Part shown: positions 1 to 64,000 of the stretch, one piece after another
Position numbering within the stretch: the stretch's first letter is position 1
How the letters are laid out: the number at the start of each line of letters is the position of its first letter
Assembly (NCBI RefSeq): GCF_002848135.1
Contig: NZ_PKGB01000001.1
Span: 1-64,000, forward strand
Reading direction: 5' to 3'
Source of the DNA: Hydrogenovibrio sp. SC-1
Lineage (GTDB): Bacteria > Pseudomonadota > Gammaproteobacteria > Thiomicrospirales > Thiomicrospiraceae
DNA: 64,000 nt
Notes under the pieces: generated by a model
Told to the model about the DNA's origin: nothing
Databases searched by the model: none
The model's input: only the letters and a program-made list of their open reading frames with translations
Position numbers and translations under genes: made by a program

Positions 1-2623
1 TCAAGAACTGATTTGCATGGCAATATCGTACAAGCGAATGAGGATTTTATTGAAGCAAGTGGCTATGAATGGAAAGATTTGGTTGGTCAGCCTCACAATA
101 TTCTACGACATCCAGATGTTCCAGCCGCCGTTTTCAAAGACTTTTGGCAAACGTTACAGGCCGGTAAACCTTGGTCTCAAATTGTTAAAAATAAAAGAAA
201 GAACGGCGATCATTATTGGGTAAAAGCCAGCGCAACACCCATTTTTGAAAAGGGTGAAATAATGGGGTATATGTCGGTCAGAGTGCCGGCTACACGACAA
301 GAAATTACGGCAGCTGAAAAGGCGTATAAGGCCATTTCAGCTGGAAAACTTTCGCTTTCTGAAGGCTATGTTGAGAGTACTGCGGCTAAGTTGAATCTGT
401 TTTCACGCTTTGAATCCAGCCACCTCATAATTGTATTAAGTTTGTTATTGCTGTTGTCTATGAATGCACCCTTGTATATTAATAGTGTGCCGGCAATCCT
501 CTTTGGAATTTTGGATGCCATCTTTATCGTTCTGATTATCGCATCCTCCTTATCGATGAATCGAAAACTGAGTCAGATTTATCAACATTTAACGGCCATT
601 TCAGAAGGGGATTTTCACCAACCTATTGATTCATCTGGTCAAGCATTAAGCCACCGAACTTTAGGGCGTTTAAAGTCCATGCAAATTCGCTTAGGTGCAG
701 ATTTCGATGACGTTAAGGCTTCTTTGAATCGTTCCATGCAAATTCAGCAAGCTCTGAATGCTGCATCATCTAATATTATGGTTGTTGATCGTTTTCATAA
801 GATTATCTTTGTGAATTCAGCGTTTAGGCAACTGTTGGCTAAGATCAGGCCAGAATTAAATGCGGCATTGCCCAAATTGAATACAGAAACATTGATTCAA
901 GAATCCTTTGAAATGTTTCATCAGGACACTCAGCATTGGAACCAACTACTTGATAACCTCCAACAGACATTTGAAACCCGGGTTGAGTATGGCAGTGTTA
1001 CGATTGATTTGATTTTAGACCCAATATTTAGCGAAGATCATCAACGGATTGGTACGGTTGCAGAGTGGAAAAATGTCACTGAACAATTGGCTATCGAATC
1101 CAATATTGAAAGCATTATTTCAAATGCTGCCAAAGGGTTGTTGGTGGAGCGCATTGATACCCGTGATTTACAAGGGTTTAATAAGTCGCTTTCTGGTTCT
1201 ATTAATACTCTGTTAAGTGCTTTTGCAGAATTGATTCGTGATATCAGTGATGTTTTGCATCAAATGAGTAAAGGTGATTTAACCAACCGAATGCATGGTG
1301 ATTATCAGGGGGAAGTTTTGGCGATGAAGGAAGCCACCAATATCGCCCTAACCAATATCGAAGCCACCTTCGGACAAATCAAGGCTGGTTCCAGTGAAAT
1401 TGGACATATGGCGAAGGAAGTATCGAATGCCAGTGATGATTTATCCGAGCGAACCCAGTCTCAGGCGGCTTCACTTGAACAAACTGCTTCGTCAATGGAA
1501 CAAATTACCAGCACCGTAAAAAATTCCGAAGATCATATGCATCGTGTGAATCAAATTTCATCGGAAGCAACGAAAGAGGCTGAACTGGCAATTGAAGAAA
1601 TGACGGAAACCTCTAACGCGATTCATGATATTAGTGAACTGAGTAAGCAGATTGCAGAAATTACTTCAGTAATTGACGGTATCGCTTTCCAAACTAATTT
1701 GTTGGCACTCAATGCTGCTGTCGAAGCCGCTAGGGCAGGAGAACATGGTAGAGGGTTTGCTGTGGTTGCAGGTGAAGTTCGTAATTTGGCACAAAAATCA
1801 GCAGAATCATCGAAAGAGATTTCGAACCTGATTTCAACGACAACGCAAAAAATTACACAGGGTACAGAGTTGGTAGAAAAAACCAATAATGCCTTTGAGG
1901 ATGTGGTTGTTAAAATCAAGGAAGTGAGTACTTTGATTGATCAATTATCGAAAGGTGCATATGAGCAAACTCAGGGACCTGGAGCAGGTTAATGTTGCAG
2001 TTTCAGCACTAGATGATATGACCCAGCAGAATGCAGCTTTGGTAGAGCAATTGGCAGCGACATCAGGGAATATGAGTGAAGAAGCCAAAACACAAGCGGA
2101 TTTTGTCGGAAAATTTAAAATTTCCGCGATCACAACTGAACTTGGAAATTCTAAGGGCTCTCAAAAGGCCAGTTTTGAATTAGAGGAAGCCAAAAATCGA
2201 CATCGAGCCTGGACGGTTGATTTAGAACGATTTTTGGTTGGAGAGAAGGTTGAGTTTGATGAAAATAGTGTTCGGCGTGATGATGCTTGCCTACTCGGTA
2301 AGTGGATTTATAGTGAAGGAAAAAAGTATGAGCACCTAGCTGAAATGCAAAAATTAATTACTGTCCATGCTGAAATGCATCAAACGGTTGGAAGGGTTAT
2401 TGATGCAAAAGCGTTGGGTGATATGCAGTTGGCAAGTCAACAAAAGGATAAGGTAGGTCACTATTCAAGACAAATTATAGAATTAATTGATGAATTAAAA
2501 CGTCATTTGTTTCATGATGGGCAAGCGGAAGCCAAGTCTACTGCTTCATTACCTACCCATCAGCATGAAATTTCAGAACCATCTCAACCAAAGGGTCAAC
2601 ATGACGAGTGGGAGGATTTTTAA
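1..2623 (+). pseudogene. Aer-like chemoreceptor (PAS-TM-HAMP-PAS-MCP-CZB), 5'-partial and frameshifted
   Basis: Methyl-accepting chemotaxis protein whose 5' end lies upstream of the window; the reading frame is open from base 1. Visible order: an Aer-type PAS domain ([19 protein letters not shown]), two membrane segments near residues 135-182, a HAMP linker, a second PAS around residues 245-370, then the signalling hairpin with its tip ([20 protein letters not shown]). The frame ends at 1992, but the rest of the signalling domain continues in another frame to 2623. Removing one C from the CC at 1978-1979 joins them as [12 protein letters not shown]. The tail carries a chemoreceptor zinc-binding (CZB) domain with H, C and HxxxH ligands at residues 89, 118, 144 and 148 of the second frame. 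Expected role: energy, redox or zinc taxis. The frameshift may be real or a sequencing error. Confidence 0.85.
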
Positions 2624-2644
2624 AGCCCTGATCCCATGTTGTTT

Positions 2645-3508
2645 CTAGTGCAAAGTTGAGTCGTTTTCAATGCCTGAAAAAATTCGGTTAATGTCTGATT
2701 CATCAAATTTAAAGTGAAGATTACACATTTCATTGTGAATGACAACTTGGCCTTGCTCTTCCAGAATTTTTCGTACTTCCGTTTCTCCGAGTGATTTCAA
2801 CATGGTTTCAACCGCTTGTTGGTCTTGTGGGCAATCATAGTGGACGGTTTCTGGTGGATAGAGTTCAATCGTCTCTTCATGAAAGAGTCGATGAAGTAAG
2901 GTTGTGGCATCACACTCAAGTAATTCCGCTTCGGTCACGGTATGGCTTAGATGCGTAATGCGTTCCCAGCCATCCTCATCTTGCTCATCGGTGGTGGGCA
3001 TTTTTTGAATCAATACACCGCCAATGGCTTGATTATTTGCAGCGAGCCAAAGTTTGGATGGAAGCTGCTCAGACTGGCTCAAAAATGCCTCAAAACAGTC
3101 AGAGATGCTATCGGCTTCTCTAGGTACATAGGACTGAAAAAAATGACCCGTTTGAGTGTTTTCGAGCGTGACCAGAATTTGACCATCCCCTAAAAGGGCA
3201 TCTAATCCCGTTTCATTGGTCAGTGTTTGATTGGTTTTGGCTACTCCACGCATCTCAAAGGTATGACTGACTTGTACCACGAGTAAGTTGACAGGGCCTG
3301 ACCCTTGAACTTGGATGGAAACCTTTCCACTATGTTTCATGCCGTTTGCTAGCATAATCGCAACAGCTGTCAGCTCGCCAAGCACTTGTGTGAGGTTGTC
3401 AGGATAATGGCGATCTTTAATCATTTCCTGCCAGGCCTGGTGGATATTGAGGTGTTGACCGCGAATATTAAGTTCTTTAAATAAAAATCGTTGTATATGA
3501 TCGTTCAT
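2645..3508 (-). CDS. hslO: Hsp33-family redox-regulated chaperone, atypical zinc site
   Basis: Hsp33 is a cytosolic holdase. In the family, oxidation releases a zinc ion held by a CxC and a CxxC pair near the C-terminus and switches on chaperone activity. This protein has the usual length (287 aa) and fold motifs ([28 protein letters not shown]). Its C-terminal motifs read Y224-D-C226 and N259-E-M-C262, so only two of the four cysteines remain. Zinc binding and the disulfide switch are therefore probably altered or lost. The start codon overlaps the lipA stop by 4 bases, so it is the last gene of the lipB-lipA series. The family assignment is firm; the functional consequence is inference. Confidence 0.9.
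3431..3440. repeat. CCAGGCCTGG palindrome in hslO
   Basis: Exact copy in coding sequence; on the hslO strand it reads His-Gln-Ala-Trp-Gln, as in malQ. Confidence 0.9.
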
Positions 3509-4521
3509 GCGGGTTTTGTCTCCGAAAACTGTCCATGTGCTTGCAGGTCTGCATGATAAGAGGATCGTACCATCGGGCCGGATGCAACATGTTGAAAGCC
3601 CATTTCCAACCCCGCTTGTTCAAGTTGTTTAAAAGCGTCAGGTGTCCAATAATGTTGAACCGGTAGATGGTAGTCTGATGGTTGTAGATATTGTCCAATG
3701 GTGAGCATATCAACATCATGTGCTCGTAAGTCTTGCATCACTTCGATAATTTCTTCGTAGCGTTCACCTAAGCCGACCATTAAACCGGATTTAGTTAAGG
3801 TTTGAGGGTGAAGCTGTTTGAAATTTTTAAGGAGTGTGAGGGATGCTTGATAGTCGGCACCTGGTCGGGCTTCGTCATAGAGTCTGGGTGCGGTTTCTAA
3901 ATTGTGATTCATGACATCGGGTGGTGTTTGCGCTAGGGTGTCGAGCGCAACAGTCAGACGTCCTCTAAAATCGGGTACCAACGTTTCAATTTTAACATCG
4001 GGGGTTTGATGACGGATGGCTTGAATACAGTTGCTAAAATGGCGAGCCCCTCCATCTCGTAGATCATCTCTGTCGACCGAAGTGATGACAACATAGTTCA
4101 GCTTCATCGCAGCGATGGTTTGAGCTAATTGCTCGGGTTCTTCTGGGTTAAGTGGGTTGGGTCTACCGTGGGTCACATCGCAGAAGGGACATTTGCGAGT
4201 ACAGATGTGTCCCATAATCATAAAAGTGGCGGTGCCGTGCCCAAAACATTCCCCTAAATTTGGACAAGAAGCTTCTTCACAAACCGAATTCAATCCTTGT
4301 TGGCGCAGGATAGCTTTCAATTCTTTGACGCGACCTATGTGTTTTGCTTTGGGAAGTTTGGCTTTGATCCATGCCGGTTTTTTGAGTTTCGGTTGCGTTG
4401 GATCTGGCTTGTTTTTCAACGATTTGGTCTTGTATTCGCCTTTAGACATGGTGGCGTTGCGCGATTTAAGGCTTTGGGTTAATTGATCAACCGCGATTTC
4501 TTGGTATTGTGGTGCGCTCAT
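3505..4521 (-). CDS. lipA: Lipoyl synthase (radical SAM)
   Basis: Inserts two sulfurs into octanoyl groups on E2 and GcvH lipoyl domains, using radical SAM chemistry. The auxiliary-cluster motif ([13 protein letters not shown]) is followed by the SAM-cluster motif CxxxCxxC ([10 protein letters not shown]), both near residues 80-120. At 338 aa it is of normal length, with a basic lysine-rich N-terminal extension. It lies 35 bases downstream of lipB, which makes the octanoyl-protein substrate, and overlaps hslO by 4 bases. Confidence 0.97.
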
Positions 4522-4556
4522 GACAAATGGCCTTCCGTTTTGAATATGACCGGATA

Positions 4557-5195
4557 TTATACCTGAGCAGTCAATGGGTTTGATTGAAGTTGATCTAGCA
4601 GTAATTCGGATAAGCGAGACTGGAGTTGGTCAAGACTGGGTTGTGCGTTCCAGTCGTAGACCTGGGTCATTTTGATATTTGAGAGTCCACAAGGCGTAAT
4701 CCACTGAAAGGGGGTCAACTCCATATCAACATTTAACGATAAACCATGATAGGTTCGATGTTTGCGAACCTTCAAGCCCAATGATGCAATTTTTTGACCT
4801 TCAACGTAAACACCAGGAGCATTGGCTCTAGTACTGGCATGGATATCTAATTCCGCCAATAGTGAGATGAGCGTTTGCTCAATTAAGGTCACGAGTGCTC
4901 TGACGCCCATGTTTAAACGTTTTAAATCGAGCAACAGATAACAAATGAGTTGTCCCGGCCCGTGGTAGGTGACTTGGCCGCCACGATCCGTTTGAACCAA
5001 TGGGATGGTATGTGTTTCGATAGTGGCGTGGAGGTGTTTTGGATCACCGTTTAAGCCCTGAGTGAACGTCGGTGGGTGCTGGCAGAACCAGATTTCATCT
5101 GGTGTATCATCATTGCGCTGGTTGGTGAACGCTTGCATGGCTTGCCAGGTTTTTTCATAGGGTTGAAGCCCGAGAGAGCGGATGAGGATGGTCAT
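4557..5195 (-). CDS. lipB: Octanoyltransferase
   Basis: Transfers octanoyl from acyl carrier protein to lipoyl domains, the first step of lipoate synthesis. Signature blocks are [20 protein letters not shown] around residue 80, [11 protein letters not shown] with the conserved lysine, and the catalytic cysteine in TPCGLSN. Length 212 aa, normal. It sits 4 bases after ybeD and just before lipA, the gene order found in E. coli. Confidence 0.96.
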
Positions 5196-5199
5196 GCGT

Positions 5200-5478
5200 T
5201 TAGAGTGTCATTAACACTTCTGGATGGGCTTTGAGCTCACCATAAATTGTGTGAAGCTGTTTTAAGCTGGTCGCCTCGAAATGAATATTGACCGAAATAA
5301 ATTTTTTGCCTTTAGAGTCTTTGATATGCATTTTGTCACGGCTGGCATCAGGTGCATGTTTCTGAGTGATTTCAAAAACCGTATTGATAAAGGATTCGGT
5401 ATTGTGTCCCATGGCTTTGAGCTGGAAGTCACAAGGGAATTCCATTAAAGTTTCTTCGGAATGTAAATCAACGGTCAT
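5200..5478 (-). CDS. ybeD: YbeD/DUF493 family protein
   Basis: Small (92 aa) cytoplasmic protein of the DUF493 family, which has an ACT-like fold and lies next to lipB in many proteobacteria. Family features include the N-terminal FPCDFQLKAMG block and the C-terminal basic/hydrophobic strand region. Its biochemical role is not established; the conserved position between a D,D-carboxypeptidase region and lipB suggests only a loose regulatory link. The start overlaps the dat stop by 4 bases, indicating translational coupling. Confidence 0.88.
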   Translation of the reverse strand: MTVDLHSEETLMEFPCDFQLKAMGHNTESFINTVFEITQKHAPDASRDKMHIKDSKGKKFISVNIHFEATSLKQLHTIYGELKAHPEVLMTL

Positions 5479-6368
5479 GTTAATCTCTTATTTTCTGCTT
5501 GTTCAATAAAGTTCTGTATTTCGTTATCAAAATAGCCCTGAAAAAGCTGCCAAATGTCACCAGGCCTGCCGTTTCCTATTGCTTGGTTATTCAGTTGGGT
5601 CACAGGAACTGCATTCTTTGTAGAACTGGTTAACCAAATTTCGTCAGCTGTTTCCAAGTCCTTTTGAAATAAAGGCGCTTCAATGAGGTTTATTTGGTGG
5701 TCTTTTGCCATTTTTAATATGACACTACGGGTAATTCCAGGCAGGATCTGTGGCCCATTCGGAGGGGTGAATAATGTCTTGTCCTTGACGACAAAGACAT
5801 TGTTTGAGGTCCCTTCAGCCACTTGCCCATCCGGTTTGATGAGGACTGCATCTTGCGCACCCTGCTGCTGAGCCGCCATCTTTAGCATAATATTGGGTAA
5901 TAGCGTGATTGCTTTAATATCACATCTTAACCAGCGGATATCCTCTAAGGTAATGACATGAATGCCATTTTCTAGAATAGCTTCATCAAGAGGCTTGAGT
6001 GGATTGGTGTAGATATAAAGCGTGGGCGACAAGTCCGTGTTGGGGAGGTGGTCACGCTGAAGTTGTATGCCACGGGTGACTTGTATATATAAGTATTGAT
6101 TCTGCCAAGAATGAAGATGGACAATTTTATTGAGCAGCTTATACCATTCTTCGTCGGTCAAAGGATTTAATATCGCTGTTTCTTGTAAGCTGCGCTTTAG
6201 TCTATTTAAATGGGCCTCTAGGGTAAAGATGTGTTTACCGTAGACGGGAATGACTTCGTAAACACCGTCTCCGAATAAGAACCCCCTATCTTGCGTTGAA
6301 ATTTTTGCCTTTTCAATCGGTAAAAAATCGCCATTTAAGTACGCAATTTGAGAGGATGCTTTGGTCAT
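5475..6368 (-). CDS. dat: D-amino acid aminotransferase (PLP fold class IV)
   Basis: Class IV aminotransferase, 297 aa. The PLP lysine lies in CDIKAITLLPN, preceded by DIRWLR, a block very like bacterial D-alanine aminotransferases. The N-terminal blocks (YLNGDFLP; QDRGFLFGDGVYEVIPVY) and the substrate-side TSSTKNAVPV motif are also present. It should interconvert D-alanine and D-glutamate with their 2-oxo acids, feeding peptidoglycan precursors. It is coupled to ybeD downstream and starts 3 bases after dacA. A branched-chain aminotransferase (IlvE) or aminodeoxychorismate lyase is less likely given the DIRWLRCDIK signature and the neighbourhood. Confidence 0.88.
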   Translation of the reverse strand: MTKASSQIAYLNGDFLPIEKAKISTQDRGFLFGDGVYEVIPVYGKHIFTLEAHLNRLKRSLQETAILNPLTDEEWYKLLNKIVHLHSWQNQYLYIQVTRGIQLQRDHLPNTDLSPTLYIYTNPLKPLDEAILENGIHVITLEDIRWLRCDIKAITLLPNIMLKMAAQQQGAQDAVLIKPDGQVAEGTSNNVFVVKDKTLFTPPNGPQILPGITRSVILKMAKDHQINLIEAPLFQKDLETADEIWLTSSTKNAVPVTQLNNQAIGNGRPGDIWQLFQGYFDNEIQNFIEQAENKRLT

Positions 6369-6371
6369 TCG

Positions 6372-7559
6372 TTAGAGTCCTAAAAAGCCAAATAAACTGT
6401 TCAATAGTTGTTTGATTTGGTCAAATAACTTTTTAAAGAAAGAGCCTTGTTCAACATCCGTTAAAGCCACTAAGGGTTTTTCAACCAAAGTTTCATTGTT
6501 GAAAGAGATAAACAACTTACCTAGCTGTTGACCTTTTTGTACCGGAGCGGTGATTTGAGGATCAATCGAAGATTCAATGACGAGGTTTTTATATTGACCG
6601 CGTGGAATGGTAATGTAGAGCGTATCCGTTAGGCCAAGACCAAGCATGTCTTGTTTGCCTTCCCAGATACGAGTTTCATTTAGGCGTTGTCCCTGATCAT
6701 ACAACTTGTGAGTTTCAAAAAAGCGGAAGCCATAGTTTAAAAGCTTTTGACTTTCCTGCACACGCTGCTTGGCATCTTCCGCGCCAAGTAGCACTGATAT
6801 TAGGCGCATTTCTTCTCTTTTTGCAGAGGTGACTAGGCAAAATCCGGCCGATTCTGTATGGCCTGTTTTCAAACCGTCAACACTTGGATCTTGCCATAGT
6901 AGTTTATTACGGTTGTATTGGGTGATGCCATTATAGGTAAATTTCTTTTTGGAATACCATTGGTACTCTTCTGGATAGTTATTGATCAGTGCTTGAGTTA
7001 GGATGGCAAGATCAGCAGCGGTTGTGTAATGGTCTGGGTGTGGTAGGCCAGTTGCATTGACAAAATGCGTGTCATTCATGCCAAGCGATTGGGCATAACG
7101 ATTCATGAGTTCGGCAAAGACCTCTTCACTGCCAGCAACATGTTCTGCCAAAGCCACACTGGCATCATTTCCTGATTGGATCACCATGCCTTTTATCAAG
7201 TCTTGGACGGTTACCTTTTTACCGACTTCAATAAACATTCTTGAACCCGGCATTTGCCAAGCTTTGGTTGAAATGGTGACTTCATCATTCAGTTGAATGG
7301 TGCCATTTTTAAGTTCACTAATGACGACATAGCCTGTCATGATTTTGGTTAAGCTTGCTGGCTCAATTCTATTTTGTGGGTTGAGGCTAGCAATGGTTTT
7401 ACCACTATCATAATCGATCAAAACATAGGCTTTTGCTTGAATGTTCGGTGCAGATGGAATTACGTGGGGGAGAGCATCTGATGGTGAGGGAACAGGGCTG
7501 TTAGCAAAGCTGATGGTTGAAGCAAGAAGCGTTAAAAATAAGGCAAAAATCTTGGTCAT
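6372..7559 (-). CDS. dacA: D-alanyl-D-alanine carboxypeptidase (PBP5/6 type)
   Basis: Removes the terminal D-Ala from peptidoglycan pentapeptides in the periplasm. It has a signal peptide (about residues 1-19, ending SFA-NS), the serine active-site motif SLTK, the SGN triad and KTG in GLKTGHTESAGF. A PBP5 C-terminal beta domain follows, then a terminal amphipathic helix (FFKKLFDQIKQLLNSLFGF) that anchors the enzyme to the outer face of the inner membrane. Length 395 aa, typical. It starts a dacA-dat-ybeD-lipB-lipA-hslO series; a 120-base gap separates it from rodA. Confidence 0.95.
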   Translation of the reverse strand: MTKIFALFLTLLASTISFANSPVPSPSDALPHVIPSAPNIQAKAYVLIDYDSGKTIASLNPQNRIEPASLTKIMTGYVVISELKNGTIQLNDEVTISTKAWQMPGSRMFIEVGKKVTVQDLIKGMVIQSGNDASVALAEHVAGSEEVFAELMNRYAQSLGMNDTHFVNATGLPHPDHYTTAADLAILTQALINNYPEEYQWYSKKKFTYNGITQYNRNKLLWQDPSVDGLKTGHTESAGFCLVTSAKREEMRLISVLLGAEDAKQRVQESQKLLNYGFRFFETHKLYDQGQRLNETRIWEGKQDMLGLGLTDTLYITIPRGQYKNLVIESSIDPQITAPVQKGQQLGKLFISFNNETLVEKPLVALTDVEQGSFFKKLFDQIKQLLNSLFGFLGL

Positions 7560-7679
7560 GTTGATAGAATCTTTTTAGCTATTAATAGTTTTTATAATTT
7601 AACATATTTGAGTCTAAAGCTAAAGCGATCAGGCCGCTTTTCCTGGATTGGAATCAACAAATTATCGTTTGTGATGGTT
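7560..7679. other. Spacer between rodA and dacA
   Basis: A 120-base AT-rich gap on the minus-strand path from rodA to dacA. It is the largest gap within the mreB-to-hslO series and so the likeliest place for an internal promoter for dacA. I find TATAAA-like sequence near the dacA end but no convincing -35 partner. Confidence 0.3.
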
Positions 7680-8810
7680 TTAAGAAGTCAGCAATTTTTT
7701 ATGGGTCTGAATCGACATTAAAATGCCAAAACTAATCATTAATGTGACCATTGAGCTGCCACCGTAACTAATCAGAGGTAAGGGTAAGCCGACAACGGGT
7801 AGAATGCCGCTTACCATGCCAATGTTAACAAAGACATAAACAAATAAAGTCATGACTAGGCTGGCGGCAGTCAGCCTAGCAAAATTATCTTGAGCTTGTG
7901 AGGCAATGTAGAGCCCGCGAGCAATGATTAATAGGTAAAGCGTCAATAATGCGGCAACGCCGATGAGCCCAAGCTCTTCAGCAAATACGGCAAAAATAAA
8001 GTCGGTGGTGCTTTCCGGTAAAAATTCTAAATGCGCTTGAGTACTGCCCATTAACCCTTTTCCTTCCAGTCCGCCTGAACCGATGGCAATTTTGGATTGT
8101 ATGATATGGTAACCCGTCCCCAAAGGGTCTGACTCTGGATTGAGGAAGGTTAGAACCCGTTGTTTTTGATAGTCATACATATAGAAGTTCCAAACAATGG
8201 GTAAACTGGCCGCGACGATTGCAATTGCAGAGGCAATCCATCGCCAAGATAGGCCTGCAAAAAATAGTACAAACAATCCACTCATGGCAATCAAAATCGA
8301 GGTGCCCAGGTCGGGTTGGATAATAATGAGGCCGGCCGTTAAACCGACAAGACCGATACCAATCAGCATTTTTTTACGAGGCGGCGGGAAGGTGTCATGG
8401 GCAAATAACCATGCCACCATCATTGGGAGCGCGAGTTTCATAATTTCAGACGGTTGGAATCGAACGATACCTAAATCCAGCCACCGTTGTGCTCCTTTGC
8501 CCATTTCTCCAAATAGAATGACGCTGATTAACATCAGGGTTCCTATTAGAAAAATCCAAGGGGTGTAAACACGCATGATATTAGGGGGGATTTGAGCAAA
8601 AAATAGCATTAGGGCAAAAGCAAATCCAACACGGGTTAAGTGGCGGATCAAAACATTTAAATCACTACCAGAGGCACTATAGACAATTAAAGATCCGGTG
8701 ATAATGAGCAAGAAAATGCCCAATAAAAGCCAGCTATCCAGGTGCATTGAGAACCAGATCCCTTTCTTTTGGCGATAAACATTTTCTCGTTGTGGCAAAT
8801 CAATCTTCAT
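7680..8810 (-). CDS. rodA: Rod-shape SEDS peptidoglycan glycosyltransferase RodA
   Basis: Multi-pass SEDS-family membrane protein (376 aa) that polymerises lipid II glycan strands with PBP2 during side-wall growth. Family signatures are QPDLGTS in the middle, and PESTTDFIFAVFAEELG and GLPLPLISYGGSSM near the end. About ten hydrophobic segments alternate with short loops. The start overlaps the mrdA stop by 11 bases, so the two partners are translationally coupled. Confidence 0.96.
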   Translation of the reverse strand: MKIDLPQRENVYRQKKGIWFSMHLDSWLLLGIFLLIITGSLIVYSASGSDLNVLIRHLTRVGFAFALMLFFAQIPPNIMRVYTPWIFLIGTLMLISVILFGEMGKGAQRWLDLGIVRFQPSEIMKLALPMMVAWLFAHDTFPPPRKKMLIGIGLVGLTAGLIIIQPDLGTSILIAMSGLFVLFFAGLSWRWIASAIAIVAASLPIVWNFYMYDYQKQRVLTFLNPESDPLGTGYHIIQSKIAIGSGGLEGKGLMGSTQAHLEFLPESTTDFIFAVFAEELGLIGVAALLTLYLLIIARGLYIASQAQDNFARLTAASLVMTLFVYVFVNIGMVSGILPVVGLPLPLISYGGSSMVTLMISFGILMSIQTHKKLLTS

Positions 8811-10617
8811 TGGAGAGTTCTTCTAAATAGTATTTAGCAATCTTAATCGCAACGGGTGCCGCTTTGGTCGTTGAGTTTTCAATAATGACACTGATGGCGA
8901 TTTTAGGCTTGTCGACTGGTGCAAAACCAATAAATAACGAGTGATCTCTTAGGTTTTTGGTGATTTCATCTTCATTGTATTCGCCTTCATTCAAACTGAA
9001 AACTTGTGCCGTTCCCGTTTTGCCTGCCATCTTAAAGGGTAATCCTCTTGCATAAGCATGCGCGGTTCCATGAATCGAGTGAACCGTGTCTTCCATGGCT
9101 TGAATGACTCTCTCCCAGTTCTGGGTTTTCTCAATTGCGATTTTTTTGATGACGAAGGTGGGCGCACTTTTGAGGAGTCTTGGCTGGATAATTTCCCCTC
9201 GGTTTGCCAAGATAGAGGTGGCTTTTGCCAATTGTAATGGGGTTGCTAAAAAGAAGCCTTGACCAATGCTGGTGATAATCGTTTCACCATTGTACCAATC
9301 ATCGTTCTTGACGTTTCTTTTCCAGCTGCGAGAGGGTAGAATGCCTGTGGATTCATTTTGTAAATCCACTTTCGTTATATGTCCAAAACCGAAGGGGGTA
9401 AGCGAACTGTGGATCAGATCGATCCCCATATCTAAACTCAATTTATAGAAGTAGGTATCGCAGGATTCAACAATGGCTTTGCGCATGTCGACCAGGCCGT
9501 GACCACGCCTTTTCCAGTCGCGATAACGGTGATCCTGATATTCTAAAAAACCGGGATCATGGATTTCAGTATTGGGCGAAATAATGTCGTTTTCTATTGC
9601 TGCAAGGGCGATAAATGGTTTGACGGTTGATCCGGGTGGGTATTGGCCATTGATAACCCGATTAATGAGCGGGCGTTTAGGGTTGTTGAGTAATGCTTGG
9701 TAATTTTTTTGACTAATACCATCGACAAATAAATTGGGATCATAGGCCGGTGAACTCACAAACGCCAAAATTTCTCCGGTTTCAGGTTCAGTAACCACCA
9801 CTGCGGCCTTTTTTCCATCCAGTAAGGTTTCGATATAGCGTTGTAAGCGAATATCCAATGTTAATTGAATATCTTTGCCCGGTGTGGCTGGAATGGTTTC
9901 CAGTTTACGAATAACTCTGCCACGGGCATTGGTTTCAATCTGTTGGATTCCTGGCTGTCCATGTAGCAAGGGTTCATAGTATTTTTCAATTCCGAGCTTA
10001 CCAATGACATCCGTTCCTGCATAGCTTGATTCTTCCAATTGCTCGTATTCGCTTTGGTTGATTTTGCCAACATAGCCTAAGACATGTGCTGCACTGTCTT
10101 TAAAAGGATAGGTTCGCTTCAGCTTGGCAACCAGTGTCATTCCGGGGAATTGATAGCTATGGGCAGCAAAGCGAGCGGCTTCTTGCTCAGATAGCGTGTA
10201 AGGCAAATAGAGTTGGCGATAGCGACTGGAGGCATTTAAGCGGTCATAGAATTTTGATAACCTTTCTTCGCTCAGGTTGGGGAGCAGTGTTTGTAAGTCG
10301 ATAAAGCTTTTATTTAAGTTTTCCATTTTGTCTTTAGAAAACTTAAGGGTAAATATAGGCTGGTTGTCAGCTAACAGCGCATGATTCCGGTCATAAATGC
10401 GGCCTCTAACCGGAGGTAGAGGTTCGACTGAAATGCGATTCCCTTCAGCCATAGATTGGTAATGATTGTACCCAATCCATTGTAAGTAGGTCATTCGGCC
10501 CAGAAGGATTAATAATAATAAAATACAGAAGGCTAAAGCAAAATATATTCGGCTTCTAAATAATTGTTTTTGAAAGTATATTTCACCTTCTGTTTGGTAT
10601 CGGTGTTTGTTCTTCAT
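8800..10617 (-). CDS. mrdA: Penicillin-binding protein 2 (elongation transpeptidase)
   Basis: Class B PBP of the elongasome, cross-linking new side-wall peptidoglycan. Order: short cytoplasmic N-terminus, one membrane helix (about residues 25-48), pedestal/dimerisation region, and a transpeptidase domain with active-site serine in PPGSTVKPF, the ESCDTYFYKL motif and KTG in GKTGTAQVF. 605 aa, normal for PBP2. Lies between mreD (3-base gap) and rodA (overlap), a complete rod complex operon. Confidence 0.96.
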   Translation of the reverse strand: MKNKHRYQTEGEIYFQKQLFRSRIYFALAFCILLLLILLGRMTYLQWIGYNHYQSMAEGNRISVEPLPPVRGRIYDRNHALLADNQPIFTLKFSKDKMENLNKSFIDLQTLLPNLSEERLSKFYDRLNASSRYRQLYLPYTLSEQEAARFAAHSYQFPGMTLVAKLKRTYPFKDSAAHVLGYVGKINQSEYEQLEESSYAGTDVIGKLGIEKYYEPLLHGQPGIQQIETNARGRVIRKLETIPATPGKDIQLTLDIRLQRYIETLLDGKKAAVVVTEPETGEILAFVSSPAYDPNLFVDGISQKNYQALLNNPKRPLINRVINGQYPPGSTVKPFIALAAIENDIISPNTEIHDPGFLEYQDHRYRDWKRRGHGLVDMRKAIVESCDTYFYKLSLDMGIDLIHSSLTPFGFGHITKVDLQNESTGILPSRSWKRNVKNDDWYNGETIITSIGQGFFLATPLQLAKATSILANRGEIIQPRLLKSAPTFVIKKIAIEKTQNWERVIQAMEDTVHSIHGTAHAYARGLPFKMAGKTGTAQVFSLNEGEYNEDEITKNLRDHSLFIGFAPVDKPKIAISVIIENSTTKAAPVAIKIAKYYLEELSNED

Positions 10618-10620
10618 GAA

Positions 10621-11124
10621 TTAGTTGAAAACAGTTTTATGCGTTAAACGGTTCAGTATGAGGGTGAGCAGTGGCCAAATTAAGGTTGCAATAACGGGTT
10701 CAAGCCAATAATAGTAGGGCGCATTGCCAAACAGTTTAGGCGCAAAAATAAACCAACTCATGATTTGGAAGACTAGTATGTAGCCCCCAATGATAATTGA
10801 CTGTTGCCAAAGCGGGTAGCTTTTAAAGCGCAGTCGAGAACGCAACATGAGAAATGTCGTTGTTAAAAAAATCAGGCTATGGGATCCTAAAGGAGTGTTT
10901 AAGGCGGTATCAAAAGCTAACCCGAGAATGAAGGCCGAAAATAAATGGCTTTTATAAAGGATTTGAGTCGTCCAAAAAAAAAGTGTCAGCAGCGTTAGTG
11001 AAGGCATAAATTGAATATCAAAGCTGAGTACCATCATATTGTCGATGACAATGGCCGTCAAATAGCTCAAAAAAAATAGCCACTTAATATCATTGATTTG
11101 AAGTGAAAATACCTTTTCAGTCAT
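10621..11124 (-). CDS. mreD: Rod-shape-determining membrane protein MreD
   Basis: Small (167 aa) polytopic inner-membrane protein, about five to six hydrophobic segments, of the MreD family. It bridges MreC and the RodA/PBP2 synthase in side-wall elongation. Sequence conservation in this family is low, so the call rests on hydropathy, length, the FILGLAFDTALNTPLGSHSL block and position between mreC and mrdA. Its start overlaps the mreC stop by 8 bases. Confidence 0.92.
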   Translation of the reverse strand: MTEKVFSLQINDIKWLFFLSYLTAIVIDNMMVLSFDIQFMPSLTLLTLFFWTTQILYKSHLFSAFILGLAFDTALNTPLGSHSLIFLTTTFLMLRSRLRFKSYPLWQQSIIIGGYILVFQIMSWFIFAPKLFGNAPYYYWLEPVIATLIWPLLTLILNRLTHKTVFN

Positions 11125-11953
11125 GTTCTGCTTCCTGTCTAGGGGAGAGGATGAGAACCTTTTGTGAGCGAGTTAGGTCCGCAATGGGTTCGGCACTAAT
11201 TTTATAATAAGGTTCCCCGCTTAAAGATTTGACATTTGAAATGGTTGCCACAGGCCTTCCTTCGGGAAAAATTTCACCCAGGCCTGAGGTTTCTAAAATA
11301 TCGCCAACTTTGATTGAGCTAGAAGACGGAATAAAGAGTAACGAAAGTTGCTCATGGCCAATACCATTCAGAATGCCTCGTTGACCGGTTCGCTGTATTC
11401 GGACGGGAACTTGTATTTCAGGGTCCGTGATGAGCTGAACACGGCACGAGGAAGGTGTTAGGGATGTAATTTGGCCAATCAAGCCTTTAGCATCTATCAC
11501 GGTTTGGTTAAGCTGAATGTTGTCCAGAGCACCTTTGTTTAAAATGACATACTGGGCAAAAGGGGTCTGGCTATAGGCGATTACGGATGCGATTTGAACA
11601 TCCGTTGATTTAAATTGACTAGCGGTTCCCAGTAGTCTATTTAACCGTTCTACCTCTAGCTGCAGCTTTTTCATTTGTTGTTGTTGCGCTTTTAGTAATA
11701 GGTTTTCAGTCTTTAGGCGATGATTTTCGGCACTGAGTTGGTTTGAGTGGGTATAGTCCTGTTGAATCCAGTTATACAGATCTAAAGGCAGAGCTGCGAC
11801 TCTCTCAACTGGCTCTATGGTTGCGGTTAGTAGGTTTCGGAAATTAGACAGGGCATTGGTATAATGATCTGACACCATTAATGCGATGCTGAGAATAAAG
11901 AACAGTAAGAAGTAGCTGCCTTCTTTCTGGGGAGAGGGAGTCGAGAAGTTAAT
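11117..11953 (-). CDS. mreC: Rod-shape-determining protein MreC, probable AUU start
   Basis: Periplasmic elongasome scaffold, single membrane helix then coiled coil (about residues 60-100) then beta-barrel domains (VIAYSQTPFAQYVILNKGA onward). The first ATG (11878) falls inside the membrane helix and would delete most of it. The frame stays open upstream and encodes the missing helix (SYFLLFFILSIALMV). A stop lies just upstream and there is no ATG, GTG or TTG in between. The best start is ATT at 11953 (fwd AAT 11951-11953), preceded by AGGGGG five bases upstream. This gives 278 aa. Homology of the extension is clear; the exact initiation codon is inference. Confidence 0.85.
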   Translation of the reverse strand: MNFSTPSPQKEGSYFLLFFILSIALMVSDHYTNALSNFRNLLTATIEPVERVAALPLDLYNWIQQDYTHSNQLSAENHRLKTENLLLKAQQQQMKKLQLEVERLNRLLGTASQFKSTDVQIASVIAYSQTPFAQYVILNKGALDNIQLNQTVIDAKGLIGQITSLTPSSCRVQLITDPEIQVPVRIQRTGQRGILNGIGHEQLSLLFIPSSSSIKVGDILETSGLGEIFPEGRPVATISNVKSLSGEPYYKISAEPIADLTRSQKVLILSPRQEAEHD

Positions 11954-12012
11954 AGCGACCCCCTGCTTTTAAGGTTATGAATACATTTAGATTTTGTGCC
12001 ATTACGGTCATT

Positions 12013-13358
<1,346 letters not shown>

Positions 13359-13613
13359 ATGAAAAAACTAAGTGTTATTCTGTTTGGATGGATGATGGCT
13401 TTTGCGGTGTGGGCTGCGCCAGTCAATGTAAATCAGGCGAATGCCGATGAAATTGCGGCGGCTCTAACAGGTGTAGGAAAAGTTAAGGCCGAAGCTATAG
13501 TCGCGTATCGCGAAGCGCATGGTCACTTTAAGTCAGTTGAGTCGTTGAGTCAGGTAAAAGGGATTGGTGACAAGACTGTCGAAAAAAATAAAGCCGATAT
13601 TCTTTTAAAGTAG
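13359..13613 (+). CDS. comEA: ComEA-like helix-hairpin-helix DNA-binding protein
   Basis: 84-aa exported protein: a signal peptide (MKKLSVILFGWMMAFAVWA) followed by a single helix-hairpin-helix pair (VNVNQANADEIAAALTGVG; VKGIGDKTVEKNKADIL). This is the compact ComEA form of Gram-negative bacteria, which binds incoming DNA in the periplasm and ratchets it in during natural transformation. The ATG at 13359, with AGAGGGG about 8 bases upstream, is chosen over an upstream TTG at 13329. Directly followed by a secreted DNA ligase gene. Confidence 0.9.
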   Translation: MKKLSVILFGWMMAFAVWAAPVNVNQANADEIAAALTGVGKVKAEAIVAYREAHGHFKSVESLSQVKGIGDKTVEKNKADILLK

Positions 13614-13623
13614 CAATTATTCA

Positions 13624-14480
13624 ATGCTAAAGATTTTATTGTTAAGGAGGCTTTGTTGCCTCCTTTTTTTGTTTTTATTATCATCAGTCATGGTTGTTTT
13701 AGCAAAACCACCTGCGCCAGAAATGTTGCTGTTAAAGGTGTACCAAGATCAAGCGGTTACCGGTTGGTTAATGAGTGAGAAACTGGATGGGGTTCGTGCC
13801 TTGTGGGATGGAAAACAGTTGCGTTTTCGCAGTGGCCAATTGATTTTGGCGCCAGAGTGGTTTTTGGCAGGGTTGCCAAAATTTGCTTTAGATGGGGAGT
13901 TGTGGACTAAGCGCAATGACTTTGAAAATATTGTTTCGATTGTCAGGCAACAACAACCGGATCAGCGTTGGCAAGAGATTACGTACAATATTTTTGAGGT
14001 ACCTAACCAAGCCGGGGGGTTGCTACAGCGTTTATCGATTTTGGAAGGTTATTTACAAAAAAGAGACGTGCCGTATTTACATATTATTCCGGAAGTCAAA
14101 ATACAAAGTGATCATCATTTTCGTGTCGAAATGGAGCGGCTGTTGGGCTTAGGCGCAGAAGGGTTGGTTTTAAGGCAGCCAAATCAATCATATGTGACAG
14201 GGCGTCATTCGTCCGCATTAAAATAAAACCTTTTCAAGACGATGAGTGTCAAGTAATCGGTGTGACGCCAGGTAAGGGTAAGTATCAAGGTCTGGCTGGT
14301 GCATTAATATGTCAGTGGCAAGCACAGAGGGTTTTGCTAGGGAGTGGTTTAAGTGATGATGATCGAAAAAATCCACCTCGTAAAGGAGTATGGGTAACGT
14401 TTAAATATTATGGGTTAACGGCTTCAGGGCGTCCACGATTTCCTGTGTTCCTAAGAGTTCGCTCAGATAAAAATCGGTAG
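13624..14480 (+). pseudogene. ligE: Secreted LigE-type ATP-dependent DNA ligase, frameshifted
   Basis: Minimal periplasmic ATP-dependent ligase: signal peptide (LLRRLCCLLFLFLLSSVMVVLA), adenylation motif I with the lysine in SEKLDGVRALWDG, RSG, LDGELW, then EGLVLRQPN. The frame stops at TAA 14224-14226 after SSALK. The OB-fold half (IKPFQDDECQVIGVTPGKGKY to the end at 14480) continues in the frame that includes ATA at 14223. Adding one A to the A-run at 14221-14223 restores a protein of about 285 aa. LigE enzymes seal nicks in double-stranded DNA and are found mainly in naturally competent proteobacteria. The gene begins 10 bases after comEA. It may be truly broken, or the A-run may be misread. 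Confidence 0.85.
13644..13677 (+). terminator. Terminator-shaped hairpin inside the ligE signal-peptide region
   Basis: AAGGAGGC (13644-13651) pairs perfectly with GCCTCCTT (13658-13665) across a 6-base loop and runs into a T-rich tract to 13677. It has every feature of a Rho-independent terminator for comEA. It also lies inside the ligE reading frame, where the T-run encodes hydrophobic residues of the signal peptide. The stem includes an AAGGAGG Shine-Dalgarno-like sequence. Confidence 0.75.
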
Positions 14481-14548
14481 CTTCGCCTGTCAAGTTGCTA
14501 TTTAGTCTATAGGCAACCAGACAGGGGGTTGAGTTGCAGTGCGCTTTG

Positions 14549-15196
14549 TTAAAGTTGAAAGGTCGCTTTGGGCTCTGCGTGAATTAATGACGGAATGACT
14601 GTTTCAAATAAGGCTTCAGTTTCCCATTCGTTTTCACCAACTCGAGTGATAATTTGAGCAGTCATTGCTGGACTCGTGCCAACAAAAGCGGCAATTCGAC
14701 CGCCAATGGTCAATTTTTGTAGGTAGTTAGAGGAAATGTCAGTCACGGCTCCTGTCAGATATATGACGTCATATTGTTTGTTGTCTTGCCAATCTTGGCT
14801 GCCATCGCCTTGGTGAAATTCAATGTTGTCGAAAGTACTTAAACGACTTTTTGCAGTTTCGAGTATTGATGAAAAATATTCTACGGTGGTGACGTGACGA
14901 GCAGACTTTGCCAGTAAGGCAGTATTATGCCCAGATCCGGTACCAATCTCGAGTACGGTTTCATTTTCGGCTATGTCCAGCGCTTGCAAGACTCTCGCTT
15001 CAACGGTCGGCGGCAACATGAATTGCCCCTCGCCAATGGGTAGAGAGGTGTCTGTGTAGGCCAGTTGTTGCTGGGCTTCTGTAACAAATTGATGGCGCGG
15101 CGTATTCATGAATAGGTCAAGCACTTTAGCATCTAGCACATCCCAGGGGCGGATTTGTTGTTCAACCATATTAAAACGAGCTTGTTCAAGTGTCAT
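14549..15196 (-). CDS. pcm: Protein-L-isoaspartate O-methyltransferase family
   Basis: SAM-dependent methyltransferase of the PCMT family, which starts repair of isoaspartyl residues in aged proteins. Motifs: MVEQQIRPWDVLD at the N-terminus, ISPPT-like FMLPPTVEARVLQAL, and SAM-binding motif I VLEIGTGSGHNTALLAK. About 215 aa. The second ATG (15196) is preferred because AAAGGA lies 6-7 bases ahead of it, whereas the first ATG overlaps that ribosome site. It converges on ligE and diverges from the HDOD gene. In some gammaproteobacteria a PCMT paralogue of this type lies near tolC; here it stands alone, so repair specificity is not certain. Confidence 0.88.
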   Translation of the reverse strand: MTLEQARFNMVEQQIRPWDVLDAKVLDLFMNTPRHQFVTEAQQQLAYTDTSLPIGEGQFMLPPTVEARVLQALDIAENETVLEIGTGSGHNTALLAKSARHVTTVEYFSSILETAKSRLSTFDNIEFHQGDGSQDWQDNKQYDVIYLTGAVTDISSNYLQKLTIGGRIAAFVGTSPAMTAQIITRVGENEWETEALFETVIPSLIHAEPKATFQL

Positions 15197-15438
15197 AGTC
15201 ATTCCTTTGTCGCTAATTTTTAGGCTTCAGTTGTGTTTGGGAAGCGCAATTAATGATGCTTTGTTAATTAGTCAGTCTGTGAAAATGGGGATTGATTATA
15301 GCGGAAAAACTTTTAGAAGAATAGAGTAAAATCATTCAGAAAATAACTTTGGTGACTAAAGCAAAGTATTCAGTTATGAGTACAGTATCGGCTTGTCTTA
15401 TAAAACATTAAATAGCCTGCATTTTTAAAGGAGGGTGC
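15197..15438. promoter_or_regulatory. Divergent spacer between pcm and the HDOD gene
   Basis: About 240 bases upstream of both genes. A strong ribosome site (AAAGGAGG) lies before the GTG start at 15439. A TATAAA at about 15399 could be a -10 for the HDOD gene, but I cannot pair it with a good -35. No RNA gene or stable hairpin seen. Confidence 0.35.
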
Positions 15439-16314
15439 GTGACAACAGTAGCGAACTATAGGGTAACGAGCGCTGAGGTGATTGACGCTTTGGTTGATTT
15501 GAAGCGGTTACCAAGTTTTTCAAATACGTTGGCAGAATTTGATCGGTTGGTTAATCAGGCTGCGGGGACTCATGTTGAGGAGGTGGCAAAGCTTTTGCAG
15601 TCCGATCCTCGAATGATGGCGGGCGTGATAACGACAGCTAATACAGCGCGATATGCTCGAGGTGGGCAAAAAGTAACTCGGCTAATTGATGCAGTAAAGC
15701 TGCTAGGGGTAAAAGATGTTCGGGCTATGATTATGGCGCTCAGCTTCTTGGATGTGTTTCAGGGTGGAGTTGCAATCGATGCGGATGCTTTTTTAAAGCA
15801 TTCTTTGGTTTCTGGGTTTATTGCTAAAAATCTAGCAAAAACTTTTAAAGTGGCGGAATATGATGCTTTTCTGATGGGGTTGTTTCATGAGATAGGTGTA
15901 TACATTTTGGCAACTTATTCAGAAAAGGGGTTTGCGTTGGTAGTAGAGAAATCGCATCAAAATTTAAAATATTACCTTTCAGCGGAGCGTGAGGTCTTTG
16001 GTGTGACACATTCTAGTGTCGGTGCTCGTATTATTAGTCATTGGCATATGCCGGAGATAGTGGTTAGGGGTGTTTTGGGTCATCACTCTCCAGCCCGTAT
16101 TGAACTGCAGTATCAGAACGCGGCCTATTTAACGTTTCTAGCGGAGTCAGGGGCTATTTATTTGGGTGTATTTAATGGGGTGGTAGAAGGCGTAGAGGGT
16201 GTTTTGCGAGACTCAGTACTGCGTGTTCTGCAAAAACAAGGAATTTGCGAAGAGGATTTTTTGAATGCCGTTGAAAAGGGTTATCAAGAAGCACAGTCTG
16301 TGGGGTTGATTTAG
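15439..16314 (+). CDS. HDOD-domain signalling protein
   Basis: 291-aa cytosolic protein made almost wholly of one HDOD domain: a start block (LKRLPSFSNTLAEFDRLVNQ), LLQSDPRMMAGVITTANTA, then VTRLIDAVKLLGVKDVRAM and the degenerate HD region GLFHEIGVYILA. HDOD proteins lack intact metal-dependent phosphodiesterase residues. They act as regulatory or scaffold modules in chemotaxis, cyclic-di-GMP, competence and stress circuits. No partner domain is attached. GTG start with a near-perfect ribosome site. The specific pathway is unknown. Confidence 0.88.
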   Translation: MTTVANYRVTSAEVIDALVDLKRLPSFSNTLAEFDRLVNQAAGTHVEEVAKLLQSDPRMMAGVITTANTARYARGGQKVTRLIDAVKLLGVKDVRAMIMALSFLDVFQGGVAIDADAFLKHSLVSGFIAKNLAKTFKVAEYDAFLMGLFHEIGVYILATYSEKGFALVVEKSHQNLKYYLSAEREVFGVTHSSVGARIISHWHMPEIVVRGVLGHHSPARIELQYQNAAYLTFLAESGAIYLGVFNGVVEGVEGVLRDSVLRVLQKQGICEEDFLNAVEKGYQEAQSVGLI

Positions 16315-16336
16315 CTTTCTATCGCCTTAATGACTA

Positions 16337-16345
16337 TGTTATAAT
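16337..16345 (+). promoter_or_regulatory. Extended -10 promoter for the thrS-infC block
   Basis: TGTTATAAT is a perfect extended -10 (TG-n-TATAAT), 90 bases before the thrS ATG. No good -35 lies 16-18 bases upstream, as is usual for extended -10 promoters. Expected transcript start near 16352. Confidence 0.5.
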
Positions 16346-16434
16346 TCTTCGCTTTGTTGAATTCCTGTAGATTCGCATTGGTTGGGTTCAATAAGCTTTA
16401 TTAAATTCGTAAAAACAAAGAGTTGCCAGATATT

Positions 16435-18363
16435 ATGCCAATTATTACGTTGCCAGATGGTTCAAAAAAAGTATTTGAAAATCCTGTTACAGTGTTGCAG
16501 GTCGCCTTGGAAATTGGTCAGGGCCTAGCAAAAGCAACTATTGCTGGACGTGTTAATGGCGAGCTGAAAGATGCGTCAGATATGATTTCTGAAGATTCAG
16601 AATTGTCGATAATTACCCTGAAAGATGAGGATGGAGTGCATATTATGCGCCATTCTTGCGCTCATCTATTGGGTCATGCGCTAAAGCAACTTTATCCTGA
16701 TGCAAAAATGGCGATTGGTCCCGTTATTGAAAATGGATTTTATTACGACATTGATCTAGATGAAAAGATTACACCTGAGAGCTTGGTGGAAATCGAACGG
16801 CGAATGGGTGAGCTAGCAAAAACGGGCTACGATGTTATTAAAAAAATGACACCCAGAGCTGAAGCGCTGGAGATTTTTCAATCTCGCGCTGAAGATTATA
16901 AGGTCGAATTGATTAATGATATGCCTGATGAAAGTGCATTTGGACTTTATTATCATCAAGAATACATTGATATGTGTCGCGGACCGCATTTGCCACATAT
17001 GGGGTTTGTTAAAGCATTTAAGTTGACGCATGTTGCGGGGGCTTATTGGCGAGGTGATTCCGATAATAAGATGTTGCAACGGCTTTATGGCGTCGCTTTC
17101 CCAGATAAAAAGGCGTTAAAGGCGTATTTGGTTATGATGGAAGAGGCTGAAAAGCGCGACCATCGTAAGTTAGGTAAACAGTTAGATTTGTTTCATGTGG
17201 ATGAGATTGCGCCGGGTATGGCTTTTTGGCATCCAAAAGGGGCAACGCTTTATCGCATCGTAGAAGACTATATGCGACAACAGTTGGTTGAAAATGATTA
17301 CGATGAGATTCGTACCCCTCTTATTATGGATCGGAGTCTTTGGGAAAAGTCAGGTCACTGGGATAAGTTCAAAGACAATATGTTTACCACGGAAACAGAA
17401 AGTCGGGATTATGCCGTTAAGCCGATGAATTGTCCGGGGCATATACAGGTATATAATCGTCATTTAAGCAGCTATCGTGACTTGCCTGTGCGCTTGGCTG
17501 AATTTGGTCTGGTTCATCGTAATGAGTCTTCCGGAACTTTGCATGGCTTAATGCGTGTGCGATCTTTTACCCAGGATGATGCGCATATTTTTTGTACACC
17601 AGAACAAATACAAGCTGAGGTTCAAGCTTGTATCGACTTAGTGTATACCACTTATGCTGATTTTGGGTTTAACCAGATCGCTGTAAAGTTTTCGACTCGT
17701 CCAGATAAACGAGTGGGTTCTGATCAAGTATGGGATTTGGCTGAACAAGCTTTGGAAGATACCTTGAAAGCGGCAGAATTGCCTTATACCTTGCAGCCAG
17801 GCGAAGGGGCTTTTTATGGTCCTAAAATCGAGTTTCAATTGAAAGATTGTATCGGACGGGTTTGGCAGTGTGGGACCATTCAGTTAGATTTTTCAATGAC
17901 GCAAGCAGAACGTTTGAATGCGGTTTATATCGGTGCTGACAATGAAAAACATCACCCTGTTATGATTCATCGTGCCATATTGGGTTCTTTGGAGCGATTT
18001 GTAGGGATTTTAGTTGAACATTATGAAGGGAAGTTCCCTACTTGGTTGGCTCCAGTTCAAGCTGTGATTGCTCCAATTTCAGAAAATCATGCGTCTACAG
18101 TGACCGATTTTGCTAAAAAATTGAAAAAACATGGGTTTAGAGTTGAAACAGACTTGAGAAATGAGAAGGTTGGGTTTAAAATTCGCGAACACACTTTACA
18201 GCGTGTTCCCTATATCTTGGTTATTGGTGATCAAGAAGTGGAAAACCAGACGGTGAATGTTCGAGCACGAAGTGGTGAAAATATGGGAAGTTTTACATTG
18301 GATGAACTTGTCGATCACCTCACCCAAGACATAGCTCAGCTCGGTCGTCATGTTCAATCTTAG
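16435..18363 (+). CDS. thrS: Threonyl-tRNA synthetase
   Basis: Charges tRNA-Thr and edits mischarged Ser. Order: TGS domain ([18 protein letters not shown]), editing domain with [11 protein letters not shown], class II catalytic core including MNCPGH (zinc cysteine) and the [12 protein letters not shown] block, and an anticodon-binding C-terminal domain. The ATG at 16435 gives the usual MPIITLPDG start and 642 aa; a TTG at 16423 is unlikely. First gene of the thrS-infC-rpmI-rplT-pheST series. Confidence 0.97.
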
Positions 18364-18389
18364 TTTTATATTAATCAGGAGATAACGCT

Positions 18390-18944
18390 ATCGCAGTTAG
18401 AAGAGGTCGTGGAAGACCACAGCAACCAGAAGTCCCAAAGGATAATATTAACGGAAATATCTCTGCCAAAGAGGTTCGCTTAATTGATGCAGAAGGTGAG
18501 CAAAGAGGGGTTGTTTCAATTGAAGAAGCCCTTGAAGTTGCTAAGGAAGCTGAGCTGGATTTAGTTGAAATTTCTGCAAAATCAAATCCCCCTGTTTGTC
18601 GTGTGATGGATTATGGTAAGTTTGTTTACCAGCAACAAAAGAAAAAGCACGAAGCGAAGAAAAAACAAAAACAGGTTCAGGTAAAAGAAGTTAAATTTCG
18701 CCCCGGTACTGAACAAGGTGATTATGACGTTAAGATGCGGAATTTAATGAAGTTTCTTGATAATGGCGATAGAGTTAAGGTCACTATCTGGTTCAGAGGG
18801 CGTGAGATTACCCATAAAGAGTTGGGAATGCGCATGCTTGAACGAGTCCGTGATGATATTAAAGAAGTCGCTACGGTTGAACAGATGCCTAAGATGGAAG
18901 GACGCCAATTACAAATGATGGTGGCGCCAACCAAAAAACAATAG
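18390..18944 (+). CDS. infC: Translation initiation factor IF-3, AUC start
   Basis: Binds the 30S subunit and controls start-codon selection and ribosome recycling. The first ATG in frame (18603) would remove the whole N-terminal domain. Upstream the frame is open and encodes it ([39 protein letters not shown]). No ATG, GTG or TTG is available there. ATC at 18390 follows AGGAG (18377-18381) by 8 bases and gives 184 aa, matching E. coli IF-3. Rare AUU/AUC starts of infC are known to underlie autoregulation, since IF-3 itself rejects non-canonical starts. It lies 26 bases after thrS. Confidence 0.95.
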
Positions 18945-19165
18945 ATTTTTTTGAATAGTGACTCAGGTCATTATTTGACAAAACTTGACCCGCAAGTTAA
19001 CGGGAAATGCAATAACTGGGGTGAAATCACTTCCGGTGCAGCTCTTCAGTGCTGTTTATTGTTTAGCGTCAGCCTTAACCTAGTTAAGGGGTGACTTTTC
19101 TTAAAACTGAAAATTCTTTGTATTTCTATTTGGAAATATAAGAATTTGCTAGTGGAGTTTTAGCA
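18945..19165 (+). promoter_or_regulatory. Structured leader upstream of rpmI-rplT
   Basis: A 221-base spacer rich in inverted repeats: AACTTG/CAAGTT (18982-18998) with an overlapping CCCG/CGGG alternative, GTGA/TCAC near 19021, and a strong hairpin CCTTAAC-cta-GTTAAGG (19073-19089) extended by GTCA/TGAC and followed by TTTTCTT. In E. coli and Bacillus, L20 represses this operon by binding a structured leader. That this one does so is inference. TTGACC-17-TGCAAT (18985-19013) is a weak possible promoter. Confidence 0.55.
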
Positions 19166-19363
19166 ATGCCTAAGATGAAAACCAATAAAAGTGCTCAAAA
19201 GCGCTTTAAGAAAACCGGCTCTGGCCGTTATAAATGCAAACAATCACATCTTCGTCATATCTTGACTAAGAAGTCGACTAAGCGTAAACGTCATCTGCGT
19301 TCTGGCAGCATGATTCATGATAACGATGTGGCAATGGTTCGCCGCATGTTACCCTACGCGTAA
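19166..19363 (+). CDS. rpmI: 50S ribosomal protein L35
   Basis: 65-aa very basic ribosomal protein. Family blocks: [35 protein letters not shown] and a hydrophobic C-terminal VRRMLPYA. Usual length. Lies 12 bases before rplT; the two are always paired and translated together. A GTGGAG ribosome site precedes the ATG. Confidence 0.98.
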
Positions 19364-19375
19364 GGAGACGGACTG

Positions 19376-19732
19376 ATGGCAAGAGTAAAAAGAGGCGTCA
19401 TTGCACGCAGAAGACATAATAAAATCTTAAAGCAAGCGAAAGGCTATTATGGAGCACGTAAAAACGTATTCCGTGTTGCTAAGCAAGCTGTAACTAAGGC
19501 TGGTCAATATGCTTATCGTGACCGTCGTAATAAAAAGCGTACTTTCCGTCGTTTATGGATTGCACGTATCAATGCGGCAGCACGCATGAACGGTATGACC
19601 TATAGCCGTTTTATCTCAGGTTTAAACAAAGCGGGTGTCGCAGTTGATCGGAAGGTTCTTTCTGATATTGCGATTCACGATGCAGCTGCATTTTCTGCGA
19701 TTGTAGAAAAGGCAAAGGCCGCTTTAGCTTAA
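19376..19732 (+). CDS. rplT: 50S ribosomal protein L20
   Basis: 118-aa ribosomal protein needed early in 50S assembly and, in studied species, the repressor of its own operon. Shows the basic N-terminal arm ([20 protein letters not shown]) and the globular C-terminal domain ([20 protein letters not shown]). A strong AAGGAG ribosome site precedes the ATG. Followed by a terminator-like hairpin before pheS. Confidence 0.98.
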
Positions 19733-19745
19733 ACTGTGATAATTT

Positions 19746-19799
19746 AAAGGGGCGTCAAGCGATGGATTATTTAAATTGCTTGGTAGCTCCTTTTTTATT
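19746..19799 (+). terminator. Rho-independent terminator after rplT
   Basis: AAGGGGC and TCAAGC pair with GCTTGG and GCTCCTT (with G-U pairs) around a 17-base AT-rich loop, followed by TTTTTTATTTTT. It would end the rpmI-rplT transcript or act as an attenuator for pheST. Confidence 0.65.
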
Positions 19800-20969
<1,170 letters not shown>

Positions 20970-20972
20970 TCA

Positions 20973-20982
20973 CCAGGCCTGG
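20973..20982. repeat. CCAGGCCTGG palindrome, between pheS and pheT
   Basis: Exact copy of the repeated 10-bp palindrome, 4 bases after the pheS stop and 11 bases before the pheT start. No A4/T4 flanks. Confidence 0.9.
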
Positions 20983-20993
20983 CGAGAATAGAT

Positions 20994-23375
20994 ATGAAAA
21001 TTAGTGAAAATTGGTTAAGAGAATGGGTTAACCCAGCCTGGGAAACCAGTCAGTTAATAGAAGAATTAAGCTTGGCAGGACTAGAGGTAGACGGAGCTGA
21101 AGCGGTTGCGCCAGCGTTTACCGGTGTTGTGGTGGCCAAAGTATTATCGGTTACTAAACATCCTGATGCCGATAAGTTAAATATTACTCAGGTCGATATT
21201 GGTGCTGAGGAACCTGTTCAGATTGTTTGTGGTGCGAGCAATGTCGTTGCTGGCATGAAGGCTTGCTGTGCAACCGTTGGTGCGGTACTTCCTGGCAACT
21301 TTAAAATCAAAAAAGCAAAATTGAGAGGGGTACCTTCAAACGGTATGCTATGCGGTGCAACGGAATTAGGTTTGCCAGATACTGGGGTAGATGGGTTGCA
21401 TGTTTTAGCTGATGATGCCCCTGTTGGTGAGGATATCCGCTGCTATTTAGATTTAGACGATCAAGTGATCGATATTGACTTGACGCCCAATCGGGCAGAT
21501 TGTTTAAGTGTTGAAGGGGTTGCAAGAGATATTGCTGCTTTTGCAGACTGTCAGGTTGCCCAACCTTTTACTCTGGATACGGTTAGTAAACAAGGCGCCT
21601 GTCCTCAATCTATCCAAATAGATCAACCAGCCGCCTGTCCAAAATATTTGGGCGTGTTGGTGACCGATTTTGATACCTCAGCGCAGACTCCAGATTGGAT
21701 TGTTCGAAGACTTAATCGATCAGGTATCGCTGAAAAGTCATTGAGTGTCGATATTACCAACTATGTGATGCTTGAGCTTGGGCAACCGATGCATGCATTT
21801 GATGCGGATGCTTTGACAGGGACGGTCACAGTCCGTATGGCGAACGCTGGAGAACGTTTGGTCACGCTGGATGAGAAAGAACTCGAATTAAAACCGGACA
21901 CCCTTGTGGTTGCTGATAAAGCAGGTCCAATTGCACTTGCTGGTATTATGGGTGGGTTAGCAACCAGTGTAAATGACAATACGCAAAAGCTTTTCTTCGA
22001 ATGTGCTCACTTTGCCCCTTTAGCTATTACAGGAAAAGCGCGACAGTATGGGTTGCATACGGATTCTTCACATAGATTTGAGCGAGGCGTGGATGCTGAG
22101 CTACCTGAAAGAGCACTGGAAAGAGCCTTGCAATTATTTGTAGAGTGCGCCGGTGGTCAGGTTTCAGAGGTCTCATCAGCGATTGATAAGACATCTCTAC
22201 CCAAGCAAGCTGAAATCAGTTTACGCTATGAGCGAATCAAGAAGCTACTCGGTGTTAACTTGGAGCGTCAAGTCGTTGAGGCGATTTTTGAACGACTGAA
22301 TTTTCAAATTCAACTTGAATCAAATGGATGGTTGTTAACCGCACCTTCTTACCGATTTGATATCGCTATTGAAGCTGACTTGATTGAAGAGGTAGGACGT
22401 GTATTTGGTTATAATAATTTACCAAATGACGCATTAGTCGCGCCTATGCGCTTGCCACATCTGCCAGAAGCAATTCAAGAACAAATGTTTATTCGCAAAG
22501 AACTGGTCAGTCGTGGCTATCATGAAATTATTACCTATTCATTCGTAGAAGAAACGTTGCAAAATACTTTGGTTCCAGATGCAGAAGCGGTGCTTTTACA
22601 AAACCCAATTTCGGATGATATGAAAGCGATGCGTACAACGCTTTTCCCTGGTTTATTACAAACCCTAGCTTACAATCAAAAACGTCAACAAAATCAACTT
22701 AAGTTTTTTGAAATGGGCTTGGTTTTTCAGCGTCACGGCGATGAGACACAGCAAACGCCGATGATTGGCGGTGCGATTGTTGGTCCAATCAATAGCCCGA
22801 GCTGGACAGGGGATGATCGAGTAGCAGACTTTTATGATTTAAAGGGAGATGTCGAAACGCTTTTGGCATTAAGTCATGTTCAGGATAAGGTTCGTTTTGA
22901 GCCGACACAGTCTACCTTATTCCATCCAGGGCAGGCAGCGGCACTTTATCAACAAGATCGATGTGTAGGTAGTCTTGGGCAATTACACCCAGGCCTGGCC
23001 AAAAAAGCGGGTGTTTCAGGTAAGGTTTACTTATTTCAACTTGAATTAGACGTTATTTTGACACAAAAAATTCCGATGGCTGAGCCGATCTCAAAATTCC
23101 CAGAAGTCCAACGTGATTTAGCATTTGTCGTTGCTGATGATTTACCGGTACAGGCATTGTTGGATGCGTTAAATACGGTGGATAATCCTTGGTTAAAATC
23201 AATAGAGTTGTTTGATATCTATCGAGGACAAGGCATCGCCGATCAACAAAAAAGTATTGCGTTAACGCTGAAACTACAACATCCAGAAAGAACTTTACAG
23301 GATGAAGAAGTAGAATCTCTTGTTCAGGCCTATATTGCTAAGGCTTCTGAAAAGGTTGATGCGAGCCTAAGATAA
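20994..23375 (+). CDS. pheT: Phenylalanyl-tRNA synthetase beta subunit
   Basis: 793-aa partner of PheS. Contains the EMAP-type tRNA-binding domain ([19 protein letters not shown], about residues 42-150), B3/B4 editing region ([19 protein letters not shown]), B5 domain ([20 protein letters not shown]) and a C-terminal ferredoxin-like anticodon-binding domain ([14 protein letters not shown]). Full length. Contains a CCAGGCCTGG palindrome encoding HPGLA. The ihfA gene follows after 44 bases, the common gammaproteobacterial order. Confidence 0.97.
22989..22998. repeat. CCAGGCCTGG palindrome in pheT
   Basis: Exact copy of the repeated palindrome inside coding sequence, encoding Pro-Gly-Leu. Confidence 0.9.
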
Positions 23376-23419
23376 CGCATTCCGATTAAAATACCCAGTC
23401 AAACTGAGAGGAAAGAACC

Positions 23420-23713
23420 ATGGCACTGACTAAAGCAGATATTGCTGAAAATTTATCAGATACGTTTGGCTTTAACAAACGCGAATCAAAAGACCTAGTT
23501 GAACAGTTTTACAATGAAATGACAGAGGTGCTCGTTAAAGGTGAACAGATTAAATTATCAGGGTTTGGTAATTTTGAGCTAAAAGACAAGAGTGCCCGTC
23601 CGGGACGTAATCCAAGAACCGGTGAAGATGTTCCCATTTCTGCAAGAAGAGTGGTAACATTTAAGCCAGGTCAAAAATTACGGGCTCAAATTGATAACTA
23701 TGGCAAAGACTAA
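23420..23713 (+). CDS. ihfA: Integration host factor alpha subunit
   Basis: 97-aa DNA-bending protein of the HU/IHF family that works as a heterodimer with IHF-beta in transcription, replication and recombination. Signatures: [20 protein letters not shown] at the start, [21 protein letters not shown] spanning the DNA-inserting beta arm with its proline. GAGAGGAAAG ribosome site. Overlaps the following MerR gene. Confidence 0.96.
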
Positions 23714-24080
23714 GGCATTAGATCAACAGTTAGAAATTGATTTACCTGACAAAAAGTATTTTACGATTGGTGAGGTCAGTGAGTATTGTCAGTTAAAATC
23801 CCATGTGTTGCGTTACTGGGAGCAGGTATTTCCCCAGTTGCAACCCAATAAGCGCCGGGGTCGGCGCTATTATCAAAAACGTGACGTTGAGTTAGTCGTT
23901 GAGATAAAATCATTATTACATGATCAAGGGTTTACCATATCAGGCGCTAAGGTACGGTTGGCAAAAGGGGATTTGATTGAAGAGTCGTTTGATCGTCCTC
24001 CTCAGTCCATTGAGCAGCAACTGCAATTGATGCGTAGTGAGTTAAAAACGTTTCAGCAGTATTTTGCTAAACGTTATTAA
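23700..24080 (+). CDS. MerR-family transcriptional regulator
   Basis: 126-aa protein with a winged helix-turn-helix of the MerR type ([36 protein letters not shown]) and a short C-terminal coiled coil without metal-binding cysteines. A MerR-like gene directly after ihfA is a recurrent gammaproteobacterial arrangement; its targets are unknown. The ATG at 23700 overlaps the ihfA end by 14 bases and is preferred over TTG at 23691. The stop overlaps that of the convergent gene. Confidence 0.88.
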
Positions 24081-24679
24081 TTGACCTCTTCTTCATAGTC
24101 CTCATCTTCCTCTTGCTGCGGGGCCGTTTCTGGGTACTTGAGTTGCCAAATTCTGATGAACTTGTCTCGGTCGAGGTGTTTCTGAAGCAAGGTTAATGCA
24201 GCCACATATTGTTCAATATAGACATAATTCTGTTTTTTTAAGCTTTGCCATAGATGGCGATATTTTATTGGCAAGAAGTCTTTAAAGTGGGGGATGACAC
24301 CCATTTCACCTTCTGCTTTTTCGATTCGTTGCATGATATCAATACGAGCTTGCCTCTTAAATTTCTTCTCATAGTTGTCGAGCATTTTCCCAATCAAAAA
24401 TAGAAGGCCAGCCACCACTAAGAAGGTCAGAATAAATTGGTCAGACAGAAAGGTGCCAATTAAGGTTAAGATGACTAATAATAGTGCACTAACCGGCATG
24501 GTTAGCACAAAAAGCCATGCATGATTCCCCTTGAGTTCATCAACTCGTTGACTGATATCGAATTGATTCACGTCAATTGCGTAAAGGCGTTCAAGCATGT
24601 CTTCTGCATAAGGCATGTTTGGGACAAATGGAATGTCCGTTTGTAGATCAGCTTCAGTTTGCGTGTCGGTCATTGCCAT
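24077..24679 (-). CDS. Membrane protein of unknown function, two TM segments
   Basis: 200-aa protein I do not recognise. The N-terminal ~55 residues are acidic and soluble. Two hydrophobic segments follow (about residues 54-75 and 80-97), then a basic, coiled-coil-prone region (DNYEKKFKRQARIDIMQRIE), a helical middle and a very acidic tail (QQEEDEDYEEE). No signal peptide; both ends are probably cytoplasmic. It lies 8 bases downstream of apaH on the same strand, and its stop overlaps the stop of the convergent MerR gene by 4 bases. Real coding is supported by the tight spacing and a full-length frame. Confidence 0.75.
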   Translation of the reverse strand: MAMTDTQTEADLQTDIPFVPNMPYAEDMLERLYAIDVNQFDISQRVDELKGNHAWLFVLTMPVSALLLVILTLIGTFLSDQFILTFLVVAGLLFLIGKMLDNYEKKFKRQARIDIMQRIEKAEGEMGVIPHFKDFLPIKYRHLWQSLKKQNYVYIEQYVAALTLLQKHLDRDKFIRIWQLKYPETAPQQEEDEDYEEEVN

Positions 24680-24687
24680 AAGATGAA

Positions 24688-25542
24688 TTAGTTATTTGCT
24701 TTAGGTTTACAGATTATATTACAAGATATTGTATGGCGTTTGTTCGTTTCAAGACAATAGGCGGTTAAGTATCCTCCCCAAAGGCACCCTGTATCGGTTG
24801 AATGCACTTGATAGGCATCCATGACGCCCAGTGTTGACCAATGACCAAAAAAGATTTCACTGTTTTTATTTTGGCGATTCGCATGTGAGAACCAGGGTAA
24901 AAACTCAGACCGGGATCGCTGTAATTGTTTGGGCGTGTGTTTTTGTTTAAAATCCAGTTTGCCTTCTGCATTACAGTAACGCATTCGAGTAAAGGCGTTG
25001 GCAATATAGCGTAAACGATCCCATCCTTGTAAGCCGTCATGCCACTGTTTAGGCTTTGATCCAAATAAATGGTTTGTAATAAAGTTTTGCCAGTCATCCG
25101 CTTGAAGCGTCTGTTCAAATTCTTTAGCAAGGTTGTACGCTTGGTCGATAGTCCATTGTGGGGGGATTCCTGCATGAACCAATACAGCGGAATGAACCGG
25201 GTGGCGAATCATAAGTGGCTGGTGCCGCAACCAGTCAATCAGGCTGTCTACGTCAGGGTGGGATAAAATATCTTCTAGTGTGTCCGTTTTGCTTGCATAG
25301 TCATGTAAGCCGCAATAAGCTGCCAATAATTGAAAATCATGGTTTCCGAGTACTATTTGAGCTTTGCCTTCAAGGTTCAGTGCTTGAACAAATTGTAAGC
25401 ATTCAAGTGATTTGGGCCCGCGGTTGACAATATCTCCTGCAAACCAAAGAATGTCTTGATAGGGATCATAGTCGATATGCTTGAGAAGTTGTTGTAATTC
25501 ATCAAAACAGCCTTGTAAATCGCCAATGATATACGTTGCCAT
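24688..25542 (-). CDS. apaH: Bis(5'-nucleosyl)-tetraphosphatase, symmetrical
   Basis: Hydrolyses Ap4A to two ADP and can decap Np4-capped RNAs. Metallophosphatase motifs in order: GDLQGCFDEL, GDIVNRGPKS, GNHD, then histidines further on (VLVHAGIPPQW; FFGHWSTLGV). 284 aa, normal. It follows ksgA directly (2-base gap) with no apaG between them, unlike E. coli. Confidence 0.95.
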   Translation of the reverse strand: MATYIIGDLQGCFDELQQLLKHIDYDPYQDILWFAGDIVNRGPKSLECLQFVQALNLEGKAQIVLGNHDFQLLAAYCGLHDYASKTDTLEDILSHPDVDSLIDWLRHQPLMIRHPVHSAVLVHAGIPPQWTIDQAYNLAKEFEQTLQADDWQNFITNHLFGSKPKQWHDGLQGWDRLRYIANAFTRMRYCNAEGKLDFKQKHTPKQLQRSRSEFLPWFSHANRQNKNSEIFFGHWSTLGVMDAYQVHSTDTGCLWGGYLTAYCLETNKRHTISCNIICKPKANN

Positions 25543-25543
25543 G

Positions 25544-26338
25544 TTATAGACTCAAGTTGTGATAATGGTTTGCTAAACAAACAAAATCTGCAACAGTTAA
25601 AGTTTCTGCCCTGCTTGCGGGATTGATGTTGCATTGCTCAATCTGTGGGATTGATAACCAGCCTTTAAGATTGTTGCGCAGGGTTTTGCGCTTTTGAGAA
25701 AAGGCCTGACGCACCAAATCAGCAAAAGCCTTTTCATCTTCTGCTTGAACAGGTTTTTTCTGGTAAGGGCGTAAGCGGATAATGGCTGAGTCCACTTTCG
25801 GTTGCGGGTTAAAATTTTCCGGACCAACAGTCAATAAATACTCAACATCACAAGCATATTGCAACATAACGGACAGGCGTCCATAGGTTTTAACGCCTGG
25901 CTGGGCAGTGATGCGCTCAACAACTTCTTTCTGGAGCATAAAATGCATATCCTCAATCGATTCCGCATAGTTCATTAAGTGAAATAAAAGAGGGCTGGAA
26001 ATATTGTAAGGCAGGTTCCCAACAATTCGCAAAGCGGGTGACGAGGGCGTTTTTAACAAACCATAATCAAAACTTAAGGCATCGGTATGATGCAGATGAA
26101 ATGCAGGATAATGCCCTAGCTTTTGCGTCAAAGGCTGAATCAGGTCGTTGTCAATTTCAATAATATCTAAGTGTGCCACTTGTTCCAGTAACGGTTGTGT
26201 TAAGGCCGCTTCTCCAGGTCCGATTTCAACAAGATGCTGGTCTGATTTGGGGGCGATGGCAGCAATGATTTGTTGAATGATTCGGTCATTATTCAGAAAG
26301 TTTTGGCCAAATCGCTTTTTATGCTTATGATTGGCCAT
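25544..26338 (-). CDS. ksgA: 16S rRNA dimethyladenosine transferase
   Basis: Dimethylates two adjacent adenines in helix 45 of 16S rRNA during 30S maturation. Motifs: KKRFGQNFLNN at the N-terminus, VEIGPGEAALTQPLL (SAM site), NLPYNISSPLLFHL (catalytic NLPY). The ATG at 26338 has AAAGGAAA about 6 bases upstream and gives the usual start; an upstream TTG is unlikely. 264 aa. Start overlaps the pdxA end by 14 bases. Confidence 0.96.
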   Translation of the reverse strand: MANHKHKKRFGQNFLNNDRIIQQIIAAIAPKSDQHLVEIGPGEAALTQPLLEQVAHLDIIEIDNDLIQPLTQKLGHYPAFHLHHTDALSFDYGLLKTPSSPALRIVGNLPYNISSPLLFHLMNYAESIEDMHFMLQKEVVERITAQPGVKTYGRLSVMLQYACDVEYLLTVGPENFNPQPKVDSAIIRLRPYQKKPVQAEDEKAFADLVRQAFSQKRKTLRNNLKGWLSIPQIEQCNINPASRAETLTVADFVCLANHYHNLSL

Positions 26339-27341
26339 GACTTTTCCTTTCAACGATCATCTCATTAGCAACAGTTAACGCATATTCAAAGCTATTGGTA
26401 TCTGCTTTGCCTTGTCCAGCGATATTAAGCGCTGTGCCATGGTCAACCGAGGTACGAATAAAAGGCAATCCCAATGTCACATTGACGGCACGGCCAAAGC
26501 CGAGTGTTTTTAATACCGGAAGTCCTTGGTCGTGATACATGGCTAAAAAGGCATCGGCCTGCTGACGGTGACTCGGACTGAAAATGGTATCAGCGGGCAG
26601 AGGACCGACTAAATCCATGCCTTCTTGCGTGAGATGCTTAATAACTGGGATGATGGTGGTAATTTCCTCCATTCCCAAGTGGCCGTCTTCACCAGCATGG
26701 GGATTGAGTCCCATAATAAAGATTTTCGGGTGTGCAATTTTAAACTGAGTTTGCAACGAATGATGCAAGATCCGGATAACACTTTCCAGTAATTCAGGCG
26801 TTATGGTTTCGGAAATGGCTTTTAGCGGAAGATGGGTAGTAACTAGAGGTACTCGCAAGCCCGGTGTCGCCAGCATCATGACCACTTGGCTCGTATTTGA
26901 AGTCTCGGCAAGTAATTCGGTATGCCCGGTAAAGGGGATCCCTGCTTGATTAATAATGCCTTTATGGATAGGGCCCGTCACGAGCGCATCAAAGGTCGAA
27001 TCTAAGCATTTATCGACGGCAATGGATAACATTTCCAAAACATAATGGGCATTGTCCTCTGTTAAGATGCTGGGTTGGCTAGGCACTCTTAACGGCACGT
27101 CGATGACTTTGAGTTGTTGCGCTTGATTGGGCCGAGCAGCCTGTTCTGAGGCAAAGGGGAGTATTTGCAGTGGCAGTTTTAGCTGCTGTGCTGTTTGCCG
27201 AAAGAGATCGATACTACCCAATGCAACCCATTCATATGGCCAAGCATTTTGCGCGAGTTTAACGATTTGCTCAGGGCCAATTCCGGCTGGCTCTCCTGAG
27301 CTAATCAATAGACGATGGCACGAAGTGGTTGTCTGAGTCAT
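26325..27341 (-). CDS. pdxA: 4-hydroxythreonine-4-phosphate dehydrogenase
   Basis: NAD-dependent oxidation step of the DXP-dependent pyridoxal-phosphate pathway. Signatures: SSGEPAGIGPEQIVKLA, TGPIHKGIINQAG, GHTELLAE, MGLNPHAGEDG and MYHDQGLPVLK (metal histidines). 338 aa. Sits between surA and ksgA as in E. coli, immediately after surA. Confidence 0.96.
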   Translation of the reverse strand: MTQTTTSCHRLLISSGEPAGIGPEQIVKLAQNAWPYEWVALGSIDLFRQTAQQLKLPLQILPFASEQAARPNQAQQLKVIDVPLRVPSQPSILTEDNAHYVLEMLSIAVDKCLDSTFDALVTGPIHKGIINQAGIPFTGHTELLAETSNTSQVVMMLATPGLRVPLVTTHLPLKAISETITPELLESVIRILHHSLQTQFKIAHPKIFIMGLNPHAGEDGHLGMEEITTIIPVIKHLTQEGMDLVGPLPADTIFSPSHRQQADAFLAMYHDQGLPVLKTLGFGRAVNVTLGLPFIRTSVDHGTALNIAGQGKADTNSFEYALTVANEMIVERKSHGQS

Positions 27342-28679
27342 TTAGTGTACTGTTGGTGATTTGAAAATATCGGTGTTCTTTAAGCGAATATCAATAATCG
27401 CTTCATCCTTCATGCGTCTTAACCAACCGGCATAAGATTCGGTTGCCTTTTTCATACGTAAGGTTTGCATCGCTTGTTGACGTTTATTCACAATTCCAAG
27501 ATCTTTGTCTCGAATGCCATCTAAGTATAAAATTACCCATCCTTGTTCATTTGCAAATGGCATGGCTGCTTGTTTGGGAGCCAGTCCATCTATCGCTTTA
27601 AGGTAGTCTTTGGGCATTTCTGCAAGAGTTTTCCAACCTAAGTGGCTGTTGGCATTGACGGATGAAGGCATATCCTTGTATTTTTCACTTAATGCCTTAA
27701 ACTTTTCTAAGCTGTTAATGCCTTGAGCCAATTTGACGAGGGTTGGGGTGGGCTTTTGCCTTTGCATGGCGTTGTCGGATAATAGAATAAAGCGGTAAAG
27801 GTGATATTGTTTAACCAACTTGGTATCTTTATCCCGTTTGTCTTTTAATTGAATAATATGAAAGCCAATTGCACTGCGAACGATCGGGCTGATGTCACCA
27901 ACTTGCATGTCTTCGACTTCATTCATAAAAAAGGTGGGGAGTTGATCTGCCTTTAGCCAGCCCAGGTCTCCACCCTGTAGGGCATTTTGTCCTTCGGAAT
28001 AGCGTACCGCCAGCTGGCTAAAGTTCTCCCCTCGCTTTAAACGATTTAACAGGTCTTCAGCTTTTTTACGGCTGGCTTTTCTTTCTGCCTGGGTGGCTGA
28101 TTTCGGTAAACTAATCATTATGTGGCTGAGTCTAAACTCGGAGTAATTTTGCATAAGTGATTGGCGTTGAATAAAGTTGGTGATTTCACTCTCTGTGACT
28201 TGTGTTTTGGAGAGGACTTCCGTATCGCGTAGTTTCTGAAACAGCAGTTCTTGGCGAATGCCTTCGCGAAAATTTTCAAAGCCGTTAGGCTCTGTTCGAT
28301 TGAGCTCATCACGGAGCTGAGCCGCGGTTATCTTGTTTTGTTTTGCAATAGCTAATACTTGTTGGAACAGTTCATCATCGCTGATTTTAAGTCCCAGTTG
28401 TTCACTGCGCTGTAACTGAATGCGTTCTAGAATTAAACCATCAAGTACCTTTTCAGCTAGCTCATCTTTGTCATTCAACTGAATATTGCGCGAACGCATT
28501 TCTCGCATAGCTTTTACCATGCCTTTTTCTACGTCACTTTTTAAAATAATATCGTCATTGACAACTGCCACCACTCGATCTAGTAGTTGGGTTTCTTTTG
28601 CACTCCATGCAAGTGGTGTTTGGCTCATTAGCCCCACTAAAAATAGGAGGATCCAGGTTTTTGAAAGAGGATTTTTCAT
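27342..28679 (-). CDS. surA: Periplasmic chaperone/peptidyl-prolyl isomerase SurA
   Basis: Escorts unfolded outer-membrane proteins, including LptD, through the periplasm. Signal peptide (KTWILLFLVGLMSQTPLAWSA), N-terminal chaperone domain (VAVVNDDIILKSDVE), then two parvulin domains; the first is clear (RLSHIMISLP, YSEGQNALQGGDLGWL), the second more divergent. 445 aa from the ATG at 28679; the longer frame starts at TTG. Its substrate gene lptD lies directly upstream. Confidence 0.94.
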   Translation of the reverse strand: MKNPLSKTWILLFLVGLMSQTPLAWSAKETQLLDRVVAVVNDDIILKSDVEKGMVKAMREMRSRNIQLNDKDELAEKVLDGLILERIQLQRSEQLGLKISDDELFQQVLAIAKQNKITAAQLRDELNRTEPNGFENFREGIRQELLFQKLRDTEVLSKTQVTESEITNFIQRQSLMQNYSEFRLSHIMISLPKSATQAERKASRKKAEDLLNRLKRGENFSQLAVRYSEGQNALQGGDLGWLKADQLPTFFMNEVEDMQVGDISPIVRSAIGFHIIQLKDKRDKDTKLVKQYHLYRFILLSDNAMQRQKPTPTLVKLAQGINSLEKFKALSEKYKDMPSSVNANSHLGWKTLAEMPKDYLKAIDGLAPKQAAMPFANEQGWVILYLDGIRDKDLGIVNKRQQAMQTLRMKKATESYAGWLRRMKDEAIIDIRLKNTDIFKSPTVH

Positions 28680-28699
28680 ATCAGATAATGGACTCAATT

Positions 28700-31084
28700 C
28701 TAAAAGTTTAATTTATGCTGTAAAAATTCTTTGAAGGGGGTTCCTACGGAGCTAAGCCCCTTGAACTCAATTACAAATTGAAGGCTGTAATTATACAGAC
28801 CCTCTAGCAGTTTTGTCTCTTTTAGTGAAATTTCGGAAGACCAACAGCAACTGTCGTATCTCAATGCGGTTTGGGTTTCTTTTCTAATGTTTTGAGTGAA
28901 ATTGAAATTGATGTAGCTACCGATTGACCAGTGGGGCGTCATTTGCCAATGCAGCCCCGCGGTTAGATCTTCATTTTCACCTGGTTGGTTGCGAAGGGTC
29001 AAAATATGAGTCGACAGAAAGCTTAATTGATTATTAATATTCAGTTTTAAGCGGCTATTAGATTGCGTTATGCCGAAGTTGTGTTCGTTCAGCTGAGCAG
29101 TAGCGGCAATCTTCATAGGGCCGGTTTGCAGCCCGGCTTTTATAAAATAGTCCGAGCGTTTGTGTTGGTTATGCTTCAATTCGATTGGGGTATTGTTGAG
29201 TGTGACTTTACGGTCCGCTAAATAAAATATTTGCCCCGCCCCCAGCTCTGCAAAGGGGCGTCCGTCGGCGAATAAAAAACGTGTTGTCAGGGCGGTGGCG
29301 ACTTGGTTGCTATCCCCAAAGCGGTCTAATCCACTGTAACGATTTGTTGCAAATAGGTTGGTAAAATCCAAACTACTGGCAACCGTATCAAACAAAGGCT
29401 GTTCATTCTGAGGTTGGTAAGGGGTGTACAGGTATTGAATGTCAGGTTCGAGCGTTTGGGTCATATTTGTATTTGCCAATGAGAAGTCTCGCTCAAAAAT
29501 CAATCCGCCACGCATCAGAAATTGCGGTATTTGCATAGCCGGTAGCTTTTCTGGGTCGGGGAGAGCTTGGTTCGCGTACAGGTTGTAGTTCACTTGGTGT
29601 GCGAGTAGTTCGGTTTTAAACTGTCCATAGGGCTTGAGTACTTGATAGCGAGCGCTTGGCGTGACGACGGTTCTTCGTCCTTCTGGTTTATGGTGGCCAG
29701 CAGAGGATATTTGAAATTCGGTGGCTTCTGCCGCTAGATTAAAAGATAGATTTTGCCAATTTTCAGCTTCAATGGGCTTGGCGTAGTTTAGGGCGAAGTG
29801 GGGGCGTTTTTCGTAGTTATAGGGAGCATCCGCACGTAGCCGTAAATAGTCAAATAATTCTAAACGAGCTTGTAAGTTCTGTTGTTGGTATTGGAGACTT
29901 GTGCTTCTTTGGGTGTAGGTAATGGTATCGAAAGTGGTTTCAATTGGAATATCAGCAAAAAAGTATTTGTCGGAAACCTGGTGCCAGTGAATGTTGCTGC
30001 TGAACCCTGCGCCCCAGTTCTGGTTGGCAATCAGCTTTGCTCGCCAGCGCTCTGAAACGGGTTGCTGGTAAACCATTTCCTTTTGACTGTTGGCATAACT
30101 TAATCCTTCTTGCTGTGTCACCTTATCATTGAGCCCTGTGAGCGTTAATTCAGCTGAATGATTGGGTTGCAGATAGCGAAATTCATTTTCCACCACCCAG
30201 CCGCGATCCTGCATCTTCATAACGCTGAGAGTGTCATCCATATTTTCGGCAATATTAAAGTAGTAAGGGATATTAATATAGGCCTCACGGGATCTGTCCG
30301 GGTGAAGAATAGATTTGTACTTTCCAAAAGTCGGGAATAACAAGCCGCTGGCACGCTTTTCCATTGAAAAATTAATGTAGGGCGTATAGAAAATGGGCAA
30401 TTGGTGGAAGTAAAGTAGGGTATGGTAGCCATAAATGCGTTTGGCTTGGTTGTCGATCTTTAATTCACTGAAGTCGAGTTCCCAATCCAGCGTTTGTTCC
30501 GATTCAATGGTTTTGTTTCGGGTTTGCCAAAGGGTTGTGACGAGTGGGCAGGTGGTGTAGGTTGCCTGGTCAAGGGTGCTCTGCTGTTCGGTTCGATTCA
30601 TAAATAAAGTTTTTGCGGTTCCGTGCGCCCGATTTGCAATAAATTGATAGCGAGCATTTTGCAGTTTAGCCGTCTTTTGTCGATCATCAAGCCAGATATG
30701 GTCACTGGTCATTAGTAAAGAGGGACGATGAAGCTGTACTGAGCCAAAGGCCTCAGCTGTTTGGGTTTCACGATTTAAGGCTGCTTGGTCTGAAAAAACA
30801 ACCAGGCCTGGTTGTTTTAAAACGACTTGACCAATCAGTTCATACTGGAGTGTATCTGGTTGTTGTAACTTATCAGCGCTGACCGTGGGCTGGCTGTTAG
30901 CTTCAGGAACTTGAGTTCGAGGTATAATCCAATCTGGTTGGCAAGCGGGCGTATTTCTTAACTGGAAAGATAAACTGTCAGTGTCATCTGCAGCGATTGC
31001 ACTTCCCACACTAAAGCCTAAAGAGGAAGCGATGAACGCAAATAAATAGGGGATCAAATTAAGCAGCTTGAGCAGTCTTATCAT
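28700..31084 (-). CDS. lptD: LPS-assembly protein LptD
   Basis: Outer-membrane beta-barrel that inserts lipopolysaccharide into the outer leaflet, with LptE. Signal peptide to about residue 35, then the periplasmic OstA/jellyroll domain, then a large barrel. The disulfide cysteines of the family are all visible: TPACQPD near the N-terminus, YTTCPLV in the jellyroll, and adjacent CC in YDSCCWS near the end. ATG at 31084 (794 aa) rather than TTG at 31096. It carries the only perfect 24-bp form of the repeated palindrome in this window, at 30795-30818. Divergent from amgK-murU. Confidence 0.96.
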   Translation of the reverse strand: MIRLLKLLNLIPYLFAFIASSLGFSVGSAIAADDTDSLSFQLRNTPACQPDWIIPRTQVPEANSQPTVSADKLQQPDTLQYELIGQVVLKQPGLVVFSDQAALNRETQTAEAFGSVQLHRPSLLMTSDHIWLDDRQKTAKLQNARYQFIANRAHGTAKTLFMNRTEQQSTLDQATYTTCPLVTTLWQTRNKTIESEQTLDWELDFSELKIDNQAKRIYGYHTLLYFHQLPIFYTPYINFSMEKRASGLLFPTFGKYKSILHPDRSREAYINIPYYFNIAENMDDTLSVMKMQDRGWVVENEFRYLQPNHSAELTLTGLNDKVTQQEGLSYANSQKEMVYQQPVSERWRAKLIANQNWGAGFSSNIHWHQVSDKYFFADIPIETTFDTITYTQRSTSLQYQQQNLQARLELFDYLRLRADAPYNYEKRPHFALNYAKPIEAENWQNLSFNLAAEATEFQISSAGHHKPEGRRTVVTPSARYQVLKPYGQFKTELLAHQVNYNLYANQALPDPEKLPAMQIPQFLMRGGLIFERDFSLANTNMTQTLEPDIQYLYTPYQPQNEQPLFDTVASSLDFTNLFATNRYSGLDRFGDSNQVATALTTRFLFADGRPFAELGAGQIFYLADRKVTLNNTPIELKHNQHKRSDYFIKAGLQTGPMKIAATAQLNEHNFGITQSNSRLKLNINNQLSFLSTHILTLRNQPGENEDLTAGLHWQMTPHWSIGSYINFNFTQNIRKETQTALRYDSCCWSSEISLKETKLLEGLYNYSLQFVIEFKGLSSVGTPFKEFLQHKLNF
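30795..30818. repeat. 24-bp perfect palindrome with CCAGGCCTGG core, in lptD
   Basis: Core at 30802-30811, flanked by AAAACAA and TTGTTTT, giving 12-bp perfect arms. It is inside lptD coding sequence (LKQPGLVVF), unlike the other three long copies, which lie at gene ends. Confidence 0.9.
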
Positions 31085-31167
31085 TTTGATTGTCAATCAG
31101 TTCGGTCGCTAAATGCGACATTTTAACCGAAACCCTATTCGCAATGCTGTGAGAATCGAAAAAAACC

Positions 31168-31196
31168 TTTAGAAGGCACAATTCCTCAAGTAAAAT
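31168..31196 (+). promoter_or_regulatory. Possible promoter for amgK-murU
   Basis: TTTAGA (31168-31173), 17 bases, TAAAAT (31191-31196), with the amgK ATG 34 bases further on. The -10 is good and the -35 moderate (4 of 6). It lies in the 145-base divergent spacer with lptD. Confidence 0.4.
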
Positions 31197-31229
31197 AGCC
31201 GCCATGAAATTAAGGATTCAATATTCGCT

Positions 31230-32273
31230 ATGACAGCCCGTTTTCAGCAATTATTGCACTGGTTGGAAGCTTGTCCTCCTTTGGCGCAAGCACAATATGA
31301 ACAGCCAGTTCCCGCATCTAATGATGCTAGTTTTCGGCGTTATTATCGTTTGAATGCAATGCTATCTGATCAGACGGTGTCCTATATTATTATGGATGCG
31401 CCGCCTCAGCATGAGGATTGTGAACCTTTTGTGCGCATTGCCGGTGCGCTTCAGCAGATGGGATTGACGGTTCCGACGGTCTTGGCCCAAGATTTGTCAC
31501 AAGGGTTTTTGTTGCTCAAAGATTTGGGGGATGAAACCTATTTGTCGCAGCTGAGCGATGAGAGCGCGGATCGTCTTTATGGTGATGCGCTGGATGCGTT
31601 GATTCAGATGCAAACCCAAAGCCGAGTCGTAACCACTTCAGTACCTGCTTACAATGCGGATTTATTACTGGCAGAAATGGCCTTATTTCCGGATTGGTTA
31701 TTGGCAACTTATCTCGAAACCCCTGTAGAACGTCAAAACGCCCAGGCCTGGCAGAATTTAACCCACCTATTAACGCAATCTGCATTGCGACAGCCCCAGA
31801 CTTTTGTGCACCGAGATTACCACAGTCGTAACTTAATGGTGTTGTCTGAAGGCAATCCGGGGATTTTAGATTTTCAAGATGCGGTTAAAGGCCCCATGAC
31901 TTACGATGCCGTTTCATTATTGCGTGATTGTTACATTAGTTGGCCCTCAGAACAGGTTAAGGATTGGCAGCGCCAATACTTTTTGCAAAGTGTTCAAGTC
32001 GGGCTTTTAGCCAAGGATGAATGGTCTGGTTTTGTGAAGGCGATGGATTTAATGGGTATCCAACGACATTTAAAGGCGGCGGGTATCTTTGCACGCTTAG
32101 CGCTTCGAGATGGCAAAGATGGCTATTTGCAGGATATTCCTAAGACGTTGGGTTATTTGATCTCGATTGCCGCACTTTATCCCGAAACGCAGTTCTTGGC
32201 GGGCTTGGTTGAGGATCAAGTTTTGCCAAATGTGACGGCGAGGTTGGTCGAAGCCGAGAAGGTTAGCCTGTGA
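31230..32273 (+). CDS. amgK: N-acetylmuramate/N-acetylglucosamine kinase AmgK
   Basis: Aminoglycoside-phosphotransferase-fold sugar kinase that phosphorylates recycled MurNAc at the anomeric position. Kinase signatures: DASFRRYYRL, LLKDLGDETYL, catalytic loop FVHRDYHSRNLMVL, and the metal-binding aspartate in GILDFQDAVKGPMTYD. 347 aa. Overlaps murU by 4 bases and is divergent from lptD, the arrangement known from pseudomonads, where AmgK-MurU form a peptidoglycan-recycling shortcut that bypasses fosfomycin-sensitive MurA. Confidence 0.92.
   Translation: MTARFQQLLHWLEACPPLAQAQYEQPVPASNDASFRRYYRLNAMLSDQTVSYIIMDAPPQHEDCEPFVRIAGALQQMGLTVPTVLAQDLSQGFLLLKDLGDETYLSQLSDESADRLYGDALDALIQMQTQSRVVTTSVPAYNADLLLAEMALFPDWLLATYLETPVERQNAQAWQNLTHLLTQSALRQPQTFVHRDYHSRNLMVLSEGNPGILDFQDAVKGPMTYDAVSLLRDCYISWPSEQVKDWQRQYFLQSVQVGLLAKDEWSGFVKAMDLMGIQRHLKAAGIFARLALRDGKDGYLQDIPKTLGYLISIAALYPETQFLAGLVEDQVLPNVTARLVEAEKVSL
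31742..31751. repeat. CCAGGCCTGG palindrome in amgK
   Basis: Exact copy in coding sequence, read as Gln-Ala-Trp followed by Gln. Confidence 0.9.
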
Positions 32274-32932
32274 AAGCAATGATTCTGGCAGCCGGTCGAG
32301 GCAATCGGTTGCGCCCATTAACCGACCATGACCCCAAACCTCTATTGACTGTTAAGGGTAAATCCTTGATTGAGTATCATATTGATGCGTTAGTGCGTGC
32401 GGGCATTCATCAACTGGTTATTAATCATGCGTGGTTGGGCAAAAAAATTGAAGCAAAATTAGGCTCAGGTGTGGCTTATGGCGCAGAGATTGAGTATTCT
32501 GAAGAGGGTGAACAAGGTTTGGAAACTGCCGGTGGGATTTTACAGGCCTTGCCTAAGTTGACGGATGGCAAAACCCCTTTTGTAGTGGTTAACGGTGATG
32601 TCTTGACCGATTTTGATTTTCAAGCTTTGTGTCAACATACATTAGCCGAAGGTTGTCTTGCGCATTTGGTTTTAGTGCCGACCCCGGCATATAAAAAACA
32701 GGGTGACTTTGGCTTGCAGGCAGGAAAGGTGACAGAGCAAGGCGGCTTGACTTTTTCGGGAATCAGTTTGCTACATCCAGATTTATTTAAAGGGTTGTCG
32801 CCTGGTGTGCAGCCGTTGGCGCCAGTGTTAAGAGCGGCTATGCAAAATGGTCAAGTTACGGGTGTTTGCTATCAAGGGCGCTGGGATGATATTGGTACCC
32901 CAGAGCGTTTAGAACAAGCGAATCGATCATAA
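32270..32932 (+). CDS. murU: N-acetylmuramate-1-phosphate uridylyltransferase MurU
   Basis: Nucleotidyltransferase converting MurNAc-1-P and UTP to UDP-MurNAc. Shows the NTP-transferase start MKAMILAAGRGNRLRPLT, the metal-binding GDVLTDFDF and WDDIGTPERL near the end. 220 aa. GTG start at 32270 overlaps the amgK stop; an ATG three codons later would cut the conserved first strand. Confidence 0.92.
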   Translation: MKAMILAAGRGNRLRPLTDHDPKPLLTVKGKSLIEYHIDALVRAGIHQLVINHAWLGKKIEAKLGSGVAYGAEIEYSEEGEQGLETAGGILQALPKLTDGKTPFVVVNGDVLTDFDFQALCQHTLAEGCLAHLVLVPTPAYKKQGDFGLQAGKVTEQGGLTFSGISLLHPDLFKGLSPGVQPLAPVLRAAMQNGQVTGVCYQGRWDDIGTPERLEQANRS

Positions 32933-32952
32933 AAAAATAAGAGGGAATCATT

Positions 32953-33219
32953 ATGAGTCACAAACATAAAGTGTTATTAGAAAAAGTATTTGCCCACCCT
33001 ATTGCGACGAATATTGATTGGAAGAAATTAGCTGCTGCTTTAGAGCATTATGGCGCGGCTATTGATGTGTCTAATGCAAACCGTGCTCATATCGTGATTA
33101 AGGATCAAGAGCTGACATTGGGGTTGCCACATCATGGTCACGAATTGGCTAATAAAGAAGAGGTGACCAAATTGCGTCACTTTTTAGAGGCGGTTGACTT
33201 AACGCCTAAGGATTTGTGA
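32953..33219 (+). CDS. HicA-like small protein, no partner antitoxin
   Basis: 88-aa basic, histidine-rich protein. Layout (short helix, IDWKKLAAALEHYGA, a variable strand region, PHHGHELANKEEVTKLRHFLEA) resembles HicA-like mRNA-interferase-fold proteins that occur singly in many proteobacteria. No HicB-like gene lies next to it; the neighbours are murU (20 bases upstream) and yaaA (6 bases downstream). It is therefore probably a domesticated or differently used HicA fold rather than a toxin-antitoxin module. Family call moderate. Confidence 0.6.
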   Translation: MSHKHKVLLEKVFAHPIATNIDWKKLAAALEHYGAAIDVSNANRAHIVIKDQELTLGLPHHGHELANKEEVTKLRHFLEAVDLTPKDL

Positions 33220-33225
33220 GCCATT

Positions 33226-33999
33226 ATGTTGTTTTTGATTTCACCCGCTAAAGCACTAGATGAATCACCAGCACCTGCGAATATAGCAACTTCTCAAGCT
33301 GCTTTTTTATCGCAGTCAGAGCAGTTGATGACGGTGCTAAAACAGTTGGGGCCGGTCGATATTCAACAACTCATGGGGTTGAGTGAGAAATTAGCAGATC
33401 TAAATTATGAGCGTTTTCAAGCTTGGCAGCTACCATTTGATGGCGAAACGGCCAAGCAGGCGGTTCTGTTGTTTAAGGGTGATGTCTATCAAGGCTTGGA
33501 AGCTTCTACGCTGGATGCGAATGCTTTGAATTATTGTCAAACGCATTTACGGATTTTGTCGGGTCTTTACGGGCTGCTCAAACCCTTAGATGTGATTTTG
33601 CCGTACCGACTGGAAATGGGGACGGCTTTAGCTACGGATCAGGGTAAGAATCTCTATGCATTTTGGGGAGCGCAGTTGACCGAAGCCCTTAATCAACAAT
33701 TGGCTGAACAGCAAGATAGGTGGGTTATCAATTTGGCATCGAATGAGTATTTTAAAGCAATTCAGCCAAAACAGTTGCAAGCAGACGTCATTACGCCACA
33801 ATTTAAAGAATGGAAAAATGGCCGTTATAAAATCATCAGCTTTTATGCAAAACGTGCTCGTGGGCTGATGGCACGATATGCCGCAGAGAATCAATTGACC
33901 GAGCCGGAGTCGTTGAAATACTTTGATTGGGAAGGCTATCAGTTTGCAGCGAATCTGTCGTCCGAAAAAAACTGGGTGTTTACTCGAAACCAAGCTTGA
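33226..33999 (+). CDS. yaaA: Peroxide stress protein YaaA
   Basis: 257-aa DUF328 protein. In E. coli YaaA is OxyR-induced, limits free iron during peroxide stress and has a DNA-binding fold. Family blocks: [72 protein letters not shown]. Full length. Spaced 6 bases after the HicA-like gene; ribF follows with its own likely promoter. Confidence 0.95.
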
Positions 34000-34027
34000 A
34001 ACCCATCAAGTCTGGACGATTTTAGGC

Positions 34028-34033
34028 TATAAT
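34028..34033 (+). promoter_or_regulatory. Candidate -10 (TATAAT) for ribF-ileS-lspA
   Basis: Perfect TATAAT 28 bases before the ribF ATG, in the short gap after yaaA. No good -35 is visible at 16-18 bases upstream. Confidence 0.4.
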
Positions 34034-34061
34034 TTCCGTCTTTAGTAAAGCTTTGGATACC

Positions 34062-35003
34062 ATGAAACTGATTCGCGGTTTACATAATTTGGCACGTCAT
34101 CAATCCGATTTTGCGCAGGGGTGCGTGTTAACGATTGGTAATTTTGATGGCGTCCATTTGGGGCATCGGGCTATTTTGAGTCAAGTTCATCAACTGGCCA
34201 CCGAAAGGCAGCTTCCTTCAGTAGTGATGATCTTTGAGCCTTTGCCAATCGAATATTTTTCACCAAAAGATGCGCCCGTTCGGCTAATGAATTTGCGAGA
34301 AAAATTGGCCGCATTTCAGGCCACTGATATTAATTATGTGGTGGTGTGTCGTTTTGACGCGGCCTTTGCCAACCTGAGTGCAGATGCATTTGTGAAAACG
34401 ATCTTGCATCAAGGATTGAATGCCAAGCAGGTAGTAGTGGGAGATGACTTTCGCTTTGGAAAAGCCCGGCAAGGGGATTTTAACTTGTTGCAACAGTATG
34501 GTCGTCAACTGAACTTTGATACATTAGACTTGATGACTTATCAGGTGGATGGCGAAAGGGTCAGTAGTACCCGTATTCGACAAGCCTTGATTCGCCAAGA
34601 TTTGACGGAAGCAAGCCGTCTGCTGGGCGCGCCTTTTAGTTTTCAAGGTCGCGTGATTCATGGACAAAAACTGGGACGAAAAATTGGCTTTCGTACTTTG
34701 AATTTGAACCCTAAGCGCATTCAAATGCCATTGGAAGGCGTCTATAGCGTGAGTGTCACCGGTTTAGCGGAGGTGGATTGGCCAGGCATTGCGAATATCG
34801 GCATTCGTCCAACGGTAGATGGTCACCGACCATCAATAGAAGTCCATTTGTTTAACTGGCAAAAGGATGTGTATGGTGCCCATATCGGCGTTAAAATAAG
34901 CCAATTTATTCGTCCAGAATTGAAGTTTGATGATATTGACGCATTGAAAGCTCAAATTGAAAAAGATGTCGTTGTTGCACAAGTTCACCATGGCTTGCTG
35001 TAG
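34062..35003 (+). CDS. ribF: Bifunctional riboflavin kinase/FAD synthetase
   Basis: Makes FMN and then FAD. N-terminal adenylyltransferase domain with VLTIGNFDGVHLGHRAIL and the SSTRIRQAL motif (about residues 20-180); C-terminal flavokinase with GQKLGRKIGFRTLNL and GIANIGIRPTV. 313 aa from ATG 34062; the upstream start would add only three residues. The ribF-ileS-lspA order is conserved in gammaproteobacteria. Confidence 0.96.
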   Translation: MKLIRGLHNLARHQSDFAQGCVLTIGNFDGVHLGHRAILSQVHQLATERQLPSVVMIFEPLPIEYFSPKDAPVRLMNLREKLAAFQATDINYVVVCRFDAAFANLSADAFVKTILHQGLNAKQVVVGDDFRFGKARQGDFNLLQQYGRQLNFDTLDLMTYQVDGERVSSTRIRQALIRQDLTEASRLLGAPFSFQGRVIHGQKLGRKIGFRTLNLNPKRIQMPLEGVYSVSVTGLAEVDWPGIANIGIRPTVDGHRPSIEVHLFNWQKDVYGAHIGVKISQFIRPELKFDDIDALKAQIEKDVVVAQVHHGLL

Positions 35004-35067
35004 ATCGCTTATTTTTCCAAAACAAATCCCTATAGAATTTAACCAGACCTGATAAAAAGTGAACACT

Positions 35068-37896
35068 ATGACCACAGATTATAAGCCAACTCTTAATTTG
35101 CCTAAAACGGACTTTCCGATGCGTGGCAATTTACCCAATCGGGAGCCAAAACAAGTTACTGCCTGGCAGCAACAAAAGCTCTATCAATCCGTTAGAGAGG
35201 TAAAGCAAGGCCTACCCAAATTTATTCTGCATGATGGCCCTCCGTATGCCAATGGCAATATTCATATCGGTCATGCTGTCAACAAAGTGTTAAAAGATAT
35301 GATTGTCAAATCCAAAGGGTTAAGTGGGTTTGATGCACCTTTTGTTCCCGGTTGGGACTGTCATGGATTGCCAATTGAACTGAATGTCGAAAAGAAAAAG
35401 GGCAAGGTCGGCCGTAAGATTGGCGCCACTGAATTCCGCCAAGCCTGTCGGGATTACGCTCAAAAGCAAGTTGATGGTCAAATGACTGATTTTCAGCGTC
35501 TGGGAGTCATGGCAGATTGGCAGAATCCATATCTTACCAAGGATTTTAAATATGAGGCTGATGAAATCCGTTCTTTGGCAAAGCTGATTGAGCAAGGTCA
35601 TTTGGTAAAAGGGACGAAGCCAGTTTATTGGAGTGTTGGTGGGCATTCCGCTTTAGCCGAGGCGGAGGTAGAGTACGAAAATAAACGTTCTCATGCTATT
35701 GCTGTGCGCTTTAATGTGTTGGATGAGACGGCTTTCTTTGAGCGCTGTCATCATGTGGAAGATCATCTTGGCGAAGGCCCTTTGTCCATTGTTATTTGGA
35801 CGACGACACCTTGGACGCTGCCTGCAAACCAAGCCGTTGCTTTGCATCCGGATCTTGAGTACTCAGTCGTTCAAGTTGATGGTGAAAATGGTGCAGAAAG
35901 GCTGTTTGTTGCAGAAGCGCTATTGAAAGAAACTATGGATAAATGGGGCTTTGAGCATTATCAAGTGATTGCCTATGGACGAGGTGAGCAGTTTGATCTG
36001 ATTCGACTTCAACACCCCTTTTATGAGCGTGTTGTCCCAGTTGTCTTGGGTGATCATGTGACAACGGATGCGGGTACTGGTTGTGTTCATACCGCGCCAG
36101 GGCATGGTCAGGAAGATTATGCCGTTGGTCTCAAATATGATTTAGAGGTCGATTGTCCAGTCGATGGCAATGGGAATTTTGTGGAAGGCACGCCCTTATT
36201 TGCGGGTGAGAATGTATTGAAAGCCGATGCCCATGTCATTGACGTGTTAACAGAGCATAAAGCATTGGTGCATCATGAAGCGATTGTTCACAGCTATCCG
36301 CATTGCTGGCGGACCAAAACCCCATTGATTTTCAGAGCCACACCACAGTGGTTTATCAGCATGACAGAAGGGGGACTGCGAGATAAAGCAATGCAATCAA
36401 TCAAGCAGGTCAAGTGGGTGCCTGAGTGGGGACAAGGTCGAATTGAAGGTATGATTGAAGGCCGTCCCGACTGGTGTATTTCGCGTCAGCGTTTTTGGGG
36501 GGTTCCGATTCCGATCTTCGTGCACAAGGCCACAGCGACTATGCATCCGAATACTGTCGAGATAATGGAAAAAGTCGCGCAGATGGTGGAACAAAACTCC
36601 ATCGATGCATGGTATGACCTAGAGCCGGAAGCTTTATTAGGTGCTGATGCCGACGAATATGAAAAAGTCACCGATATTTTGGATGTATGGTTTGACTCAG
36701 GCGTGTCGCATTTTACTGTGCTGGGTCAGCGTGAAGAACTTTCGGTTCCAGCTGATTTGTATTTGGAAGGATCTGACCAACACCGCGGGTGGTTCCAATC
36801 CTCCTTGTTGACTAGCCTTGCGACCAATGGCGAAGCACCTTATAAGCAGGTATTAACGCATGGTTTTACCGTGGATAAAGACGGTAAGAAAATGTCAAAA
36901 TCATTGGGCAACGTTGTTGCGCCACAGGATATTGCCAATAAATATGGTGCGGATATCTTGCGGTTATGGATAGCTGCAGCAGATTATCGTTATGAAATGA
37001 CGGTATCGGATGAAATTATCAGTCGTACGGCCGATGCTTATCGCCGTATTCGTAATACGGCGCGTTTTTTATTAGCGAATATCAATGGGTTTGATCCCAA
37101 AGCCGATGCGGTGCCTTATGACGAGATGTTACCGTTGGATCAATGGGCGATTGGTCAAGCTGCGCGCATACAGCAGGAAGTCAAAAATGCCTATGAAAAT
37201 TACCATTTTAATGCCATTTATCAGTCGGTCACTCATTTCTGTTCTGTGGAGTTAGGAGCTTTTTATTTAGACGTGATTAAAGATCGTCAGTACACCTGTA
37301 AGGCAGATAGCTTGCCACGTCGTTCGGCCCAAACGGCTTTGTATCACATTGTAGAAGCACTGACTCGCTGGATAGCGCCAATTTTGAGCTTTACAGCGGA
37401 AGAAATTTGGCAGGCTTTGCCAGGCGAACGTACGGAAACGATTTTTACCGAACAATGGTATGACGGTTTAACGGCGTTGGATGAAACAAAATCGATGAAT
37501 TCGGCATACTGGGCTCAGATGATGAATGTGCGTTCGGCGGTTGCTAAACAGTTAGAGCAGTTACGTAACGACGGCGTAGTGAAAGGATCTTTGACCGCTG
37601 AAGTGACGTTGTATGCTGATGGTGAGCTATTGGAACAGATTCAGGCGCTCCAGGATGAATTGCGGTTTGTCCTGATTACCTCTTATGCCAAAGTGAAATC
37701 TATCGCAGAAAAATCCGATACAGCCGTGGCGACAGATGTCGATGGGTTATGGGTGGATGCTGGCGCGGCAGATAAACCCAAATGCGGTCGTTGTTGGCAT
37801 CATCGAGAGGAGGTTGGAACCTTGAAGGATGATGGATTATGTCAGCGTTGTATGGACAATGTTCATGGTGAAGGGGAAACTCGAAACTTTGCTTAA
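35068..37896 (+). CDS. ileS: Isoleucyl-tRNA synthetase
   Basis: Class I synthetase, 942 aa. HIGH motif in [15 protein letters not shown], editing domain in the middle ([14 protein letters not shown]), KMSKS in [12 protein letters not shown], and a C-terminal zinc site ([10 protein letters not shown] ... CQRC) typical of bacterial enzymes. ATG at 35068 matches known starts; GTG at 35059 is also in frame. The stop codon abuts a long CCAGGCCTGG palindrome. Confidence 0.97.
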
Positions 37897-37919
37897 AAAC
37901 AACCAGGCCTGGTTATTTT
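37896..37919. repeat. 24-bp palindrome with CCAGGCCTGG core, between ileS and lspA
   Basis: Core at 37903-37912, flanked by AAAACAA and TTATTTT; one mismatched pair in the arms. Starts at the last base of the ileS stop. With its A- and T-tracts it could act as a weak Rho-independent terminator in either direction. Confidence 0.85.
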
Positions 37920-37947
37920 GAACTGCCGAATGACTTAAAGGAATTTG

Positions 37948-38448
37948 ATGAAGTCTTTATCACAAACAGCGTTAGTAAGCGTTTGGTTTGCTATTGTTTT
38001 AATCGTTGCAGACCAATTGACCAAATATTGGGTTAATCAATCTTTGGTGTTGGGTGAACCAGTTTCTATTATGCCTTTTTTGAACTTTACCTTGGTTTAC
38101 AACTATGGTGCCGCTTTTAGTTTTCTAGCTGATATGGGCGGTTGGCAAAGGTGGTTCTTTAGTGGCTTGGCTTTGCTCGTTGGTGGAGGACTGTTGCTTT
38201 GGTTGGCTAAACTGCCTAAAGTTTGGTCGGTTGAAGTCGTGGGGATTAACTTAATTCTAAGCGGTGCGGTAGGTAATCTGATTGATCGCATTATCGCAGG
38301 TCGTGTGACGGATTTTATCGATTTTTATATTGGGAGTTGGCATTATGCTACGTTTAATGTCGCTGATATTGCCATTAGTCTGGGGGCGTTATTGTTATTA
38401 GTCTCTGAGTTTTGGTTAAAGCCCCGTCAGCAAAAGCAATCAACTTAA
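37948..38448 (+). CDS. lspA: Lipoprotein signal peptidase
   Basis: Inner-membrane aspartic protease that removes signal peptides from diacylated prolipoproteins. Four membrane segments. Family blocks: DQLTKYWV, YNYGAAFSFL, GNLIDRIIAGRVTDFIDF and FNVADIAISLG, with the catalytic aspartates in the last two. 166 aa. AAAGGA lies 5 bases before the ATG. No ispH or fkpB follows. Confidence 0.96.
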   Translation: MKSLSQTALVSVWFAIVLIVADQLTKYWVNQSLVLGEPVSIMPFLNFTLVYNYGAAFSFLADMGGWQRWFFSGLALLVGGGLLLWLAKLPKVWSVEVVGINLILSGAVGNLIDRIIAGRVTDFIDFYIGSWHYATFNVADIAISLGALLLLVSEFWLKPRQQKQST

Positions 38449-38460
38449 GTTTGTTAGTGG

Positions 38461-38598
38461 TTGCTTAGGTCCGTTTTGCTTCGTGAGATCGGTGTTCTGG
38501 TTGTTTCAGTCGTCGTAATTGGTGGTTTAATTTTAAAAGCCGGCAATGCATTTTCCAAAAAAGATAAGCTGCGCCAAATGGTTTTATTGGGCTTTTGA
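38461..38598 (+). CDS. Possible small membrane protein
   Basis: A 45-codon frame with TTG starts at 38461 or 38476 in the 209-base gap between lspA and the convergent transglycosylase gene. It would encode one hydrophobic segment (IGVLVVSVVVIGGLILKAG) followed by a basic tail (AFSKKDKLRQMVLLGF). TAGG precedes the second TTG by about 6 bases. No homologue recognised. The composition is that of a real small membrane protein, but there is no ATG and no strong ribosome site, so it may be chance or a decayed gene. The remaining 59 bases of the gap hold nothing I can identify. Confidence 0.3.
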   Translation: MLRSVLLREIGVLVVSVVVIGGLILKAGNAFSKKDKLRQMVLLGF

Positions 38599-38657
38599 GT
38601 CGCATGGGTGTTGAATTGGATTGCATAGCTTAACCCTTATTCTCTCGGAAAAGTTTT

Positions 38658-39884
38658 TCAGGACGCGGTTTGCTTTCGAATTATTTTAAGCATTCGATAG
38701 GATGGGTAGCCATCTGCAGGAAGATGATGTCGTGTTTGAAACTCGCGTAATGCCCGTCGAGTGTTATTACCCACAATCCCATCAATGCTATTAATCTGAA
38801 TCCCTGATCGACGTAACCGTTGTTGTAATTCTATAATTTCCTGACGCGTTAAGGCATGATCATCATCCGGTTGAGTGCTTTGTAGCGCATCTCGACCAAC
38901 AATACGGTCTGCTAAGTGTCCGACTGCGAGGGCATAGTTGTCAGATCGGTTCCAGCGTTTGATCACTTCGTAATTATTAAAAACCAAAAAAGCAGGTCCG
39001 CGATAATCGTAGGGTAAGATGAGGGCAGCGTCCATGGCTTCAATAGGTAACGGGCGACCATCGGCGAGCTTGAGTCCCAATTTCTGCCAGTCAGCAAGCG
39101 ATTTTTTGGACTCCCCATCAGCTAAAGCATAATCAAACCCTGTCGGTAACTTGACTTCTCGTCCCCAATTTTCTGCAGTCTGCCAACCCATCGCTTTAAG
39201 AAAATTCCCCATCGAGTGAAAGACGTCAGGCAAGCTGTTCCATAGATCACGTTTGCCTGATTGATCGGCATCGATGGCATAGCGCAAATAGTTGCTTGGC
39301 ATAAATTGGCACTGTCCCATTGCTCCCGCCCAGGATCCTCGCATTTGTTTAACAGATATATGGCCTTGATCTAATATGGTCAGAGCCGCCAGCAATTCCT
39401 TGCGAAAATAACCTGCCCGTCTGGGGTCATAGGAGAGGGTTGCGAGCGATTCAATAATGGGGGTGTTACCTGTATAGCCGCCAAAGTTGGTTTCCATGCC
39501 CCAAAATGCAATTAGAAATCGGCCAGGGATGCCATATTTTCGAGTGACTTCATGTAGCTGAGAACGATGCTTCTGATAAAGCGCTTGCCCCTTCTTTATG
39601 CGCCAGTCGGTTACTGCACTGTTAAAGTATTGCCAGAAAGTGCGGGTAAATTCAGGTTGCTTCCGGTCTAATTCGAGTACACGGTGGTTTAAGTGAACAT
39701 TATTGAATGCTTTTTCAAGTGTTTGTGATGAGATATTGGCTTTTCGTGCCTTCTGCTTAAATGTTTCCAACCATTGCTGGAAGTCTTGTTCTGATTGAAC
39801 TGGCGGAGTATAGGCATAAGTCGTGGCGCTAAAGACAGAGCAAAGTAGTGTGAAAATGAAAAGACGTGCAGTTGAAAGCATCAT
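38658..39884 (-). CDS. Lytic murein transglycosylase (MltB family) with peptidoglycan-binding domain
   Basis: Cleaves the glycan strand with 1,6-anhydro-MurNAc formation. Signal peptide (residues 1-24), SLT_2 catalytic domain with the glutamate in AFWGMETNFGGYTG and the block GSWAGAMGQCQFMPSNYL, then a C-terminal PGBD-1 domain (ELQQRLRRSGIQ, ... GNNTRRALREFQTRHHLP). 408 aa. No lipobox, so this is the soluble periplasmic kind rather than the lipid-anchored MltB. Its anhydro-muropeptide products feed recycling of the kind completed by AmgK-MurU. Confidence 0.93.
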   Translation of the reverse strand: MMLSTARLFIFTLLCSVFSATTYAYTPPVQSEQDFQQWLETFKQKARKANISSQTLEKAFNNVHLNHRVLELDRKQPEFTRTFWQYFNSAVTDWRIKKGQALYQKHRSQLHEVTRKYGIPGRFLIAFWGMETNFGGYTGNTPIIESLATLSYDPRRAGYFRKELLAALTILDQGHISVKQMRGSWAGAMGQCQFMPSNYLRYAIDADQSGKRDLWNSLPDVFHSMGNFLKAMGWQTAENWGREVKLPTGFDYALADGESKKSLADWQKLGLKLADGRPLPIEAMDAALILPYDYRGPAFLVFNNYEVIKRWNRSDNYALAVGHLADRIVGRDALQSTQPDDDHALTRQEIIELQQRLRRSGIQINSIDGIVGNNTRRALREFQTRHHLPADGYPSYRMLKIIRKQTAS

Positions 39885-40050
39885 TTGTTTTGGGGTATCA
39901 CTTTTTATTATTAGTTTGATATTCTTATCGGGCCTTAATCCAGAGTGCTACAGGCTCTAGTAGAATGATTTTAAGATGTCGTCTGCGCATTTTACTAAAG
40001 TGGTTGGTGACAATGCAGTAAAATAGCGGTTTTGCAAGTGGGTAATTTCA

Positions 40051-42255
40051 ATGTGTCGTTTTTTTGCAACGGTTCCAAAAGGGCTGAATGAGCTACTACG
40101 CCAAGAGTTAACGGACTTAGGAGCCGTCGCCATTAAAACTCAGCCAACGGGAGCCACTTTTGAAGGCGCCTTAGAGGTCGGCTATCGTGCTTGTTTATGG
40201 TCACGATTAGCTAATCGGGTTTACCATATCATTTTAGAAACGGAACTGCCAAACCAAGAGGCTTTAACTCAAGCAGTGGCCGCATTAGACTGGTCAACCT
40301 ATTTCTCTGTCGAACAGACATTTGCAGTATCTTTTTCAGGGGAAGGATTAGGCATTAGTCACAGTCATTACGGCGCTTTAAAGGTTAAAGATGGCATCGT
40401 TGACTATTTTCGTGCAACAGGTCAAATACGCCCACAAGTCGATACCGATTTTCCTGATGTTCGAATTCATGCTCATATAAATCGTAACCAATTAACCCTT
40501 AGCCTGGATTTAGTCGGTTACAGTTTGCATCAGCGTGGCTATCGTGAAGGGGAGCAGGTGACTGCGCCCTTAAAAGAGAATGTCGCTGCAGCCATTCTTT
40601 CCCGCGCAAATTGGCCAGAGATTGCTCGACAAGGGGGTGCCCTCTATGACCCAATGTGTGGATCGGCTACCTTTTTGATTGAAGGAGCGATGATGGCGGC
40701 CGATGTGGCACCAGGCATTGAGAAAGCTCACAAAATGGCTTTGACTCGATTATTGAATTTTGACACGGATATATGGGCAGAATTAACTCAAGATGCTGAG
40801 CAACGTCAGCAGGCTGGACGCCTGCAGTTACCTGCAATTTATGGTTCAGATATTTCGCATAAATCGCTTGACGTCGCTGAGGATGCGATTGCGGCGGCTG
40901 GTTTTTCAGAAGTAATTGAGCTTAAGCAAATGTCGATTGAGCAAGGCCGTCGATGGGGTGATTGGAAGCCTGGATTAGTGATTGTCAATCCGCCTTATGG
41001 TGAGCGCTTGGAAGATGAAGACACCATTAAACCGATTTATCTCAAATTGGGAGAATACCTTAAATCTGAATTTAGAGGTTGGCAAGCCGCTGTTTTAACT
41101 TGTCATACGGAATTGGGTTTATTTTTGGGGATGAAAGCCAAACGTTCACATGACTTTTATAACGGCGCGATGGCTTGTCGATTATTTCGCTTTGACATAG
41201 AAGAAAACTGGTTTCGTCAGCCAGCCTTGCAACCCAAACAAGATTTAGTGTCGCAAGTTTTGCAACTCCATCCAGATTTTGCAGAAAGTGATAATGCCAA
41301 AATGGTGGCAAACCGCATTCGAAAAAATCTCAAAAACCTGAAAAGTTGGTTGAAGCAAAAAGAGGTTCGAGCTTATCGAGTTTATGATGCTGATATTCCA
41401 GAATATGCATTGGCGATTGATTGTTATCACACCTTAGAAGAGGGATTGTGGGTTTTGGTTGCAGAATATGCTGCACCCAAAACTGTGAATCCAACTTTGG
41501 CGAAACGTCGACTTTATGAAGCACTCTCGGTGTTGCCGAGCGTTTTTAATGTGCCGGCAGAGAAAATCGTGTTTAAGGTTCGTAGTCAACAAAAAGGGCT
41601 AGACCAATATGAGCGCTTGGATGAACAAAAAGCTTTCTTTACAGTCGTCGAGAATCAGACCCGTTTAAGAGTCAATTTTACGGATTATCTGGACACTGGA
41701 TTGTTTTTAGATCATCGCAGTGTACGTGAAAAAGTGGCTGGTTTGGCGACTGGCAAACGGTTGTTGAATCTATTTTGTTATACTGCCAGTGTTACTGCTG
41801 AGGCGGCTAACATGGGGTGCAAAAGTAGCTTGAGCTTGGATATGTCTAAAACCTATTTATATTGGGCTAAACATAACTTTATGTGTAATGACATTAATGA
41901 AAGAAAACATGTACTTCAACAAGAAGATGTTTTGAAATGGCTTGAAACCGCGACTCAAAATCCCAAAGACTTATTTGATGTGATTTTTTTAGATCCGCCT
42001 TCATTTTCGACCTCAAAAAGAATGGATGGCACTCTCGATATCCAAAGAGATCATGTTGATTTAATTCGTAAAACCCTAAAATTATTGACACCGGAAGGGA
42101 AGTTGGTATTCTCAACCAACCTGAGGCGGTTTAAGTTGGATTTAGAAGGCTTGGCTTTTGAGGAGGGCGTTGAAAACTGGACAAAATCGACCTTGCCAAA
42201 AGATTTTGCAAGGAACCCCAAAATTCATCAAGTATGGTGCTTTTCAAAAGGTTAA
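40051..42255 (+). CDS. rlmL: Bifunctional 23S rRNA methyltransferase RlmKL
   Basis: Fusion of the m2G2445 (RlmL) and m7G2069 (RlmK) enzymes. THUMP domain at the N-terminus, first Rossmann methyltransferase with LYDPMCGSATFLIEGA and NPPYGERL, then a second, RlmI-like methyltransferase with TGKRLLNLFCYTASVT and LDPPSFSTSKRMDG. 734 aa, the size of the gammaproteobacterial fusion. No close operon partner; a diguanylate cyclase gene follows after 42 bases. Confidence 0.95.
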   Translation: MCRFFATVPKGLNELLRQELTDLGAVAIKTQPTGATFEGALEVGYRACLWSRLANRVYHIILETELPNQEALTQAVAALDWSTYFSVEQTFAVSFSGEGLGISHSHYGALKVKDGIVDYFRATGQIRPQVDTDFPDVRIHAHINRNQLTLSLDLVGYSLHQRGYREGEQVTAPLKENVAAAILSRANWPEIARQGGALYDPMCGSATFLIEGAMMAADVAPGIEKAHKMALTRLLNFDTDIWAELTQDAEQRQQAGRLQLPAIYGSDISHKSLDVAEDAIAAAGFSEVIELKQMSIEQGRRWGDWKPGLVIVNPPYGERLEDEDTIKPIYLKLGEYLKSEFRGWQAAVLTCHTELGLFLGMKAKRSHDFYNGAMACRLFRFDIEENWFRQPALQPKQDLVSQVLQLHPDFAESDNAKMVANRIRKNLKNLKSWLKQKEVRAYRVYDADIPEYALAIDCYHTLEEGLWVLVAEYAAPKTVNPTLAKRRLYEALSVLPSVFNVPAEKIVFKVRSQQKGLDQYERLDEQKAFFTVVENQTRLRVNFTDYLDTGLFLDHRSVREKVAGLATGKRLLNLFCYTASVTAEAANMGCKSSLSLDMSKTYLYWAKHNFMCNDINERKHVLQQEDVLKWLETATQNPKDLFDVIFLDPPSFSTSKRMDGTLDIQRDHVDLIRKTLKLLTPEGKLVFSTNLRRFKLDLEGLAFEEGVENWTKSTLPKDFARNPKIHQVWCFSKG

Positions 42256-42297
42256 CTCAGGTGCGCATTTGTTACGGTATAAAAGGATTGTTAGACC

Positions 42298-43671
42298 ATG
42301 ATGCATATTAGTCAATTGAAAGATACGGCTAGAATTGGCCCTTTGGACAGGCTCGAAGTAGAAAAGTATTACTTACCCCTTTTAGAGCAGCAAGCCAGTT
42401 TTGACCAAGCCATGAATGACTCTTTTACTGAATTAGGCTTGGCTGACAAACCGTCCATCTTAGTCAAAGACTATTTCGTCAGTTTAATAAATGGGGTTTA
42501 CCAGAATAATTACTATTCTGTCCAATATCAGCAAACGCTCCACTGGTTGAAAGCAGGTCTGTCTTTTAAACAATGTCTATTATTGTTAACACAAATGCAA
42601 CAACAATTTATACGCTATGCAGACCATTTAAATTCAGATGCGCTGGCCAAGAGTTTGTTGCATGTGGTTGGTTTGGGCCAAAGCATTGTGACCACGGTGT
42701 ACTCGGTTGCCGAATCGATTGAACGAATGAAAGCCCGTTCCAATCATGAAATCCGTCGTATTCGAAACTCTTATTGCTCAACGTCATTAGAAGTTTCCCA
42801 AACGTTAATTGATGCTTATATTAATCACCAAAAATGGAAAATGAGTGCATTTGAATTGGCGTTAGAAGGGCAAACAGAATCTGAAAACTATCAGTCTTCT
42901 CACTTAGACTGTAAGTTAGCTAACTGGTTGGATGAAGAGGGGTTGCAGTTAATTCCCGAAGCGCAAAAGCAGTATTTTCTTGAAGCCCACGAACGGGTGC
43001 ATCGACTTGCCAACCTGGCCATTGAAGAGGCGATGCAAAATCGGCATGAAAATATTATTGAGTTGCTGATGGAAATGGAAATGGCTTCTGAAGATGTCAT
43101 GGATGTGTTATTGGATCTGATTGAAAAGCAGTTTGTTGAAGAAGCCAATACCGATAGCTTAACGGGCTTTTTAAATCGACGTGCGTTTGATTTTGAGTTT
43201 GATAAAGCTTTGGCCTTTGCTAAGCGGCATGACTTTTGGTTGGACTTAGTGGTGATCGATGTGGATCACTTTAAGCCGATTAATGATCAATATGGGCACC
43301 AGCAAGGCGATACGGTTTTAAAGAAGTTAGCTGATATTTTTACTCAAGTGGCACGAACCGAAGATATGATTTTCCGTTGGGGGGGCGAAGAGTTTGTGGT
43401 CATTACCCTCGATAAAGAACCCGAGGGTTCAGAGATGTTAGCAGAGCGGTTGCGTAAGGCGGTTGAAAAAGAAACCTTTGTCTTTCCTGATGGGGCAGCG
43501 CTTAAATTAACCATAAGCTGTGGCGCGCTCAGTTATTGGGCAGGTTTGACCTTGCCTGAAAAAACGGTGTTTGAATTAGCGGATGAGCAGTTGTATTTGG
43601 CGAAACAAAATGGCCGCAATCAAATTTCTCACCGCGTTTATGATGTGGTGCCTGTCAATCCAGGTGAATAA
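42298..43671 (+). CDS. Diguanylate cyclase with helical sensor and CZB zinc-binding domain
   Basis: Makes cyclic di-GMP. Domains: an all-helical N-terminal module (about residues 15-145) that resembles globin-coupled sensors in layout, a CZB domain with H177, C205, H231 and H235 (spacing 28-26-4, nearly that of the zinc-inhibited E. coli DgcZ), then a GGDEF domain with active-site GGEEF (362-366) and an intact product-inhibition site RTED (353-356) five residues before it. No membrane segment. The globin likeness is tentative: H82 is a possible haem ligand, but the spacing to the following Gly is off by one. Zinc, and perhaps oxygen or NO, should set its activity. Confidence 0.88.
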   Translation: MMHISQLKDTARIGPLDRLEVEKYYLPLLEQQASFDQAMNDSFTELGLADKPSILVKDYFVSLINGVYQNNYYSVQYQQTLHWLKAGLSFKQCLLLLTQMQQQFIRYADHLNSDALAKSLLHVVGLGQSIVTTVYSVAESIERMKARSNHEIRRIRNSYCSTSLEVSQTLIDAYINHQKWKMSAFELALEGQTESENYQSSHLDCKLANWLDEEGLQLIPEAQKQYFLEAHERVHRLANLAIEEAMQNRHENIIELLMEMEMASEDVMDVLLDLIEKQFVEEANTDSLTGFLNRRAFDFEFDKALAFAKRHDFWLDLVVIDVDHFKPINDQYGHQQGDTVLKKLADIFTQVARTEDMIFRWGGEEFVVITLDKEPEGSEMLAERLRKAVEKETFVFPDGAALKLTISCGALSYWAGLTLPEKTVFELADEQLYLAKQNGRNQISHRVYDVVPVNPGE

Positions 43672-43694
43672 GATGATTTCAATTAAGTCTGGCG

Positions 43695-43730
43695 CAAGTC
43701 GCTTTTCTCAAGTCGCTTTTTTGCTAGAAT
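43695..43730 (+). promoter_or_regulatory. hemN upstream region: direct repeat and extended -10
   Basis: CAAGTCGCTTTT occurs twice in tandem (43695-43706 and 43709-43720), immediately followed by TGCTAGAAT (43722-43730), an extended -10. The hemN ATG is 36 bases further on. The repeats occupy the -35 position and could bind a regulator. Confidence 0.4.
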
Positions 43731-43765
43731 AAGCGCCAATTTAAGTTTATACAAGAGGCGTCTCC

Positions 43766-45148
43766 ATGGAACAATCCATTCAATTTGATGAAGCGTTAAT
43801 TAAACGGTATAACCAATCAGGGCCACGCTACACGTCTTATCCGACGGCGGTGCAGTTTGATGAACGCTTTGGTATCGCCGATTATCAAGCCGCTGCTGAA
43901 CGCAGCAACCAATCTGACCGGAATTTGTCTTTATATTTTCACATCCCTTTTTGTGATACGGTTTGTTTTTTTTGTGCCTGTAACAAAGTCTGGACGAGAG
44001 ATCGTTCTAAAACCACCCCTTATCTAAGCCGTCTTTATAAAGAAATCGAATTGCAATCGAAATTGTTTGATTCAAGCCGAAAAGTTGATCAGCTACATTG
44101 GGGTGGCGGAACACCGACTTTTATCAATATGGATGAAATGCGTGAATTGATGACGGTGACGCGCAAGCACTTTAATTTGCATGACGACGATTCTGGCGAG
44201 TATTCAATTGAAATTGACCCGCGTGAAGCCACCAAAGAATCAGTTGCGCTGTTGCGAGAACTGGGCTTTAACCGCATGAGCTTGGGCGTTCAGGACTTTG
44301 ATCCGAAAGTGCAGAAAGCGGTAAATCGCATTCAAACTCAAGCACAAACTTTTGAGGTGCTAGAAGGTGCACGGGAAGCGGGCTTCTTATCAGTGAATGT
44401 TGATTTGATTTATGGCTTACCGCATCAAACCGAAGCCGGTTTTATGGCGACCTTAGATAAAGTTTTACAGGTTGAACCCGATCGCTTCTCAATTTTCAAT
44501 TACGCACACATGCCGAGCATGTTTCCCACCCAAAAAAAAATGAACCCGGATGACATGCCTTCGCCGGATGAAAAATTGGCGATTTTACATGCGACTACCA
44601 ATCGCTTATTGGAAGCAGGTTATGTTTACATCGGCATGGATCATTTCGCTAAGCCGGATGATGAGTTGGCGGTGGCACAGCGTAATGAAACGCTGTATCG
44701 TAATTTCCAAGGTTACTCAACCCATGCGGAATGTGATTTGGTTGGCATGGGGGCGACTTCCATTTCATTAATTAATAATACCTATGCACAAAACTACAAG
44801 GGGCTGGATGACTACTATCAAGCGATTGATGCAGGACACCTTGCTGTGTATAGAGGGGTGACCCTGTCTGAGGATGATGAACTTAGACGGGATGTAATTA
44901 CGCGGTTAATCAGTCACTTTCATTTAAATTTTGCCAAGGTGGAAGCACAGTGGGGCATCGTCTTTAAAGAATATTTTGCCAATGAGTTGCAGCGTTTGAC
45001 GCCGATGGTGGAAGATGGCCTGATTGAATTGAATGAAACCGATTTAACCGTGACGGCGGCAGGACGATTATTGATTCGAAATATTTGTATGACCTTTGAC
45101 GCCTATTTAAAGGCAGGAACGGAAAACCGTTTTTCAAAAGTAATTTAA
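43766..45148 (+). CDS. hemN: Oxygen-independent coproporphyrinogen III oxidase
   Basis: Radical SAM enzyme of haem synthesis that works under low oxygen. The cluster motif CxxxCxxCxC reads CDTVCFFCAC, preceded by YFHIPF, and LHWGGGTPTFI follows. 460 aa matches HemN proper rather than the shorter HemW. The N-terminal RYNQSGPRYTSYPTAVQF block is characteristic of HemN. Transcribed alone and followed by a strong terminator. Confidence 0.96.
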   Translation: MEQSIQFDEALIKRYNQSGPRYTSYPTAVQFDERFGIADYQAAAERSNQSDRNLSLYFHIPFCDTVCFFCACNKVWTRDRSKTTPYLSRLYKEIELQSKLFDSSRKVDQLHWGGGTPTFINMDEMRELMTVTRKHFNLHDDDSGEYSIEIDPREATKESVALLRELGFNRMSLGVQDFDPKVQKAVNRIQTQAQTFEVLEGAREAGFLSVNVDLIYGLPHQTEAGFMATLDKVLQVEPDRFSIFNYAHMPSMFPTQKKMNPDDMPSPDEKLAILHATTNRLLEAGYVYIGMDHFAKPDDELAVAQRNETLYRNFQGYSTHAECDLVGMGATSISLINNTYAQNYKGLDDYYQAIDAGHLAVYRGVTLSEDDELRRDVITRLISHFHLNFAKVEAQWGIVFKEYFANELQRLTPMVEDGLIELNETDLTVTAAGRLLIRNICMTFDAYLKAGTENRFSKVI

Positions 45149-45181
45149 TGGCTTGATTTTGACCTGAAAGGGCTTTATTAG

Positions 45182-45207
45182 AACCGCTGTAATAGCGGTT
45201 TTTTTAT
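45182..45207 (+). terminator. Rho-independent terminator after hemN
   Basis: AACCGCT pairs perfectly with AGCGGTT around GTAAT and runs into TTTTT. It ends the hemN transcript about 34 bases after the stop. Confidence 0.9.
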
Positions 45208-45221
45208 GTCTAGACGTGATA

Positions 45222-45245
45222 AAAATGACCAGGCCTGGTTGTTTT
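45222..45245. repeat. 24-bp palindrome with CCAGGCCTGG core, at the waaA 3' end
   Basis: Core 45229-45238, flanked by AAAATGA and TTGTTTT (two G-T pairs). It overlaps the waaA stop codon; read on the minus strand it gives a stem followed by TCATTTTTATC, a plausible terminator for the minus-strand LPS genes. Confidence 0.88.
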
Positions 45246-46566
45246 AGAGGTGATTTGGATCGGTCAGCGAGAGTTGGTCAATTTCAGACAATAACTTCGA
45301 AAGAGCCCCCGTTTGTTGTTGAAAGCATTGGTAAGCTTTTTGGCCTTGCTGTTGTTGTAATTCATTGGATTGTGAGAGTTTAATCAATGTTTCAGCTAAT
45401 TCATCGGTGTTTTGAGTAATGGTGATGGAGTCAGTCTGCTTGAAGGTATCATAGAGCGCTTGCAGGTTCATGTGATAAGGCCCTGACAAAATGGGTTTGG
45501 CTAAAGCGGCCGGTTCCAGAATATTATGACCGCCAAAAGGCACTAAGCTGCCGCCAATAAAGGCCACATCGCTGCAAGCAAACCAATGCATCAGTTCGCC
45601 AATAGTATCCGCTAAATAGACTTGGGTGTTTGCTGTGACAGGCATTTGTTGTGAACGAATGGCTGAGAGAAGGTCGGTTTTTTGTTCAAGTAATTCGGCC
45701 ACTTCTTGAAAACGGTCAGAGTGCCTAGGCGCTAAAATCAGTAAGGCATTGGCACAATGGTGGAGGAGTTTTTCATGCGCTTTTACCATTAGGACTTCTT
45801 CGTCAGCATGGGTGCTGGCCGCGACCCAAATAAATCGATCCTCCAGTCCATTGTCCATTCGCCAGGCCTGGGCGTTTTGCGTCAAGTTTGCTGGGATTTC
45901 AATGTCAAACTTTAAGTTCCCCAGTTGTTTGATCCGTTTTGGGTCTGCACCTAGTGCCAGCAGGTGGTCTGTATCCGCTTGGAATTGGCTGGCAATCAGG
46001 TGCGTTTGATTCAGCGCACGTTTCACCAACTGACCGCCCCATTTCTGATAGGCTTTAAAGGACTGTTGTTTTATCCGCGCATTGGCCAGTATCAAGGGAA
46101 TTTTTCGTTCAGAACAGGCTTGATACAGGTTGGGCCAAATTTCCGTTTCAATCATAATCACCAGCTTAGGTTGGATTTGATTTAAAAATCGATTGACCGC
46201 GCTACGAGTGTCATAGGGGATCATTTGATGCTGAATCGCCACCGGAGAAAATCTCAGTGCTTGCTGAGCGCCCTGAGTTGAGCCGCTGGTTAACGTGATC
46301 GGTAGCTGTGGATAACGCAAATGCAGTTGTTTCAGTAAGGGAAAAATGGAGCGTGTTTCGCCGACTGAAACGGCATGAATCCAAATGCCACCCTTTTGAA
46401 AATAGGTTGGATTGCGCCCCAAACGTGATGCAAAACAGTGCGGTATCGGGACTTCATCTGAGTTTTGTTGGCTTTTACTTTGCGCCTTACGACACCGTTT
46501 CCAGCCCGAATAGAGAATCAAGGGAAACAGTAGGGTTAACAGTAATCGATAAAGCCAGAGTTGCAT
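45244..46566 (-). CDS. waaA: Kdo transferase
   Basis: Adds Kdo to the lipid A precursor on the cytoplasmic face of the inner membrane. N-terminal membrane anchor (LYRLLLTLLFPLILYSG), GIWIHAVSVGETRS with the conserved glutamate, MIETEIWPNLYQAC, and a GT-B C-terminal half (FIGGSLVPFGGHNILEPAAL). 440 aa. Transcribed with kdsD, whose product makes the Kdo precursor arabinose-5-phosphate. Contains one CCAGGCCTGG core. Confidence 0.96.
   Translation of the reverse strand: MQLWLYRLLLTLLFPLILYSGWKRCRKAQSKSQQNSDEVPIPHCFASRLGRNPTYFQKGGIWIHAVSVGETRSIFPLLKQLHLRYPQLPITLTSGSTQGAQQALRFSPVAIQHQMIPYDTRSAVNRFLNQIQPKLVIMIETEIWPNLYQACSERKIPLILANARIKQQSFKAYQKWGGQLVKRALNQTHLIASQFQADTDHLLALGADPKRIKQLGNLKFDIEIPANLTQNAQAWRMDNGLEDRFIWVAASTHADEEVLMVKAHEKLLHHCANALLILAPRHSDRFQEVAELLEQKTDLLSAIRSQQMPVTANTQVYLADTIGELMHWFACSDVAFIGGSLVPFGGHNILEPAALAKPILSGPYHMNLQALYDTFKQTDSITITQNTDELAETLIKLSQSNELQQQQGQKAYQCFQQQTGALSKLLSEIDQLSLTDPNHL
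45862..45871. repeat. CCAGGCCTGG palindrome in waaA
   Basis: Exact copy in coding sequence; on the waaA strand it reads Gln-Ala-Trp. Confidence 0.9.
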
Positions 46567-46584
46567 GGAGAGCGTTTCCTGCGC

Positions 46585-47529
46585 TTAGCGGTTAAGGTCG
46601 TAAATTTGAATTACGCCGACAATTTTTTGTTCAGGTCCAGATTGTGAAACCAGTAATGAGGTGATTTTTTGCTGGTTCATTTGTTCTTCTGCATCCGATA
46701 AGCGTGCTTCTGCATCAATGGTCTTCGGGTTGGGAGACATAATGTCGGTCGCAGTCTGTTGCATAAAACGATCCGGATGCTCTTCCATCTGGCGACGCAA
46801 ATCCCCATCCGTGATAATGCCTTTGCCTTGATCAACAATACAGAGCCCAAGGCGTCCCTCGGTCATGGTATGAATCACGTCTTTCATACTGGCATCGGCA
46901 GTGACAAATGGCAGGTTGTCAGACTTCATTTCATGTTTGACCCGTGTGAGTAGTTTGCGTCCTAAACTCCCACCAGGGTGGAATCGGGCAAAATCTTGCG
47001 GTTTAAAGTCACGTTTCTCCATTAAAGCCACAGCTAACGCATCGCCCATAACCAAGGTTGCAGTGGTCGAGGAGGTCGGGGCTAGCTGGTGGATGCACGC
47101 TTCTTGTGGTACAGCAATATTTAAATGGAAGTCAGCATTTTGTGCCAAGGTGGAATCAGGGCGCCCTGTCATGGCAATGATCAGATTCCCATTATCTTTT
47201 AAAAAAGGGATGAGCTTAATGACTTCTTCGGTTTCACCAGAATTAGAGAGGGCTATAAAAATATCTTTGGGTGAAACCATGCCTAAATCACCATGAAATG
47301 CCTCACCTGGATGCATAAAGAAACAAGGCGTTCCGGTACTGGCTAAGGTTGCCATAATTTTCTTACCGATTAGGCCTGACTTGCCCATGCCGCAAATCAC
47401 TACACGTCCTTCTGTCGCCAGAATGGTCTCAACGCTTTGGCTAAAATGGTTGTCGAGCTGATAGCTAAGCGCTTGAATGGCTTCGGCTTCGATTTGAAAA
47501 ACGCGTTTTGCTGTGTCGATGGTGTTCAT
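46585..47529 (-). CDS. kdsD: Arabinose-5-phosphate isomerase
   Basis: Converts ribulose-5-P to arabinose-5-P, first step of Kdo synthesis. SIS sugar-isomerase domain (GMGKSGLIGKKIMATLAS; ALSNSGETEEVIKLIP) followed by two CBS domains (about residues 200-314; ITDGDLRRQ). 314 aa, typical. Lies 18 bases upstream of waaA on the same strand. kdsA, kdsB and kdsC are not in the window. Confidence 0.95.
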   Translation of the reverse strand: MNTIDTAKRVFQIEAEAIQALSYQLDNHFSQSVETILATEGRVVICGMGKSGLIGKKIMATLASTGTPCFFMHPGEAFHGDLGMVSPKDIFIALSNSGETEEVIKLIPFLKDNGNLIIAMTGRPDSTLAQNADFHLNIAVPQEACIHQLAPTSSTTATLVMGDALAVALMEKRDFKPQDFARFHPGGSLGRKLLTRVKHEMKSDNLPFVTADASMKDVIHTMTEGRLGLCIVDQGKGIITDGDLRRQMEEHPDRFMQQTATDIMSPNPKTIDAEARLSDAEEQMNQQKITSLLVSQSGPEQKIVGVIQIYDLNR

Positions 47530-47552
47530 AAAATGCCTTTTTGAGAAAGTCG

Positions 47553-48218
47553 CTAAAAGGTGATGGCCAGATGTAGGTTGTGAAAGTCGGTTCCGGGGTT
47601 AGGGAGTTCAATGCCTGCATTGGAAATGTGCAGGTAACGATAACCCACTTCAAATTCGGTTGTTTGCACGCCAAACCCGAAAATACTGCCAAATTGAAAC
47701 TGAGTTGATTTGAATTCATTTTCGATAGTGGCATTGGAAAGCCAGTTAGGGCCTCCGCCCAGTTCAAAATAGGGATTGATCTTGCCAAGGTGATAGCGGC
47801 TTTGAAAAACAGGGTTGAGGCCGAAAATATGGCCACTCTTATTGAGTGGTGCTGTCAGTGAAGAACGCCAAGTTCCAGCATTGAGCTCCATTCGCCCAGT
47901 CAGTTGATAGTTGCCCATTTGGTATATTGGTGTTTGCCAGTTAGCACCCAGTGAAACACGCTGAAAACCAACGGTGTTATCGCTACCAATGTCGGTGCTC
48001 AGGGTTAATCTGTGGATGTCGATACCTGGGTCAAGGCTGCAAGGCGGCTTGCCTTGATAGCAGGCAAATCCTAAAGAGCCGACTGCGCCCCAGATGGTTG
48101 CATTCATTAAAAAGTCGTTTGATGTGTCAAAGGCTTGCGCGTTATTAACGTGAAGCGGCAGTAGAGTGCTAAGCAATACCAAAAAAAATGCGCGATAGCG
48201 ACTTTTAAAAACCAACAT
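47553..48218 (-). CDS. PagL-like lipid A 3-O-deacylase (outer membrane)
   Basis: 221-aa exported beta-barrel. Signal peptide to about residue 29 (LPLHVNNAQA-FD), alternating amphipathic strands, and a C-terminal aromatic residue. The active-site block YRYLHISNAGIELPNPG matches the catalytic His-x-Ser of PagL, followed by FHNLHLAITF as last strand. The usual catalytic Glu position is not evident in the motif; an Asp (TDFH) lies nearby. PagL removes a 3-O-linked acyl chain from lipid A and lowers host recognition or stabilises the membrane. It is first of three minus-strand LPS genes (with kdsD, waaA), which strengthens the call. Confidence 0.8.
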   Translation of the reverse strand: MLVFKSRYRAFFLVLLSTLLPLHVNNAQAFDTSNDFLMNATIWGAVGSLGFACYQGKPPCSLDPGIDIHRLTLSTDIGSDNTVGFQRVSLGANWQTPIYQMGNYQLTGRMELNAGTWRSSLTAPLNKSGHIFGLNPVFQSRYHLGKINPYFELGGGPNWLSNATIENEFKSTQFQFGSIFGFGVQTTEFEVGYRYLHISNAGIELPNPGTDFHNLHLAITF

Positions 48219-48314
48219 TGATTGAGAATCCTGATAGACTTATAACTTATATAAACGTTTTTGATGATTCATTTATGAATGAGTCGTAATTTTACCTTAA
48301 ATTTAATCTTAGTT

Positions 48315-49751
48315 ATGAATAGTCACGATTTTTCCCAAACAAAAATATTAGTGGTCGGCGATGTGATGCTTGATCAGTACTGGACTGGCCGAGCGGGCCG
48401 CATCTCACCAGAAGCACCGGTTCCGGTGGTTAAGGTTGTGGATGAAACCGTCCGAGCGGGGGGCGCGGCCAATGTGGCGTTGAATGTGGCCGACTTGGGT
48501 GCTCAAGTGAAATTGATGGGTATTATTGGTGAAGACGCTTTTGGTAGTCAATTGAATCAGGTTCTGGAAGCTGCACAGGTGTCATCGGATTGGGTTTATT
48601 CAGTGTCTGGCACAATCTGCAAATTACGGGTTTTGAGTCATCATCAGCAATTGATTCGGATGGATTTTGAAAACCAGGTCCCAGCTTCCGCTGCGCAACA
48701 GTTAGCAAAAGCCGTTGCAGAACAGGTTGCGAATTATGATGTACTGCTGATTTCAGATTATGCCAAAGGGGCTTTACAGTATGTAGAACAAATGATTGAC
48801 GCTGCCAAGCAGGCACAGGTTCCCGTTTTGGTTGACCCCAAAGGCAATGACTTTTCACGTTATGCTGGTGCGACTTTGGTCAAACCCAATCAAGGTGAGT
48901 TTGAACTGATCGTAGGTCCTTGCATTGATGAGACAGATTTAATTGGCAAAGCTCAAGCCTTGTTAGAAGAGGTTGGCATAGACGCACTCTTAGTGACTCG
49001 AAGTGAGCATGGTATGGCTTTAGTTGAGCGTGAGGCTGAGCCGACAATATTAAAGTCCCGAGCACGGGAAGTGTTTGACGTGACAGGCGCCGGAGATACC
49101 GTTATTGCCACTTTGGCAACTGCTTTTGGCAGCGGCTTAGACTTGCCGAAATCCGTGGGGCTTGCGAATGTTGCGGCCAGTATCGTAGTGGGTAAGGTTG
49201 GGACTTCAACGGTTTCACTGGCGGAGCTGGAAGAGCAACTTCGGTTGGCAAAGCGTCATAAAGGCTATGCTTCAATGAGTGAAGATGAAGTGAGGACGCT
49301 TATTCAAGTCGCTCAGGAACAGGGTGAGAAAGTGGTGTTCACCAATGGATGTTTTGATTTATTGCATAGTGGCCATGTCCGTTATTTAAATGAAGCGGCC
49401 CGGCGAGGAGATCGTCTTGTTGTTGCCGTGAATTCAGATGAATCTGTTCGGACGTTAAAAGGGGATTCTCGTCCGATTGTGCCGTTGGCTGGTCGAATGG
49501 AATTATTGTCGGCGCTCAGCTGCGTTGACTGGGTGGTGCCCTTTTCTGAAGAGACTCCTGAACGGTTAATCTGTAAACTAAAACCTGATGTTTTGGTCAA
49601 AGGGGGCGATTATCAGCCCCAAGAGATTGCCGGTGCGGATTGCGTTTGGGAAAATGGCGGTGAAGTGGCTGTGTTGTCGTTCTGGGACGGTTTCTCGACC
49701 ACGAAATTGGTTGATAAGATCCAAGCTGAAGAGCGGGATGGAGACGCCTAA
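48315..49751 (+). CDS. hldE: Bifunctional heptose kinase/adenylyltransferase HldE
   Basis: Makes ADP-heptose for the LPS core. N-terminal ribokinase-type domain (LVVGDVMLDQYWTG, ... FDVTGAGDTVIATLA) to about residue 325; C-terminal nucleotidyltransferase with FTNGCFDLLHSGHVRYLN. ATG at 48315 gives the usual start (478 aa); ATG at 48279 is in frame and would add 12 residues, and neither has a good ribosome site. Ends one base before the gmhA ATG region; divergent from the pagL-kdsD-waaA set, so both halves of inner-core synthesis meet here. Confidence 0.96.
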   Translation: MNSHDFSQTKILVVGDVMLDQYWTGRAGRISPEAPVPVVKVVDETVRAGGAANVALNVADLGAQVKLMGIIGEDAFGSQLNQVLEAAQVSSDWVYSVSGTICKLRVLSHHQQLIRMDFENQVPASAAQQLAKAVAEQVANYDVLLISDYAKGALQYVEQMIDAAKQAQVPVLVDPKGNDFSRYAGATLVKPNQGEFELIVGPCIDETDLIGKAQALLEEVGIDALLVTRSEHGMALVEREAEPTILKSRAREVFDVTGAGDTVIATLATAFGSGLDLPKSVGLANVAASIVVGKVGTSTVSLAELEEQLRLAKRHKGYASMSEDEVRTLIQVAQEQGEKVVFTNGCFDLLHSGHVRYLNEAARRGDRLVVAVNSDESVRTLKGDSRPIVPLAGRMELLSALSCVDWVVPFSEETPERLICKLKPDVLVKGGDYQPQEIAGADCVWENGGEVAVLSFWDGFSTTKLVDKIQAEERDGDA

Positions 49752-49752
49752 A

Positions 49753-50310
49753 ATGAACATTTCAAGAGCACTTAGAGCCCATCAAATCGCTATTGAATCT
49801 GTCACGAAATCATCACAGCAGCTAGAAAATTTAGTCGTTAAAATGTCAGAGACTTTGACCGCTGGCGGAAAAGTTTTGTGGATGGGAAATGGTGGCAGTG
49901 CCGCAGATGCTCAACACATGGCGGCAGAGCTTATGGTGCGATATCTCAAGGATCGCGCGCCTTTGGCGTCTATTGCTTTAACGACCGATACATCGATATT
50001 AACAGCCCATAGCAACGACTACGCGTTTGAGACGGTTTTTGCTCGTCAAATTGAAGGGTTGGCCAGGCCTGGTGATATTGTGATTGGCTTATCAACCTCT
50101 GGTAACAGTGAGAATGTCGTGCAAGGGATGAAGCAGGCAAATCGGCAAGGTTGTATCAGTGTGTCCATGACTGGAGAAGCGTCTTCTCAGCTATCTGAAA
50201 TCAGTGACTTCTGCTTTCAGGTGGCATCAAACGAAACCGCTCGTATTCAAGAAGCGCATAGTTTTATTTGTCATTTACTTTGCGAAGGGTTAGACGACTT
50301 TTTCGCTTAG
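49753..50310 (+). CDS. gmhA: Sedoheptulose-7-phosphate isomerase
   Basis: First step of ADP-heptose synthesis. SIS-domain protein: WMGNGGSAADAQHMAAEL, STSGNSENV, and a C-terminal SFICHLLCEGLD. 185 aa from ATG 49753, directly after the hldE stop; the frame extends far upstream but there overlaps hldE and is not coding. Contains one CCAGGCCTGG palindrome. Confidence 0.95.
   Translation: MNISRALRAHQIAIESVTKSSQQLENLVVKMSETLTAGGKVLWMGNGGSAADAQHMAAELMVRYLKDRAPLASIALTTDTSILTAHSNDYAFETVFARQIEGLARPGDIVIGLSTSGNSENVVQGMKQANRQGCISVSMTGEASSQLSEISDFCFQVASNETARIQEAHSFICHLLCEGLDDFFA
50063..50072. repeat. CCAGGCCTGG palindrome in gmhA
   Basis: Exact copy in coding sequence, read as Arg-Pro-Gly. A near-copy (CCAGGCCTGC, 5560-5569) lies in dat and, on the gene strand, also encodes Arg-Pro-Gly-Asp-Ile. 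Confidence 0.9.
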
Positions 50311-50385
50311 CCTAATGACAGCTTTTCTAACACCCTTTGATGGAGTTAGAGTGTTTGCTGCTATCCCTAATTGTTAGGAGGTTAA

Positions 50386-51357
50386 GTGTCTAAGATTTTG
50401 GCCGGCGATGTCGGTGCAACGAAAGTATTGCTTCAAGCGTATGATGTCGATTCTCAAGCTTTGTTAGCTGAAGCCCGTTATATCAGTGGGAATTTTGCTT
50501 CCTTAATTGAAGTGATTCAGTTATTTCAACAACAGTACCGTATTTCCCATTTTTCAGCTGCTTGTTTGGGCTTACCTGGTCCGGTCGTCGGACGAGAAGC
50601 AAGGTTAACCAATTTACCTTGGGTCGTCGATGCGAACCAGATTGAAGAACAGTGCTGGATTGATCATGTAGCGTTAACTAATGATTTTTATGCGGCTGCA
50701 TTGGGTGTTGATGAATTGGTTGAGAGCGATTTATTATGCTTGCAACCAGGCATTCCTAATATGCAGAGTAACCGATTGGTAGTTGGCGCGGGTACTGGCT
50801 TGGGGGTCGCACCCATTAAAAACTGCGGCGGAAATTTTGTTCCTCAGTCTTCCGAGGGCGGGCATATCGATTTTGCTCCGGTTAACGACCTTCAAGTTGC
50901 AATTTATAATTGGTGTCGTCAAAAATGGGCGCATGTTTCCTATGAGAGGTTATTGTCTGGAGAAGGATTGGAAACGCTTTATTTCTTTTTTAGTATTGAA
51001 GAACATGGTCACGGACATAAAGGCCTAAAAGCCCCGCTGATTCATCAGGCTGCTTTGGACGGCGAAATAGTCGCTAATCGGGCGTTAAATGCTTTTGTTG
51101 AAATTTATGGCGCCTATATTGGTAATTTAGCGTTAATATGGGAGTCTAACGCGGGTGTTTATATTGCGGGTGGAATCGCGCCTAAGATTAGCGATTGGAT
51201 GACAAAGCCCATTTTTTTAAATGCTTTTTTGAATAAAGGGCGCCTAAGAAGTGTAGTCGAAAGTGCGCCTATTTATTTGGTGTTGAATGAAAAAGTGGGG
51301 TTGTTAGGGGCGATGCAAGAAGCCTTGAAAATTCAAAATGCATCGAATACCCCTTGA
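50386..51357 (+). CDS. glk: Glucokinase
   Basis: ROK-like Glk-family kinase phosphorylating glucose to glucose-6-P. Blocks: ILAGDVGATKVLLQAYD (phosphate loop), GLPGPVVG, LTNDFYAAALG (catalytic Asp), VGAGTGLGVA and GGHIDFAPVN. 323 aa. GTG start with a near-perfect TAGGAGG ribosome site. It heads the glycogen cluster and would capture free glucose released by MalQ and the GH57 enzyme. Confidence 0.93.
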   Translation: MSKILAGDVGATKVLLQAYDVDSQALLAEARYISGNFASLIEVIQLFQQQYRISHFSAACLGLPGPVVGREARLTNLPWVVDANQIEEQCWIDHVALTNDFYAAALGVDELVESDLLCLQPGIPNMQSNRLVVGAGTGLGVAPIKNCGGNFVPQSSEGGHIDFAPVNDLQVAIYNWCRQKWAHVSYERLLSGEGLETLYFFFSIEEHGHGHKGLKAPLIHQAALDGEIVANRALNAFVEIYGAYIGNLALIWESNAGVYIAGGIAPKISDWMTKPIFLNAFLNKGRLRSVVESAPIYLVLNEKVGLLGAMQEALKIQNASNTP

Positions 51358-51420
51358 AAGTTGGTGTTGATATGCCTTAATAAGGGGAAGAAATAAGTCG
51401 TCGTCACAATGAATGCTTAA

Positions 51421-51436
51421 CGATTTGCACAAATCG
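51421..51436. promoter_or_regulatory. Inverted repeat upstream of glgC, possible operator
   Basis: CGATTTG-CA-CAAATCG: perfect 7-bp arms, 2-base spacer, 84 bases before the glgC ATG in a 162-base gap. A TATAAA follows at 51455-51460, so a repressor or activator bound here would lie just upstream of a plausible -10. The protein is unknown. Confidence 0.45.
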
Positions 51437-51519
51437 AAAACAGAGCTCGTCGGTTATAAAATCTGTTTTGGTGAGATGCAAAGTTGCTGGAACCAGTTTG
51501 AGTCAATGAAGGGGGTCAC

Positions 51520-52788
51520 ATGAAGAATTACAGCGAGACAAAAACAGTAACCGATTTAACGCGCAAAACCCTAGCCCTAGTGTTAGCTGGGGGAGAAGGC
51601 AGTCGATTAAAGGATTTAACCAAATGGCGAGCTAAACCCGCGGTGCCCTTTGGCGGGAAGTATCGAATTATTGATTTTGTGTTGTCAAATTGTGTGAATT
51701 CTGGCATCCGAAAAATCGGTGTTTTAACCCAGTACAAATCCCATTCGTTAATTCGCCATGTTCAGCGCGCGTGGTCTTTTATGCGTTATGAAGTTGGTGA
51801 ATTTGTTGAGTTGTTACCCGCTCAACAGCGGGTCGACAAGGGGTGGTACAAAGGGACTGCCGATGCCCTCTACCAGAATTTAGATATTTTACGTCGTCAT
51901 ACACCCGATTATGTGTTGGTGTTAGGGGGCGACCATATCTATTCTATGGATTATAGTAAGATGTTGTTTGAGCATGCTAAATCCGGTGCAGATGTGACGA
52001 TTGGTTGCATTGAGGTGCCCCGAATGGAAGCCAAAGGGTTTGGCGTGATGTCCGTAAATGAAAACTTAGAAATTACCAAGTTTACTGAAAAGCCAGAAGA
52101 CCCTGAATCGATGCCCGGTAAGCCTGATAAAGCTTTGGCTTCCATGGGGATTTATGTATTTTCAACCGAATTCTTATTTCAAAAACTGATTGAAGATGCG
52201 GATGATCCCAACTCTTCGAGAGATTTTGGTAAAGATATTATCCCATCGGTGATTGAAGGCTATCATGTCCGAGCTTTCCCGTTTGAAGATGATGAAAGAC
52301 GCCCAGTGTATTGGCGAGATGTGGGTACGATTGAATCCTATTGGAAAGCAAACTTGGATTTGTGCTCTGTTACGCCAGATTTGAATCTTTATGATCGTGA
52401 CTGGCCTATTTGGACCTATCAAGCTCAAATGCCGCCAGCAAAATTCATTTTTGATGATGAAGGGCGTCGAGGAGAAGCTATTGACTCGCTAATTTCCGGC
52501 GGTTGTATTATTTCGGGTGCTCGTATAAAGCGTTCGGTTATCTCCAGTGGGGGATGGGTGCATAGTTATTCTTTGGTTAAAGATTCTGTTTTGCTGCCTC
52601 GGGTTCAAGTTCATCGAAATTGTCGTATTCAAAATGCCGTTATTGATAAAGGGTGCGTCATTCCAGAAGGAACCATTATTGGTGAAGATTTGGCAGAAGA
52701 TAAACGTCGATTTTATGTGGAAGAATCGTCAGGGATTGTCTTAGTGACTCCTGAAATGCTAGGTCAGAAGCTTCATGTAACGCGTTGA
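51520..52788 (+). CDS. glgC: Glucose-1-phosphate adenylyltransferase
   Basis: Makes ADP-glucose, the committed step of bacterial glycogen synthesis. N-terminal blocks LALVLAGGEGSRLKDLT and AKPAVPFGGKYRIIDF, active-site GGDHIYSMDY, FTEKPEDP, and a C-terminal left-handed beta helix (ISGGCIISGARIKRSVIS). 422 aa; likely a homotetramer under allosteric control by glycolytic intermediates. Own upstream gap of 162 bases suggests a promoter here. Confidence 0.97.
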   Translation: MKNYSETKTVTDLTRKTLALVLAGGEGSRLKDLTKWRAKPAVPFGGKYRIIDFVLSNCVNSGIRKIGVLTQYKSHSLIRHVQRAWSFMRYEVGEFVELLPAQQRVDKGWYKGTADALYQNLDILRRHTPDYVLVLGGDHIYSMDYSKMLFEHAKSGADVTIGCIEVPRMEAKGFGVMSVNENLEITKFTEKPEDPESMPGKPDKALASMGIYVFSTEFLFQKLIEDADDPNSSRDFGKDIIPSVIEGYHVRAFPFEDDERRPVYWRDVGTIESYWKANLDLCSVTPDLNLYDRDWPIWTYQAQMPPAKFIFDDEGRRGEAIDSLISGGCIISGARIKRSVISSGGWVHSYSLVKDSVLLPRVQVHRNCRIQNAVIDKGCVIPEGTIIGEDLAEDKRRFYVEESSGIVLVTPEMLGQKLHVTR

Positions 52789-52884
52789 AAGAATACTTGT
52801 AAGATTATACAAAGAGAATGATGGCTAGATTTGGTCAAAGTGAAGCGCATCTAGCGTATCTAAAATGGTTTAAATAAGTAAGTT

Positions 52885-54612
52885 ATGGAACAAAAAAAAA
52901 TAAAACTTGTGCTGTGTTGGCATATGCACCAGCCGCATTATCGTGACGGTTTGAGTGGTCAGTATCGATTGCCGTGGGTGTATCTCCATGCGATCAAAGA
53001 TTATACCGATATGGTGGCACACTTGGAGAAGATACCTGAGGCAAAGGTCGTTGTGAACTTTGCGCCCGTATTACTCGAACAGTTAGATGATTATGCCGGG
53101 CAGTTGCGCGCTTGGCTAGAGTCTGGAACCCCATTACAAGATGCTCTGTTGAATTATGTCTCAGGGCAATGTTCAGTAGGCGAGTTAGTCGAGCGGCGGT
53201 TTGACGTCCTGCAAGCCTGTCAAAAGGCCTTTGCGCCAACCATGATCGATACTTTTCCGGTCTTTCAAAAACTGTTACGAATGGTTGGGGCGCATAAACT
53301 GACCCAAGTGGAAGACGCTGCTTGTTTGGCCTATTACAATGAGTCTTATTTTGTGGATCTGTTAATGTGGTACCACCTTGCATGGATGGGACATAGTCTA
53401 AGGCTTCAGGATAACCGGGTAAAAAAGTTGTTAGCAAGCGGTCGATTTGGCGAGCATTTTAGTACGCAAGATCAGCGGTTGATGATTGAGATTATGGCGG
53501 ATGCCATTGAAGGCATTGTGCCGCGTTATCGAACTTTATTGGAGGCCGGCCAAATTGAAATATCCATGACGCCTTATGGACATCCGATTGTACCGTTATT
53601 AATTGATTTCAACTCAATGCGCGATGCTCAGCCAGATGCGCCTATGCCACAATCGGCTATTTATCCAAATGGCTATGAGCGAGCTAAATGGCATATGGAA
53701 AAAGGCATGGACGTTTTTAAAAGCCATTTTGGAGTACACCCTAAAGGCGTTTGGTTGTCGGAAGGCGCTTTGAGTTCAGAAGCCATTGGCTTATTGGATC
53801 ATTATGAAATTCAATGGACTGCTTCTGGTGAAGGGGTTTGGCGTCATTCGTGTGAAGCTTCAGGCATTGATGCTCAAGACATTATTTCCAAAAAAACGCT
53901 TTATCAGCCTATACAGCATGCAACTCAAGAATGCGCGCTTTTCTTTCGAGATGATGGACTCTCCGATCTGATCGGTTTTCAATATAAGGACTGGGATCCA
54001 CAAGATGCGGCTAATAATTTTGTCCATCACTTAAAGAATATTGCCAATGCGCTTGCCGATGATGTTGAAGAGCATGTCGTATCGGTGATTTTGGATGGAG
54101 AGAACGCGTGGGAATATTATCCAGATAATGCCTACCATTTTTTGTCAAAGCTGTATCAAACGTTAACCCATGAGCCTCAGATTGAAATGACAACCTTTTC
54201 CGAAACGCTTGCAAGCGGTATACGCCCGCTTCATTTAGGACAACTAAAAGCAGGCAGTTGGGTCTACGGCTCTTTTTCAACTTGGATTGGTGAACCAGAT
54301 AAAAATGCCGCTTGGGATTTGTTGGTCTCTGCTAAGGTGAATTACGATGAGGTGATGGCATCGGGTGTTTTATCTGAGGAAGAGCAAGTGTTAGCAACCC
54401 AGCAACTGGCAATTTGTGAAGGCTCAGATTGGTTTTGGTGGTTTGGGGATTATAACCCCGCCGGCAGTGTTCATGATTTTGATGAATTGTTCCGCCGCCA
54501 TTTAGAAAAGTTATTTTTGTTATTGAACCGGCCACCACCACCACAGTTAGCTAAACCCTTGTCTTATGGGGGTGGGGAAATGGAAAATTCGGGCACGATG
54601 AAACGAAACTAG
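52885..54612 (+). CDS. Glycoside hydrolase family 57 amylase/glucanotransferase
   Basis: 575-aa cytosolic GH57 protein. Conserved regions in order: LVLCWHMHQPHYRD at the start, MTPYGHPIVPL, KGVWLSEGALSSEAI with the expected nucleophile glutamate, and VILDGENAWEYY with the likely acid/base aspartate. The C-terminal block DWFWWFGDYNP is also typical. No signal peptide. Family members act as alpha-amylase, 4-alpha-glucanotransferase or amylopullulanase on alpha-glucans. Its place between glgC and malQ points to intracellular glycogen remodelling; exact specificity cannot be read from sequence. Confidence 0.92.
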   Translation: MEQKKIKLVLCWHMHQPHYRDGLSGQYRLPWVYLHAIKDYTDMVAHLEKIPEAKVVVNFAPVLLEQLDDYAGQLRAWLESGTPLQDALLNYVSGQCSVGELVERRFDVLQACQKAFAPTMIDTFPVFQKLLRMVGAHKLTQVEDAACLAYYNESYFVDLLMWYHLAWMGHSLRLQDNRVKKLLASGRFGEHFSTQDQRLMIEIMADAIEGIVPRYRTLLEAGQIEISMTPYGHPIVPLLIDFNSMRDAQPDAPMPQSAIYPNGYERAKWHMEKGMDVFKSHFGVHPKGVWLSEGALSSEAIGLLDHYEIQWTASGEGVWRHSCEASGIDAQDIISKKTLYQPIQHATQECALFFRDDGLSDLIGFQYKDWDPQDAANNFVHHLKNIANALADDVEEHVVSVILDGENAWEYYPDNAYHFLSKLYQTLTHEPQIEMTTFSETLASGIRPLHLGQLKAGSWVYGSFSTWIGEPDKNAAWDLLVSAKVNYDEVMASGVLSEEEQVLATQQLAICEGSDWFWWFGDYNPAGSVHDFDELFRRHLEKLFLLLNRPPPPQLAKPLSYGGGEMENSGTMKRN

Positions 54613-54675
54613 TGTAATCATCATGTGATAAGCGGCTTACCGATTTAAATTCTGCAACCTTAACAGGGGAAACGT

Positions 54676-56043
54676 ATGTCAATAAAGCAAGCTGGAGTTC
54701 TGTTACACCCGACCTCTCTCCCTTCTGGTACCTTAAATCACCAGGCCTGGCAGTTTTTAGATTGGATGGAATCCGCGCACTTAAAAGTGTGGCAGATGCT
54801 ACCTTTGACTCAACCCGTACAAGGGTTATCACCTTACCAAAGTGTCTCGGCCTTTGCCATGAATCCGACTCTATTGCCAGAAGATTGGCAAGCCAAATGG
54901 ACGAGCAAGCAGGACACTACGTTTGATGAATATTTAGAAAATGAGCCCCATTGGTTACATGATTATGCGTTGTTTATGACTTTACGACAGCAGTTTAGTC
55001 AGGTTTCCTGGGTGGATTGGCCTAAGGTTTATAAGACACGAGAAGCGGCTGCTTTAAAGGCATTTGCAATAGAAAAATCGGCAGAAATTCGTTATTTAAA
55101 ACAACAACAATTTATGCTCAGCCAAATTTGGCACCAATTAAAATCCGATGCCAACGCCAGAGGCATTCAATTGTTTGGCGATATGCCAATTTTTGTCGCT
55201 TACGATAGTGCAGATGTTTGGGCGAATCCGCATTTGTTTAAGTTAGATGAAAACCATAATCCCCAGGTGGTGACTGGGGTGCCGCCAGATTATTTTTCTG
55301 AAACCGGTCAGCGTTGGGGGAATCCACATTATGACTGGCAAGCAATGGAAAAAACCCATTTTAAGTGGTGGCGACAACGCATTGCTTCGGATTTTGAATT
55401 ATTTGATTTGATTCGTATTGACCATTTTCGAGGGTTGGAAGCTTGTTGGGAGATTGAAGCAGAAGAAGAAACCGCAATTAATGGTTGTTGGCAAAAAGTT
55501 CCAGGGCGAGCCTTATTAAACACGCTTAAACAAGCGTTCCCCGATTTACCTTTGGTCGCTGAAGATTTAGGGGTGATTACACCAGAGGTGACGGCTTTGA
55601 AAAATGATTTTTCCTTGCCGGGTATGTCAATTTTGCAGTTTGGATTTAATGGGTTGCCTGATAATCCCCATTCGCTGGCTGAACAGGTTGAAAATTCGGT
55701 GGTTTATACCGGCACCCATGATAATGATACAACGCTTGGCTGGTGGCATTTACAAGAGAATGATGATCATAGAAAGTGGATTTTATCTCAGCTTCCAGAA
55801 GCTCACTTGCCCATGCCTTGGCCAGTGATTGCCGCTGCCATGTATTCGGTGGCGCAACTGGCGATTATTCCAATGCAGGATTTTTTAGGGCTTGATAACA
55901 CTGCTAGAATGAATGTTCCCGGTGTGGCTAATGGTAACTGGACGTGGCAATTTCAATGGTCGCAGATGACCCCTGCTTTAACCGATCAAATCGCTAAGCT
56001 AGTCATCGCTTCCGGTCGAGACGGCTCACATGAAACAGAATAA
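54676..56043 (+). CDS. malQ: 4-alpha-glucanotransferase
   Basis: GH77 disproportionating enzyme that rearranges maltodextrins left by phosphorylase, releasing glucose. Blocks: [58 protein letters not shown] (nucleophile Asp), [13 protein letters not shown] (acid/base Glu) and [14 protein letters not shown]. 455 aa, a little shorter than the ~500 aa norm, mostly in the N-terminal third. Contains one CCAGGCCTGG palindrome near the start. AACAGGGGAAACG precedes the ATG. Confidence 0.95.
54741..54750. repeat. CCAGGCCTGG palindrome in malQ
   Basis: Exact copy in coding sequence, read as Gln-Ala-Trp followed by Gln, the same frame and context as in amgK and hslO. Confidence 0.9.
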
Positions 56044-56053
56044 GGACAAAAAA

Positions 56054-58237
56054 ATGACCCGACAATTTTCTCAAGAGGCCTTGTCTCGATTACAAACTGG
56101 AACCCATCATGATCCCTTTGAGATACTCGGGTGTCATCCAGTTGATGATGGTTGGGAAGTGCGTGCTTGGCTGCCTTCTGCAGAGTCGGCGACTTTAGAA
56201 CAGACGATTCCATTGGAACGTTACCCAAACTCAGATTTGTTTACTGTGAAATTGACTGCTGCGCAAAAGAAAAAATTGCCTCAGCATTACCAAATCCAGT
56301 GGCAAGAGCAGGATGGCTCAAAACATCAGGTCGTGTCCCCTTATAGTTTTATGCCACAATTGGGTGAACTGGATTTACACCTTTTTGTAGAAGGGCGACA
56401 CTGGCATATCTATCGTTTTTTAGGGGCAAATACCAAGACGGTTGACGGTGTAACGGGGGTGTTATTTGCGGTTTGGGCGCCCTCAGCAGAACGTGTGTCG
56501 GTGGTTGGTGACTTTAATGGTTGGCATGGCCTACGTCATCCAATGCGCGTCCGTGGTGGCAGTGGCATTTGGGAACTATTTATTCCTGGCCTGATGGCGG
56601 GCGATATCTATAAATTTGAAATTCGTAATGCCCAAACGTCAGATGTTTTCATTAAGACAGACCCTTATGCCAAAGCGATGGAATTGAGGCCTTTGACTGG
56701 ATCGATGGTCGCGGAATCCCAATTTGGCTGGCAAGATCAAACTTGGTTAACGCATCGTGCTGAACGTGATTGGCAGTCTACGCCAATGAACATTTATGAA
56801 GTGCACTTGGGGTCTTGGCAAAGAGACGATGAGGGTGATTTTTTAAATTATCGCGAAATCGCTCATCGCTTGGTGGAATATGTGGTGTGGATGGGTTATA
56901 CCCACATTGAATTATTACCGATTTCAGAACACCCATTGGACGAATCTTGGGGTTATCAAACCTCGAGTTATTTTGCACCCACTCGTCGATTTGGCTCGCC
57001 TGATGATTTTCGCTATTTTGTTGATTACTGCCATCAGCATCGAATCGGTGTCTTTTTAGATTGGGTTCCAGCCCATTTCCCTAAAGATACTTTTGCCTTG
57101 GCACGGTTTGATGGTTCAGCGCTTTATGAGCATGAAGATCCGCGCAAAGGTGAACACCAGGACTGGGGTACGTATATCTTTAACTTTGGTCGTAATGAGG
57201 TCCGCAATTTTTTAATTGCCAATGCCTTGTATTGGCTGGAAGAGTTTCATATTGATGGCTTGCGGGTTGATGCGGTGGCTTCTATGTTGTATTTGGACTA
57301 CTCTCGTGAAGAAGGCGCTTGGGTGCCCAATCAATATGGTGGTCGTGAAAATCTTGAAGCCATCGAGTTTTTGAAAACCCTCAATGCGGAGGTGCATGCT
57401 CAAAGTCCAGGTGCCGTCATGATGGCAGAAGAGTCTACCTCTTGGCCCATGGTTTCACGACCAACTTGGATGGGCGGTCTTGGGTTTTCCATGAAATGGA
57501 ATATGGGTTGGATGAATGATACGCTAGACTTCTTTGAAAAAGATCCAGTTTATCGACCTTATCATCATAATCAACTAACCTTTAGTCAAATGTACGCCTA
57601 TTCGGAAAACTTTATTTTGCCGTTGTCGCATGACGAAGTGGTGCATTTAAAGAAAGCGCTGGTCAGTAAAATGCCAGGAGATGTTTGGCAAAAAATGGCC
57701 AATATGCGTTTATTGATGAGTTATCAATTGTTACATCCTGGTAAAAAACTTCTGTTTATGGGGTGTGAATTTGCACAATGGCAGGAGTGGAGTGATGCAC
57801 GGGGGTTAGATTGGTATCTTTGTGATCAACCTGCAAATCGAGGCGTCCAATTATTAGTACGCGATTTGAATAGGTTGTACTTGAATCACACCGCCTTACA
57901 TGAAAGAGATTTTGTGTCAGAAGGATTTGAGTGGATTGACTGCCATGACTATGAGCAATCCATCCTGAGTTTTATGCGGCAGTCGGCCACTGAAAAAATA
58001 ATTTGTGTCTTTAATTTTACACCCGTTCCTAGAACGTATTATCGTATTGGTCTGCCTGATGACGGTTGCTATTTGGAAGTGATTAATTCCGATGCAGAGG
58101 TCTATGGCGGTAGTAATTTCGGAAATGCAGGTTTGATTGAAGCCGAAGCCATTCCGTGGATGAATCGTCCCTATTCAGCTGAATTGGTATTACCGCCATT
58201 GGGTGTGGTGGTGCTAAAACAAGAATCAAAACAATAA
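56054..58237 (+). CDS. glgB: 1,4-alpha-glucan branching enzyme
   Basis: GH13 enzyme creating alpha-1,6 branches. Two N-terminal beta modules ([17 protein letters not shown]48 with [19 protein letters not shown]-type sequence), catalytic barrel with [15 protein letters not shown] (nucleophile Asp), [10 protein letters not shown] (Glu) and LSHDEVVH, and a C-terminal all-beta domain. 727 aa from ATG 56054, which has AAGGA 8 bases upstream; the frame upstream overlaps malQ. Long N-terminal form, as in enterobacteria. Confidence 0.97.
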
Positions 58238-58255
58238 AAGAAAGGTTGTATCAAA

Positions 58256-59728
58256 ATGAAAATATTGTTTGCGACGTCAGAAGCGCATCCGATTATCAAA
58301 ACGGGCGGTTTGGCAGATGTGTGTGGAAGTCTGCCAAATGCATATCAAAAATTGAAACATAAGGTTCGGCTGGTGATGCCAGCCTATGGCGATGTTTGGG
58401 ATAAGGTGACGAATGTCTCCCAAATAGCGGATTTCAATTTAGAATCTTGTGGTCGAAATTTACATGTGCGGATCCATAAGGCGACGGCAACGGGTATTGA
58501 CGTGCCTATTTGGTTAGTGGATATTCCTGAATTGTTTTATCGACCAGGTAATCCTTACCTAGCACCAGATGGTAAAGATTGGTGGGATAATGGTGAGCGA
58601 TTTGGGGTTTTTGCAAAAGTCGTTGCTGAAATTGCCATGGACCGAGTTGGTTTGAAGTGGCAGCCAGACGTGGTTCAGGCGAATGATTGGCAAACTGGAT
58701 TGGTTCCGGCTTGGCTTTCATTAGAGTCCAATCGTCCTAAAACGGTTTTTACCATCCATAATATGGCTTACGCGGGACTCTTTCCCAAGTCGCTATTTGA
58801 TGGGTTAGGATTGCCTAGTGATTGGTGGGAACCTGAAAAGGGCGTTGAGTTTTATCATAACCTATCCATGTTGAAAGCCGGAATTCAAATGGCTGATGTG
58901 GTGACAACGGTGAGCCCAACCTACGCGAAGGAAATTACCTATCCTGAATTTGCCTATGGTCTAGAGGGGCTGCTTATTCAACGCGCTGAACAAGGCAGGC
59001 TGGTAGGGATCTTAAACGGCATTGATCAAACCGTTTGGAATCCGAAAACGGATCCGATGATACTCCGCAATTACAGCGTAGAGAAAGGGCGTGTTGCCGC
59101 TAAGAAACTCAATAAAAAAGATATGCTTGGTTTTTGGGATTGCACTTTGGATGAAGAGCATTCAGCAGATCCCGTTATCGGGTTTGTTGGCCGGTTGGTG
59201 CCGCAAAAAGGCATTGATTTGATTTTAGATGTCTTGCCGGAAGTGCTTGCAGAAACCTCGGCTCGATTTGTGATTGTGGGAACAGGCGAGTCTCATACCG
59301 AATACGCATTAACAGAATTGTCACACCAATACCCTGAGCGTTTATTGGTGTATATCGGCTATTCTGAAATGCTTGCTCATAAGGTTGAAGCGGGCGCTGA
59401 TATGTTTTTAATGCCTTCTCGATTTGAACCTTGTGGCTTAAATCAACTCTACAGTCTCACTTATGGTACGCCACCGATTGTTCACTCCACTGGCGGCTTG
59501 GCAGATACGGTTGTAAATGCCACCGATAAGAATTTAGCGATGGCGACTGCGACAGGCTTCGTGTTTTTTGACCCGAGTCGTCATGCACTTAAGTCCACGC
59601 TGTTACATGCCATTCATTTGTATGGTAAAAAGCGAACTTGGCAAAAAATCCAAAAATCTGCAATGCAGCAGGATTTTGGTTGGACGAAGAGTGCTGAACA
59701 GTATTTAAATTTGTTTAAAACCCTTTAA
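58256..59728 (+). CDS. glgA: Glycogen synthase
   Basis: GT5 enzyme transferring glucose from ADP-glucose to growing chains. N-terminal KTGGLADVCGSLP (ADP-glucose lysine), HNMAYAGLFP, GILNGIDQTVWNP, and the C-terminal GT-B donor site EPCGLNQLYSLTYGTPPIV. 490 aa, normal. Spaced 18 bases after glgB with AAAGAAAGG ribosome site; clearly co-transcribed. Confidence 0.97.
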   Translation: MKILFATSEAHPIIKTGGLADVCGSLPNAYQKLKHKVRLVMPAYGDVWDKVTNVSQIADFNLESCGRNLHVRIHKATATGIDVPIWLVDIPELFYRPGNPYLAPDGKDWWDNGERFGVFAKVVAEIAMDRVGLKWQPDVVQANDWQTGLVPAWLSLESNRPKTVFTIHNMAYAGLFPKSLFDGLGLPSDWWEPEKGVEFYHNLSMLKAGIQMADVVTTVSPTYAKEITYPEFAYGLEGLLIQRAEQGRLVGILNGIDQTVWNPKTDPMILRNYSVEKGRVAAKKLNKKDMLGFWDCTLDEEHSADPVIGFVGRLVPQKGIDLILDVLPEVLAETSARFVIVGTGESHTEYALTELSHQYPERLLVYIGYSEMLAHKVEAGADMFLMPSRFEPCGLNQLYSLTYGTPPIVHSTGGLADTVVNATDKNLAMATATGFVFFDPSRHALKSTLLHAIHLYGKKRTWQKIQKSAMQQDFGWTKSAEQYLNLFKTL

Positions 59729-59773
59729 CCTGGATGGGGTCGCCCTTTTAATAATTGTTTAATGGAGTCAGTC

Positions 59774-62272
59774 ATGACTAAGCAAGAATCGACACTTACG
59801 AAAGAAGATCAGCAAAAACACATTGCAGAATTGCTTAAAAAAATGGGCATGTCTGCTATTGATATTGAACAGGATTTTGTCAATTACCTCTACAACAATC
59901 TAGGACGGAATTTATCGTCTGATTGTTTTTACAAATACCGTGCTTTGTCCTATACCATGCGTGATCGTTTGATGACCCATTGGAAGCAAACCTGGTTGGC
60001 TTACAATCAACAAAAAACCCGTAAAGCCTACTATTTATCGATGGAGTTTTTAATCGGTCGATCTCTGTCAAATAATATGTTGAACCTTGGCGTTGAAACG
60101 GCGGCAGATGAAGCCATGTATCAGCTTGGACTATCATTGGAAGATATTGAAGATTCCGAAAGGGATGCCGGTTTAGGCAATGGCGGTTTGGGACGTTTAG
60201 CAGCGTGTTTTATGGATTCCTGTGCAACGCTTAAGTTACCCGTCGTCGGTTATGGTTTACGCTACGAGTATGGTATGTTTAAGCAGTTGATTCAGAATGG
60301 CTATCAAGTGGAAGAACCGGATCATTGGCTCGGATTTGGTAATTACTCTTGGGAAATTCAGCGCAGTGAATATACTCGTACCATTAAATTTGGGGGGTCG
60401 ACACGTTCTTATAAGGATCCGCATACCGGTGAATTGACGGTTCATTGGGAGGGTGCTGACGAGGTGTTGGCGGTGCCATTTGATGTACCAATTCCAGGCT
60501 ACCAAAACGCCATTGTCAACACGTTACGACTTTGGTCAGCAGAAGCCGCAGAAGGTTTTAATCTTTCGGAATTTAACCAAGGTTCCTATTTTGAAGCGGT
60601 TGCTGCGAAGAGCGAAGCTGAGAATATCACCATGGTGCTTTACCCAAATGACAGCAGTGAAAATGGTAAAGAGCTGCGATTACGTCAGCAGTATTTTTTA
60701 GTGTCCGCTTCTTTACAAGATGTCGTCGACCAATGGGTGCAGCGATATGGGACAGATTTTTCTGATTTTGCCGATTATAACGTGTTTCAGTTAAATGATA
60801 CGCATCCTAGTTTGGCGGTAGCGGAATTGATGCGTTTACTCATTGATGAACACAAATTGGATTGGGATGCTGCTTGGGATATTGTCAGAAAAGTGATGGC
60901 CTACACCAATCATACCTTATTGCCAGAGGCATTAGAACGTTGGCAGGTGCCCCTGTTCGAACGCTTGTTACCTAGGCTATTAGATATTATTTACGAAATT
61001 AATGCCCGTTTCCTAAAACAAGTGGCAATGAAATGGCCAGGGGATAAAGATCGATTATCACGCATGTCGATTGTTGATCCGCACAACAATGTTTGTATGG
61101 CCTATTTAGCAATCGTCGGTAGTTTCTCCATTAATGGGGTTGCGGCATTACATTCTCAGTTGCTAAAGGAGGGGTTGTTTAACGACTTCTATCAGCTTTG
61201 GCCAGAGCGATTTAATAATAAAACCAATGGCGTCACCCAACGTCGTTGGTTGGCTAGCAGTAATCCTGGATTGCGTCATTTACTCAATGACAAAATTGGT
61301 GAAGATTGGATTACCGATTTGTCTCAATTGCATAAAATTGAAAATTATGTCAACGATAAAGCCTTCCGCAGAGAATGGATGGCCGTTAAGCGTCAGAACA
61401 AACAACGACTTGCCGACTTGGTGAAAAAAGAAACGGGCGTGCAGTTTGAGGTAGAGGCGCTATTTGATGTACAAGTCAAACGAATTCATGAGTACAAACG
61501 GCAGTTGTTAAACATTTTGCATGTGATTCATTTATATGCACGAATAAAGCGGGGCGATACCGATAATTGGACAAACCGCTGTGTCGTTATCGGAGGCAAG
61601 GCTGCACCGGGTTATTTCATGGCGAAAAAAATCATTAAATTGATTAATAATGTTGCGGAAGTAGTCAATAATGATCCTGACGTGGGGAATCGTTTGAAGT
61701 TAGCGTTTGTGCCAAATTATCGGGTTTCTGCCATGGAAATTATTGCGCCAGGTGCCGACTTATCGGAGCAGATCTCCACCGCAGGTAAAGAAGCGTCTGG
61801 AACTGGTAATATGAAATTTATGATGAATGGCGCTATTACCATTGGTACTTTGGATGGCGCGAATGTCGAAATTTTAGAAGCAGTAGGGGAGGATAATTTC
61901 TTCTTATTTGGTTTAAAAACAGAAGAAGTGGCGGCTCTAAAATCGCATTATCATCCTCAAAGTATTATTGAGCAGGATTCTGATTTGCAACATGTCATTA
62001 GTCTATTGGAATCAGGGCACTTTAATCAGTTTGATGATGGCTTGTTTGACGATGTCATTGCTTCGATGAAGTCTTCACAGGATCCCTGGATGACCCTAGC
62101 GGATTTCAGAAGTTATATTGACGCACAGCACGAAGTGGCTTTGGCGTTCCAAAATCACGGTCGTTGGAATACCATGAGCATCATTAACTCGGCCCGAAGT
62201 GGCGTATTTTCAACAGATCGCACTATGGCTGAATATAATAATGATATTTGGAAGCTAGAACCTATCCGGTAA
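59774..62272 (+). CDS. glgP: Glycogen phosphorylase
   Basis: GT35 enzyme releasing glucose-1-P from chain ends. Blocks: YLSMEFLIGRSLSNNML, GNGGLGRLAACFMDS, VKRIHEYKRQLLNILH, and the PLP-lysine block EASGTGNMKFMMNGA. ATG at 59774 preferred (GGAG 6 bases upstream); 832 aa. Last gene of the cluster, so synthesis and breakdown genes share one transcript or adjacent ones. A long CCAGGCCTGG palindrome follows 20 bases after the stop. Confidence 0.97.
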   Translation: MTKQESTLTKEDQQKHIAELLKKMGMSAIDIEQDFVNYLYNNLGRNLSSDCFYKYRALSYTMRDRLMTHWKQTWLAYNQQKTRKAYYLSMEFLIGRSLSNNMLNLGVETAADEAMYQLGLSLEDIEDSERDAGLGNGGLGRLAACFMDSCATLKLPVVGYGLRYEYGMFKQLIQNGYQVEEPDHWLGFGNYSWEIQRSEYTRTIKFGGSTRSYKDPHTGELTVHWEGADEVLAVPFDVPIPGYQNAIVNTLRLWSAEAAEGFNLSEFNQGSYFEAVAAKSEAENITMVLYPNDSSENGKELRLRQQYFLVSASLQDVVDQWVQRYGTDFSDFADYNVFQLNDTHPSLAVAELMRLLIDEHKLDWDAAWDIVRKVMAYTNHTLLPEALERWQVPLFERLLPRLLDIIYEINARFLKQVAMKWPGDKDRLSRMSIVDPHNNVCMAYLAIVGSFSINGVAALHSQLLKEGLFNDFYQLWPERFNNKTNGVTQRRWLASSNPGLRHLLNDKIGEDWITDLSQLHKIENYVNDKAFRREWMAVKRQNKQRLADLVKKETGVQFEVEALFDVQVKRIHEYKRQLLNILHVIHLYARIKRGDTDNWTNRCVVIGGKAAPGYFMAKKIIKLINNVAEVVNNDPDVGNRLKLAFVPNYRVSAMEIIAPGADLSEQISTAGKEASGTGNMKFMMNGAITIGTLDGANVEILEAVGEDNFFLFGLKTEEVAALKSHYHPQSIIEQDSDLQHVISLLESGHFNQFDDGLFDDVIASMKSSQDPWMTLADFRSYIDAQHEVALAFQNHGRWNTMSIINSARSGVFSTDRTMAEYNNDIWKLEPIR

Positions 62273-62291
62273 AAGCTGGTGTTTGAACGTG

Positions 62292-62315
62292 AAAATGGCC
62301 AGGCCTGGTCATTTT
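62292..62315. repeat. 24-bp palindrome with CCAGGCCTGG core, after glgP
   Basis: Core 62299-62308, flanked by AAAATGG and TCATTTT (one G-T pair). It ends the glycogen cluster and lies just before the AGGAG ribosome site of the next gene. The stem followed by TCATTTT could end glgP transcription. Confidence 0.88.
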
Positions 62316-62327
62316 AGGAGATAACGT

Positions 62328-62660
62328 ATGGAATTTATCCTCGATTGGATTGGATTGGCCTCTCAGTGGATGCGGCCGCACTTATCCGACATAGGGATGG
62401 CAATGATCGCAACCCTATTGGTAATATTTGGTTATAACATGACGCAACTGTTAAAACTGCAAATCGGTCGATATCATTTTGCAGTGAAAATAACGCTCTT
62501 TGTGGTTTTTTGTGCTTTTGGTTTTGCCATATTGGCCAAGTTTGCTGCGCCCTTATTGACCGCACAATTGGCCAGTATTTCTGACAACTGGTTGGCGCCG
62601 ATCGTGGTTGCCACTTTTTATGGGATTGGGTGGATCGCACAGAAAAAACAAATGATTTAA
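62328..62660 (+). CDS. DUF3392 family membrane protein
   Basis: 110-aa inner-membrane protein with about three hydrophobic segments (roughly residues 20-42, 52-75, 85-105). Blocks such as LVIFGYNMTQLLKLQIGRYH and a terminal FYGIGWIAQKK fit DUF3392, a family found mainly in gammaproteobacteria and without known function. Strong AGGAG ribosome site 8 bases ahead. Convergent with greB; no functional link to glycogen can be inferred. Confidence 0.75.
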   Translation: MEFILDWIGLASQWMRPHLSDIGMAMIATLLVIFGYNMTQLLKLQIGRYHFAVKITLFVVFCAFGFAILAKFAAPLLTAQLASISDNWLAPIVVATFYGIGWIAQKKQMI

Positions 62661-62715
62661 CGCGACGGCCTTCATTAGCGACTGTCTAACAGGTGATTGA
62701 TGAAAAGGGTGTTTG

Positions 62716-63189
62716 TCATTGTTCATAGTGAATATCCACAACAAACCATTCTTTTTTGCCGGATGGTGTTTGCACAATCACTTCATCGTCCACTTGCTTT
62801 TTTAAGCAAGCGCGCGCCATGGGTGCATCTATTGAAATGTGGTTCTTTTCACCATAAATTTCTTCCGGACCGACAATTCTAAATGTTAGTGAATTGCCAT
62901 CAATATCTTCTAGCTCAACCCAGGCGCCAAAAAAAATTTTGCCTGCTTGTTGCGGGTGGTACTCAACAATTTTGACAGCTTCAAGCGTTTTCTTTAGGAA
63001 GCGAACGCGCCGATCAATTTCTCGTAACCGCCGTTTATTATATTGATAGTCCGCATTTTCAGAACGATCCCCCAAACTTGCTGCCCAAGCGACAATTTTA
63101 GTCACTTCTGGCCGTTCTTTTTTCCATAGATAATCCAGTTCTGACTTTAGTTTTTCAAAGCCCTGTTTGGTGATCAGCTGTGTTTTCAT
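62716..63189 (-). CDS. greB: Transcript cleavage factor GreB
   Basis: Rescues backtracked RNA polymerase by stimulating transcript cleavage. N-terminal coiled coil with the conserved acidic tip (SLGDRSENADYQYNKRRLREID) and a C-terminal FKBP-like domain. 157 aa from ATG 63189, matching E. coli GreB; upstream in-frame ATG at 63276 would add 29 unconserved residues. The RRLREIDRRVRFL block favours GreB over GreA. Monocistronic, convergent with the DUF3392 gene. Confidence 0.94.
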   Translation of the reverse strand: MKTQLITKQGFEKLKSELDYLWKKERPEVTKIVAWAASLGDRSENADYQYNKRRLREIDRRVRFLKKTLEAVKIVEYHPQQAGKIFFGAWVELEDIDGNSLTFRIVGPEEIYGEKNHISIDAPMARACLKKQVDDEVIVQTPSGKKEWFVVDIHYEQ

Positions 63190-63331
63190 GTGATAGCAAG
63201 ACTCCGGTGAATTTGTTGCTCTCGAGAGGTGTCGCTTTTGCAACAGATTAAAACCCTGAAATTCGTTATAATTCATTTAAACGTCATTTTATCGTATTAA
63301 TATTATTCTTTATTAAAGAAAGGAACCGATT

Positions 63332-63928
63332 ATGCAACAGTACCGCGTTTTTCTAGGTTTAATCACCGTCTTAGTTTGGTTGAGTGGTTGTAGTACTGCA
63401 AAAGAAAAGCCGAAAGAGCCTGAATCGGCAACCACCTGTGTGTATCCTAATTCAACGGTGATTGCACCTGATTGGGTTTGTGATGCGCCTGTAAAAGAGC
63501 TGGTTCTGAGCGCGGTTGGTGTTGCTGAACCTTCTAAGGCTGGATTTAGCTATATGAAGGACATTGCTGCTGCCGACGGTCGGGGGCGATTGGCTGAACA
63601 ACTTCAGGTCGAAGTGAAAAAAATGGTTAAACAGTATTTGGGAACCACTGGCAAAGGCGATAACGAAACCGTTGATGCCGCGGCCAGTTCAACCTTGAAA
63701 ACGATTACACATCAAACACTTGTGGGGTCTCGTGTTCATCAGACGCGGACAGGGCCTAATGGGCGCCTATATGTGTTGGTGGGTATCGATGAGGCAGCTA
63801 AAACACAAGTTGTGAAGGCGGCTGTACAAACCTCAATGCGCAATGAAGCGGCTTTATGGCAACAGTTTAAGGCGCAGCAAAGTTTTGAAGAATTGGCTGC
63901 AGAAATTGCGCAGCAACCTATTCGATAG
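63332..63928 (+). CDS. LPP20-family lipoprotein
   Basis: 198-aa lipoprotein: signal peptide with lipobox LSGC (cysteine at about residue 20), a short linker rich in Lys, Pro and Glu, then an LPP20-like domain (DAPVKELVLSAVGVAEPSKA; AADGRGRLAEQLQVEVKKMV; GRLYVLVGID). Function in this family is poorly known; members are surface antigens in Helicobacter and often lie with other envelope or flagellar lipoproteins. No Asp at +2 (Ser), so it should be sorted to the outer membrane. LspA in this window would process it. AAAGAAAGG ribosome site. Confidence 0.8.
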   Translation: MQQYRVFLGLITVLVWLSGCSTAKEKPKEPESATTCVYPNSTVIAPDWVCDAPVKELVLSAVGVAEPSKAGFSYMKDIAAADGRGRLAEQLQVEVKKMVKQYLGTTGKGDNETVDAAASSTLKTITHQTLVGSRVHQTRTGPNGRLYVLVGIDEAAKTQVVKAAVQTSMRNEAALWQQFKAQQSFEELAAEIAQQPIR

Positions 63929-63989
63929 CAAAACAGTTGGAGTGCTTTTTGCTTAATGAGGTGTCTCAATAATCGAATAGGAGAATAAT

Positions 63990-64000
63990 ATGGGTTGGGT
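63990..64000 (+). CDS. Start of a further gene, cut by the window end
   Basis: TAGGAG (63979-63984) is followed after 5 bases by ATG at 63990 and only two full codons (Gly-Trp). It lies 62 bases after the LPP20-type gene on the same strand, so the two may be co-transcribed. The product cannot be told. Confidence 0.4.

Follow-up and report, generated by a model that had tools for sequence, protein, structure and literature searches.

infC, which encodes initiation factor IF3, is the textbook gene with an AUU or AUC start codon, a start tied to autoregulation by IF3. Few bacterial genes are known to have AUU, AUC or AUA as start codon; pcnB of E. coli, with an AUU start, is one other than infC. 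Belinky et al. report one AUG to AUU switch among 61,358 reconstructed AUG starts, which shows that such starts are rare (PMC5622118). In a reconstituted system, fMet initiation on AUU/CAU drops with rising IF3 (PMC10158994), and in Streptomyces, where sigR has a GTC start, IF3 is described as a repressor of this gene and SigR is up in infC fidelity mutants (PMC5472188).

The start that we assign by comparing genomes to mreC, an essential gene of bacterial cell shape, resembles that of infC and appears as ATT, ATC or ATA (together ATH below) in a form common to the family of Hydrogenovibrio sp. SC-1, a sampled Pseudomonas-like genus and many related families. Full-text searches of the open literature listed no paper with an earlier report of a non-canonical mreC start, which is no proof that none exists.

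The mreC start in Hydrogenovibrio

The window, the whole stretch of 64,000 nt that was analysed, carries the gene order mreB-mreC-mreD followed by mrdA on its minus strand, which is the context expected for MreC. mreB (12013..13059) starts with ATG and ends 59 nt ahead of the mreC ATT; mreD (10621..11124), also with an ATG start, overlaps the 3′-end of mreC; and mrdA, encoding PBP2 (8800..10617; TIGR03423, 738.7 bits), lies downstream in the same direction. Counted from the ATT at 11951..11953 on the minus strand, mreC (11117..11953) encodes 278 aa. An earlier note on this sequence had claimed that this start gives a normal MreC, and the product indeed passes the MreC equivalog test (TIGR00219, 169.5 bits against a cut-off of 92.75) and scores 143.1 bits with the core domain PF04085.

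Read from the in-frame stop TAA at 11971-11969 (11969..11971, minus strand), the codons ahead of the membrane helix run AAG CAG GGG GTC GCT ATT AAC and onward, YFLLFFILSIALMV, and the frame past the stop translates as K Q G V A I N F S T P S P Q K E G S Y F L L F F I L S I A L M V. From the TAA to the helix, no ATG, GTG or TTG occurs in this frame on the minus strand of the window. The ATT is the sole start-like codon there, at the homologous start position, and the earliest ATG of the frame, at 11878, stands at the helix end. The earlier note was thus right that the frame supplying the helix lies upstream of the first ATG and that the stretch up to the next stop holds no canonical start. It had also placed AGGGGG five bases ahead of the ATT, and this Shine-Dalgarno (SD) sequence is found at 11964-11959 (11959..11964, minus strand), at normal spacing. 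Its predicted duplex with the anti-SD has an energy of −10.1 kcal/mol; of 666 ATH codons lying in frame inside the same set of genes, 0.3% pair at least as strongly. The starts of mreB (−5.9), mreD (−4.3) and infC (−7.4), all in this window, have weaker duplexes. infC (18390..18944, plus strand), with an ATC start after CAGGAG, serves as a positive control within the window; it lies about 6.4 kb from mreC, and in several members of the genus the two genes are some 7–26 kb apart.

Taken with the comparisons below, we regard it as very probable that mreC is initiated at the AUU at 11953 and that this start is under selection. Translation would presumably proceed by fMet-tRNA pairing with the first two bases only, and the strong SD together with the A right after the AUU would prop up the weak start.

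Distribution of the start codon

mreC was found in all 11 genomes of the genus and in 60 of 62 genomes of the family, which is the whole order in the collection searched. The family count rests on 59 of the 62 genomes, as two (G033, G036) were without a match and the gene was broken in a third (G034); in this draft genome (locus L064), mreC is apparently split into two overlapping frames. At the homologous position, 55 of the 59 usable rows have ATC (29) or ATT (26), and in the remaining four, which make up a single genus (g2), an ATG is close by. Fifty of the 55 ATH rows contain no canonical codon from the in-frame stop to the ATH codon, whereas five also have an in-frame canonical codon nearby; in seven rows of the family there is room for one codon only between stop and ATH codon. 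ATC is found, for example, in Thiomicrospira sp. WB1 and Hydrogenovibrio halophilus DSM 15072, and ATT in the MAG CG07_land_8_20_14_0_80_44_28. Alignment of relatives was a check named beforehand in the earlier note, and its claim of an AUU start is strongly supported by these 55 rows, by the controls described below and by alignment with the first residue of E. coli MreC.

A class-wide search matched mreC in 338 of 370 genomes. Outside the family, the start could be placed in 154 of 155 fetched loci from 128 families (L176, without an acceptable match, is uncounted); 21 loci that tblastn had missed were placed with an HMM built on the N-terminal part, and one of the searches gave matches in 80 of 80 genomes, of which 70 were fetched. 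We scored as ATH only those loci with an ATH codon and no canonical codon between codons −30 and +2. By this rule, 76 of the 154 loci are ATH only, 58 have a canonical codon without ATH, 18 have both and 2 have neither, and at least one ATH-only locus occurs in 59 of the 128 families. The first 85 loci were best matches and hence biased (52 ATH only, 27 canonical, 6 both, by hand count); a second set of 69, in which each family not yet sampled had one locus, was split by hand count into 24 with ATH only, 31 canonical, 12 with both and 2 with neither. The genomes are related, and p-values given here are consequently nominal.

The 76 ATH-only codons are ATC (33), ATT (28) and ATA (15). ATA is over-used at this position compared with internal Ile codons (15/76 against 83/829, p = 0.011), a weak line of support. 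ATA is the mreC start in some lineages (L303, L074, L076, L133, L137 and others), many of which seldom use it for Ile inside genes.

In a Pseudomonas-like genus, all 25 genomes have ATH at the mreC start (ATC 23, ATT 1, ATA 1), and 23 of the 25 lack an in-frame canonical codon ahead of it. MreC of this genus differs at 11 of 176 residues, counted by eye, from PDB chain 6zlv, which we take to be P. aeruginosa MreC on the basis of PMC8137920. Chain 7eft_A, presumably E. coli MreC (PMC8804602), aligns with its residue 1 at the ATC of the Pseudomonas-like protein, and at the same offset its Met1 falls on the ATT of the window (query 21 = chain 16). In the P. aeruginosa numbering of PMC8137920, the transmembrane region lies inside the first 14 residues and the construct spans 36-330. 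Judged from the sequence of relatives, this numbering would fit a start within the helix, where the first GTG after the relatives' ATC is found. The N-terminus of MreC is probably misannotated in many genomes.

In other classes of the phylum, a canonical codon stands ahead of the helix in the 12 readable of 14 mreC loci (L274 was misread and L282 unclear, and both are outside the 12). Several of these loci have TTG with a good SD; in one class, mreC of L268, L269, L271 and L279 apparently starts with TTG, likewise a weak codon preceded by a strong SD. That the ATH start extends well past the present genome was not apparent to the earlier note.

Initiation signals, selection and alternative readings

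The neighbouring genes, read by an approach similar to that used for mreC, have ordinary starts. mreB has ATG in all 94 loci that include its start (of 114 loci examined, 15 did not include it, 3 were not aligned and 2 had no match). For mreD, 90 loci gave a match and 24 did not, and a canonical codon stands at the start in 89 of the 90. infC has ATC with a GGAG-type SD in all 30 family loci fetched, from 62 genomes matched; an in-frame TTG lies upstream of this ATC in 9 of the 30.

An exact SD word of at least 4 nt is found 4–9 nt upstream of 54 of the 55 family ATH starts; of 740 ATH codons that lie in frame inside the same genes, 102 have one. The one family row with an exact-word score of 0 appears on reading to be the window's own AGGGGG, which is good by duplex energy only. 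Outside the family, an SD is present at 61 of 76 ATH-only starts but at 21 of 58 canonical starts (Fisher p = 3e-7), and among the 18 loci with both codon types it is placed for the ATH codon in 12 but for the canonical codon in 1. Median duplex energies are −7.3 kcal/mol for ATH starts of the family, −6.8 for those outside it, −3.1 for canonical starts and −0.6 for internal codons. E. coli mreC (L255:2892), with ATG and a duplex of −3.0 kcal/mol, has almost no SD. The base at +4 is A in 93% of ATH starts in the family and 96% outside it, compared with 20 of 58 canonical starts; an A here may pair with U33 of the initiator tRNA. Of 25 family rows with serine at codon 2, 24 encode it by AGY, whereas AGY accounts for 47% of serines in the rest of the genes (p = 3e-7, uncorrected for kinship).

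Downstream of the ATH codon, differences at codon positions 1, 2 and 3 are 0.41/0.23/0.65 (24 codons, 49 family rows, pairwise); over codons −20 to −9 ahead of it, they are flat (0.73/0.73/0.74). The former is the signature of a translated stretch, which would begin at the ATH codon. It is hard to reconcile with a start at the ATG or GTG at 11878/11875, where a gene caller restricted to ATG, GTG and TTG would place it as the first canonical start in frame: the 24 codons past ATH would then go untranslated, and the product would be an MreC without the helix that is kept in all aligned relatives. We hold such a start to be highly improbable. Just as implausible is that translation enters mreC by a programmed frameshift from an upstream canonical start in another frame, or by mreB running into mreC. 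The window does have a 20-codon ORF in another frame that ends at TATTAA over the mreC start, and such ORFs occur in the family at 28 of 55 loci and outside it at 55 of 76; however, 27 of 55 and 21 of 76, respectively, have none in either frame, and the frame varies where one is present. As for mreB, its stop lies 11–224 nt upstream in 54 family loci, and the mreB-mreC distances are spread across the three frames (25/29/31). A sequencing or assembly error masking an ATG, which the earlier note had named as a finding that would overturn its reading, can be set aside as a negligible prospect: the genome is in 41 contigs, but no evidence for an error was found, and independent genomes, single-contig ones included, carry ATT or ATC at that position. 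On the evidence against each, we reject error, frameshift, mreB read-through and the downstream start.

The alternative with more to recommend it leaves the start at ATH but makes the weak codon a compensated relic, in which a strong SD and the A at +4 restore ordinary translation, and IF3 and dosage are irrelevant. The stronger SD at ATH than at canonical starts could merely equalise output, and the type of start (ATH or canonical) has switched at least 3 times, 9 by parsimony, on a rough tree of MreB with poor resolution, in which 43 of the 105 inner branches are left open. A pure relic should nevertheless revert, as a single T/C to G change at the third base would yield ATG. On the same tree (54 family rows), this base has undergone at least 11 changes between T and C and none to G or A, no ATG is found in the 55 family members with ATH, and fourfold sites in these genes are 22% G; genus g2, on the other hand, does have ATG. 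We therefore think the relic account rather unlikely and favor an AUU start maintained by selection.

MreC supply and comparison with known non-canonical starts

Comparison among genomes thus shows the place of the mreC start, its broad conservation, its strong SD and the lack of ATG in 55 family members, and suggests that cells deliberately make MreC from an inefficient, factor-controlled start. IF3 would discriminate against the mreC AUU as it does at infC, so that less MreC than MreB would be made from their common operon, and MreC synthesis would rise as IF3 activity falls. We judge the start to be probably IF3-sensitive. By analogy with infC and with Streptomyces sigR (PMC5472188), it is reasonable to infer that the level of MreC would follow IF3 activity.

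The purpose of such a start may be to fix how much MreC is made, since a build-up of this protein would switch the PBP2/RodA wall synthase; we see about even chances that dosage is what the weak codon serves. A dosage role is made plausible by the proposal in PMC8137920 that accumulation of MreC past a threshold could turn wall synthesis on, and by ribosome profiling cited there, in which E. coli MreC is made at about twice the level of PBP2 or MreD. The observed pairing of weak codons with strong SDs, and of strong codons with weak ones, is what a fixed output would predict. The weak start is dispensable, given the ATG in 4 family members and the canonical starts in 58 of 154 outgroup loci. 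More tentatively, and with the odds somewhat against it, mreC could, across a large part of the class, be a second conserved gene under IF3 control, with IF3 setting the supply of MreC and so coupling the state of initiation to cell elongation; ATH with a strong SD and ATG with a weak SD would then be two evolutionary solutions for a set MreC level, the first alone responsive to IF3. An ATH start kept over many families in a morphogenesis gene offers a natural test of the role of IF3 discrimination outside infC.

The mreC start resembles that of infC in its ATH codon, strong SD, similar spacing and retention in relatives (infC ATC 30/30). infC, however, feeds back on itself, whereas MreC is a cell-wall protein without a known link to initiation, and the +4 base is G in infC and A in mreC. 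pcnB of E. coli shares with mreC a non-canonical AUU start outside infC. The sigR case (PMC5472188) differs in having been demonstrated by experiment, where that of mreC is known from sequence comparison, and in its codons and breadth (GTC/GTT in one genus of 34 genomes, compared with ATT/ATC/ATA in many families); both have a lineage-conserved non-canonical start with a strong ribosome binding site in an operon, and the sigR start, as suggested here for that of mreC, would adjust the amount of product relative to a partner protein. mreC of E. coli lies in the same operon and has its first residue at the same position as mreC of the window, but begins with ATG behind a weak SD.
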